Shown piece after piece: positions 1 through 64,000 of a stretch of DNA of 64,000 nt (position 1 is the first letter of the stretch; every line of letters starts with the position of its first letter). The stretch is from the NCBI RefSeq assembly GCF_040954835.1, contig NC_090698.1, positions 67,091,284 through 67,155,283 of the forward strand, read 5' to 3'. A program made the position numbers and the translations under genes. Under the pieces are notes generated by a model. It did not search any database. It saw only the letters and a program-made list of their open reading frames with translations, and was not told where the DNA came from. This DNA is from Lepisosteus oculatus. Its lineage: Eukaryota > Chordata > Actinopteri > Semionotiformes > Lepisosteidae.

Positions 1-2452
1 TGATGAGCGCAGCCTTTCCAGAAAAGTACCGAACAGTCGTCAGACAGGTAACATTGATGACTGTTTTTTCCAGTAATAAAAGAAGAGCACAGATATTTGT
101 AAACGAGAGGTGGTCATTCATTTTTAGCATCTGACTGATCCTGGGGATCAGTTGAATCTGATGAATCAAGGGTGACTACCTGGATTGCTGGCTGCTGCTG
201 TATATTCCAGTTTCTGTTGGAGTGCAGTATGTCCAGTCCACCACAGGGTAGTGCCAAACTATTAATATAGTTGCTTGAAATAATAAATTAAATTCGTTTT
301 TTGTAATTGATTCAATTTCATGTAACAAATTAAAGGTTTGTGTTGTGATGCATTTTATGTTTTATGCTCAACAATTATATCAATACATGTGCAGACACGA
401 TATTAGATGCTCTTTATCCCATACAAAATTAAGAAATCAGAATCTACTTTATTATCCACATACAGTTGAAATTTTCCTTTGACCTTAGATATCAATAGAA
501 AATAGCCTTTTCAATTCAACAGATTATTTTACTCTATGATTGCAACCTTTATAGGGTACCAACATTTCTCCTTAACAACATTTTTAATAAATCTGTACAA
601 AGACATTTTATTGACAAAATATATTTTTGTCTTCCCTAGGTCTGCTCACAAGCAAACAACCGATGAGTAATCAAGTGCAAGTTCCTATTACAAACCGATC
701 AGAACAGAATCTGTGGGTTTACAGAAAAATAATGAAAAAATATATATATTTTAAAGAAAATGTTAGTGTTTTAACAAAATAAGTCTGTTTTTCATGCAGA
801 CCTGTATTGTTTGTTTTTTACAAAATTGACCATTTCATTGACTTCTCCGTGTGAAAGACTATCTTTTAATCTGGTAAGAACATTTTGAAGAGACTAAGAA
901 AGGAACGTCACCTGAATTATTCTAGTAAGAAAGGGCAGCCTGAAAAATAGGTTGTACAATGCGTATACAGAAAGGAGTATGGTTTGTACAGTAAAATGAT
1001 CCTTAAAAAAAAAGTGTCTTAAATACAAAATTCTAACAGGCATCTATTGCAAAGCACATGAAGAAAATTAAACATCACCTCCATTAATGTGTTTAAATTT
1101 GTTAATAGATTTTTGCTTCATTGTGCCTTTCATATTTTGTGCGAAGAATATTCTACACTCTTAGGAATATATATATGTTCAAAGGTTTGTAAGCTTTTTC
1201 CATCTATGAATATCAGTTTTATGTGTACTATATATGTATATACATATACAGTATGGCTCATTGACATTTCACTTTATTGTTATTCTCATGTCTTCCTTCT
1301 AAACTTAGGAATAAAATTTGAATTATATAGAAATGTTTTATCAAAGTAATTTTTTTAATGGAATTAATTGCAAATATGCCCTACAGTGAAGCTGCTAGAT
1401 TTTTAACAAAGACTCTTACAAGCTTATTATTTTTTATCTTTAATAAACTCAAAATTTAAAACAATCCTTATTTGTATTGTATCTATATTTAAATAGTCTG
1501 GTAGTTTAGCACATGCTGGTCACTATTTAATGTAGGCTAAACTGTACAAAGCAGAATGAAATCAAAATGTCATGATTTTTAAGGATCTCCATAACAAATT
1601 GAATACCACATGACTGATTTGAATACCTTTAAACGTTGTTATGACACGTCATAGTTTTGCAGTGCAAGACTTGAAGGTCAGTTGTCATGAAGGGTTGCTA
1701 AACAATGTATCAAGCTATGAAGTGTTAAAAATGCAACATCAGAGTACAGTTTGAAGAATTCTAGAGGCATATACTGTATATATAAGTAATAGTACAATAG
1801 CTTATTGTACGACTATTTGCACATAACTGTTTAAAGTGCCTGAGACTATAACTGTCAATCAGCATTAAGGATTTGACCTCATTACATTCCACTACAGGAT
1901 GACTGTTTTTTTTCCCAGTAAATGAAAGAAGAGCACAGATATCTGACGTGGCAGTAGGACGGTGTATTGTTTCTTTGTTAAAAGGTAGGGGCAGACCTCT
2001 TATGTTGTCCTGTCGGGGAAATTAATAATTAATTTCAATCTTAACTCCAATATAGATTGTTAATTTCAATCTAAACTCCAAGACGCAGTGATGGGCTCCC
2101 CGTCCACCAATAAAGTATGAGATAAACTATTTTAAGGCAGTTTCTTATTTGGACGTAAAGGGTTAAATAACAACGAGGCTTCAATGTTTAAATTTCAATC
2201 CCAATAAGCGTTCATCTAGTTCAGTCTCCAGTGCCGCTTGCATTATTAACAGACTTTGCAGGAGAAAGAAACCTCCGTTCCAGGAGCCCCACGTTATGGC
2301 AACACTAGTGACCCCTTCGGCCGAGTTCAAGGGTTTGTTACCGGTGCAAGAGTAACAGTTCTGAAATTGTGTTCCTCTGTTTGCCCGGGTGGGGGGCGGC
2401 GGCGGTGGATTTTGCATTTAATACCAGTGCGTTGTTGTGAACAAGAAAATTA
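1..2452. other. gene-free AT-rich stretch
   Basis: No open frame here resembles a protein I know, and none shows paired splice sites with conserved residues. The stretch is AT-rich. It contains a short dispersed repeat seen twice (about 58-98 and 1902-1942: a run ending in AAGAAGAGCACAGATAT), and a small tandem duplication near 2030-2082 (TTAATTTCAATCT followed by AACTCCAA, twice). From about 2200 the base composition turns GC-richer toward the inverted-repeat element that follows. Confidence 0.6.
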
Positions 2453-2728
2453 TTGTAACGCTTATGGCCGACAGGTACTGTGTAAGAGCCGGTTTACCAG
2501 AGCAGGTGCCGTCACCGCCCTTCCCTGTAATGTAACGCAACGGGGGTTCAGGCGGGCGCCCTTTCCTCATTAGGTCGAACCCGGGACTCCTGCGTCACTC
2601 AACGGGGAGCTAAAGAGAGATCTCTCTACAGCCCAGTAGCTGTAGTCCTGCTATCACAGGGACGGGCGGCGACGTCACCGCTCTGGTAAGCCGGCTCTTA
2701 CACACCCTGATGGCCGTATGCGTTACAG
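2453..2728. mobile_element. MITE with ~75-bp terminal inverted repeats
   Basis: Two arms, about 2453-2528 and 2655-2728, are inverted copies of each other. The outer ends read TTGTAACGC and, on the other strand, CTGTAACGC; both arms share GGCTCTTACACA and a block ending in GGGCGG. The element is flanked by TA on each side (2451-2452 and 2729-2730), fitting a TA target duplication. It has no coding capacity, so it would depend on a transposase made elsewhere. The superfamily is not settled: a 3-bp TAT duplication is also possible if the ends are set one base in. The middle holds a tRNA-like B-box (GGGTTCGACC, minus strand), which may be chance. Confidence 0.7.
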
Positions 2729-3104
2729 TATTTTTGTCACGAATGTCGAGTACCCTAATCAGAGGAGTTGCGGGAGCAGTCTCAAAAAGCGAACACTAAC
2801 AAACAATTGCATGTTCTTACCAAGAGGCTTTATCGAGCACGTCTTAATACATCGTAGCGGTGTGCTTTTTTTTTTTCAAATCTGAAGAAGTGATCTGTTT
2901 CTCGCTGTCTCCTTCTTAAATAAACACGCGCACCAAGGGACGTGTAAAGATTCGAGCCACGTGTTGAGAAAGACTTGAACCTGCGACTTTACGAACAACA
3001 AGACAAGTTTGGGAGCCGGTGTTAGATCCTCAGGTGAAGTCGAGTCTTCTGCAGTCCGCAATGTAATGACCCAGACATGTCTGCTTGTCCTGCTCCATGA
3101 AGTT

Positions 3105-3235
3105 GCCCACCCGCCCGTCGATCAGCACAAACGACGAAACGCACCGCAATCGTTAGTGCTGCGTTTGGACGGTTTGTGTCGCTGTAAGTAGCGTTTGTGC
3201 TGCTTTCGTTTCCCAGATATAGCGCCTTGTTTTTT
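3105..3235 (-). repeat. copy of an unclassified ~130-bp dispersed repeat
   Basis: Read on the minus strand this matches copies at 6105-6215, 6233-6335 and both arms at 40323-40515. The shared unit runs from AAGGCGCTATATCT through GAAAGCAGCACAAACGCTAC and GGCACAAAC to a GTTTCGTCGTTTGTGC block. I do not recognise the family. It has no open frame of note. Confidence 0.6.
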
Positions 3236-3317
3236 TCGGGTAATAACGTGACTATTTACAAGGAAGTTTACAGGTACCAATAAACTGTTGGTTAAGTCTA
3301 CTGTACCAACAAACTAC

Positions 3318-3470
3318 CATTCGCTGATGTGTGGTGAGTGTTCTGGCGCACTATGGCTGCCGTCGCATCATCCAGGTGGGGCTGCACATTGGTGGTGGTG
3401 GAGGGGAGTCCCCATTACCTGTAAAGCGCTTTGAGTGGAGTGTCCAGAAAAGCGCTATAAAGTGTAAGCA

Positions 3471-3524
<54 letters not shown>

Positions 3525-3525
3525 A
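3318..3525 (+). repeat. 3' half of 5S-derived SINE with (ATT)n tail
   Basis: The block from GCTGATGTGTGGTGAG through TGTAAAGCGCTTTGAGTGG to AGCGCTATAAAGTGTAAGC, ending in about 16 ATT units (3473-3522), is the 3' half of a SINE family found again at 34080-34240 and 39140-39415 on the same strand and 37390-37845 and 31335-31695 on the other. The 5' part, which in the 31.3-kb copy is 5S-rRNA-like, is missing here. The tail looks like the stem-loop tail shared by fish L2-type LINEs and their SINEs. Confidence 0.75.
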
Positions 3526-4590
3526 TTAAACTCGGTACTTGAACGCCTGATTATGATGAAAACAATTGGGGCAATTTGTTTTTCGAGTCCGTCTGGTCGG
3601 GTGGGGTGGATGTTCCAATATATTTTAATATAGCGCCTTCTTTTCCTGACTGCACAACAGCAAAGTCACGACCACCAGATCTTTCAAGTTGTGATGTTTG
3701 ATAAGTCGACCCCAGACTTTGCAGCCTTTACGCGGATAAACACTTACATTTAGGGAGGAGTTACTATGTTAGTTAATTGGGTTAGGTGTTTTATTTTAAT
3801 TTTTAAACATGTTCTCGAAACTGTTATTGCTTGCGTACTCCTTTCATTTGTGAAGAGACACCAGTTTCCAAATTACCGCTGGTACAACACGAGAGCCCAT
3901 ATTCACATTTTTAGGTATTGGTTTCAAGATCGATATAATTTAACAATAAAAAAAACAAAATTGAAAGCACAAGCATAATAATACAATGATCATAGACTTA
4001 ACATTTATATTAATTTTTGAAGTATAAACCAGAAGGTGTTTCCCCTACCTTAAATATACGATTAAAATTGATCAAATTCCATGTATTCATTACAGAAAGC
4101 AGCGGAGACAGTTATATTGCAATTAAAAAATGTATTTATTTCTAAGAGTACGGGACATTGTGAATCAATAAAGACGTTAAAAAAATTAAGCCGATGTAGT
4201 TATTTTGCAAATAAGTAAAGCATTTTAAAAATAGATTCTCACTGACAGTGAACAAGCCGATCCATCGCCTGGCGCTGCTGGCTTGAACAGCTCTCAGACC
4301 CGTGATTGGCTAAAACCCGAACAGGTCGGGCCGCGATTGGGTGAAGAGTGAGAATCGACACTCTGATTGGGTAAAGCGCCACAGCGGAAGTTCCGAGAAC
4401 ATGTAGATACACAGGTGATGGATGTTCTTTTTGTTCCAAATACTGTAGCCCCGGTTAACTGTGTGCTGTACGCTGGATATACAGTAACACATCCATTGGT
4501 TTCCAATTACTAATCAATCTAAGAGAAGTCGCACTGAGGTCAAAACGGAACAGCAGACAAAGAATGTCATGGCATCCACAGCGCATTCAC
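3526..4590. other. gene-free stretch
   Basis: I see no gene, no recognisable repeat and no strong structure. The short open frames here lack family resemblance and splice signals. Confidence 0.5.
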
Positions 4591-4679
4591 GACTCCGATA
4601 GCATATCACGATAGGAGTGCACGCATCACGATCACATCGCGATACCCATTGCGATGGCGCATCACTGTCATGGCGCCAG

Positions 4680-5115
4680 TGTCGCCACTTTAAGTCCATA
4701 TATCGGGATATGACATACCCTGACAAAAAAAGTCCACCCCCATGTCGCGACATGGAATCCATATATCGCGACATGACCAAATCTGTCAGGCCTATGTCGC
4801 GACATGGAGCCCGCATATTGCGATATGGCATACCCCGGCAAAAAAAGCCCACCCCCATGTCGCGACATGGAGTCAATATATCGCGACATGACCAGATCTG
4901 TCACGCCTATGTCGCGACATGGAGCCCGCATATCGCGATATGGCATACCCCGGCAAATATGCCCTGCCCCATGTCACGACATGAAAGTCCCTACATCGCG
5001 ATATGACATGCCCAGCCCCATGTCGCGAAATGGTGTCCATATGTTGCGATAGGACATACCCTGACAGGATATCCTGACCCCATGTCGCAACACAAAGTCC
5101 ATATATCTCGACACG
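4680..5115. repeat. TCGCGA-palindrome tandem array (period ~115 bp)
   Basis: Perfect palindromes such as CCATGTCGCGACATGG (about 4740) and ATATCGCGATAT alternate along the array. The long period is about 115 bp (the CATGTCGCGACATGG box recurs at 4741 and 4856), made of two sub-units of about 52 and 63 bp that each carry a TCGCGA palindrome and an ACATACCC(T/C)G spacer. At least seven palindrome boxes are visible, and they degrade toward 5115. Related degraded boxes resume at 5645-5830 after a LINE insertion. Short open frames through the array are by-products of the repeats. CpG is kept at the centre of each palindrome. Confidence 0.85.
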
Positions 5116-5117
5116 TC

Positions 5118-5644
5118 CTGTCTGGGTATATCATTCTCATCCTCATCCGCCTCATCCAGACAGCTTTGAAAGTCATGGAAGTGAAACAGCACCCCTCACT
5201 GCAGACAATCTTTGAAAAATCCCTAATCAAACAGGCAGGGAAAATTATATCAGATCCTTCCCACATCCTCAACTCTGAATATCAGTTTCTTCCTTCTGGC
5301 AAACGTTTTAGGGTTCCAAAATGTAAGTCAGATACAAACATTCCTTTGTTCCACTATCCATTAAAGCTGTCAATGCAAATGTCAAGGATAAACACAATTT
5401 TGACTCTTACAACCCACTTGAGTGCAATATGTTTTTGTGACGTGTTATAAATGTTACATGTTGTAATGTGTTATACCATACATGTGTAATAGAATGATGT
5501 GCAATGTTTTTCTTATTTTTTGTAATAGTAAAATGTGCAATGTTTTTATCTCTTTTTTTGCATTCTACTCTATTTAAATGTACAAGAGTGCTGGGTGTCC
5601 ATAAAAAAAATTCCCTCAGGGGACAATAAAATCTTATCTTATAT
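5118..5644 (+). mobile_element. LINE 3' end inserted in the TCGCGA array
   Basis: An open frame from about 5110 to 5450 contains KIISDPSHILNSEYQFLPSG followed by KRFRVPK, the pattern of the C-terminal end of reverse transcriptases of fish L2/Rex1-type LINEs (DPSHPLNSEF...LPSGRR). A 3' untranslated part follows and ends in an AATAAA-containing tail at about 5628-5644. The copy is strongly 5'-truncated. CACGTCCTG before it (about 5112-5120) and CATGTCCTG after it (5645-5653) look like a 9-bp target duplication with one transition. It splits the TCGCGA array, so it is younger than the array. Confidence 0.75.
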
Positions 5645-5830
5645 CATGTCCTGATATGAGACCTTTGTTGCGACAGCGGTGCCAGGGTGGCACGGAAGCA
5701 AGGCGCCAGTCGTGATATACACTGCCGCGATATACTGTACATGCGATATACATGGGGTCCCTATCATGACATGCTGCGGAGGTCGTGTCGCGATGGTATG
5801 CCACAGTTACGCATTTGGTTACAGCGTGTC
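5645..5830. repeat. degraded continuation of the TCGCGA array
   Basis: Boxes such as GCCGCGATATAC, CATGCGATATACATGG and CGTGTCGCGATGG continue the palindromic array on the far side of the LINE. They are more diverged than the boxes at 4680-4930. Confidence 0.65.
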
Positions 5831-6104
5831 ACGGTAGGATAAGAAAAGGAAAACGTGCCTTAGATCTTAGAAAACCATAGATCTTACAATCACGGCGATT
5901 TTACATAAATTACAACCACAGGTTTATGTCATAGATGGTTAACTTGTTGGTATGCGTCATGTCTTAGTATTATTCACATCTAAGGAGGAACATATTTTCT
6001 ATATGTTAATGGATATTGATTGTCTCTGAAATGTTAAGGGTACGAGCTAAACTGTAACAGAGCTGGAGGTCAAAGTCACCGTGCATGGCCACGTGATTAC
6101 CGGA

Positions 6105-6215
6105 AAAACAAGGCGCTATATCTCGGGAACGAAAGCAGCACAGACGCTACTTTCAACGGCACAAACATAGCACTAACGATCGAGACCGGTCCGGTTCCCC
6201 TACGACGTTGTAGGG
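6105..6215 (+). repeat. copy of the ~130-bp dispersed repeat
   Basis: This begins AAGGCGCTATATCTCGGGAA and goes on through GAAAGCAGCACAGACGCTAC and GGCACAAACATAGCACTAAC to TGTAGGGGGG. It is the same family as 3105-3235 and 40323-40515. Confidence 0.65.
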
Positions 6216-6232
6216 GGGCAGGGCAAGGTCAC

Positions 6233-6335
6233 CCCCTGAAAAAGAAGACGTTATATCTAAGGAACGAAAGCAGCTGGGAAGTAACTTTCAACGGCACAAA
6301 CCGACACAAACTTAACACGAAGTCATGTCCCCAGC
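6233..6335 (+). repeat. second, adjacent copy of the ~130-bp dispersed repeat
   Basis: A more diverged copy in the same orientation lies directly after the previous one (GACGTTATATCTAAGGAACG, then GAAAGCAG, then TTTCAACGGCACAAAC). The two together look like a tandem pair. Confidence 0.5.
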
Positions 6336-7496
6336 CTTTTAACACGTTGTGTGTTCTGCACACAAAACCGTTTTTACTTTTCTGTTTGCGTATCACTGCC
6401 TTCTTATCAAAATGCGTTTGCCTTTCAATGACATAGTAACCATTTAATTTCGCCTTGGCAGGGCGTACGTTTGGCATTTCTTGGGAGTGTAGTGAACTAA
6501 CACTAACACCCATCTCAAACGTAGATGAATCCATTATTAGCAATTTCAGCCTTATTTTTGACGTAGGATCTACGTATCTGTGGCGCAAGCCTAAGTCCTT
6601 TAATATCTTTCTTTAGTGTCTCTCAAGAGGACACCCAAGGTCAGTCCTTCCTGGGGTATTTGTGCTCTTCCACTTACTCTGCAGTAGTCAATGAACACGT
6701 AAAAAACACTTTTTGTAAATAATTAAATGCCAATTTCCGCGGTACCCGATCGTGACTGTATACGTGTATGTCGAATTGGTCGAGCTCAAATTTCAAAGTG
6801 AAATACTGCTTTGTGTGGGTTTTTTTTTTAAATATAGGTATCAGTCTATCTTTATCTTTAGTTCATACAATTAATGTTTGACATAGAAGACTTTTCTACA
6901 TATGGCATCGTGGTGATTAAAATACCAGCTTCGCCCAAAGAAAAACACGATGTACAAGCTGTGTTTCGATAGTTGATTGACTTGTTTCAGCGCTGGGGAA
7001 GCTGGAAAACCCGTCAGCTGCCGACCCCCCGCATGGAGCCGCAATTGAACATTTTGCCAGTAAGGGTCTGGTCCGCAGTGACTTCGAGGCATTACAGAAG
7101 GTAGGTCTAGAAAGTTTCACTGTTGTTTAATTGGGCTTTCAGGTGCCGAAATGATCAGTTTATCTAGTGCACGAACAGTACTCTAGTTTGGCAAGAGAGA
7201 ATGATCACATGTCACTGGTGTTATTTCAGTTCTTCTAGGGAGTGAACTTTTAGACGTCCCGGTTCCCTCACTGCTCCAGCGCCAGGTGGAGTCCTGTTCC
7301 TTGAGTTACTGGTAGAGATTTAAACACAGAACCACGTCGGTGTTTATCATCGCACAACAACCGTTAACAGCTCAACAGCCGTATCATAAAATGTTGCTTC
7401 CATCGAATGTGTGATGCTAAACAATACGTTCAAAGAGCACATCCATTTTCAGCGTTGGAGGAAGTTTATTTTCAAAAGTAGCCTATCGCATTTCTA
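6336..7496. other. gene-free stretch
   Basis: Nothing I can assign. Short open frames on the minus strand (6229-6588, 6871-7120) have no family resemblance. Confidence 0.5.
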
Positions 7497-8001
7497 CGGA
7501 AGCGCCTTGCTGCCACCAAGGAAAAACAAAATTCGCCCCCCTCATCTCGTAATTACGAGATAGCAATAATTACTTCAGTGTATGCGCATCCCGTTACGAT
7601 GTGTATTGAACGCATGTCGAAGCTAGCGTGATCTTGGCTGGCACTTTCGGTTTAATGATCGAGTCAATGCCCAGTTTGTACGGATTTACTTTCGACTGGG
7701 GATTCGTCGTGATGAAATCTTGCAATTGTTTAGCAAATATGAACAGAATCATTATAAACACGAGGATCGGTTTTGTGGGATTTAGAGATCAAAAGCAATG
7801 ACGGTCCCGTTACGAACGGCTATACGTGCACACACATCAGTTCCACTGTTTAAAACTAAGTCTGCATGTAGCGATATAATAGGTATTATATGACAATTGT
7901 GCATTCGCGTGATCACATAAAGTGCACGATAATTATTTTCTCGTAGTTACGAGATAAGGGTGCAGAATGTTTTCTTCCTTGGTGGCAGCAATGCGCTTCC
8001 G
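7497..8001. mobile_element. 505-bp DNA transposon remnant with ~66-bp inverted ends, TA-flanked
   Basis: The left arm (7497-7562) and the inverted right arm (about 7936-8001) share CGGAAGCGC, TTGCTGCCACCAAGGAA, and a TCTCGTAA(T/C)TACGAGA block that is itself a palindrome. TA sits on both sides (7495-7496, 8002-8003). Inside, a plus-strand frame of about 43 codons near 7653-7784 reads VRIYFRLGIRRDEILQLFSK and then stops. That fits the helix-turn-helix start (IxFYFxLGxxxxEIL) of an integrase-like transposase family common in fish genomes. The family call is inference from memory; the inverted ends are directly visible. It is a non-autonomous or internally deleted copy. Confidence 0.7.
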
Positions 8002-8003
8002 TA

Positions 8004-10330
8004 TATTACCATACCGCTGCTACAAAACAGTCCTGCGCCCCGGCTTCAGCTGCTGGACGGCAGCACAGAGCAGGCTGCAGACGAGAGCCTTGGTTTCAAA
8101 AACAGGCGGTTCATTGCCCTGTCGTTTACTAGTAACTACCCCAAAAGCAGGATACAACAAGACGTGGTGAAAATGAAGAGGGGGGGAACCCCCTTATATA
8201 GGGTAAAGCAGGAGGCGACTGACCAGTCAGGGTGTAAGTCGAGGAGGAAGTGGGTCAGTCCAACACCACCCGGGTGGGGGAGGGTAACGCCACAGTATTG
8301 TTTTACACGCATATTATACCGAACTTCGTAACTGATAGATTTTAGAAGTTATTGCTTTTTTTCTGACGTGTAGTGAAGTACTTGAATTGACATTTTTGAC
8401 ATTTCAAAAAGTAATGTATCGGTCCACTTGACCCCCCCCCCAGGACCTTGGATTATGCCGTTGCCCCCTGACCTTCTGACTGGCAGCTTCCTTTCCCGCG
8501 CACCCCTTGTTTTAAACCGCTAGCGCTTCCCTCTTCTCTCTGTCGCTGCGGTCTTGCACCCTCTGGTGAATAGCACACTACTGTAATCCTAAGGGTAATA
8601 AACGGCCTGCCAAAAGAAGCTGCATGTCTTCGTCTTGCCTCGTCTCTGTCACGTTTGGAGCCGATTAGCTACAGAAACTTTCCCCATTGTAAATGAATTT
8701 GGGCTCGAAGATGATGGGCTGTTTTCCTTTACATGTGTTCACCGTAGGCACAATCCCTCTGAGCTCACCCAGTTCACACAATCTTTCCTGACGAGGCTGA
8801 GAGCCAAGAACCACCGATCACCTGTCTTCCTAGAGCTGGATCTGTTCAATTCAGCCTCCCTGCAGCATGTAGACATCAAGGGTGCCTTCTCCATTCCCTC
8901 TTTAGAAGGTACTGTGAGTGACACGATGCATCTGAGCTGAAAACATCGACACTGCCTCAGAGATCCATCTCTGTGTGGTGATATTTGTGAAAAGGCAGGT
9001 GAACTGCCTTTTAACTCGGTATGGAAATTGTAAATATTAACGTCAGAAACATGCCAAATTGCAAATAATAACAATCACAGTAAAACAGAAGAAGGGATAG
9101 AAAACACCATAATTTAAAATCGAAAAATATGGATAATTGTTTGGTGCATGATTTAAAGAGCTCCGGACAGATTTCTTGTTGAATACCTAGGATTTCTGAC
9201 TACAATTTGAAATTGCAGGCTGAAAATTCTCTACATTCAAAAAATAATAATTCATGATTTTGTCCTGGTCTAGCTCTGAGGCAAGAGAAGCACAGAGAAG
9301 CAGTGAGACTGAAAAAACTGTCCGAAATTCCCAAATTCCATTTCAGATCACATCCAAAGGACAAAACCGGTTTCTCCAGGTTTCCAAGACTGGTCTCCGG
9401 TGTACAAAAATAAAGATGATGCCTCTTGTGTGAATTACTACACGTCTTTAAGTATTTACTTTTTAAATATCTTACATAACATGAAAAGTCAAGACTAGAC
9501 TTTCGATTAATTGAGAAAATCTGACTACATACAGTACATAGAACGAATAATTATCAGCTCTGTTCATTTTGGTTCTTACCATATTAGCAAAGTGCTCTTA
9601 TGAAACCTTCATTACTAGATTTGTTCATACACATTTAAACGTATAGGATACTTACTCATAAAGATGTGTGTTTTAGGTGTCATTCCATGTTAACTTTGCA
9701 CTTAGTAATAAAGACTACTGAACGTGCCATTCAACTATGCAAAACAAAGCTCCATATTTCCTGTAGCTGCCGAGTGTGCTAAACTAGTGCAAGACAGGCT
9801 GTAAATAATCATTAACGCAGCCTTAAAAGATTTGTGTCAATGATTTTTAGCCTTTCCCAAATTAAAACAAGAAGGAAGGTGTCAATGTTTTTCGGGTTAT
9901 TGAGGTAGTGCTGTAAAGAAAAAAAATCAAGACCCAGGACTTCCAAGCGCAAAAATGACAAACAAAAAGTTAGCTATGTGTCTTCTTTGGAGACGTTTGA
10001 AATATAATCCGTCTGATGTACAGCCCACCAGGTTATCCCGGGGAACTGTTTTCACTGGGTCATCGCAACAAATATAATTATAAAAACATATTTGTATATA
10101 TTTTATATGAATATAATTTTTATAATTCATATTTCTAAATCTGTTTAGATCAAATGGAGAGTTAATCATTCAATGAAGGTACAACCTCAGGTTTAAACGA
10201 TGTCTGAATATACAGCTGATCGTCTTCATTCCACATGTATACTCATATACTGTACCACCACATACTGTATGTTTACACTAGGAAAGAAGCATAGAAACGT
10301 CTGCCTTATTGTTACTGGGGATCTTTTTCA
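8004..10330. other. gene-free stretch
   Basis: Several short open frames occur (for example 8635-8940), but none has family resemblance, splice context or conserved motifs. A C-run lies at about 8430-8441. Nothing else stands out. Confidence 0.5.
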
Positions 10331-10331
10331 G

Positions 10332-10645
10332 ACGACACGGTGGTGCAGTGGTTCGCATTGGTTCCTCGCTGGGCGGGGACCCCGGCTTCAGTTCCTGGGG
10401 TGCTCTCTGGGGGGGAATGTGAATGTTCCCCCGAGCTCGCGTCAGTTTCCTCCGGGTGCCTCGCTTTCCTCCAGCAGTCCAAAGAAATAGTTTGGTGGGC
10501 TAATTGGCTTGTGTTGAAATTGGCCCTGGCGTGAATGTTCGTGTCTGTGTGTGTGTCCTGTGATGGACTGGTACCCCGTCTTAGGGCTCCCCCGCGACCA
10601 TGAACTCCAAGACGTGGTTAGAAGATGAATGAATGATAGTTTATT
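10332..10645 (+). repeat. tRNA-headed SINE
   Basis: It starts ACGGTGGTGCAGTGGTT, which fits a Pol III A-box, and contains the family blocks GGGGTGCTCTCTG, TTTCCTCCGGGTGC, AGTCCAAAGAAATAG, TAATTGGCTTG, TGATGGACTGG and GACCATGAACT. It ends in a GAATGAATGA tail. The same family occurs at 13141-13545, 34372-34680 (minus), 54335-54625 and 62500-62815. Confidence 0.75.
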
Positions 10646-11940
10646 TAATCCATTGAATTGAACGGGTTGTCCTGCCGCTTTTTATCCCGCGTGTAATCCT
10701 GCATTTTGTAATTGCCTGCCCTCTAATACAGTATAAAAAAGAGTTTACATTAGATAAATTTCTTTAACCGAATTTAAAAACAAAACCCGTTGTTGATACT
10801 GCGGTACGAGCTGAGGTGATTTAAACTCCCGCATTCTTCTCATTTCTTCCATAAACAAGAGAAAATAAGAAGATTACGATTTGTGTTCATTAGTAACAAG
10901 GAATTCCATTCATGAGCGCACGCCTTTTCTTGGTATTTAATCTGAGCTGTAAACGGTGCAGGCGGCGCAATCACAACGGGGACCCGTCTAAACACGGACC
11001 CTGGACCTTAATCCTCGCATGTTTCACCACATTTGCGTGGCGATAAAGTTTTTATTTTTAAAAGTGGAATTCAACGAAGGACAAAATCTAAAATTCTCAG
11101 TTGGGCGTACAGGTGTAAAATGTAATTTACATTTAAAAGTGTGGTGATCTAATTGACGAGACGTACAGTCCATGAACGACCGCAAAGAAGCGTGTGGGCA
11201 TTACTTGCTGTATGTGGTATCTGCGGGATTGAAATACGAGAATCGTGCAATTCAGGTCTCTGTGGGGAAAAGGGACAGGGAGGACAAAAACCTAAATCAG
11301 CAGCGGGTTTTTTGTTTTAATCCGTCGCGGGCCGTCGGCACAATACGCGCGTTCATGCCACTTCACCTGTGCCACGGAAACACGAAGGTGGAGGCTCTCA
11401 GAAGGAAAATTGAAAGGGGGCTGTGTGAAAAAGCAGTCAAAATGACTAAAATAAAGACATTTTGTTTTCTGCGTCGCAAAAGAATAAGAGGGTGACGCGC
11501 GAACCCTGGGTTAATTCGGGCACTTGGTTTGCAAGCGCAGCGCTCCTGTGGAGGAACCGCAGCAACACTGAACAGTTCCGAGGAATTCGCCGCACCAGCG
11601 ATCTCCTGAAGGAGGTCAGGTGATATTTACGCGGCCAACTGAAGACGTGTAGTGGCAATTGTAACAGGTGGACAAGAAGAGGGAGTATTTCATATCAAAA
11701 GGCGATCCGAAGGGGGTTGCGGACGACTTTGGCGGAGTTTAAAGTCAGGAGGACGAACTGCGAACGAGTGAGCCGGCAACTTTAATTTGACTAAAGTGCA
11801 TCACCCGAGTGTGCGATGTCCGGAGAGGGGGTGTGAGAGGGGACGATAAAATAATCAAATATCGGGATCCGGTTTCGCTGCAGGTTCAAGCCAAGGGGAA
11901 CACAGGCGCCTTTGCTTCTTCGGGCAGGTTTCCGAGCAGA
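10646..11940. other. upstream region of SLC10A6
   Basis: No other gene is seen. From about 11300 the sequence becomes GC-rich with CpGs retained. It probably contains the promoter and 5' untranslated sequence of the transporter gene that starts at 11941. I cannot place a TATA box or start site with confidence. The coding frame of exon 1 stays open upstream to an ATG at 11809, which I regard as leader. Confidence 0.4.
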
Positions 11941-14900
11941 ATGCTGAACCACACGGGCTGCTCGGAGTGCGAGGGGAACCGAACGCACAACGGGACGAGC
12001 GCCCCGGACGAAACCGTCACGCTGGTTTTCAGCGTCGTGCTGACTGCCCTGCTCGCCCTGGTGGTCTTTTCCTTGGGGTGTACCGTTGAGTTGGGCAAAC
12101 TGTGGTTCCACCTCCGGCGCCCCTGGGGTATTTTGGTGGGGCTCGTTTGCCAGTTTGGTCTGATGCCCCTCACTGCGTACGCCCTCGCTGTTGGCTTCGC
12201 CGTGAAGCCGGTGCAGGCTGTCGCCATCCTCATCATGGGCTGCTGTCCGGGGGGGACGATCTCCAACATTATCGCGTACTGGGTTGATGGAGACATGGAC
12301 CTCAGGTGAGACATAGCTTTTGAGCTTTTTGTGAATTCTTCATTTGTACAGGTTTATCTAGTTATGCTTAAAAAGGATCAAATAAAAAGGCTCGTCTGTT
12401 TTTATGGAATATTTCTGTATATACGCCTAGGCGTGCAAAGGTGGGGTTATAAACGCTGTACAGTACATTGGTCGCTTGTTCTGATCAAGCGAACAAAAAA
12501 AAATCTAAATTCTGTGATCTATAGCTTTTGCATTTATTATTAGGAAAGATACCCGCCCCCATCCCCCTCCGCTTATATTAATTCCCGCTGGATCAAACTT
12601 TCTTCAATTAAAGGAAAACGCAGCATTTCATAAACCAGTATTTGGCTCTGTGGGAGATCAGGATTGGCAGGATATATTTATCTTTTCGGGTTAAATGTGA
12701 TGGAAAACAGTAGTTCATCCATAGAGTGATTATATTCTCTATTTTGAAAAAGGAAACCTGAACTTTTTAAACTATTTTAGTTGTGCATGCCATATAGTTT
12801 CTGTGTTAAGCAGGTGGTATGTTTGGTGGAGGTGGGGGGACAACTGTGTATATCTGTAATAAATTCTATATCTTAATAAAGTCTTCTTTTTGACAACTGA
12901 AGAATGCTCCACAGCCGAAACGTTGTGTCTCCTTTCTGTTATTTTCACGTGGAAGAAAACTTCACCCGTTCCTTATCTGTAATAAATGTCGTCTTCCCGG
13001 GATTTTAAGATCCCTGTTTACCGAAAAACAGACAGAGAAAACCTTACTCCCAGTCTGTGCTCTTGTTAATGTGTTGCGGTGCTCTTTTACGCACAACACA
13101 ACTAAAACAAAAAGGGCTACAAAGAGAAAACGTGAGTTTAAAGGGTGGCATATTGGCGCGGTGATAAGCACTGCTTCCTCGCAGCGCTGGGGCTCTGGGT
13201 TCTGTTTTGGACGTGGGGTGCTATCTGTGTGGAGTCTGTATGTTTCCTCCGCGTTTTTGTGAGTTTTCTTGGGGTGCTCCGGTTTCGTTCCCCAGTCCGG
13301 AAGCCCGCCCTGTGGCTCGCAGTGTAGGGGCGCTGGTCGGCGGCCAGTGAGAGTGTGGGTTCAAATCCACCTCTTTCAGAGGGCAGACTCATAGGTTAAT
13401 TGCTGGGGCTAGAGTCTGTCGGTATGTGTGTGACCCGTGATGGACTGGCGTCCTGTCCCCCCTCCTTGCTTTTTGGGACAACAGGCGCCGGTTTCCCCGC
13501 GACACCACACTGGAAGAAGCGGTTAGAAAATGAACGGATGGACGTGACCTTAAAAGCTGTAAAGACTGGTCGAAAAGTCCGGACGTCTTTAAAATTCGAG
13601 TAATTAAACAGTTAACTTCAGAAATGGAAGCTTGTGTTTCAACATTCTGGTTCTCTTATACAGTGAGTGGCGGTTTTCGTTTACACGCCGTACCAGCCTG
13701 AAATTCTCGCTCCCTGTCTGTGGGATGTTCGTCGTGCCTGTTTTCTGCGCTCACTCAGGCGAGGGAAGACAATCTCTCCACACATTTTTTCGGCTGCAGT
13801 GGACAGAAGATTACAATGCGGATGCAGCTAATAAAACGGCTACAATCCATCCTTACAACATTGAGCGTGATAATGTAAATACTTCATGGAAACATTCATA
13901 GAAGACCAAGGTGGCGGAAAATGCCGATTCTTTTAATACAGTTTTGATTCAGTATAGGAGGCTACCACATCCCAGAGTGCCGTGTACAAATTTAAATGAT
14001 TTTATGATTTAAATGACATTTTTCTCGTAGTCGGTAATAATTCACCTGAAGAAGGCTCCACGGCCGAAACGTTGCGTTTTATTTCTTCTTTTTTTTCAGC
14101 ATGGAATAAACCTATTACTTGTTCCTCTGCAGCCTACGCATGCTGACGCAGCCACCCACCTGAACTACTGTGTTTTAAGTAATATATATTTACCCGTTTA
14201 TTTCAGCATTACCATGACCTGCTGCTCGACAGTTCTGGCTATGGGAATGATGCCTCTCTGTCTGTTCATCTACACACGCTCCTGGGTTGGCGAAGGCAAC
14301 ATTAAAATCCCCTTCTTTAACATAGGTGACGACCATTCATTTACCTCATGTCTCCAGCCCAGCTCTCTGCCTCGTTGAATGGAAATAGTAGAGGGGTCAG
14401 TATGTCTCTGGGACAGTGGTAGTGTGTGTGTGTGGGGGGGTTAATTTCCTGTAACAACGAAAAATTGGAACAGTAAATTGCGGGAGTTCTTGACGGCTGT
14501 TGGGAATCAATCAAAATAAAAGAATCCACAGTTTTACACACCGATTCTAAATATACTGTATAATTCACAAGGCGTTGGTCGTATGTCATTAGAGTGTTTC
14601 GGAATGGAGACAGCTGTATGACGCCCTGATCTGTGTGTCTTGGAAAATGTCTCTTATAATTAGCTCTCCTAGATTATTACAATCAGTTCTAAGCGTTGTA
14701 GATACATAAGACTTCATTGATCCCGAAGAGAAATTGATGTGTTACAGCAATCTAGCCCAAAACAAGCAAAAAAACAGACATCAGAATAGACAAAAAATTA
14801 AAATACATACGGTAATAAAAAATAAATATAAAATATTAAATAAAAATAAATACATAGGTGTGTGCAAAACATGCTCGTAGTCACTGTAAAAACAGCAAAA

Positions 14901-17900
14901 TATGTGCAAAATGTGCAAAGGTTTATACAGATTGAGTGTCCATAAAAAAAAGTACAATGGAGCAACATGCTGTCCATAGACGAGCAAATGAAGGGCTAAC
15001 AGTCCTAGCCTAGGGCAGCGTTATACACCCTGACAGCTGGAAAGACAGGAAAGACCTGCGGAAACACCGTAGCTGGAGCAGTCTGTTGCTAAAAGTGCTC
15101 CGCTGCCCAGTAACAGTCCCATGAAGCGGATGAGAGGTGTTGTTCATGATGGCTGTGAGCATGGTCAGCATTCTCCTCTCAGCCACCACCTCCATGGGGT
15201 CAAGGCTCAGCCCCAACACAGAGCCAGCCTTCTTGATGAGTTTATTGAGCCTATTTGCATCTCTTGTCATGATGCTGCTGGCCCAGCACACGTAGAACAG
15301 CGTAGAAGATGGCCGCTGCCACCACTGATTCATAAAAAATGTGTAGCAGTGTTCCACACACACCAAAGGACCTGAGCCTCCTAAGAAAATAGTCGGCTTG
15401 CAATATGACTTGCCACTACAAATGTTTAATAAAACATGCCCAAAGATATGGAATTAGTGTTGAACTTTAACTTTAACTCAAGTCCCTAGAGTAGTGAGTA
15501 GACAATTGCTAACCAGCTGAACCTTTAGGAAGTTGCTGACTGTAGCTAGAAGAGCAGATTTTTGTATTATCAGGATTCTGTACCCTCAATACAGAGATAC
15601 AGTGCACATTTTTCATTTAGCCAGCAGTAACTTTATCCAAAATTAAAAGTACACATCCACCATGACTTGATGATATTAGGCAGACCAAGGAACGGAAAGG
15701 AAAGTATACAGTACATTTCCATATTTATTTTAAATACATTATGAAGAATCTTCAATCATCAGCTATTTTCATTTCTTAGCTGCAAATATGTCAGTATGTT
15801 GAACAGACATATATATGTACAGTATAGTCACACCAGTGACTAGTAGGTCGGGTAGACGGGTCCCAGGAAAAAAGACATATTAACACAGCTGTAAAGGTAA
15901 AATAGTGCTCTTCATTTATAGTGTCAGGCAAACAAAACCAACCCTTGTCTTGGAGCTTCTAGTTATACATCTTCATTAATAGTTCCTCTCTGTGTAAGTA
16001 CAAAAGTACAAACATGCAGCTAAGCTGCTTATATGCGTCACAACGTTTCCCTCTAAACCTCCTTCAGAGCTTACAAAGCTTACGAAAAAGCTCTTCCAAT
16101 ACAAAGTTTCCACAACTCAAATGCAAGTTCCAGCCTCCGTGGTCGTCGGTCACTACTTTCTTCTCCACCCGATGCAGCACATTTTAGAGACTCTGCTCTC
16201 CGTTCCAGACAGCTGTTGGAAGCCTCTGCTTCCTAGTTTTCTAAATGCCTCCTGACAATTGGGCAGGAAGCCAAGGATGGCAGCTCATTCCCCACGGCCC
16301 TCTGGAGAATGTAGTGCAGACAAGAGCCGCCATCTTGTCTAAGTCTGCCATCCTATCAATATACACTGCCCTCCGAACCCTAGGCCACCACGTTACCTCC
16401 AGTTGTGTGGACAGAGGAGACCTAGATAAACCTTTATTCAGCTGATGGAGCTGCTAGAGTGTGAAAAGAAGTGAAGATGTAGCAAGACAGTGGCCATATG
16501 TTTATTTGCCAAATGCAAAAAAAGGAGTTCATCCGCAGAAAAAAGATGAACTGTGGGAAATCTAAGACTGGCCAAGTCAATTAGATCTAAGCAACTGACC
16601 ATGCTTTCTACAAGCTGAAAACAAGTGAAATCAGAACACCCCAGAGATGGAAAAGAACTCAAAGTGAGTGAGATGTGTGAGTTTGTGAGATTAGTGGGTG
16701 ATGGATATCACACAGGATATTGCCTCATACAGATATGCAACCAAATACTGACCTTTACATTCAGAAATTTACCAAAAGTGAATATGCCCTAAAAATTATA
16801 GTCTCCTGAAATCGATAGGTTGAAGACAAAGAATGTATTTCTGATGCATGTGCCTTGCATGTTAGAGGTTGGGGGTTCGAACCCAGCTCTTGCCATGAGT
16901 TTAATCTATTTCCCTACGGGATTAATAAAGTATTATCTATCCATCTATTTGTTCTAATGTGATCAAATTAATGCATTCATTTTCCTCCAAAACATATTTG
17001 GCACTGGAGTGAGTGTTCACCAATACAATCTGCTTGACTATGAGGCAAGAATAACAGTTTTGACTATGCTGATTAATATGTCTAGAGGACATTGTAAACA
17101 AATGGTGTGACTCCCTATAGAGGTCTTTTTATCTAGTTTCTGAGCCAGTCTGTGTTTTTCCCCCCCTGTCTCAGGAATTACTCTTGTTACCTTGATTGTT
17201 CCCGTGTGCTGTGGAGTCTTTGTCAATTATAAGTGGCCAAAGAAAGCACAGATCATCTTGAAGGTACTGTTCATTCCTTCTAGTAGTCACGCGAGATTGA
17301 AGGAGTCAATATGATTTGATTTCATTCATACAGTTTAACATAGAAAAACACACAAAAAACACTGCTACAAAATGTAGCTTCAGTAATTTCCCATTAGAGT
17401 CTCTTTCACAACGTCATCAAAAAATGAATAAAACAAGAGGGTTTGTAATCAGATATATTTGCATTGATTTGTTGTTTAGTTTTACAGCCTGGTCTTTTAT
17501 TGCTTTTTTTTGTGGTTTTAAATTCTTTGGGATTATTCTCTTAACACCTATCTGACGTTGAGAATATAAAAGGCATATTTTAACATTCTTAATTTGAAAA
17601 CTGACAATAATCTTGCTTCCTATATGACAAAAAGATGGGTTTGTAGCCCATACGTTTTAAAGGTTAAGCACAAAGGCCTACAAGGCTATTTGGTAAAGTT
17701 AGAAATTAAGACTTTGGCACTTATGAGTCCAAACACAGTATTTCTATCCATATCCTGAACTGATCTGTATTCATGAGAGTTTATAATGATTAAGGACTCT
17801 TCCAAGTGTGAATAATAAAGTCTGTCTACATTCAGACTTAGTGCTGTACATTCCTTAGAGATAAGAGAGATTAGTCATATACAATTTCTTGTATTAAGAA

Positions 17901-20900
17901 TTTGTCTTTTCACATACCCCAGCTTGCTCTCCATGAGACACACAGGCACACAGACAGGGAGAGAGAAACTGGGAGTCAGAGAGCAGGGTCAGCCATTTAT
18001 ACAGCACCCCTGGAGCAGATGGGGTTAAGGGCCTCGCTCAAGGACCCAATGGAGTAGGATTCCTCTGCTGGCTACCAGCAACCTTTCAGCCATATGAGCA
18101 GATCCTTAGCCACAGAGTGACCACACCGCCCTTAGACAGCCTTCTTCCTCACAATGAGCAGCAGCTCCTGTGTTTTACTTTATCATGGCTTAGGCTAATC
18201 ATCTCACAATACATGCAATGTAGAAAACGTAAACGAATAGCATGGCGTGTTAACTTTATTAACTCTATTAAACAGTCTTTAATAAAAAAACACAGTGAAT
18301 ATAATTCAAACAGACAGAGGGGATGAGTAACCAATATACAAGCAGTGTAATGAACGTTAAACTTCACAGTAGAGGCAACTGCACAGTTTCTTCTTCATTT
18401 GTAGAGGTGCAGGCTACCCAAGAGCTTCAAGTTAAGCCAAAAAATTAATTCAAACTCCCAAGAGCCCTTTTCACCAAAGACATTTTCTGTGGAACCTTGG
18501 GGGTCCCTGAAATTCCCTGTTTCCTCTTCAGGTGGGCACTGTCGTGGGTGGCGTACTCATCCTGGTGATCGGAATCGCCTCTGCTGTTCTGTATAAAGGC
18601 TCATGGGACACAGACACCTCCATGTTGGTAATTGGGATTATTTACCCCATGATCGGGTACGCAGCTGGGTTCATCACTGCTGCTGTTGTGAGACAACCCT
18701 GGAAAAGGTAAGGAACTGACGTGTTTGTATTAGCTGACACAGGCAACTTGTCGCTTTGGTGTTCTGTCCTGATATGTATTATTATTCACTACATGTGTTA
18801 GGATGTTTAGCTGGCTGAAGGGAGATGGCGTGAGGCAACTCAAAAGTTAAATACCAGTGTGGGAACAATCTGTGTACAGACCTTGCAAGCATAGTTAGAT
18901 GTACAATATATCCATCTTCCATTCTGTTTCTTTACTGGATTAGTTTTTCACACAGCATTCCTGTAGGACCTGTAAGAAATATCTTAGGAGAGTTCATAAA
19001 AAACCTATAGTAATGTTTTCAATATCAGCAACTGAGATGACTTTATTACTGCTGATGTTGACCATTTTCTGAAAGGTAAGAAAGAGAAGACTAACTAAGG
19101 GGTCCAGAATTGCTGATCTCTGCAGAAACATATCTTTGGGAATGTATACAGTACTTTTTCCATGGTTATTGATCTGCATTCCTCAGCTACCTCTGTTCCT
19201 GCCCTTATAGCTCCCCCCTGGCTAATCTCTCACAGAGTCTGCAGGCATGTGTTTCTCTTGACCAGACTGGTAATCATTCATCAACGCCAGCCTGTACTAC
19301 AAGAATGTGTACACGCTAATCCTCACAAAACCCCTACACACTACCAAGTACGAGCTAGATGAGTCATTTATTGAATTTAAGGAATGCAGTCAGAACAAAC
19401 TGTATCAACAGTTAAAATAACTGTAAACAGTAAGTTAAGACTTCCAAGAAGTGTGTAATCTAGTTTACAGCAAGATGAGAAAAGCTGAGAATAATTATGA
19501 ACACCCCCGAATCACAAAGACTTTTACCTAAATGGAGGGAATCAGTAGACTTGAGTTTTGGGCTCTCCTGGCCAGCTTTTTCTAGCAACAAGCTGAAGGT
19601 AACCATTCTGCTCCACAGGAATTAAACACGAAAGTCCTGCCGAAAACAGGCTGAACCATGGGCAGGGGGGGCAAGAGGATGACAGTAGCCGTAAGATTGT
19701 TTGCTTCAGGCAATTCTGGTCCCACTTCAGAAGCATGCACTTGCGGTAGATGTGACTGCTCATTCTTTTCCGGCTCTGGAAAGGTGTTGTTACGGGAGCC
19801 GATTCTGACTCCCGTGAAGTGTGTTGTAAAGACCCTATGGGCGACGGAATAATCCGGAAGAGTCTGGAGAGAGACATCAGGGGAAACACACCAGGGTTTA
19901 TTTGGGGAACACACACACAGTGGGCAAAAACAGTGGTCCAGTGCACAGGGGGGAACTCAAAAGGCGACCAGGTCCAAAAAGGGTTTATCAGGGTGCAATC
20001 AGTGACCCTAAAACCAGGAGATCTGCCCAAGACATAGACATCACAGAGGACAGTCACCACCCCGGGCATGAGCTCTTCACCCCACTGCCCTCAGGCAAGA
20101 GATATAAGAGCATACGGACACTTACCACTAGATTCTTCAATAGCTTCTATCCACAAGCAGTGAGACTGGCGAACACATTTAGCCATCCCCCTCGGACCAC
20201 ACCTACGCCATCACCATCTACCTCTTTATGATTTCTTATCTATTGCGCATCTCCAGTCATTGTTTACACGTCTGTATTGTTTACATTCAAACTGTCTACA
20301 TGTTTACTTGCACATTGTCTATTGTTTGTTTGTATATTGTCTTGATGCACTGTTTGCACTTTGTTTTGTTTTTTACACTTGTTTTACAATCGAGAGACTT
20401 TCTGTAAGTAAGAATTCCATTGTACCAGTACCGGTTACATATGGCAATAAAGTTCAAGTTCAAGTTCAAGTTTAAGACACAGGTAACATCCTCGGGACAG
20501 GAACACGAATAGTAAAACCTTAACGGGACCAGGCGCCCCGAGCCCCAGGCCCAGAGGTCAGGACGCCGGGCTGAAGGCCTATGCCCTCAGGCTCACTCTA
20601 GGCCTGGTGGTAGGCGGATCTTCGGACGTCCGTCTTCCAAAACTGAGCCCGGAACAGCGGAGATGCCCGGCTTGAATAACACAAAAGAGACAAGACACAG
20701 CTGGGGATAATGAAACAAAAATCAATACCAAAGAAGGTGGGAGCGCCCTCTCGAGGAGGGAAAACGACTGTGTAAGATTGACGCAGGGGCTCATTCCCTT
20801 GTTGCAGGTGCAGGACGATTGCCTTGGAGACAGGAGCCCAGAATGTCCAGGTCTGCTCCACCATGCTTCAGCTGTCCTTCCCCGCAGAGCAGCTGGTTCT

Positions 20901-22855
20901 CATGTTCACCTTCCCTCTCATTTATGGCTCCTTCCAGCTTTTGAACGGACTGCTTATTGTGACAGGTGGGTGGGTTGGTGCTGCTTAGGGCCCTCTCACT
21001 TTTCTGTTAGAGCTGTACTAGAGACGATGGCCACACCTGAGCTGTTCAAGGGCTGATGCCCAGAAAACATGGAGGCATTGTTTTTTTTCCACAGAGCTTC
21101 AGTGACTGTGTTCTCAAAAATAGGTTAATTTGAGGCAAGCAGGCATGATTCATCTGTTCTTTTTTTCTTTACTGAAAACTGCAAAGGTCTGCATTTACAG
21201 TAAGGAGGTTAGTAGCTTGACCTTCCAGATATGAGAAGTTAAGCAAGGCTGACCCTTGTCATTAATTCAGGAAAGCCAGCTTGCTGCTGTAAATCATGCT
21301 GGTAGACCAAGTACTGTAGATGATGCTCTTCCCTCTGAAAACTAGAATTCCCAAACCAGCGTTTGAAACATGCTAAACACAGGTTCTGACTGCTTAGGCA
21401 AAACTAGAAAAAATTAGCGCAATACAGTGAAAGAGGTACTGGAGGATTTGGCTGAGAGCGGAGAGATCACGCATGCAAAGGAACAGAAGAGTCCTGATGG
21501 GCAAGGAGAGGGAACGAGCACTTCTATAGCGGGCTCCAGAGCAGGCTTTAGCAGTGAGAGAACGGAGAGGGGGTACAGGAGGTGGAGGAAGAGGAGGAGT
21601 CCAGAGGTTTGGTGGGAGGGAAAGTGAGAGATTAAAGACAGGGAGGAGAAGAGGGATCGAAACATTGGAAGGCAAGGCCTAGGGTTTTGCATCAATGGGC
21701 GGTGGTTAAGGATCTGCGCCTGTGGCTGGAAGGTTGCCGGTTTGTATCCCATGGCCGGCAGAGGAATCCTACTCCGTTGGGTCCCTGAGCAAGGCCTTCA
21801 CCCCAACTGCTTCAGGGGCGCCGTTTAAATGGCTGACCTGCACTCTGACCCCAGGCTTCTCTCCCTGTCTGTGTGTCTCATGGAGAGCAAGCTGGGGTAT
21901 GCGAAAAGACAAAGAGCTGGCAGGAAGGCCGGCCGAGAGCAAGTTATAATAGTCTGGGCAGGAGAGTGCCAGGGCCTGGAATAGGAGCATGGGAGAGGTG
22001 TAGGACAGTTGGGAAGGAAGGGGCTGGTTGTATAAATGTTGCTTGGAGCCTGCCAGAGAAAAAACAGGAAGTGGGAGAGAGAGGGGGGGTTTAGAGAGCG
22101 ACTCTGAGGATCTTGACAGAGATGGGAGTCTTATGGGATGGTGCTGCTGGAGTCCAGAGGAAAAGAGGTAGATTTGGAAGAAGAGAAAAGGACAAAATGA
22201 GATGTACAGAGTTACCCATCTGTGGTCATATTCCCTGTCTTTTTAAAACAGAGAGGTGGATGAAGTAGGTCTCTGCTAGTGTTTTAAAGGACTTTTGGAT
22301 CCCACAGTGCTATACAGATGTAAAAAAACATATTAATTGGCCAGTAATGAATTACTGTCCAGTTAAGAAAAACAAAGTGTGTTGTAAAACACGTTATCTT
22401 GGTCCTCACATTTACTGTAAAATATCTTAAGAAGCTGATTGCATAACCTGTTTCCAAATCACAACAGATTTAAAAAATGCTGCAGATTCCGTTTCTTATT
22501 TAATTCATAACATACTTTTATTTTGAAATAATCGTTTAGAACATCACAATTCAGGATTTTTGGTAAATACATAATGTAACAATTTAGAAGTCAAAATAAT
22601 GGCCACATCTTATTCTGATACCTGTAATCTGTTTTCTCTGCAGTTTATCAGATTTACAAAAAAGTGACATCAGACAAGCCCGACGACAAGCCACTTGCAG
22701 GACCCGGTCTGATTAATAATTTGAGCTGCAAAACTCCACAAGGGGAGGTCAACATGGCTTTTGAAAATGAGAAAGCCCTTTGTGAAGTTAATAAACATAG
22801 CCTGGAACCGGTAAAAGCAGAAGAAAGTCAAATGATGGAGTGTACCAAACTTTAA
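11941..22855 (+). CDS. SLC10A6: sodium-dependent organic anion (steroid sulfate) transporter, SLC10 family
   Basis: A plasma-membrane symporter that takes up sulfated steroids with Na+ in the human orthologue. Six coding exons: 11941-12305, 14207-14325, 17175-17263, 18532-18707, 20808-20965, 22644-22855. All borders are GT-AG, phases agree, and the product is 372 aa against 377 in human. The N-terminus has three N-glycosylation sequons (NHT, NRT, NGT). [34 protein letters not shown] and ETGAQN are visible; the GCCPGG and ETGxQN blocks correspond to Na+/substrate-site regions in SLC10A2. KPVQA, GGTISNI and NYKWPK fit SLC10A6 better than the bile-acid transporter SLC10A2. I chose M11941 over the open in-frame ATG at 11809 because the family N-terminus is short and the purine at -3 fits. 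Exon 6 encodes a variable cytoplasmic tail. A close fish paralogue within SLC10 cannot be excluded. Confidence 0.92.
12893..12990 (+). repeat. CTGAAGA...CCGAAACGTTG repeat, copy 1
   Basis: This short dispersed repeat lies in intron 1 of SLC10A6. The core CTGAAGAATGCTCCACAGCC is followed by GAAACGTTGTGTC and then a pyrimidine-rich run. The core fits the hammerhead ribozyme consensus CUGANGA...GAAA apart from one extra A. See copies at 14044, 59130 and 63508. Confidence 0.55.
13141..13545 (+). repeat. tRNA-headed SINE, intron 1 of SLC10A6
   Basis: The blocks GGTGATAAGCACTGCTTC, GCAGCGCTGGGG, GGGGTGCTATCTGTGTGGAG, TTAATTGCTGGGG, TGATGGACTGGCG and a GGTTAGAAAATGAACGGATGG tail show the same family as 10332-10645. 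An extra block near 13310-13380 suggests a rearranged or composite copy. Confidence 0.7.
14044..14162 (+). repeat. CTGAAGA...CCGAAACGTTG repeat, copy 2 (long form)
   Basis: The core begins CTGAAGAAGGCTCCACGGCC at 14046, then GAAACGTTGCGTT. The long form continues with TTTTTCAGCATGGAATAAACC, TTACTTGTTCC and GCAGCCTACGCATGCTGACG. Copy 4 at 63508 keeps the same downstream part, so the repeat is about 115 bp long. It lies just upstream of exon 2 of SLC10A6. Confidence 0.7.
14697..15415 (-). mobile_element. LINE 3' end, L2/Rex1-type
   Basis: On the minus strand an open frame (about 15366 down to 15010) reads [20 protein letters not shown], then [34 protein letters not shown] and [18 protein letters not shown]. 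This is the conserved region after the catalytic domain of reverse transcriptases of fish L2/Rex1-type LINEs. The 3' untranslated part extends to about 14700, where the minus strand carries the typical TTCCCTTCGGGATCAAT-like tail. It is 5'-truncated and lies in intron 2 of SLC10A6. Confidence 0.8.
16856..16950 (+). repeat. short SINE/LINE tail fragment
   Basis: GGGGGTTCGAACCC (a B-box-like motif) is followed by CCCTACGGGATTAATAAAGTA and an ATCTATCC run. This looks like a truncated retroposon ending in a simple repeat tail. Confidence 0.5.
17850..18125 (-). repeat. tRNA-derived SINE, minus copy
   Basis: Read on the minus strand: GTGGCTAAGGATCTGC (A-box), AAAGGTTGCTGG region (B-box), GAGGAATCCTACTCC, GAGCGAGGCCCTTAACCCC, then CCAGCTTGCTCTCCATGAG in plus orientation, and a tail near AATTTCTTGTATTAAG. 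The same family is on the plus strand at 21697-21912. It lies in intron 3 of SLC10A6. Confidence 0.75.
20036..20471 (+). mobile_element. LINE 3' end with AAGTTC-repeat tail and target duplication
   Basis: A plus-strand frame to about 20231 reads [20 protein letters not shown] and then [16 protein letters not shown] before a stop, the C-terminal pattern of fish LINE reverse transcriptases. The 3' untranslated part ends in a (CAAGTT)n tail at about 20452-20470. AAGACA precedes it (about 20030-20036) and follows it (20474-20479), a 6-bp target duplication. It is 5'-truncated. Sequence on both sides (about 19730-20035 and 20475-20800) looks like one older interrupted repeat, which I cannot classify. 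Located in intron 4 of SLC10A6. Confidence 0.8.
21697..21912 (+). repeat. tRNA-derived SINE, plus copy
   Basis: It starts GGGCGGTGGTTAAGGATCTG (A-box) and has GAAGGTTGCCGGTTTGTATC as a decayed B-box (GGTTCGAATCC type). Then come GAGGAATCCTACTCCG, GCCGTTTAAATGGCTGACC and GAGAGCAAGCTGGGGTATG. It is in intron 5 of SLC10A6 and is the plus-strand partner of the copy at 17850-18125. Confidence 0.8.
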
Positions 22856-22941
22856 AATGCCCACATGTACTGTTTTTAATGAGTTTACGGAATTCTGTTT
22901 CGTTTCTCACTTGTATTCTACATTACAAGTTTTATTGTTTT

Positions 22942-22947
22942 ATTAAA
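22942..22947 (+). terminator. candidate poly(A) signal of SLC10A6
   Basis: ATTAAA lies 87 bases after the stop codon, preceded by a T-rich stretch. It is the nearest such hexamer; a longer 3' untranslated region remains possible. Confidence 0.4.
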
Positions 22948-23144
22948 GGGGAATATATCATATAGAATGCTTCTATGCTCCAGTGTAGAACTTATATATA
23001 TATATAAATGTCATATACTACATTGTTTACCACTTCTATATGTGAGATAACATTTTCCATGTCTAAGATTAATAGCAGATCTCCACATGTAATGCATTTA
23101 TCATGACATGAGTTGGAATGAAAACCTGCAGAAACTGAACCTCA

Positions 23145-23500
23145 AAGACCTGCACTGCCCACCCATGGGCCAGTGGCTACAGACAATCCCACTGCTTAGC
23201 ACTACACTGACCAAGACCTGGACTGCCCACCACTGGGCCAGTGACTACAGACAAGCCCACTGCACAGCACTACACTGACCAAGACCTGGACTGCCCACCC
23301 ATGGGCCAGTGGCTACAGACAATCCCACTGCTTAGCACTACACTGACCAAGACCTGGACTGCCCACCACTGGGCCAGTGACTACAGACAAGCCCACTGCA
23401 CAGCACTACACTGACCAAGACCTGGACTGCCCACCCATGGGCCAGTGGCTACAGACAAGCCCACTGCACAGCACTACACTGACCAAGACCTGGGCCCGTC
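23145..23500. repeat. 68-bp minisatellite, 5 copies
   Basis: The unit (CCCACCCATGGGCCAGTGGC ... CACTGACCAAGACCTGG) starts near 23161, 23229, 23298, 23366 and 23435. Two variants alternate: A has CCCATGGGCCAGTGGC and B has CCACTGGGCCAGTGAC. The order A-B-A-B-A points to a 137-bp two-unit duplication step. It lies between the 3' ends of SLC10A6 and CCDC125. Confidence 0.85.
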
Positions 23501-26345
23501 TCACTGGCCTTCCTGCCAGCTCATTGAGGTGTGACAACGTTACAACAGCACAACCTTTGTCCTCGTGCTGCCTGTGTAGCAACAGCTTCCTTACAAGGTG
23601 AGAATGTGGCTATTAGCTGTGAAAGCACGTATTGCCAGACTTGAGCCCCGCCTGGATATGGGTGAGATGAGCTGGAATGATGTGTGGCATCTAGAACTCA
23701 GAGAGCAGCAAACAGGCACGCGCTTGTCCAGGATCTAAGAGAAATGAGGCAGAGTCCCTCAACACAGCACCTGCAAACTGGGGACACATATGTGCTTTGT
23801 ACAGCTTGGATCGTATCCAACGGTGGCCACACCCATTATTAGATCTTGACTTTTAAATTTAAAAATGAACGAATTTACCTACAGTATAACATGCCTGTTC
23901 ATTCCAGAGTGTTCCAAAGACGCTGTCAAACTCCCCACTGTCATTGTAAAATGCTGAGAACTATTTAATATTTCTTCCCAGAATTCACAGTGGCTGTGTG
24001 CTCTTAAGATATCGTTGGACTCCCAGCGGTCTGGAGTATCTCTGACAAAGAGAAAACGTGGTTAGACTGACCTCTTCTGGAGATAGGCGGTGATGCAAGA
24101 AAGAGAAAAGTTCGACTACTCTTCAATGCACATAGACCTTTTTTTTTAGGCCAAGCCGTACAGACGCTTGTGGCTGTCTGGAGCCAAGTGCAAATTCCCA
24201 TGCCCGGACTCCTTCGGTTCTGGAAATCACTTGGATAGATACTAGTAGCTCTTAGGATATCATAGAATGCCATCGTGATCTGGCCCTGCCCGTCAGCTTG
24301 GAGTTAAATGCAATTGCTAAAAAATGTCAGGTCCTTCAGTCTGGGGAGGCTTCACTGACCTCAGCCCTTTACCGACACTCATGTGGATGTCGCAAGCAGG
24401 GTCAGCTGTCCTGCAGGATAGCCATGGCAGTGAGTGAACTGGTTTTCATAATTCTCAGAACTGTGCTCATGACATTGATTCACCCCTATAGGCGTTTACA
24501 TTTTTTCCACGCCCAGATCTGAGAATCCGCCAAAGGTGTTGAAAGCAATTCAGCTTTCCCTTCTTTATGTGGGAGTCTTTTGCTTTGTTTAAATACAGTA
24601 ATCATTTCGAAACATATACCATAATGTATACTCCATTGCCTGCAGCTTTGGCACTTTTTTTGAGAGTGCGCTTCTTAAATCTAGAATATTTTTACTGTAG
24701 GTCGCATTAACATTTAACTCTGTTAAAGACTCCTCTGTTCACATTCTGCCTTTTCTTGTTGGGACTGCAGTAATGCAATAAGAACAGAAGAGGGCTGTTT
24801 ATACACAAGATTTCTGAGTTCTTCAATTTGTAATTTCTAAACTCTGTATAATACTGACAATTTGCATTCAAAATGATAGGAAATAAAAAAACCTAACTAA
24901 TTCTGATTTGACTTGTTATTCTCAGAGAAATTGAGAAACCGGTTACTGAGCTCAATAATGTTCTCAATTATACCACAGCTTCTTTAAAGATATCCCTGGA
25001 TTAATGATCTATTAGCAATAAAACTAGATAAGAGGGCTAAATAACCTTCACAGGTTTGTAACTTTTCCTATGCTTTCACAACACCAAGGACCGCAAAGGT
25101 TTTGAAATTTTAAAAGAACGACTAAATAGAAATATTGCATCGCCAGAACAAAAATGCACTCAATTGATATTAAGAGCAACCTTTTAATATAGAAATACTG
25201 AGAAGCTTTTACAAAGAGATGTTCAGAGCATTTCACAAAGATATTCAATAGACCTATCTTCAATTCTAAAAACTCAAGCTACTTTTCTCTTTAAAATTAC
25301 AACAGCTCGGTCAGGTTTTAAAACCCTTTTCCTTAAGAAACCTTCAGACTAATCTGTAGTCCTTATTCCCGTTCTGGAATTCAGTCGGTAGACCAGTTCT
25401 CCTCAGTAGGTGGGTCAGTGTTGCAAGTAACTGGCGAGCTCCTCTGAGCTAGTCCCCTCCTAGCTTGCAGAGTTGCTATACAGCTGTATCGTGCATTAGT
25501 GTTTCCTCCGATTCCCAAAAAGCAAAAAGTAAAAAACTTGACTTAAAGGTGACTTGTCTTGTTTTGAAAGACTCTTATCCTCGTAAGCTATGCCAAGCAT
25601 GGAGCTACTGCTATCCACCCTGTACTGGAATGAAGTAGGTAGATGGGTAATAAACCTCTGTTTAACTCTGAAAGCATGGGACATCAATCCAATGTTATGG
25701 TCTTTTTTGCAAAAACAAAACGGTTTATTCTTAAGTGTTTATTAGTAATGATAGCAGGTTAATGGCATGATTACTGAAACCCCAGACTGACAATTCCAAA
25801 AACTATAATCACCCCAATATTTTAATTCTAGCATTAAAACAATTCCTTTCATTCATTTTTTTGGCATGTATCCTTATAAAAGTGAGTTTACAAAACATTT
25901 CCCTCTTGAGAATTTTTAAAACCAGCCTTTCTGAATTTGAAAGGAATTTAAAAGTTAAAATGGACAACTGCTTCAACATGTAGATTCTGCCAAGTAAGAG
26001 ATATTTGTTTTTTTGCCTGTTACTTTTTTCGTGTCTTCCTAACCAGGATTTATGCTGTGAGTGTTGGTCTTTGTGGCCTGAGCGTCTCTCCATGAATCCT
26101 TTCCAGGTTCTTCAGAGGTGGGGAATACTGTCTCTTTGTCATGTTAGATTAAATTAATGAATTTCGCCAGAGCACATACACATGGGAATCACTCATCTCT
26201 GTCAGGCCAGACCAAGACTATTAAAAACAAGCTTAAAAAGTTAGCATGTTTTTCTGCAGTTTTCTATATTTATGAGTCTTTCAGATGAGAGGTTCTCCTT
26301 CCTTCTGGTTTTCCACTGGTTCTGTCTGTGTCTTAATCTCACTCT
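23501..26345. other. intergenic, tail-to-tail region between SLC10A6 and CCDC125
   Basis: No gene is seen. On the minus strand AATAAA occurs at about 25722-25742 and ATTAAA near 25818; either could end CCDC125. A segment near 23650-23720 weakly resembles 52440-52510 (GTGGCATCTA...CTTGTC(C/T)AGGATC), suggesting an old dispersed repeat. Confidence 0.4.
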
Positions 26346-29300
26346 TCATATCTGTCCCAGTTGAGTTACAGGGGCATCAGTCGGCTCTTTCTCAGATGGC
26401 AGTGCCAAAGCAGTGGAGAAGTTTTTCTGGACGCCAGTTTTCTCTGTCTGTGTTTCTGTCTGGACGCCTATTTTCTCTGTCTGCGTTTCTGACTGAACGC
26501 CTGTTTTCTCTCTCTGCATTTCTGTCTGGATACCTGTTTTCTCTGTCTGTGTTTCTGTCTGTATGCCTGTTTTCTCTCTCTGTGTTTCTGTCTGGACACC
26601 TGTTTTCTCTCGTGATGTTTCTGTCTGGATGCCTGTTTTGTCTCTCGGTGTTTCTGACTGTGTCTGTGTTTCTTTCTGGACGCCTGTCTTCTCTCTTGGT
26701 GTTTCTGTCTGGACACCTGTTTTCTCTCTTGGTGTTTCTGTCTGGACGCCTATTTTTTCTGTCTGCGTTTCTGACTGAACGCCTGTTTTCTCTCTCTGCA
26801 TTTCTGTCTGGACACCTGTTTTCTCTGTCTGTGTTTCTGTCTGGACGCCTGTTTTCTCTCGTGATGTTTCTGTCTGGATGCTTGTTTTGTCTCTCGGTGT
26901 TTCTGACTGTGTCTGTGTTTCTGCCTGGACGCCTGTCTTCTCTCTTGGTGTTTCTGTCTGGATGCCTGTTTTCTCTGTCTGTGTTTCTGTCTGGACGCCT
27001 ATTTTTTCTGTCTCCGTTTCTGACTGAACGCCTGTTTTCTCTCTCTGCATTTCTGTCTGGACACCTGTTTTCTCTGTCTGTGTTTCTGCCTGGACTCCTG
27101 TTTTCTCTGTCTGTGTATCTGTCTGGAGGCCTGTTTTCTCTCTCTGTGTTTCTGTCTGGACGCCTGTTTTCTCTGTCTGTGTATCTGTCTGGAGGCCTGT
27201 TTTCTCTCTCTGTGTTTCTGTCTGGAGGCCTGTTTTCTCTCTCTGTGTTTCTGTCTGGACGCCTGTTTTCTCTCTCTGTGTTTCTGTCTGGACACCGGTT
27301 TTCTCTCTCTGTGTTTCTGTCTGGACGCCGGTTTTCTCTTTCAGTGTTTCCTTGCTAACAGAGGAGTGCTGTCGTGCCCGACAGCTCTTGCATGTGGCAG
27401 CTGGGCGCAGGGTCCCAGGGTCCGAGCTGCGGCGGTCAGCTCTGCCCTCTCGCCTGCAGCTGCTACTTCCTGCAGGACATGCGTCTGTCACTTGCCGGAG
27501 GCGGCGTTCCAGCTCTTCAGAGTTGCGAGCCAACATATAGCTGACCTTTCTCTGGTGGGCCAAGGCTTCCTCTTTGTCGTTGAGCTGCAGTGAGTAAAAC
27601 ACAATATTAAACCACTCAAGGAAAAGTCCCCTCTGGGTTTACATTTTCAGTTTGGAAACTCAACAGGCATTCACAGGACAGACTGAGACATACAGAGGGG
27701 GAACAACACTACAGAAAACACCTGTCAGTTAGAAATTAGCTGCTTATATGTACTGAGGCATTATCAACACAGACAGTGTTGCACATGGACAAGTGACAGG
27801 ACTGCAAGATCTTCCTGTTTGACTGTCCTTTCCCATCAAATTCTGTACCTTTTGCTCATCTGTTAATAATCTGTTAAGTTTTGACCCAGTACATTTTATT
27901 ACAGTTACTAACTGCACACCTGGGTGTAACAGGCATTAAAAGCAACATAATTACAAACATCCTCAAATGACATAATAGGTCTGCTGAGTCTAAATCGGTC
28001 ATCAATACTACCAACACCTTAATCGCAAAAAGATTCAATGCTGCAAAGCACCCTGGATCTTTTTTGCGGGACCACAAGGAAAGATCCTACAAGAAACAGA
28101 AGCATATACTGAGGACACAGCTGCATGTGGGCAAGGACTGAGACACAGACCAGATCGACGAGCATCTGTAGCGTCTCCGCCGGGTCGTCCTGGATCTCCA
28201 GCTTCCTGCCCTCAGCCGTGGACAGCAGCAGCCCCTTCAGCCTCTGGGCCACGCTGAGAGAGCCGCTCTTCACCAGACTCCCCCCTGGGGACGCAGGAAC
28301 AGACACTCACGATTCCAGAGTTATTTACACAGGGGAGGGGACCCACTTCATTCGCCACTGAAGCGCAGACACATGGTGACCATGAAGCAAGTTGTGTGGA
28401 GAAGCGAGGGACAGCCAATCACCAGCCGATTTGTGGGGGGAACGGTAGGTAGATAAAATTGTTCAAGCCCATGTGGGCACTGGATTAACACCCTGACACT
28501 TATGACCAGTCCCATGGGATATGTAATAACATGGCAGTCTGCAACTTGGTTTAACATCTCTTTGAAATGATGGCACCTCCTAAATCGGTGTCCCCAGTCA
28601 CCATGCTGGGGAAAGGATTGGATACTGTAAGAGCGCCAGCTACTGATCCACAAGCATCACGTAGATCTGGCAAGATTAAGCTAGGCTAACACATGGCTGT
28701 CAAGGTGGTTTGTGCTCCAGCTGAAAATTAGCTCTTCTATTCTAATTATTCAAGAGCCATAGCTCTTTTCCTAAAATTAGGTAAAATAAATAAACATACA
28801 AAGCAATTCATTTCATTTTCTTAATTTTGCTCTGGAGCTGGAGGGCTGAAAATTAAATTGCCAGCCTACATCTTTTCAAGAACTGCGTTGTAACGTGAAA
28901 TGCTTACAGGGCAGTCATAAAAAAAAACAGAACAGTTGAAAATGTTTTAACAAACATAAATCCAATCTTTTGACTAGTTCAGCAGTTCTTTTGGAAGTGG
29001 CTATTGAGATGTCATGAGGAAAAAATGGTAACACATTTGGAGCCGCTGAGTTGTAGAGGATCTGAGACACATTCAGATCAATGGAACTGTCTGGTTTACC
29101 TTGGCTAATTAAGATCTTGGTAAATCATTAAGAGTCGTCGACAGTCCAGGAGAACAAGATAAAAAGACAGAAAGGTAGAGAGGAGGGAAAGAGAAGAGGC
29201 CGGAGACACAGAGGAGAGGACGGACCGCTAGACTAAAGTGCCAGGGGAGAGGTCTGGGTACAGATTAACTGCAAAGACCAGAACGGAGCTCAGTATTTGA

Positions 29301-32300
29301 ACCTTTTTTAGAGAGCTTGCTGTACCGTTGTTTTTAAAAAACCGATTTCCTGCATAGAGAATCCCTCGGTTAAAAACGGCCTCTCCTGTAAGTGTGTGCA
29401 TTTTTTTTAATAATATAGGTTCCCTTTCACTTTTGTAGCATCCAGGTTTATAGAGAGATTTTCTAAGTTTATTGTGTTTGGTTTAGAAGGAAGGTATATC
29501 TCTCCTATTGGCCTGTGTAAGTATTATATAGGATTTTTAAATATTTGGTAGCAGGCTGTGTTTTTCTTTCTGCCGGTGAGGATAAAGACCTCTAAGATGC
29601 CTCGTTTGAAAACAGAGAATCTGAATCTTGATCCACAGGCATCTCCACAGCCACCCTGCTCTCCCCCGAGGACCCCATGCGGACTATAAAAGCCTAAAGC
29701 TTACAACAGCAGTCCATGAGGTGCGCAGCGCAGATCCCAGCCGGCGGTCCGGGGGTCTGTCGCACTATACCTGCACTCTCCTTCCGAGTAAACAGTAACA
29801 CCTTGTTTGGAATTAACCGTACCTTCCTCCTTCCTGGCTCTGGGGACGTCTTTGCGCAGGTGTCCCTCGGTCTCTGTCAGACGAAAGGTCTGGTCGCTTC
29901 TCCTCTTCAGCTGCTGCTCAAAGGCGATGCGGAAGGCATCTGCCGTCACATACGCCTCCTCTTTTCTCTTCTTTTGGACATCCAGCTACAGCAAAACATT
30001 GCCCGCGGAGCAGAGGCCAACAGGAAAACTTTTTATCGCTCTTTATCCCAGACACTTACTGCACAAAAATACCTTGCTGACTTGAATGTGCTGGATCTTG
30101 AAAAGGACTATTGACACTTTTATGAGAAATTAAAACTTGAATTAATTAAGAGCCTGTTTTCCACCTGAAGTGTCAAAGTGAGATGTACAATTCTCTGGAA
30201 TCCTGCCTGATTAAGTTTGCCGACGTGCAGTTTCCCTCTTCACGGTTGTGGGACAAATGTGAATCGGACCCGGCGGGGTCATGTAATACTTTCTTCTTAC
30301 CGTTGTTAAAAAACCCCAAAGGATTTTACTCGTGGTAGAGGCCAGAAAATGGCCAAAAAAGTCTTTAAAGTGAAAGTCTGAAATCTTAAATGATGTAAAC
30401 ATGCGCTGAACAAGGTGAAAAACACAGATACTGTATGTAGAAACTAGTGTAGAATGGAGGCACGATGAAGACGCCATGCTAGATGAGGATAATAATGCAA
30501 GCTGACGTAATCAGGGGGCCTCTTGTGGGAAGAAGATGCCGGCTGGGTGTTCAACGCAGTGGGTGTGTAGAAATCTCTGGTAAACGGTACCTCTTGCCTG
30601 AGCTGCAGGACCTGCTTCCGGCTGGCAGCTGCGGACTGGGCGCAGGGGCAGGGCTCCTCCTCGCTGGTGCTGCAGTTACAGGCGCCCAGCACGGCCAGCT
30701 GGGAAAGACACGGCACTGCGCTTCAGGGATCAGGAAACACACCCCACTTAGGACAGGACCCAGCTCCTACACACTTCAGGGATCAGGACACAGACCCCAC
30801 ACAGGACAGGACACAGCTCCTACATGCTTCAGGGATCAGGACACAAACCCCACACAGGACAGGACACAGCTCCTACACGCTTCAGGGATCAGGACACAAA
30901 CCCCATAGAGGACAGGACACAGCTCCTACACGCTTCAGGGATCAGGACACACACCCCACACAGGACAGGACACAGCTCCTACACACTTCAGGGATCAGGA
31001 CACACACCCCACACAGGACAGGACACAGCTCCTACACGCTTCAGGGATCAGGACACAAACCCCACACAGGACAGGACACAGCTCCTACACGCTTCAGGGA
31101 TCAGGACACAAACCCCACACAGGACAAGACACAGCTCCTACACCCTTCAGGGATCAGGACACAAACCCCACACAGGACAGGACACAGCTCCTACACGCTT
31201 CAGGGATCAGGACACAAACCCCACACAGGACAGGACACAGCTCCTACACACTTCAGGGATCAGGACACAAACCCCATAGAGGACAGGACACAGCTCCTAC
31301 ACGCTTCAATAAATACTAATACTCCTAACACATATCACACATAACACTTATTAGGAGGCCATGCTTGTTAAAGGCTAGGGGGAAATTTGTCCAGGATTTA
31401 GGGTAGGGTTACATCCCTACTATTTTTGAGAAATTCCAAGAGTTTTGTAATGACCCCAGAGATGGTTTTACATCTCATCCCTAAGGACAACACCATTTAT
31501 TTTTAAAGTATAGTGTCCCCTTCGCTATACTGGGGTATCAGGACCCACAAAACCCCCAGGGTGAGCGCCCCCTACTGGCCCCACTGACACCTCTTCCAGC
31601 AATGGCCTTAGTTTTTTCCAGGAGGTCTCCCATCCAGGTCCTGACCAGGCTCACAGCTGCTGAGCTTCAGTGGGCTGCCAGTTGTCACGAACCTCACCTA
31701 GCCCCTTCCTGATTTTAGCACTCCTAAAAGCATTTATTTATAAGTTCCACATGTCCTAGTATTGGTCTTAAAGCAGTCCTCTGAATTGACTTTTGTTAAC
31801 ACCTTTCAGGATTTCGAACACTTCTGTAATACTTCTGTGGATATTTTTCAGAGGAAAGCTGTGGGTACTTTTAAGAAATGGCTGGATTAAATTTGAGTTT
31901 CAATTAGCTACTAAACAATCAAGCAAAGAAGAGCTTTTCAACCGTTCATATATTACAAAACATCTTTACCCCTTTTCTTGGCCTTAAAGGAATTTATTAA
32001 CAGTACACTTGGGTATAGCAACAATACCGCATGAGCTGTATGTTTTACTCATTGTTCTGGATAATGTGCTCCACACATGCTGCTCTGAAAACAGCAACGC
32101 AAACATTAAGAAACTCAGTATTACGAAAGCTATTCAAATATTAAGAAACTCCGACCAGCTCAATTATGTCAATCGTTCATTGTACAATAAATCATATTCG
32201 TAGCTTTGCATTCCCATAGCAGTTTGAGTTGCCCTGGAGTAGATAAACAATCTGGTCTCTGTTGCCCATTTGCATGGTTAGAAAGCAATGATAGCCAGTC

Positions 32301-35300
32301 AAAGCAGCATCTGAAAGGCTTTCACCATCTGTCTGTTGTTTTTTTTTTCACTTGGTCTATAGGAACCTCTCATTATGACTGTTTTTACATCTCCACTACC
32401 CAGTCCATTACAGCCCTAGTGCCGGCACACCAGAGGTAGAGGCCTTTAAGATGTGCCCTTGAAGGCAAAGGAGTTTAGACTAGGCTGCACAGAGACAGCA
32501 GAGATAGCAGAGGGGAGCTGATTGGCTTTATTATGCTGCTGGCAGACCAGTCTATCACATTATGCTGCGTTCTCAGCCAGACAAAGAGTTGCAAAGCTTT
32601 ATAGGGACACCCACACAAAACATGCTGTTCGTTCTGATCCTCACAAACCTTCACCCCGTTGAGAAATTCTGCCTGATATCGCTTTTCAAGCTCCCCGGCG
32701 CAGGTAGCACAAAAAGCAGCTTTCACTAATGTCACAGCAAACCCATGCTCCTCAGCAAGACGAAGACAGCTCAGTCACTACCCAGAGCAGCTTCCTCGCT
32801 CTTCCCTCGCCTGCGCCCCCTGGGCTCTCTCACCTCCAGGGCAGTGCCCTCTCGGACCATGCTGCTCCGCGCTGGGAGAGACCCCTGGAACATCTTCTGC
32901 TCTTTCACGTTGAGCATAGCAAGGAGCTCCAGGCACTGCTGGCTCAAGTCTGCAATTCACGGAAACCAAACCTCTGAATCACAAACCCGCCCTGATGGTG
33001 TTAAAAACAATGATCAATCACCGCCTCCCCTCATTTACTCAGAAAATGAAGCAAACCCAACAAAAGCAGGTTCACAATACAAGTAACACTACTGCAGTCT
33101 ATCCCACCCCCTTCAGTAAAGAATGATTTGTCAATTTCTTTTCCTTCTGTCAGTACTCGTGTACAAACAGGGTGGAGCACACAGATTACGCATCTGAAAA
33201 ATCGTAGCTGAGGTTGAGCATGAATGCAGACTGTGACCTTGCGACTCACAGGCGTTCTCTGATTTCACCTGCCGGAGCTCACTGGCCTTGTCCTCCAAGC
33301 TGTCTCCCAGTGATTTGTTGTCACTGCACACCCTGCACAAAACATAAGACACCCCCACTCAAGCCCAGAATATATTTACGTGAGGAAATTCTGCACTTTC
33401 CAAAGCCCTATAAAACGAATCTCTCCAACAACAGACTCTAGGAACTTCCGGACACTCCAAAACACAGAAAATGAAGACATTCTTCTTTTTAGATAACTTT
33501 TCAAATAAAAGTTTCCTAAAAGGCAGCAGAATATTCCATAGAAACTATTCTACCACAAAGTATACTGCAAACAAATAAAACAAGGGATTTACTACATTCC
33601 TATGACAAATGATTACAATCCTAATTGTTGAACACCTGTCAGAACACAAAATAACGAAATCGGGCAAATTCTGTGGCCTCTTTTTAAAGGAGTACGGTAA
33701 CGCCTTCAGTGCTTATTGCAAGGAGACATTTTTTGCCTGTCGACAAGTAAGACTGTGAAGAGTAAGAGAGACGAGTTAGAAAGTAAGAGAAACAACAAAA
33801 ACATATATTCAGTACAATTTGTTGTTGTTCCTCATGCCCGGAAGGAGCAGTGCAATGCCTTTCCCTTTTTAATTTTCTTGTGTAAGAAAACGCACCTGTC
33901 GTACTTGTCCTTCCAGGACTGCTCAACGTTTCGGAACTGCACCTGGTTGAAGGTGATCTCCCACTGCAGGGCATTGACCTCCTGCAACACAAGAGCCACA
34001 TCCGCCCGCTGAGCAGGGTGCATTTCAGAACTACGACTAAACTGAATCGGCTTCATCACCCTGCTCTCCTCCCCACTGATAGCTGATGTGTGGTGAGCGC
34101 TCTGGCGCACTATGGCTGTCATCACATCATCCAGGTGGGGGCTGCACACTGGTGGTGGTGGAGGGGAGTCCCCCTTACCTGTAAAGTGCTTTGAGTGGAG
34201 TGTCCAGAAAAGTGCTATAGAAGTGTAAGGAGTTATTATTAAACAAACACAGAGCAGCTGAGCAACCATTTCTGTTCACTCATACTTTCTTTATCTCCCC
34301 CTTTAGTTCATGAAAGCAACTGAAAATGATAAAAGCACATGGAATGATGATAATTGGAAAAGCTTTAATACTCCATTCATTTATTTTCTAACCAATTGTA
34401 TACAGTAAGGCACTGCAGGGGATCTGGGGCCCATTCTCGAAGCTAAGACACACTCTGGACAGGATGCCAGTCCATCGCAGGGCACACAGACACAAACACT
34501 CACACACACTCATACTGGGGCTTTGGACTGTGGGAGGAAACAGGAGCACCTGGAGGACATCCAAAAATATGGGGAAAATATACAAACTCCATGCAGACAG
34601 CACCCCCTGAACTGAACCCAGAGCTCCAGCATTGCACGCCTGTAGGTCTAACCATTGTGCCACCATGCCTCCCCATTTTTATTTGTGCTGTTTAGAAACT
34701 TTAAAAAGTATATAAATGCACTGGTATTGTGTCTTTATGATCCTTTTCATATTATTGCAAATGTATTTGGCTATATACAGTGAATGTCACCTACTTCAGT
34801 ACACATTTGCAAAACTGGCCATAACTGAAGTAGTCTGAATGAAGTCCTTAAGGTTGCAACAGCTGTGCCCCCCCTGGGATTTGAACCCACAACCTCCTTA
34901 AAGTCCTTAAGTCCAAAGTGATAACCACAGCTCCTGACTTTTGTGGAGTTCATCCTCAGTGTAAACAAAAGCAGGACTTTGGAGATGAAAGGACAGAGAG
35001 AAAAAACAAGCCATTGCTAAGACCTTCACTGAATTATATTGCACATTTTGAATGAGAGTAGCCGAAGGTATATGAGCCTGTGGCTCCAAGACACACCTTC
35101 TCCAAGACCTTGTTCCTCTCCTCGCTCTTCTGGAGTAACGTCTTGGTGTGCGTGGTAGCTTTGTCAAACACAGCCTGTAGGGAAGTAAATTAACAAATAT
35201 ATATATATATTAAAAAACATTCAAAAACTCTTAGTTCCACTTATGCAACCTCTCACTGATTCAGCATCACGCACAATAAAACAAACCCCCCATGTTTCTA

Positions 35301-38300
35301 CCTCAACGTCATTGAATACATTTGTGGTTTTCTTTAACAAACTTTGTTCGATTACACAAAGAAATGTGTCAAGATAGAAATGAGACACCCAGTACAGTTT
35401 TGGGTTTGGAGCTGTGCTCCCACCTTCGGCAGGAAGAATCCGAGACTGAGATGCACTGTCTGCTTTACCGTGAGAAACACTCCGGGATCAGACAAAGACA
35501 TTCTTCCCTGAAATAACAAACCTAATCCCAGAATTTCCACACCTGCCAGAATCAGAAAAGCTTTGGATCCTACTGGAAGAGAGGGGGGGGACCTCAACAG
35601 AGCTTCAGCCCAGTTTGTGATCCCCTGTCACAGCTTGAAGAACAGACAGAGAACCTGCCTCACATAACGTTTTGTCTGGTCTGTGAATGTTCAGTAATGT
35701 GTTTGTTCTGTAAATGTCTGTAAATGTGGTGTTAATGGTTTCTGCTTTGGCAACACCAGCTCATCAGTCATGCCCGTAAAGATCTTGGAATTTCTCCCAT
35801 TTTTCGGCCTACTGGTGCGGTAGAGAGCACGGATGTGTTTTCGAGAGTGGACGCAGACTGGGGGCTCGTACCCGACTCTGCAGGATCTTCAGTGCTTCCT
35901 GCTTCCCCTCCAGCTGTCGCTGGGCCACCTCCAGCTCGCTGTGCAGCACGTCCACCTCCTGTTGGGACACAGACCTCAGGGTCAATCCACCAGTCGACCC
36001 AGAGGTCTTCACCTCCGGGCTTCCTCAAGGCCCCGGGCCCGGGTCGGCACAGCTCGGCTGACCCGACCTCGGTCCGGTCCCGAACGGGTTCTGTGTAGGG
36101 ACCGGACACAGCGAACCCATGACAGCAGGTCTGCCACTTTACGCACAGATACCTGGCTCTGACAGCAATGAGCCCAGTCCTCCTCACAGCATTAAACAAC
36201 TGAGCATCGCCGGCCATCCCTCCAGTCTGCTGAGGAAGAGGAGGGAGCAGCTGCTAAGAAGATTTGCATGATTCTTTTTCATCCACTTTCTGCGATGTTT
36301 TGACCCAGCCTGGTTACTTTGCGTTTCCCTCCGTGATCCAGATTTTAACCAAAGAGAATTGTCTAAATGTGTGATACTATGTTAACCCTCGGTTCCAGCT
36401 TTTAAAGATTTGACTTAAAATAAATTCTGCTTTAGGAACCCAACAATTCAGTGTTTCCCAGATGTGAATCCTCAGAGGATCCTGTATCTTCTGTCATTTG
36501 TTGCAGATGAGGTCAGAATTAGGCTTTTTGATTCCCAATTTGTATTTTTCTGCACTCAGGTCTTGGGGTCAGGAAGACAGGTGGGAGTAAAGTCACGTTC
36601 CGATCTGACCTCTTCAATCTTCCTCAGCTAGTTTGACACAATGTGTCCCTCTATATATGATGTTCTAAACAACTCTTAACATGTTACCAATTAATTGTGT
36701 GTATATTGGATTACAGACACAGTAAAAGACAACACTGTATCAAAAACTCCCTTCACAAACATTTCTAGTTTTGAATGTACTGTACCTAAAGGTTTAAATT
36801 CCTGGGCAGCTAGTCATACCCCCAGTGCTTTACAGCTTTACATGGTGTTAAATCTAGTTTATTCCACCAAACAAAACAAATGTTTGAAAAAGATCCAACT
36901 GTTCAAAACAGATTGATCTGACAAAGTGATGAAAAGCTCAGTTAGACCTACTGTACAAGCGGGAAACAGCACCTCATTGGGTCTCTAATATAAAGAGAAA
37001 ACACAGCCCTTCCCATCTATAAAAATAAATTCAAAGCCATTAGCTATTTAAGTCCAGCTCTTGTGGGCTTACAGTACAATGCCCACATATCCCACAGGCA
37101 TTCCAAGCAGCTGGAATTGGGTCCTGTTCCTGACTGAGGGCCAGCTCGCACGTGGCTCCAGTACAATGCCCATATATCCCACAAAGCAGGTGGAATCAGG
37201 GCCTATTCCTGACTGAGGGCAGCTCGCACGTGGCTCAAGCAGAGCAGAGCTGCACTGCTCCCCTGGCCTCTGGGCTACACGCACGATCCACAGGAACACT
37301 TACTTACATCAGACTTAAACACACAGGGAAACACCTATCTAGTTTAACAGAGAATAATAAGGCAGTGTGGCATAATCATTAAAAAAAACAATATAATAAT
37401 TGCTTACACTTATATTGCGCTTTTCTGGACACTCAACTCAAAGCGCTTTACAGGTAATGGGGATCCCCTCCACCACCACCAGTGTGAAGTCCCACCTGGT
37501 TCTGCAATGGCAGCCATAGTGCGCCACACATCAGCTATTAGTGGGGAGGAGAGCAGAGTAATGAAGCCAATTCATAGAGGGGGATTATTAGGAGGCCATG
37601 ATTGGTAAGGGCCAATGGGAAATTTGGCCAGGACACCAGGGTTACACCCCTACTCTTTTCGAGAAACACCCTGGGATTTTTAATGACCACAGAGAGTCAG
37701 GACCTCGGTTTTACGTCTCATCCGAAGGACAGCGCCTTTTTACAGTATAGTGTCCCCGTCACTATACTGGGGCATCAGGACCCACACAGACCTCAGGGTG
37801 AGCGCCCCCTGCTGACCCCACTAACACCTCTTATTAAATGACATAAATGTTATCCTTCAAGACACAATGAGGTGCTGCCAGAACCACTTATAAAAGGTGG
37901 AGTAGATGTGCTGAAGTATCTTAGCTTTATTCTAACTTCTCATACGTGTGAATCGTCAGGTACATGAGTCACCTCTGTCAGCTCCTGCAGTCTTTGCTTC
38001 AGCGCATCCTTAGACAGGTCCCCAAGAGAATCTGTAAAAACAATAAAACAGAACTCAGAATAGACCTGCAAGACAAAAAGAGCTTATAAACCCAGGAAGG
38101 ATTATTGTTAATACATTTAATTGTATCATTAATACATTTTAAAGTCACTAATTTAAAAAGTTCTCATTTTTGCTTTGCTATGTTTTCGACCTTTGATCAG
38201 TTTTATCTTGTTTATTGAACCCTGTTTTATGCTGCAAACCACCTGAAATGTAGATTAATTACTTTAATAGTGTTTGTAGACATTAAGACAGCCTATATAT

Positions 38301-39935
38301 GACACAGGACATCGGTGTTAGCTTGGGCTTTGGTACATAATTGATTTTAACATTTTCGTGAAAGGTTATCCAGTTCAGCCATTAATGGGAAGAGACTGCA
38401 GAGACCTCAGGCGACCAACAGAAATTTTCAATATTAGAAATGAAACTTTTCAAAAGTCTAGAAATTGCTTATTAAAAGGGTCTAGTTAAGCAAATTAGTT
38501 GATTAATTTGATTAAAACTTCAGTAATTTGAGTTCAGCTGGAATGAAACGGCTGTAATGTTCATATCAAAAACCGTCAAATAAGGGGAAACAGGGACTGA
38601 GATAATTACTTTTAACTATTTTTTTTTCCTGTGGTTAATCATTAAAATGTTAACTGTTAACTGGAAGATCAGGTGTATTTACAGAATACTGCTTAATCCC
38701 ATTTTAACTCCAGGGTATTTTACATTTACCCTCCAATAGAGAAACAACATTGTAGAAAAACAGCATTATGAGGAAAGCTTTTCAAAACATGACAACTGAA
38801 GACTTAAAAGACTGAAATCAGAACTCCACCTGCAGCCCTGTCAGAGGAATAGGGATAACTTCTGAACACTTGAAATAACTGGATCAATGGGGAAAACTGT
38901 TCTGTTTGAGAACGAAGATTTTCATCAAGGATGAAAAATTGTGTGTTGGAACCCAACGTCAATCTGACTTGTCACTTTACAATACATCATCTTTCGAGAC
39001 AACAAATCTTCAAGATGGTCTCAAGAGTCTTAGACATGGTTGAACGGAGTTCAATGAAGAAGTGACAATATAAAGGCAACACAAAGAACTGGATAAATCT
39101 GTCAGTGGACTGGAAAAGCAGGAAACAGGTCCCTGTTTTTTTAAGTGTGGCGTCCTGGCCAAATTTCCCATTGGCCCTTATCAATCATGGCCTCCTAATA
39201 ATCCCCCTCTATGAATTGGCTTCATCACTCTGCTCTCCTCCCTACTGAGAGCTGATGTGTGGCGAGCGTTCTGGCGCACTACGGCTGCCGTCGCATCATC
39301 CAGGTGGATGCTACACATTGGTGGTGGTGGAGGGGAGTCCCCATTACCTGTAAAGTGCTTTGAGTGGAGTGTCCAGAAAAGCGCTATTTAAGTGTTAGCA
39401 ATTATTATTATTATTATGAATCCTGTAGGACTCAAGACATAAATCTGAGGTTTGCTTTGGATGGTGGAGTGAAAATCTTTCGGGTTGAGTACTCAGCGCC
39501 AGCTCCCTTGAGCTCAGAGGTGGCGACATACAGTGTAGGTCCAGCCTTCGCATGTTGTACGATTATTGTGTGGCAGGGAATGCAGCTGCAGTTCTTTCAT
39601 GACAGCTGCCCCTGTCCCTGTGGCCTACCTTTCCTGTCCAGAGCCCAGCGCGGAGGAGGCCGACTGAGGTCCAGGCCCTGTCTGAACACAGTGTAGAGGG
39701 TGTTGTAGGAGGTCCACTGGAAGGCTATGCCGCTGTGGTCAGCGCTCCTCTTCGGGGCCCCTTCCTGGACAAGCCCCAGGCTTCCTGTGTGGCTGCTGGT
39801 CGAGGCAGCTCGTGACCGCGCGCCTTGCTCGTAGATGCCCCCCGGCTTTCTGCCCAGTCCGTCCCCCAGGTCGCCCTCGGTCATGTCGTCGTCGGCGGCC
39901 CCGGTCTCCGCGTCCCGCCCCCCGCTGTCCTGCAT
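26346..39935 (-). CDS. CCDC125: coiled-coil domain-containing protein 125 with expanded C-terminal repeat
   Basis: A coiled-coil protein linked in mammals to control of cell movement; no enzyme domain. Eleven coding exons (minus): 39935-39629, 38031-37973, 35958-35872, 35174-35097, 33981-33896, 33332-33250, 32949-32834, 30698-30591, 29985-29823, 28284-28151, 27584-26346. Phases agree; about 819 aa against 511 in human. Near-identical blocks: [20 protein letters not shown] (N-terminus), [52 protein letters not shown] and [20 protein letters not shown]. The start at 39935 matches the human N-terminus; the frame stays open upstream to 40031. After SYMLAR the protein departs from human: the last exon encodes about 27 copies of an 11-residue repeat ([11 protein letters not shown]) from a 33-bp minisatellite, then ends ...VTQLGQI. 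The repeat is in frame throughout, so it is probably translated. Confidence 0.93.
26420..27345 (-). repeat. 33-bp coding minisatellite in the last exon of CCDC125
   Basis: About 27 tandem units of 33 bp, each encoding 11 residues of the type (R/T)EKTG(V/L/I)QTETQ on the minus strand. Two units carry an extra 18 bp (TQSETP). A higher-order block of roughly seven units (TEMQ - QSET - EKIGVQ ... TQSETP - RDKT) recurs about three times, with increasing homogeneity toward the 5' end of the exon (27060-27345). No unit breaks the frame. The plus strand is also open for 357 codons, a by-product of the 33-bp period. Confidence 0.95.
30715..31307. repeat. 53-bp minisatellite, ~11 copies, intron 7 of CCDC125
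   Basis: The unit (CTTCAGGGATCAGGACACA, then CCCCACACAGGACAGGACAC and AGCTCCTACACG) repeats about eleven times with few changes, so it expanded recently. Because 53 is not a multiple of 3, the same peptide pattern appears in all three plus frames. The array begins only about 20 bases upstream (in minus orientation) of the splice acceptor of exon 8 (30698), so it occupies the normal branch-point zone. Confidence 0.9.
31335..31695 (-). repeat. 5S-rRNA-derived SINE with recognisable 5S head
   Basis: On the minus strand the head (31690 to about 31615) reads GAAGCTCAGCAGCTGTGAGC, then CTGGTCAGGACCTGGATGGG and AGACCTCCTGG. This lines up with the 3' half of vertebrate 5S rRNA (GAAGCTAAGCAGGGT...CCTGG...TACTTGGATGGGAGACCGCCTGG), which contains the internal Pol III promoter. 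The body (GGGTGAGCGCCCCCT in plus orientation, TATAGTGTCCCC) is shared with 37390-37845. The LINE-like tail is missing here. This is the SINE3 class. Confidence 0.85.
34080..34240 (+). repeat. 5S-derived SINE, 3' part
   Basis: From GCTGATGTGTGGTGAGCG to AAGTGCTATAGAAGTGTAAG and ATTATTA. It is a 5'-truncated copy in intron 4 of CCDC125, of the same family as 3318-3525. Confidence 0.8.
34372..34680 (-). repeat. tRNA-headed SINE, minus copy
   Basis: The blocks TTTATTTTCTAACC, CAGGATGCCAGTCCATCGCA, CTTTGGACTGTGGGAGG, ACAAACTCCATGCAGACAG and TAACCATTGTGCCACC are the reverse of the family at 10332-10645. It sits in intron 4 of CCDC125. Confidence 0.8.
34795..34940 (-). repeat. tRNA-derived SINE fragment with intact B-box
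   Basis: On the minus strand GTGGTTATCACTTTGGAC is followed by GGTTGTGGGTTCAAATCCCA (B-box GGTTCAAATCC), then a non-tRNA body. It is not a functional tRNA gene: no cloverleaf 3' half or terminator is seen. Confidence 0.6.
37072..37240. repeat. 87-bp tandem duplication
   Basis: Two copies in a row start at GTACAATGCCC (37074 and 37161) and end at AGCTCGCACGTGGCTC. They differ by small gaps. They lie in intron 2 of CCDC125. Confidence 0.75.
37390..37845 (-). repeat. 5S-derived SINE, long copy lacking the 5S head
   Basis: On the minus strand this runs from GAGGTGTTAGTGGGG through GCTCACCCTGAGG to the tail TGTAAAGCGCTTTGAGTTG and AAAGCGCAATATAAGTGTAA, ending in ATTATT. It joins the body seen at 31335-31695 to the tail seen at 3318-3525, which shows these belong to one family. 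Confidence 0.85.
39140..39415 (+). repeat. 5S-derived SINE, 5'-truncated, with ATT tail
   Basis: From CGTCCTGGCCAAATTTCCCA to AGCGCTATTTAAGTGTTAGC and (ATT)n. It lies in intron 1 of CCDC125, about 215 bases from the exon 1 donor. Confidence 0.85.
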
Positions 39936-40208
39936 GGCCACAGCGGCGCCACCTGGAGGGGACGGCCAGCCACAGTCCGTAAACATCCGCGGCGCTCGCT
40001 CACACACCGCCTGGCGTCTGCAGGGCCACACTGAACCGCCAGACCGCGGCCAGCAGGCCTGCAGGAGTTTGAAACGAGCCGCGGGAGCCGCGTTCCGGAT
40101 CGTCTCAGCCTGAACGCGGAGGCTACTTAGTCCTCACACCAAGAATGTCAACACACAGCTTGGCTGGATGAAATGCAGTTATCATTACTGTATGAAACAA
40201 AAGTCAAT

Positions 40209-40267
<59 letters not shown>
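40209..40267. repeat. (ATT)n microsatellite
   Basis: About 19 ATT units in a row, located about 275 bases upstream of the CCDC125 start codon. It may be the tail of a decayed SINE. Confidence 0.9.
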
Positions 40268-40268
<1 letters not shown>

Positions 40269-40322
40269 CTCAACAGCATTTCCATGATCAGTCCACCACA
40301 CAAATTTAGGGGAGATATATGG

Positions 40323-40515
40323 CGAAATCCACCTCATTCCTTAGTGCTACATTTGTGCCATTGAAAGTAGCGTTTGTGCTGCTTTCGTTTCCAAGATATA
40401 GCGCCTTGTTCATCTCGGAAACAAAAGCAGCACAAACGCTACTTTCAATGGCACAAACATAGCACTAATGAATGAGGTGGGTTTCATCGTTTGTGCCGCC
40501 TGTAGGGGGGGCAAC
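40323..40515. repeat. foldback pair of the ~130-bp dispersed repeat
   Basis: Left arm 40323-40396 and right arm 40412-40487 are inverted copies with few differences, separated by about 15 bases. Both carry GAAAGTAGCGTTTGTGCTGC or its complement AGCAGCACAAACGCTACTTTC, flanked by the AGTGCTA(C/T)(A/G)TTTGTGCCA block. RNA or single-stranded DNA from here would form a long hairpin. Single copies are at 3105, 6105 and 6233. Confidence 0.85.
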
Positions 40516-41100
40516 TTCACAGAGCTGGGAGATATTTCTAGAGATACCCTTTACTGTATCGGGGCTGCCCTCCCCTGTTCCCTGCAGCTGTGTCGATGGG
40601 TGGAGAACAAGAGAACAGGACAGCAGGCCCCACGAGAGGGCCATTTGGCCCAGGCCTCACCTCAGCCCAGGCTGTATTTCTTGACTTGAGTCAAATTTGG
40701 AACTTTTATCATATACCGTGATTCTCGACTCAAGTCCTGTGGGAAAAAACATCCCCCTTTCAGTGCTTAATACACCCTTCTTTAGGAGTTTCATTTCAAC
40801 ATTTCAAAGCACTTTCCTAACAGCGCAAAAGCAGGGGCCAACTCAGAAGGACGGGAATAAAGACGCGTTTCGCCCTTATTTCACCACCACACCAGGGCGG
40901 GGCCTGGTCCTGCTCCGCTCCTCCAACAGCCAATCTGTCACACGCTCATATCCGGGCTCCGGTCAGTATCACCTCTGTAATTAATGGTCATTTTTGTAAA
41001 ACGTTTCGAAAACGTTATTGCTACTGCCACCAGCTGGCTCGGGGGAGCAGCACGGACAAACTAAGTTTTTGACAACCTGGGGGGAACCTCCAGTTTTCTG

Positions 41101-44100
41101 CAGGTTGTCACTTTTTTTTCGTGCGCACCTCACGCCAAACGAAGTTCTGTAATTTGATCTCTTCTTTCTGTTTACTGCGGTAGCTCGGTAAGATGTTGAA
41201 GTCGTTTTCCCATTAATTTACCGCGCTTCATCGATGGGTCCCGCCATGATTTCACTGGAACTGTTAAAAACTTTTTGTTACCGTGGTACGCGGTTAATAG
41301 TTACTTTTAACTTGCAGTTGATTTTTTTCGGACGCAGATTGCGTACATCTAGAATCTAATCTAAAACCAATGTAAGCGTTTAGGTATCCAGCTTGTCGTG
41401 CGAATACAGAATCGATTTTAAATACCTGTTTGAAGAGGAACAGACGACTGACTTCCCTGTGCAATAGAGAACTGTTATTTTTTTTAAAAGTTTATGCCTC
41501 GTGTAAGCGCACACATACCCTACACACCCCAAAAAACAAATCGCTCAACACAGGGGTAATTTGTCTGCTATTTGCCTACATGCAGGTAGCGCCTGCCCCG
41601 ACTGTACTTGCCCAACAGGTGTGATCATTCGCTTACCTGGCGCCTCTGTAACGTTAAGAAAAACGAGCTCTTGAAGGATCCCTCGCCATCTGTCCACCGC
41701 GGTAAAACGCTGCTGTTTCCAATAGCCAGGTGTGAGAAAACGGCTTCAAAACGGAAAATCTTGACATGCAAGTTCAAAAAACGGACGGGGAGCTTTTCCA
41801 GCTTTTGTTTCTCTGTTATTCAGAATAACCGGACGTGGCACCACCTATCCCGTTGTGCTGAAAAAGAAAGTATCCTGGGAACAGTAGTTCCCAGCAACAG
41901 GCAGGTGTCTGGTTGCCTGCTGCTCTCTCGTCTTTCCCATCACCTTTTCCCGATCAACACTGACCTAAATGAACTCGACTCCGTTCGGTCGTGTCGATTT
42001 TATATGATACGAGATGAGTCCTTGACCTGCATCGTTACTGCACTCGTGAGAGAGAGAGAGAGAGACGTAGAAGATTTTTAAGAAGCAGTTTAGGGTTGGA
42101 GTTTAGGAACTGCGATCAAACGTTGGGATCCCTCCGGGCAGTTATCAAAAGGTATCAGATTAATCCGTTTTCCATGCTTCTCAGTCTCTATTCATAATTT
42201 CTGATTCGTTATATCATTGTTGCTCCCAATACCTTCACACCCAGACGCCAGGCAGGATGTAAAGGGGCTATATAAACTGTAGATGCATTTACCTTTGCCA
42301 CTAGGGGCAGCACACTCTGCAATAAACAATGATAAATATTTAAAAATATAACAAGAATCGTAAACGTGCAATTTGAGGATATAATGTAAACATTCTTTCT
42401 TCATTCTGCTCTGTTTTAGAAGAGTTCCAGAAAGGCTGCACGACACCTTTGTGACTGCATGCATTTACTGTGGTTTATAGAACAGGCTAGCGCAATAATT
42501 TGAATAGTTTAAATCAACATCTCACACCAGTAATGACTGAAGACACATATTAAAAGCAACTTTTCTGAAACACCGTTAAAATCATATTGAAACATTCTCT
42601 GACCCTTTTTAATCCTGTTTTGTGATTAACTCAGGGTCGTTTTTAAGGTTGTTTGTAACTCACAAATGATGAAATAAGTGCACATTTTATTCATAATAAA
42701 CAGGGAAACACAAACCAGGGGTCATAGGTGGAAACAAGAAAGTGCATTTAAAAATTGTAATGCAGACACTTCTTTACGCAAAGCGTTGTAGGAGTATGGA
42801 ACAAGTTACTCAGCCATGTTGTGGAAACTGATACATAAGCATCGTTCAAGAAACAGCTGGATAAGACTCTTGGATCAATTATCTGCTATCTATCCAACCC
42901 GCTATATGGGCCATATTACCTCCTGTTGTTTATAACTGTTTCTGAATGAAAACTTCATACAAGGCTCATATATAATGGTGCAGTTTAACTGCACATTCCT
43001 TTGAATTAAAACAGTAGAAATATGAACAAATCTGTATGAAAAAAATCATTTGGATTTAGCTTTAAAAGAGTAAAACTGATTGAAAAATATTTATCAGTTG
43101 GTGGGTTGGAGAACAGTAATTATGTACATATAATTTCTAGCAACTACTCTTAATGTTTATCTTAACAGCCATGGTCTAACAGTAAAAATGTGAATACAAA
43201 TTGTCAAATATTTGTTTCATCCCAAAAACAAAATTGGTTTATCCCGCTTAGAAGATTCACTAAACCTTATTGAATAATCGATCTTTGTGGAATTTGTCAT
43301 TTTTATGGTCCTCACCACATTTCATTACCATCTCATTATTAAAGTTAAGAAAGTATCTCCCATCTGCTGCTGGCTATTAGCGTGAACATATGCCTCATCA
43401 TTTCAAGTACAGAATAGCACTGATATCCCTTTATCTCACTGAACAGATGCAGATTCAGTTCATTTGCTGCTGTGTATGGAGATTGTATGGAACTGCCTTT
43501 AAGTTACTTTTCCAACAGTAGAACTGCAGATTCTCAGAGATGTTGTACTGACCTTTGATTACAGGATCACTTTCTTAAATTTCACCAACTGCTTCAGTTT
43601 AAGACATATTCATCACCCAGATCCTCAATGTTTCACAGGTCAGAAAGAAAAGAGTTAATGTCCCACTACAACATGTCTTTTAAGGACATTTTAGTTAGTT
43701 AGGATTAACTAACACAAAAAAGCACTTAAAGCACAAAGTGAAATATGTAGCAGAGAGTATTCAGATTTAATTCAGTCCTTGTCTCATAGAGCACAGTAGC
43801 AATACAATACAGTGTGCAGCATGTTGTCACCAAGGTGACAAGTAGGACTACTGGTAAAGACAAAGCAATTCAGATAAAAATACCCAGTTGTTTAAAATAC
43901 AAAAAATAATAATTACCCTCAGAACAATAGAACAACAGTGATACAATGGACAAATTCAAACAAACTCAAGAAGACATGACACTCTGGCCACACACTAGTG
44001 CTATGAGTGTCTGTACCAGCATGGGAACCATTTGTAACACTTCCTCTCATCAAGCATTTATACACCAAGCCAAGTAAATAATTCACATTTACTGTAGAAG

Positions 44101-44892
44101 ATGATTACTTACTGTTACTGTTCGTGAAAATTAGGTGGCTTTCCCTGTATAAAAGAAAATCTCAATCATTTTCAGGAAGACCGGCAAATTTGATTCATAC
44201 TTGAATTCAGCAGTCTATCGTGCAACTTGATTTCTCATGAACACAAGAAAACCAGTAGTACACACACATAAAGCAATATAATATATAAATCTGAATTAGT
44301 TTGTACAAGTAAGGCAGAATAACTACGTTTTCATCTGTAGTGAGAGGCAAAAACCACCACGTTATCCTTAGCTATTTCATTTTTAACCAGCTCATGGGAT
44401 GCTTTTAACTGAATGACCTGGAAAATGTCAATATTTAAAGAGTAAGAAAATTGGCTAATAAAAAGCTGCACTGCGGCACAGGGAAAAAGGTTATTTTCTT
44501 TACTGTCAATATATTTTTTTACAGAACATCAGTTTAGTTATTTCGAAAGTACTGAACGTTGGCTTGTTACAGTGTGATTGTTCAAAATCTATACATTTCT
44601 ACAACAAAGAAAAGCAGATACATCTGGCAAAAAGTGCTCAGAAAACATAAAAAAATCCCACAAATATAAATATCTGTCCTCACAAGTCTCAGAATTTAAA
44701 GAACGTAAGAGTCTGCGTTTCAGGACTCTGAAAGAAGTGTCTTCAAGGCATTCTGTACAAGTTCTCCTGTGTGCATTTTCCTCCAAAATTCAAGTTAGCC
44801 ACAGGAGCTGAAGACAAAATCAAACGTCAGAAAAAGAGCATCTTTAACAGGTGAAACTGTGACGTAAAATATCTTTGTGCGCGGCGCAGGGT
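41101..44892. other. intergenic region between CCDC125 and RAD17
   Basis: An open frame of 157 codons at 41608-42081 has no family resemblance and ends in an (AG)n run (about 42047-42063); I treat it as chance. The rest is AT-rich with no recognised repeat. The 3' untranslated region of RAD17 should lie just below 44893, but I could not settle on its poly(A) signal. Confidence 0.4.
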
Positions 44893-47800
44893 TCAGTCAC
44901 TGTCATACTCTTCTATCACCAACTCCTCCTCCTTCTCAAGGGGGTCTTGTGCAGTGATGGGCTCGGGCTGGCTGCCCATCAGGTCACTCCAGCCCGGGCT
45001 GAGAGCCGGGCCGTCCTCAGGAGGTTCACAGGCAGAGGAGGAAGCAGCTGTAGGCTCCTCTTCCTCACTGTCCAGGTCAAGGGTCCCTGGGTCTTTATCA
45101 GTCAGAGCTTCGAGTCTTAACCTGCACGACCCCACACAAGCACAACAGTGACAAAGTGCACCCGCTTCACTGAACAACACAGGAACTCGGCAAACTATAT
45201 TCTACCAATGTAATCTGTACAGCTCTGAGTACTGCAGACAGAACCAGCAAAAAAGAGAAACTATGTTATACCCAAGGTTTCAATGCTGCAAATCTTGTTA
45301 AGCACTTATACCTTGTGTATAATGAAAATCTTCTTCTTTTCAATAATTTGTAGACTGCAGTTGGAAAAAAAAACGTATAACTTGTAAACTTGTAAGCTTA
45401 GTAATGACTCAACAACGAACCCCTTTCATAAAGCATTACATATACAACATGAATAATGAGAGACATGTTGGCTAGGACAGCCGGAATGTCTGTATCATCC
45501 CTGTGTGCCTGTGCGTTCAGGGATGGTCTGGACCGTCCAGGGTGTAGTGTCTCCTTGCACCCCAGGTTTGTCGGCTGGGCTACAGGTTTCTGTCTCTCTT
45601 CCCAACAATAGGCCATGCTCTGACAGTGAGTGGGTCGGTGGTGTGTTTTATAGTACATACAAAGTAATGTACAGACCTAAAGGCATAAGCTATAGCTGAA
45701 ATCCATACAGGACAAGCTATAGTTTGTTAACACCCCTTTTGACAAGCATCACACTTCAATCATCTATTGAAAAGCACAATGGGATCAGTAATAACCAAGG
45801 AATCAGGACCTCAGGATAACTCAGTATGATACAAGTATAATTATCCTACAGCACATAGTCCCTTTTCACCACACTGGGGCATTACTAGTGGGAAACATTG
45901 GTCCAGTAGGAAACAAGCCACCTACTGGTCCATCAATACCACTTGTAGAAGCCATGTGACTTTACACAAAAGTACACAAAACTTCAAAGAGGTACCATAT
46001 TATCCTTCCAGAGCTACAGTACCTGTTAGCTTAGGACCCAAAGAGTAGTCATCCCTTTTCCCATTGCATCTTTTCAAATAAAACAGCTATTGTGGTTACT
46101 TCATAGCCAATACAAATGCTGCACATACCTTCCAGGATACTTCTTCAGAGGAAGTTTCCCCACATCCTGGATGAAGGCAATCTGAGCTGTTCAAAGAGGA
46201 AGAACACCATTTGTGTCCCTGTTAGCACTGGCGGTCGTACCAATAAAAGAGGGAACCAGGTTTGAACTCTTTCCAGCAGGTGTCAGGAAAGAGCTATTAT
46301 GCTTCCGCCCGTGTTACTGTGAGCCAGGGGCCAGCAGAAGCACAAAGTGTAATGACAGGGGACAGGCAGCTGAAACAGCAATCTGCCAATGTGACATTTG
46401 ATCGAATCCAAAGATTTACACCCGATGAATACCTTGGCTCAACGTTTCTGCCAAGGAGGCCCAGTTATTATGTATTTAGTTTGGGCTTCGACTGCAGGAT
46501 AGGCATCAAGGCTGCAGCAGCACACTCTAAGAATTCGTAAGTTCATTTTCCCACAGCATTCTCTTCTGTGGAATACCTGCCGTAAAGCCTTGAGCACCAA
46601 AGTATTTTCATTGATGCATCAGTTTTGAAATATTAGAAAGTATTTTCATATATGCAAATATCCTATGTTATTTCTTTATGAATATACCATTCAAGCCTTT
46701 ATAACGTACTTGAAAGCCGACAAGATATTTTTTAAATATTCAGAATATGTACAGCAAGAGCACAATCAGGCTGTCCTGAAAAAGAAACCTTTGTTTCTGA
46801 TTATTTTGTGCATTTATTTCTTGCTTTACATTTTATTCTGCATATTAGTATTTGAAGGCATTCTAGCAAGAGTTGCTCCCTGACACACCTTATGTGTGCA
46901 CAATCTCTCCCAGCTGGTGTCAGAATATGTAGTTCATTCATTCCAACTGGTAACTATTACGATTTTCTCATGCCAGCACTATGCAAATTTTAAAATGTTG
47001 TTACATCTCTGACTCGGAGATGCAGCCGATAATGACCTTATTTCCATGCGATTTTCATGGGGTACTGCTTTTTTCCCTCAGAAATAGATGCCGAACTGGG
47101 TGTAGAGTAAGCGCAACCAAAAATCATCAAAACTTTGTTATACAGCAAAACACGAGTTGCAAAAAATACAAGAAGGAAACAATATACTGTACATGTAATC
47201 CAACACCACACAGTTAGCTTTTTTTTTTTAATTCACCAGAAATGCTTCTCAAAGCCTGGTGTATACCTATTTTTTCACCCTGTTGTGAAGCTCACTGTAA
47301 CGAAAAGCACACTAACAGTCATACCTTGGTTTCGCATAGGATTGGTCAGCTGAGCAAGATAAGGCAGGAGCTCGGTCTGAAGGCTCACTGGGGTCAGGCA
47401 GAAACTCACAAAGAGGGCCTGAGCTGCCTGGCAGTTCTCACGGTACTGAAATACAAGAAGGGACACCTAATAACTCCTGATGAAGCCTTTTGCACAAGAT
47501 GAACTAAACAAAAAGCAAGCGTACATATATTGAAAATACATACAGTGCCGTGAAAAAGTATTTGCTTCCTGTCTGATTGTCTGCATATCTGCACAATTTT
47601 CACAGTGATTTTGGTCAGATCTTTTTGTGAGTTGTAGTAGTATATAGGAGAGAGTCTGAGAGAACAATATGACACCACATTTTGGCACTTCTTTCATTTA
47701 GTGTGCAAGGTAATCAAGCACGCAATCTTCAGGTGTGAAAGAGCTATTGCACCTCCTACTGAACTCAACCCAGGTAAATGGATAATTAGGGTCAGCTGTT

Positions 47801-50800
47801 TGAATACTTTGGTTAACAATCAAGCCTGATTTAGGCCAGCCCTGTCCAATATAAATCTGACTTAGTTTGGCCCCTGCCATCAGAATTAAATTGTCAGCAC
47901 ACAGGTTCTCGAGGCACATCATAAAGACATTTCTGAAAACCAAACGTTGTTGATGTCCATCTGCATGCGAGTCTGCTTACTGTATCTTCAATACATTTTT
48001 GTTCCATTTTTAATTCTACATTTAACTACCCTCATGGTATATAGCATTTTGCAACATTTAGCAAACCTCTCACTCGCTGGCAGTGCGGTGCAGGGGACAG
48101 ACTATGTACCGTACCTTTTTACTGATGAGCAGCCAGTGTGGCTTGTGCAGTGGCTTGAAGCCCACTCCTGTCTGAGAGCTGGCGAAAGCTCTGGATCTGT
48201 TCGAGTGGATCATCCCCCTGGTGGCCACGGAAGAGCCATACTCCCTCATTGTGGACTGAGACTAGAAACCAAACGGCGTGGAGATGGTTAGCTCACCAAC
48301 ACGCTCTCTTCTTACAGCACTTTGATCTTTAGCATTAGTTGTTTGAAACATCAATTTTTAATTAATATATCATGCTATGATGAACAAAGCAACTGTGTCT
48401 AATTTTTAAAATATTTTCCAACTAAAAATGACAAGTTTGTATTTTACCCATCGCCGCCCCATGATTTGGGCTCTATTCTTAATTCAATTTCAGTCGTCTA
48501 CCCCCTGTGCTACACAGTAACCCTGGCCAATCAAAGGATGTGGTATGATCTATCTGTAGACAATATGGCCTCACGGGCACAGGCACAATGCGGGCTCCTT
48601 ACACTCCACTCTGCTGAGAGGAAGTCGGCATCTGAGAGGTATTCACTGGCTCGAGCCACGTCTTCAATCTCGGTGAAAAACTCCACGTAGTTCTGCTGCA
48701 AATACAGGTTGAAAAGCTCCCCGGACATGTGTGACTTCTCCACCACCATCTGCAGGGGGGGGAAAAAGTCTGAAGTAAAACTCAGCGATTTGTCTTCATT
48801 TCAGTCTCGCCGAGAGCCATCACAAACCCGGTCTCCCAGGAGATCTCTCCTGGGCGAGGGGAAGGAGCTGGGAATGTGTGAGGGTTATCCTGCTCCGAGC
48901 CGACAGTACCTCACTGTGTAAAACTCAGCTGTTCACTCAAGACCATCCGAGCCAAACATCAGAAACCTTACCAATGAGAGGAGGCCAGGCTGCCATCTCA
49001 CCGGCTGGTTGCTAGTATTTTAATAATCTCAGAATTCCAGCCTTGGCTTTCTTTCATAATGGACACCACAAAGCCGTCTGCAACCCCTGACTTAAAGAGT
49101 TGTTTCCAGACTCACAAAATCCTCTGCGTATTTACGACATCGAAGCACCTCATCTTTGGTCATAAATGGCCATAGCCATGGCCAATTTTATCTCAAGCTC
49201 CCAGTGTTACTGCTGACCTTGCAAAAACATGGGGATGCCTTGGGCTACTTGGACATGCCCTTCAGGACGATGCACACCTGGATTCAACCCCCACATAATC
49301 TTCTCTGTTCCAGGTTGAATTAAATTATGAAATGCATTTTTAAAATGTATTATACACTGAATAAAAGTACGACTGCCCATTTATTTTATCAATTAAAACC
49401 GACAAATCTGATTTTAAAACAACTGATGAGATGTGGAGCAGAGGAATGGGGCCACGGTCTAGAACACAATATTGTCCTGCAGGCTCCTGGCTGTCCACAC
49501 GCAGTGGCTCCTACCTCTGGATCCACGAGCAGCACGTCTCTTTGGTGTTCTGTCAGGTGGGCTGGCAGGCCGGGCACCTCGGGCTCCACGTGGGGCTCCC
49601 CTGTCAATCACACACACTGTCGCTGTTAGCACACACTCATACCACAGTGCAGGCAGACAAGCTGCTCCCAGCAAACCACTTTCCACCCTGGGATTTGGAA
49701 GGGAATCATGGCGGAAACATCATGATTTTCACTGTGTGACTCCGCGTTCCCTGAATTGATCATATTTCGCGCTTCAGCAGCAGCTGCACCAGAAACCGCA
49801 TGCAGCTACAGGACTTTTCCAGTGGAGTGTGTTCACACATTCTTACACCTTCTCTCCCCATCAGCCATGCAGTACTCTGTGTTATGTGGACATGTATGGT
49901 TATGCCAGTGCCATCAAAAACATTTCACACTGTACAGGTTGCATCTGGAGCTGCTCAGCGAAACTCAGGCTGCAAGACTGGCGTAAGTCGTAGGTCATAC
50001 ACCGACATTTAAAAACCATTTTCTTTACTTGTAGCCTGAATTCATTAGAAATTGAATTGCCAAGCCAGGATGTTATAAAGAGGTGTTCAGTATCAAACGT
50101 TATTCAAATCCGTCTACGTGGGCAGGTCTTTACTTACGTTTACAATGCAGGATCTTCCCCAGGGCTCGGAAGAGGAAAAGGGATGCGTCTTTGCCACCGA
50201 CAGCCTGTTCCGCGTCCTGTTTTCCGGGCAGTTTGGAGGACTTCCCCTTGCTTCTCCCCTTGGAGCCACCCCTGTTTGCTAACGTTGAAGACTTGCCTTT
50301 CTTCAAAGGCCAAAGGCTGCCTTCCAGCGTGCTGTCTAGAAACAAAATTCACTCCATGCTATTTCCTTCGATATCCCATAGAATTCAGAGATCCTATTTC
50401 TACAACATTCTGAAAGAGCAAAATGTTCAAAACGTAAAGAAATGATTCCATTTTATGTGCTTTGCAATGTCTTACAAAGCATTGTTTAAGTGCTTTTTTA
50501 AAAACATTTCTTGAAAAAGTGAAACTGCAGTCTCTTCTTTTTCTACCCAGCCAATTTTGAAGAGGCTGTTGGTTATTAACCTGGCTTACTGTGGGCACAG
50601 TACTCTGACCTATTAAAGCCATTCATCAGAAGACACAATGTCTTACAGGAGAGTCAGCATCACATAGAGCAACAGTACACCTCTACTGCTGTCATCCCAG
50701 AGCAACCCAAACACACACTGGCTGATTGCAGCTCACTCACCCTTGGAGGTGTAAGCCCCATTTCGGGAGCCCTGGCTACAGGTGCCTGAAGACAGGCAAC

Positions 50801-53800
50801 AGAGGCCCAAACAGCATTACTGGTTGAGTCACATAATACAATAATAATAATAACAACCGTTATTTTATACAGCACCTTTAAAAGTGGCTTCTTAAAGTGT
50901 TTTACAAGTGCTGTAAACCCAGCCTTTCCGGAGGATGCACAATCATGTCCAGCAATAAAAAACACTGGAACTCAGCTTTCTAAATAAAAAGGAAATGTGC
51001 GCATGGGCTTGCCGACAGTGTACTCTTTATATCAAACTGAGAGTGCTAGTCATTATCAAAGTGAAAATGAAATCTGGCATTTGAACACTGCATTATGTCA
51101 TAATAAGAGCCTGACCCTCTAATTAAATATAAAATTGTTTGGTTATGAGAATGGTTTTCCCAACAGGAGAGTGGAACGGCTGCTCTCAACTCAGGGCACT
51201 CACCTGCAAGGCTGGAGAACTGCAGGCTGTTGATGGCACTCCTGATGTCCCCGGAGCTCCCTGAGCACAGCAGCTCCAGGCACGCCTTATCCGGAACTCG
51301 GATCTTCCCACCACTCTGGAATCACACAACAGCTACTGCTCCGTTCAGGAAGCACGGCCCTCCCTTTCCTCTCACTCACACCAGTGACGTACTGTTCCGA
51401 TTACGGAAATGTAACTAATGAAGCAAGTGCATGAACAAAAACCAAATGGAATCCCTAAATGCAATTTATGAGGCTGTATAGTCAGCTTACGTGTTCGCTC
51501 TTCCCAATCCAAATGAAAACAATATAACTGGAAAAATCAAGATACATTAATTAAACGCTCCTGTTCAGATCACATGCGAATAAATTCATTTCACTGAAGT
51601 AACAGCATCCCATGATGATTTTTTGTTTTCAGGGGTCTAGTTATAATTATTCCACAACTGTGGTCTGTCTGTCTGAAATTCCAAGTCTTTAAGAAGTGAG
51701 AACTTACCCTGCTTGCTTCCTGGGACACTATTCGACTCAGCACCTTCAGCAGACTGGTGGGAGCCACAGGGTTAAAACTAAAATTTCAACAAATAAAAGA
51801 AACTTCATTTCAATGGGATCACAAAGTCAGAACACACCTGTTTCTCAACACTGAGTCCTCGACGCTGCAATGTCACCTCGGCAGCATACCGCTGGAAATA
51901 AATCATATTTCATGCCATTCAAAACATAATCTGTGATTGGAAAACCCTGTGTACATATATTTTATAGCAAGCATCTAAAGAAACTTGTTTTAAGTATATA
52001 GACTTTTCGACATGGGTTTTGGCATAATTGTGATTACACTACAATCATTAAAGATCAGTTAATCGACTGACTGCACTGTAACTCGCAATGTGGGGTGATC
52101 ACACCCTGCAATTTCTCACCTGGCCAGACATTGTGGCCTCCTTGAATGGACTGTGTGAGGCCACATGTCACTACGCATCACCCTGATTGATGGGGGTGTG
52201 ACCATTTGGCCAGGCGTGTTTCGTTGCTACCGAAATCCATTTTAAGTCATCGGTGCTGATCTGACTGAATGATGCTGCATTGATCAACTCCTGGGACCTC
52301 ACTTGCTCTCCCTATCAATATCCCAGCAGGACAACTGACATCGTCATGCTGCGTAGAATACAGTGGCTTTCTTGTACGATGTGAATGGGACTGTTGTGCC
52401 TACTTGCCAGGCTTGGGCTGCACTGAATATTTTAAGAATGACCATGGCCAATGCGTGGCATCTAAGCCTCAGAGACCGGTGATCACATACACACTTGTCT
52501 AGGATCCACAAGACCACATCAGCAATTTGGTATAAAGTATAAAGTGCAAGTTTCAGATGTACAGTATGCCCTCTGTTGATCAATCCTATTGCTGACAAAT
52601 GTTCATCAGCACAATAAATCAACATATATTATCAACAATAATAATAAACGTAATTTAATATAGCACCTTTAATGCGGTTCCCCAAAGCAGTTTACAGTAA
52701 GAAAAAAAAAAGCTCACAATGAGAGGTGACAACAAAACTACAAATTGACAATAAGGGTTAGGAATATAGTAAAGAGGTAGACACAGAACCAGTTAAATAA
52801 AAGCCCTTCTAAAGAAGGTTTTGAGTCTTCATTTGAAAGTGCTCAGGGAAGGTGACTCTCCAATATCCTTGGGGATAGAATTCCAGAGCTTTGGGGCACA
52901 GCAGGAGAAGGCCTTATCACCCATAGAGTGAAGATGGGCTTGGAGGACAGACAGACATAACAAACACGTGTTATGTTTTTTCAATTAAATGTCAGTGCAC
53001 TTGGTACAAATAAGTCTGTCACTTTCATCATAATCTTTGTGCATTTGGTGTGGTTGAGAGAATGTCTTGCTTAGTATACAAAACTATGTCAAATGACAGA
53101 CTGTTTAACATCAAAGCATCAGTTTAAAGATTTGTACAATATTACAATTGAAAAAAAGCATCAGCTGTTCTACATGCAATATCATCTGCTACTAAAATAA
53201 ATGTATTTGTCACATCCATGTATAAATATGGCACACCACCGAGACCTGATTGCTCAAGAAAGGCAGCACACTCACAAAGCAGGTGTTTAATGTTGCCGTG
53301 CTGTAATTTTTACCTAATATTGCATATGTTAAGTTCATCCTGGATGTCCTTTGGAAAGAGCAGTCGTGCGTTCCCATCTCCACTCAGACTGTCTGAGATT
53401 ATGAAGATCAGAGGACACCTGCCCGTCCTGACAAACCTCCTGATCACACAAACAGACACGTCCAGTCACAACCATGTTCGCTAAAGCGAATCACTGCCTC
53501 AAAAAAGCTTCACATTACTTCAAGACAAAGGGAAAAAACAGCTGAGCCTGATAAGACAGAAATTAAGTGGAAATGTGATCCATTAACATCCTAAATCATT
53601 TATACTAACTTATAACATCACTTAAAATAAATGCACTAATACTAAAAATCTCTCTAAATCAAAACTTCTCTGTATCTGGATACAGGAGGAACTTATTTAA
53701 TTTGTAAGATTAAATTTTAAATGTATAAAACAATATAAAATGACTACAGGTCTGTACTATTAACAGCCAAAAATCATCAGCATAATATAGTGTATGCATA

Positions 53801-56800
53801 CAATGTTGTGGGGACTATAAAACTAGCTAAACAGTTCCTGTCTAGGCTTGTGTTTGAATCATATTAAGCATTTTCATCTTACCTCAAGATATCATGTAGT
53901 AGAGACGGCTGCCTATAAAACTGATTAGGCAGGTCCTGTTTAGGAGAGAGAAAAGGTCTTGCTGAAAGGAACATCTTTTTCTTCTATAACCCCTAGGTTT
54001 TAGTTGGTTTTACACTCACGTTTCAATACTTTGGAGGAAAACTCACTCAGGAGAGTGAGGATACCAACTGCCTTGTTAGTATGCTTATTTTGCACAAAGC
54101 AAACCACAGCTGGGCACAAGTTCATGCATTTTAATATACAGGGAGTTCTCAATTTACAAAGTATATGAAATGTACTGTATGCATTCCTGAAACATGTCAA
54201 GTGAAATCAATAAGTTAAAAAAGAATTCCCCACAAGAGCTTAGATACACAGGGGTGAAGCATTCTGGGTACTCTCCCAAGCAGAGGACTGAAGTCCCAGA
54301 TGAAAAGAACCACATACATTTATGTAACATGCATATAGTGGCAGCACAGTGGTGCATCGCTGCGTCACAGCGCTGGGGCCCTGGATTGAATTCACGAGCT
54401 GGGGTGCTATCTGTGTGGAGCTTGCATGTTCTGCCCATGTTCTCATGGGTTGCCTCCCACAATCCAAAGACATACTGGTAGGATAATTGGCTTCTAGGAA
54501 ACTTCGTCCTGGTGTGAGTGTATTTGGGGCTGTGTGCTCTCCTATGGACTAGTGTCTCATTCAGGGGGTACCCTGCCTGGCGTCCGCTGCTTGCCAGGAT
54601 CGTCTCCAGCTCCCCCAGGACCCTGATGTTTATACAGTTGCACAATTTTTTCGTTTTAAACTAAATGTTTGGTAATGCTTATCAATGTCATGTAAAATCT
54701 GAAGGGCAGATCATTATTGGGATTATTAGTGGTAGGTGGTGAACAGTGTGGAAAGTGCAAGAGTTCTGTTTCTAGGAATGCAACTTGATTTCACAAACAT
54801 CTTCAGTTTCTCATCTGAACACAATCCTCTTACCACCTCACTAGTAAAAAGTGGTCACAGACCACCGAAAAATAGAGTTAAGGGTCACCATTATAAACCT
54901 GCAGCATGCAAGGTACCCCTTCTTTGGGGATTATATTTTTTTTTACTTACCTCTACAAGGATAACTTTCTTTCCTGCATCTGTATCGTCTCCAACCATCT
55001 GCAGGCAGCTGTATTTGTTCGCCCTCAAGAGGAACTCCTGGAACACCGCAGACTGAGAGCTGCCGTAGAAACTATTGAAACTGGACTCTGTGAACACGAA
55101 CAAAAACAGTATAATAGAAAAACAAATACTTGCATTACAAAATATAACTGACACAATTACATGCAGACTTGCAGCTGTTCTGGAGGATGCCTGAATGTGT
55201 ATTTCTGTGTTCTCTTCTAAAGATGGCATACCACAAGCAATCTGGTAACTAGAATTCTGCAGATTGCACAGTTGGGCTGGTCCTGAAAAAGCACACCCTG
55301 AGTCTCATGTGGGCATCATGTTTGCCTTTCATTGATGTATTAATACTAGATTTCACATTACATAAAGCTGAAATAACTCATCCCTCTATCAAATTATAAA
55401 ACAGCATTAGTTGTGTTGGTTGCTTGGACGTAATGTAAGTAAAGAAAAAAAAGATGCTGGAACCAAACTGATTATTTGCACAAAAATATTAAATTGAGTG
55501 TTTGACCTTACGGCAAGCTATTTTTTTATCGTTTCTCCCTCCTTTAATATAAAACAAATAAAATAAATAGCATATTGTGTTTTCCAGCAGTTTTTAAGTA
55601 CTTTAAAGCTTCTCTGGTCACACTCACTAGGGTCAAAAGCCTGTTTGAAGTCCTCTGTTCCATAGTGAGAGCTGGTAGTGGGGTTGATCCACTCCTGAAC
55701 TTGAATGCCCTGCTCCTTTGCCAACACCTGGATGGTGGCCGTCTTCCCACAGCCTGAAGGCCCAGTCATCAGCAGTATAGAGCCACCCTGTACAGACAGA
55801 AAACAGAAATCCATAGAGTAAAAACATCTATCAACAAGAGACAGCATGATGAGTAACGTTTTTCAGAAGGAAAGAATTTCAAAACTGTTCAGGCTGGAGT
55901 CTGTTCAACTCTATTCCCTCCATGGTCCTGTATTATTATTAATGTATAGCACCTTTCATAAAACATCATTTCAATGACCTTCAAAAAATGCATGGGAACT
56001 TACAGATGAGTATTATACGCTAAAGCATGAAAATGAGTTTTAAGACAGGAATTTAAAGAGCTAAATGACTTTCAAGATCTGATACGGGCTAAAAGACCAT
56101 TCCACAGACTTGGAGTAACAGTACACAACACACAGTGTCCCAGATTTCAGAGCCTCACTATAGAAACTAGAGCATGAAACTCTTGGAACACAAAGCTTAT
56201 AAGCTCAACCCTTACTTCAGCTTCATTTTTTATATCCTGCAAATTACGTAATCTACATGTGCTCTGTAGTGCAGGTAAAATATTAGAAAGCAATGTAACA
56301 GATACTTTGCTATACCTCCTTTAAATGCTTGTGGCCAACATGTGATTTTAACCAGTTTTCAACTTCTTCAGTCTTCTTCTTGTGAACGGCAAGTTCACCC
56401 TAGAATGATAACAAAACAAGGCAAAATATCTAAACTGGCTTAGTGTGTTTTTACGCTCTCTGAAATTCCTAAAACAAGGAAAAGGTATCTGACACAGTAC
56501 TGGTAGGGTGACAAATGATTTCTCTGACAGGCAAAAACTAAGAAGAGAATACATTATACACAGACCAGAAAACTAAGAACACAATACAGCAGGAACAGCT
56601 GAGCATAACAATGAAAGGGAGCTGTGCTTCAAAAGAAATAAAAAGAACAGCTCCTTTAAGGCAGCAGACATTGAATTTCTACAAGAGGCTTTAAGACCAC
56701 AATCAGACTGGGAAAAGGTGGCAGGCTGACATCACCGTGTACTTTCCAGAGCACTGCTGACGGTCCAGGTGTGTCCAGTACCTGAGTCCGGGGCGAGTGC

Positions 56801-57274
56801 CGGTCCACCCAGGGATCATGCTGGTTCTGGCTGAGGGGGTCTCTGCCCAGCTGCTCGGGAATGGGAGCTGCTGCCCTCTTCTTTGATGTCCGTTTGCTGC
56901 TGGTGTCTCCAGCCAATGACCGGGCCCTGCTGTTCTGATTTCCAGAGTTCACTTGCTTGTTTGAGGGAACTGGAGTCACACTCGCTCCTCCAAATAGGTC
57001 ACCGAAGGATGGCTGCACCCAGCTTGTTATCTACATGAGACAGTATGAACAGATGAGCTTCACACAGCTACCCAGCAAATCTCGCAGGAAAACGTGGCAT
57101 GGGTAAAGAACAAAATATATGAAGCAAATCAATTAATATGTTCTCTTACATCATAGCTTCCATGCAGAATCAAACTTTGAAAATTTAATGATATGATGCC
57201 AGAGGTTGCTTTTAAAATGGCAGGAAACTCACCTTGGGATCAGATGCCTTTCCGCTGAGAGAAAGTTTTGACAT
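44893..57274 (-). CDS. RAD17: checkpoint clamp loader RAD17
   Basis: Nuclear AAA+ ATPase that with RFC2-5 loads the 9-1-1 clamp at damaged DNA for ATR signalling. Seventeen coding exons (minus): 57274-57233, 57030-56782, 56399-56316, 55787-55628, 55087-54951, 53935-53883, 53439-53314, 51777-51708, 51315-51204, 50785-50741, 50335-50138, 49600-49515, 48749-48603, 48255-48115, 47445-47325, 46186-46129, 45121-44893. All phases agree; 685 aa against 681 in human. Walker A GPSGCGKT, GIQVQEWINP, Walker B KKVILVED, RCPLIFIISDSLSGD, GDIRSAINSLQF, ASLFLFRALGKILHCKR and HMSGELFNLYLQQNY match human closely. The acidic tail ends EEYDSD. One SQ site remains in the tail (GSQPEP); human has two. The usual WVDKYKP motif reads WVDRHSP. 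A non-coding first exon probably ends at 58114 (donor GTACGT) and joins an acceptor at 57331. Confidence 0.97.
47545..47945 (+). mobile_element. one end of a Tc1/mariner-like or similar short DNA transposon
   Basis: TACAGTGCCGTGAAAAAGTA followed by TTTGC and the body blocks GGTGTGAAAGAGC, AATATAAATCTGACTTA and GTCAGCACACAGGTTCT are familiar from short transposons spread through fish genomes. The matching right inverted end is not seen. It lies in RAD17 intron 14. Confidence 0.5.
50828..50925 (-). repeat. dispersed repeat with ATT tail
   Basis: AATAATAATAATAAC, then TATACAGCACCTTTAAAAG and AAAGTGTTTTACAAG. The same tail is seen at 52630 and 55928. Minus orientation is inferred from the simple-repeat tail on the left. 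Confidence 0.6.
52630..52960 (-). repeat. dispersed retroposon, longest copy
   Basis: From AATAATAATAA, TATAGCACCTTTAATGCGG and AAAGCAGTTTACAG to CCAGAGCTTTGGGGC, AGGAGAAGGCC and GTGAAGATGGGCTTGG. This is a repeat type common in fish introns; it is in RAD17 intron 7 and has no coding capacity I can see. Confidence 0.65.
54335..54625 (+). repeat. tRNA-headed SINE
   Basis: GGCAGCACAGTGGTGCATCG, GCGTCACAGCGCTGGGGCC, GGGGTGCTATCTGTGTGGAG, CCAAAGACATACTGGTAGG and CCCCCAGGACCCTGATG are the standard blocks of the family. It lies in RAD17 intron 5. Confidence 0.8.
55928..56200 (-). repeat. dispersed retroposon, diverged copy
   Basis: TTATTATTAATG, TATAGCACCTTTCATAAA and the block AAAAGACCATTCCACAGACT resemble the family at 52630-52960. 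RAD17 intron 3. Confidence 0.55.
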
Positions 57275-58574
57275 TATCAGCTTTGGTAATTCCCATTCGT
57301 ACACAGAGCTCTATCACAATGCAAAAAGAACCTGGAAAAGAGTCACATTATTTAAAAAATCAAAAGGCTTTATTCGTTAATACAGATACTGTAAGATAAC
57401 ACGCGTCATAAACCAATTAGTAAACAGAAAATTATATTTTCTCGTACGTCATGACAGAGCTTTTGTTTAAATGGCAATGAATGAGCAATTAAAGAAACGG
57501 GAACTCCATTATAAACCCATGCAGAAATCAAAAGGTCCTTAAATTTAGCGTCGATGGGCTGCTTACTAATGATTAATTTCGTACATCTATCTTTGTTGCT
57601 TGTCTTTACATGTTCAAGTCTCATGTTACACAAAGAAGGTAACATCACGCATATTATAAGGTTTGCAGATTGGATATTACTTTGAAAGATTTCAGGGCTT
57701 ACAAGCAAGTTTTGAAGAAAATGCAAGTGATTTTTATTTTTTAACATAACTTAATAATGGAGAATGAATTATATTTAGGATCACTAATGAACAGAGACGC
57801 ATTTCCTGTACTGGCAACTCTAAATTACCCTTATTCAAGCTAAGCATGCATAAGACAAATAAGAAACTAACCAGTTTCGTCATGATCTCGAAACAAGTGG
57901 GCAGATAGCAGATTGTTTTTATAAAAAAATAAAGAAAAAAAAACTATTAGCTACTATCTCTTTAAGAGTATACAGTTACCTCACCGAATCACTTCAATGT
58001 TCATCATCCCTATTCAAAGACTTGAAATATTTCATCATGAAATTCAAATTTTCAGCCAAGAGGAAAATCAATTTCAACAGATGCGAAAGCTTCAGACCGT
58101 ACAAAGAACGTACCTTAGCGATATCCGGAAGAGCACTCGTTAAATTTGCATAGTTCTATTCCCCTATATTTGACTTTCTCATTTAATGTTACTATTCAAA
58201 ACAAATGAGGTGATGGGCAACTTAACGTTCATGTTTCAAAACTCTTTCCCTTTAACAGATATTGGCTAACAACAAGGTCCTCCGTGATAGGGGGCACATC
58301 GTGATGACGTCATATGACGCCCTTAGTACTGCCTTTTCCTCGATAAAAATCCGCCGCTGAGATCTAAATATACTGTATAACTGTTCTTATTATTAGTGTG
58401 AAGCTTTCCATTTCTTTCTTACTTTCTGAAGTTTATGGGGGGATGTGTACATCAATACTTTTGTAAAGATCCGGGTGACGTTGTAAGCTATAAAGTTGTT
58501 CCAACACGTTTCAAAGTCCCTCCACGCTGTGTGGCAGTCACGTGTAGAGAGACCTGCTACTGTACCTGAAAACG
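57275..58574. promoter_or_regulatory. head-to-head RAD17/AK6 promoter region
   Basis: The two start codons face away from each other with 1,300 bases between them. Visible sites: ATTGGC (inverted CCAAT) at 58261, a perfect TGACGTCA (CRE/ATF) at 58305-58312, and CACGTG at 58539-58544. The likely non-coding RAD17 exon ends at 58114, so its start is probably at 58120-58260, and AK6 transcription starts before 58575. The core between them is about 300 bases. No TATA box is evident. That the two genes share it is inference. Confidence 0.65.
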
Positions 58575-61700
<3,126 letters not shown>

Positions 61701-62499
61701 GTGCTGCCAAACCTAGCCACTGCACCTGACACCAAGCTCAGGCCCACAGGTGTCTAAACAGCTGCCGGTCTCCATATAAGATATTTACTCTAGATACAAC
61801 AATGTGAAGTTTGGTTAGTTTGGTTTCTTCATGATGATTGATACCCAAGGGAAAATCAGTTTTTGAGAGAATATAATTTGATTCTTTTTTGAGAGTTTTT
61901 GTTTACTTTGAGATAGGCCAGAAGGAAAGAAATGGTTAAAAAATCACTTTTGAAAATCAGCCCCTCAAGGCAAGAGTGCTATGACAAGGGATTCGTACTG
62001 TACCCTCTCAATACCCTGATTTAGCGCATTCCTGCTATTTTTACGAAATCTTGAGACGCTGCTTTTTAATACTCCATTTGCATCATCGTAAGCTGTTCTG
62101 CATCACCCCAGTGATATGCCCTAGTATGTATAGAACCTAAAATGCACACAGGCTATAAGAAGACTGCCCTGCTATAGGAAGATACAAATAGATACAAATT
62201 GCACTGCTATAGGAAGATGCCACTGAGGAAAGGAGAGCTACGTCAACGAACTGCATTTATTTGGAAACGTTTTTGATGCAGCGTATCGGCATATTTGATG
62301 AAAACGTAATTTTCCCCCAAGTATTTTTAAAGACCAGTCACCTCCGGGATGGACTACAGCAGAAACTGGGAGAAACACAGATTAAAAAGTAAATCAAGGG
62401 AGCAGCTTTGAAATAGGGGAGGCCTTTCCTGGAGCACATTCTGTCCGTTTGTGTGTTAACGGACATGTTTGTCGCATTCGCAGTGCAGTTGAGCTCAAC
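61701..62499. other. AK6 3' untranslated and downstream sequence
   Basis: No gene. A possible poly(A) hexamer ATTAAA is at about 62379. No repeat recognised. Confidence 0.35.
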
Positions 62500-62815
62500 A
62501 CCAGGTGGTATGGCAGTGTGGTGATGGGTTCCGGGTTCGACTCCATACTGGGGCACCTCCTGTGCACTGTTTGCATGTTCTCCTCATTTTAGTGGAGGTC
62601 TTGTGTGGGAGCTCCAGCTTCCTCCCTTCATCCTACGACATGCCGACTAGTTGAGTCGGTGCCTCTTACATCGTCTCTATGCGGGGTGCCTGCCCTGGAT
62701 TGGCGTCTTTTCCCAAGTGTCATCGCTCCCGGAGCTCCATGCCTCCGGAATTGGCTCTGGATTGCTGCAAGACCCAGCAGGAATCCGTGGATTTCTGATG
62801 ATGAATGGATGAGTT
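62500..62815 (+). repeat. tRNA-headed SINE, diverged
   Basis: GGTATGGCAGTGTGGTGATG, GGTTCCGGGTTCGACTCC (B-box), TTTGCATGTTCTCC, CCTGCCCTGGATTGGCGTC and a GATGATGAATGGATGA tail. It is the most diverged copy of the family in the window. Confidence 0.7.
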
Positions 62816-63507
62816 TGACAAAACAAAATGAGCATAACCATGCGGACTTCCTAAAGGGGTTTTAGGTGGAAATCTAACAATTCAATAGTTGCCCAGTGTT
62901 ACTGGAGTGTATTTCTGTCTTTCTTGGGATAAAAACGATCCTGTGACTTGTGCTTTGTCATTTAAAATAATATTTAAAGAAATACAATATGGCCGGTTTC
63001 TTAGATCATTACTGGACGTAGTCCTAGACCTCCTTGCATAAGTTAACATTTGGTCCAAGAATAGTAATAAGTCTGCAAAAGTTCTGGACAATTTAAAGTC
63101 ATGTAGAAAAATTGTATTATTTTTTGCTGATATCCATTGAGGGGAAAGATGTTAAATTTTTTTTGGCAAATTGTTTTACAGAATATAAGAATTATTCAAG
63201 GTCAATACTGTAAATTCTGCATGGTTATTTATATTGTTTAGCGACAAACTGGATAAAACATGACTTGAATGTGTGAACCATTTGTCTGCCATTTAATTTC
63301 TAATTCTAATCTTGGATGACTACTGATAGAATGTTTCCTGCTGTTAACTCCCAGCTTGTCGATACGTGATTTTTCCTATACCGACATTCTTTAATTTATT
63401 AATATAATCTGTGTCATGGAAACTGTTTGTAAAGTGAAGATTTGTAAATCGAAAATTTATTCCCATCAGACTATATGGGAATATATATTCCCATATATAT
63501 ATATATT
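62816..63507. other. gene-free AT-rich stretch
   Basis: Nothing recognised. Confidence 0.4.
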
Positions 63508-63635
63508 TTCACACCTGAAGAAGGCTCCACAGCCGAAACGTTGTTTTCTTTCTTCTTTTTTCAGCATGGAATAAACCTGTTACTTGTTCCTTTGCAGCCT
63601 ACGCATGCTGACGCAGCTACCCACTTGAACTACAT
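63508..63635 (+). repeat. CTGAAGA...CCGAAACGTTG repeat, copy 4 (long form)
   Basis: Core at 63515: CTGAAGAAGGCTCCACAGCC then GAAACGTTGTTTTC. The hairpin inside the core is perfect here (GGCT-CCAC-AGCC). The downstream part is nearly identical to copy 2 (CAGCATGGAATAAACC, TTGCAGCCTACGCATGCTGA, CGCAGC). It is flanked by short (AT)n runs with GGGA(A/G)TATATAT on each side. Confidence 0.7.
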
Positions 63636-64000
63636 ATGGGAGTATATATATATATTCCTCCAATTCGTTCCCAATCACAGAAAAATTACACAATACTTTT
63701 CTAACTTGCTTTTCTGTTGTACAAAAGCATTACAATGACAACAGTATGACTTTATTTCCTGACTGTTACAGCCTAGTTAACCTAAGAAATCATGTTCCAT
63801 TTGCTAAGCAGTTTATATTGTACAGCAGTTATACTATTTAAAGTAGTAAATAAAACCTACTAAACAAGCAATGCATATAATAGTTTCCTTTAGTAAAACT
63901 TTTATTATTAATGTAATGTAATACAGAAGAGAAAACTTGAGTTTTTCAAAAAATGTCTTATATATTTGCTACTCTTTGCTGTAACAAAAACTCATAAATT
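63636..64000. other. AT-rich end of window
   Basis: No gene or repeat recognised. Confidence 0.4.

Follow-up and report, generated by a model that had tools for sequence, protein, structure and literature searches.

Coding minisatellites are a well-known kind of repeat, and alleles of the exonic minisatellite of MUC2 have reportedly been studied. The share of human proteins with tandem-repeat length polymorphism has been put at an estimated ~6%, together with an excess of repeat units that are multiples of three (PMC1273636). The array described here, found next to the last recognised exon of CCDC125 in a 64,000-nucleotide stretch of Lepisosteus oculatus DNA (the window, to which positions refer unless another locus is named), resembles coding VNTRs such as MUC2 in that variant units, each a multiple of three in length, stand in tandem inside a (here probable) exon, whereas it differs in its host, CCDC125, and in having its own 11-residue unit. 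Within the same genome, an array which we take to be AHNAK-like (L030, 9330-10000) is likewise in frame with a silent excess in its open frame, but has a 93-bp unit and a stronger signal (P = 0.002). We interpret the CCDC125 array as a coding minisatellite that would be translated as the tail of the protein, with a probability of roughly 0.7; it would be a new example of a familiar kind of repeat expansion and leaves general knowledge of such expansion unchanged. Among the literature matches listed for CCDC125, coding minisatellites, VNTRs, protein tandem repeats and gar (titles and abstract starts), no title concerned the CCDC125 array, and the only match joining CCDC125 with gar is, by its title, about diet-induced heart disease.

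The host gene was examined via 15 words and patterns characteristic of CCDC125, which were looked up in the window. Eight of them occur on the minus strand in the order to be expected (39854, 33972, 30698, 29961, 29937, 28246, 28171, and 27578), while five words of the human C-terminal tail and two others were absent from the window or present in stray places only. Moreover, these ordered exons lie on one strand beside RAD17, the P-loop exon of which was detected at 55521-55862 (Pfam E = 2.9e-16), presumably the expected neighbourhood of CCDC125. The ordered words support the gene identity proposed in the first-pass annotation. The last recognised exon begins with a conserved block of 31 residues belonging to a coiled-coil helix (27584-27492, minus strand, assigned from the CCDC125 words and the frame), directly downstream of the acceptor-like tttactcactgcag (...actcactgcag), and the coiled coil extends 11 residues beyond the SYMLAR motif, up to ERRLRQ. 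Pfam comparison of six open reading frames from the CCDC125 region gave no match for five and a weak match of the last exon to CC149, below the cut-off (profile positions 285-315, E = 0.0029, 17.4 bits against a cut-off of 30), which in the whole-genome search amounted to 19.5 bits (E = 0.4). A CCDC149-like gene of the same genome (C1:62405529-62417470; L020 ~3760) has a coiled-coil end that aligns by eye without gaps with the CCDC125 exon over 21 residues; in contrast to the latter, it carries an intron of its own within the aligned stretch, and its exon ends with SGLWSLPG followed by a donor.

The conserved exon and the array share one minus-strand frame (26346-27638) of 430 aa from stop to stop. 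Between the end of the coiled coil and the array lie 53 non-repeat codons rich in Cys and Arg (27491-27333, minus strand, GC 0.61); hence, the earlier description of the SYMLAR exon running into the repeats holds as regards the common open frame, but not as regards direct adjacency. The minisatellite itself (27332-26424, minus strand) consists of 24 units of 33 bp, two longer ones of 51 bp and an incomplete one of 15 bp, altogether 27 units when cut by the reading frame, with 909 bp and 303 codons free of stops, and its consensus unit encodes 11 residues per 33 bp. This agrees with the ~27 in-frame copies previously claimed. TRF called the array at 26426-27350 with period 33, 27.9 copies and 80% matches, a unit within the 10-100 bp range of coding minisatellites. 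Two higher-order blocks of 249 bp (27068-26820 and 26819-26571, minus strand), each made up of six units of 33 bp plus a single 51-bp unit, have 238 of 249 bases in common (95.6%), which supports the seven-unit blocks noted in the first-pass annotation, and a partial third block (26537-26439) matches the two copies at 96 and 94 of 99 bases. Downstream of the array, 25 codons open in the gene frame (26349-26423, minus strand) lead to a TGA stop (26346-26348, minus strand). The first AATAAA 3' of this stop (25738-25743, minus strand) is a candidate poly(A) signal, and is preceded by an ATTAAA at 25826. Additionally, a second minus-strand frame overlapping the TGA (26349-26281) was read by hand as 22 residues followed by a stop; judging from its array-like composition, this peptide may be a degenerate remnant of the array.

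The first-pass annotation took the absence of frame-breaking units as an argument for translation and selection, or else for very recent expansion. The array is indeed open throughout, but the argument is weak, as none of the six frames of the consensus unit contains a stop. A plus-strand frame through the array region is likewise open (360 aa). The 51-bp unit, the sole indel type, occurs once per copy of the 249-bp block; its two occurrences, having been copied along with that block, count as approximately one event, with a chance of ~1/3 of preserving the frame. When columns were permuted with linkage kept, stops were expected in 4.7 units in the gene frame and found in none (P = 0.064), and the chance of an open gene frame was 0.19 for the pre-array stretch under a Markov model and 0.23 for the post-array stretch. 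Among the 14 arrays of at least 200 bp (period at least 10) found in 264 kb, four of them within the window, a fully open frame is present in three: the CCDC125 tail array, the AHNAK-like array and a 53-bp array in a CCDC125 intron (30719-31308), in the last case even though the unit is not a multiple of three. Furthermore, of the 103 protein matches elsewhere in the genome, which overlap and were selected by protein similarity, 66 contained no stop by hand count. Openness was set aside as weak evidence of coding on account of the stop-free unit and the other open arrays; both the abundance of minisatellites and the frequent openness of array-like composition would also suit an array that lies in an intron and is not translated.

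A different kind of evidence is provided by the differences between units, to which the first-pass annotation had pointed as informative. The 24 units of 33 bp, leaving aside the two 51-bp units and the partial one, contain 22 distinct base variants. In a first test, in which variants were moved among columns sharing the same consensus base, 10 of the 22 were silent in the gene frame as compared to 5.9 expected (P = 0.0195 and 0.020), whereas the other five frames gave P values from 0.126 to 0.964; here, each variant was counted as an independent event, even though columns 22-24 vary jointly. The second test, permuting whole columns and thereby keeping the linkage between variants, gave, for the gene frame, 678 amino-acid differences where 892 would be expected (P = 0.0135) and 12 amino-acid variants where 16.5 would be expected (P = 0.015), with P values of at least 0.1065 and at least 0.223, respectively, in the other frames. 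The comparison of codon changes between units thus revealed a silent excess in the gene frame alone (P = 0.020 and 0.0135), and by hand estimate the 12 changing and 10 silent variants, set against the expected shares, correspond to a rate ratio of ~0.4. The bias is modest and indirect, and two other measures were null: the number of distinct peptides among the units was not reduced (P = 0.38), and single-step stop variants were not avoided (1 seen, P = 0.42), this lone variant being no real stop since the change affects the first base of TCA. Likewise, the numbers of distinct variants at codon positions 1, 2, and 3 (8, 4, and 10) were not significantly biased in a chi-square calculated by hand. 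Other arrays served for comparison: the AHNAK-like one, with 23 variants among 7 units of 93 bp, showed P = 0.002 in the frame that is open and P = 0.009 in one of the antisense frames, and for three presumed non-coding arrays with 12, 21, and 18 variants the lowest P value in 18 frame tests was 0.316. The limitation of the silent excess to the gene frame makes a better, if modest, case for translation than the open frame does.

Since no in-frame stop precedes the array, it would be translated if the transcript neither is spliced nor ends before it. An exon ending after ERRLRQ at the donor 27491, with an unrecognised terminal exon at ~26.3-23.1 kb, would instead make the array an untranslated intronic minisatellite, which we consider rather unlikely. 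Two donors with a score above 2 are located between exon start and array, one within the conserved helix at 27545 (6.93) and one at the helix end at 27491 (3.58; CAA/GTGACA); the latter, which stands where the homology ends, is not dismissible on its strength, as a probable used donor of CCDC125 scores just 3.41. Five donor-like sites inside the array scored 3.84-4.15, and an acceptor-like site at 27469 scored 6.67. The codon scores, based on a human codon table, were -0.07 for the pre-array stretch, -0.43 for the array and 0.17 for the post-array stretch in the gene frame, which ranked first of six frames in all three with leads over the next of 0.03, 0.08, and 0.06, respectively; in the recognised exon stretches the best frame scored between 0.11 and 0.32 in five out of six, the N-terminal sixth being at -0.40. 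Eight phase-0 candidates for a terminal exon 3' of the array scored -0.02 to -0.28, in the range of the pre-array stretch and above the array, and because these candidates do as well as the pre-array stretch, the two gene models are not distinguished by codon scores. The silent excess confined to the gene frame and the positive score of the post-array stretch speak against an untranslated array; moreover, none of the eight downstream candidates scored above zero or showed a recognisable tail, and the region between 23 and 26 kb contained none of the five words representing the human tail.

If the array is indeed coding, it may have grown from a 33-bp stretch in the probable terminal exon of CCDC125 through slippage or unequal exchange, both of single units and of whole 249-bp blocks, and the exon would have stayed open owing to a stop-free unit with a length divisible by three. 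Whether the resulting tail is constrained is a separate matter. Compatible with translation is a tail added without any constraint, the silent excess being due to chance, which we regard as a real possibility that falls short of an even chance. The 95.6% likeness of the 249-bp blocks suits recent exchange, and P values of only 0.01-0.02 on 22 variants together with the two null measures would be in line with neutrality, whereas the location of the bias in precisely the gene frame argues against it; the array is not all new either, as its units match the consensus at ~80% and contain 22 distinct variants. A more far-reaching proposal appears improbable at present: in this lineage, CCDC125 would have exchanged its ancestral C-terminus for a disordered tail of ~380 residues that varies in length and is under purifying selection, with copy number tuning the reach or partner binding of the protein between individuals. 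Most likely, the tail would be flexible and under weak constraint, serving as a spacer or for interactions. If translated, the array would clearly exemplify how a minisatellite can give a conserved coiled-coil protein a long extension at its C-terminus, and, given the intronic 53-bp array, array evolution inside and outside coding sequence could be compared in one gene.

Behind its last coiled-coil helix, the putative product would carry 381 further residues (53 + 303 + 25) as a probably disordered tail rich in Thr, Gln, Glu and Lys. The 303 array residues comprise 27% Thr, 17% Glu, 16% Gln, and 9% Lys and have a net charge of -11. A single-sequence AlphaFold2 model contained one helix, at residues 2-35 and ending near ERRLRQ, with pLDDT values by block of 86-94 for residues 1-30, a mean of 37 overall and ~30 over the array, where neither helix nor strand was predicted in this low-confidence model. 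According to this prediction, which carries little weight as it comes from a single sequence, the tail after the last helix is probably disordered, and the rod suggested in the first-pass annotation finds no counterpart in it. The period of a hendecad is 11 residues, equal to that of the unit, and a structured repeat, i.e., a hendecad coiled coil or rod, could additionally be read from matches of the array to the Pfam family Microvir_H (PF04687; E = 2.9e-9, 37.2 bits vs. a cut-off of 22.7) and to PDB entries 4jpn_A (E = 0.00015) and 4jpp_A (E = 0.0018), whose protein, microvirus H, is presumably a helical barrel. Nevertheless, a structured tail is very improbable: the consensus unit has a single hydrophobic residue and one Gly, the phage match sits on T/Q/E-rich repeat sequence, and the predicted helix over the 11-residue units that a hendecad would entail was absent from the model. 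Kinship with microvirus H was rejected, the match being taken as compositional, with its best stretch (99-155) within the repeat and no helix predicted there.

Searching the genome with the array DNA yielded 42 matches among the best candidates scored, comprising the array itself and others at 65-78% identity, and three of the seven excised non-self loci, which were inspected (L002, L003, and L005), proved to be arrays of CAGA, GTCT, and GACACA type. The corresponding protein search gave 104 matches from the best 130 of 4716 candidates scored, the non-self ones at 15-40% identity. No second copy of the array was found among these best-scoring DNA and protein matches, and a full-length DNA match to the locus was obtained once, in one assembly.

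Further tandem repeats were observed in the surroundings. The 53-bp × 11 minisatellite in the CCDC125 intron (30719-31308) ends ~20 bases upstream of the exon at 30698 (LAVLGAC) and for that reason probably covers the branch-point region; thus, it could affect splicing of CCDC125. A 68/136-bp minisatellite at 23145-23493 is seemingly placed between the 3' ends of minus-strand CCDC125 and of a plus-strand gene, perhaps an SLC10-like gene, and a match to the sodium/bile acid symporter family was detected on the plus strand at 11791-12306 (Pfam SBF, E = 1.8e-23). Moreover, the unit of a 115-bp tandem repeat at 4700-5007 contains short palindromes, e.g., CATGTCGCGACATG. Elsewhere in the genome, a 206-bp tandem satellite with 98% matches, possibly centromeric, fills all 10 kb of the locus L033 (1-10000; C3:35000001-35010000).
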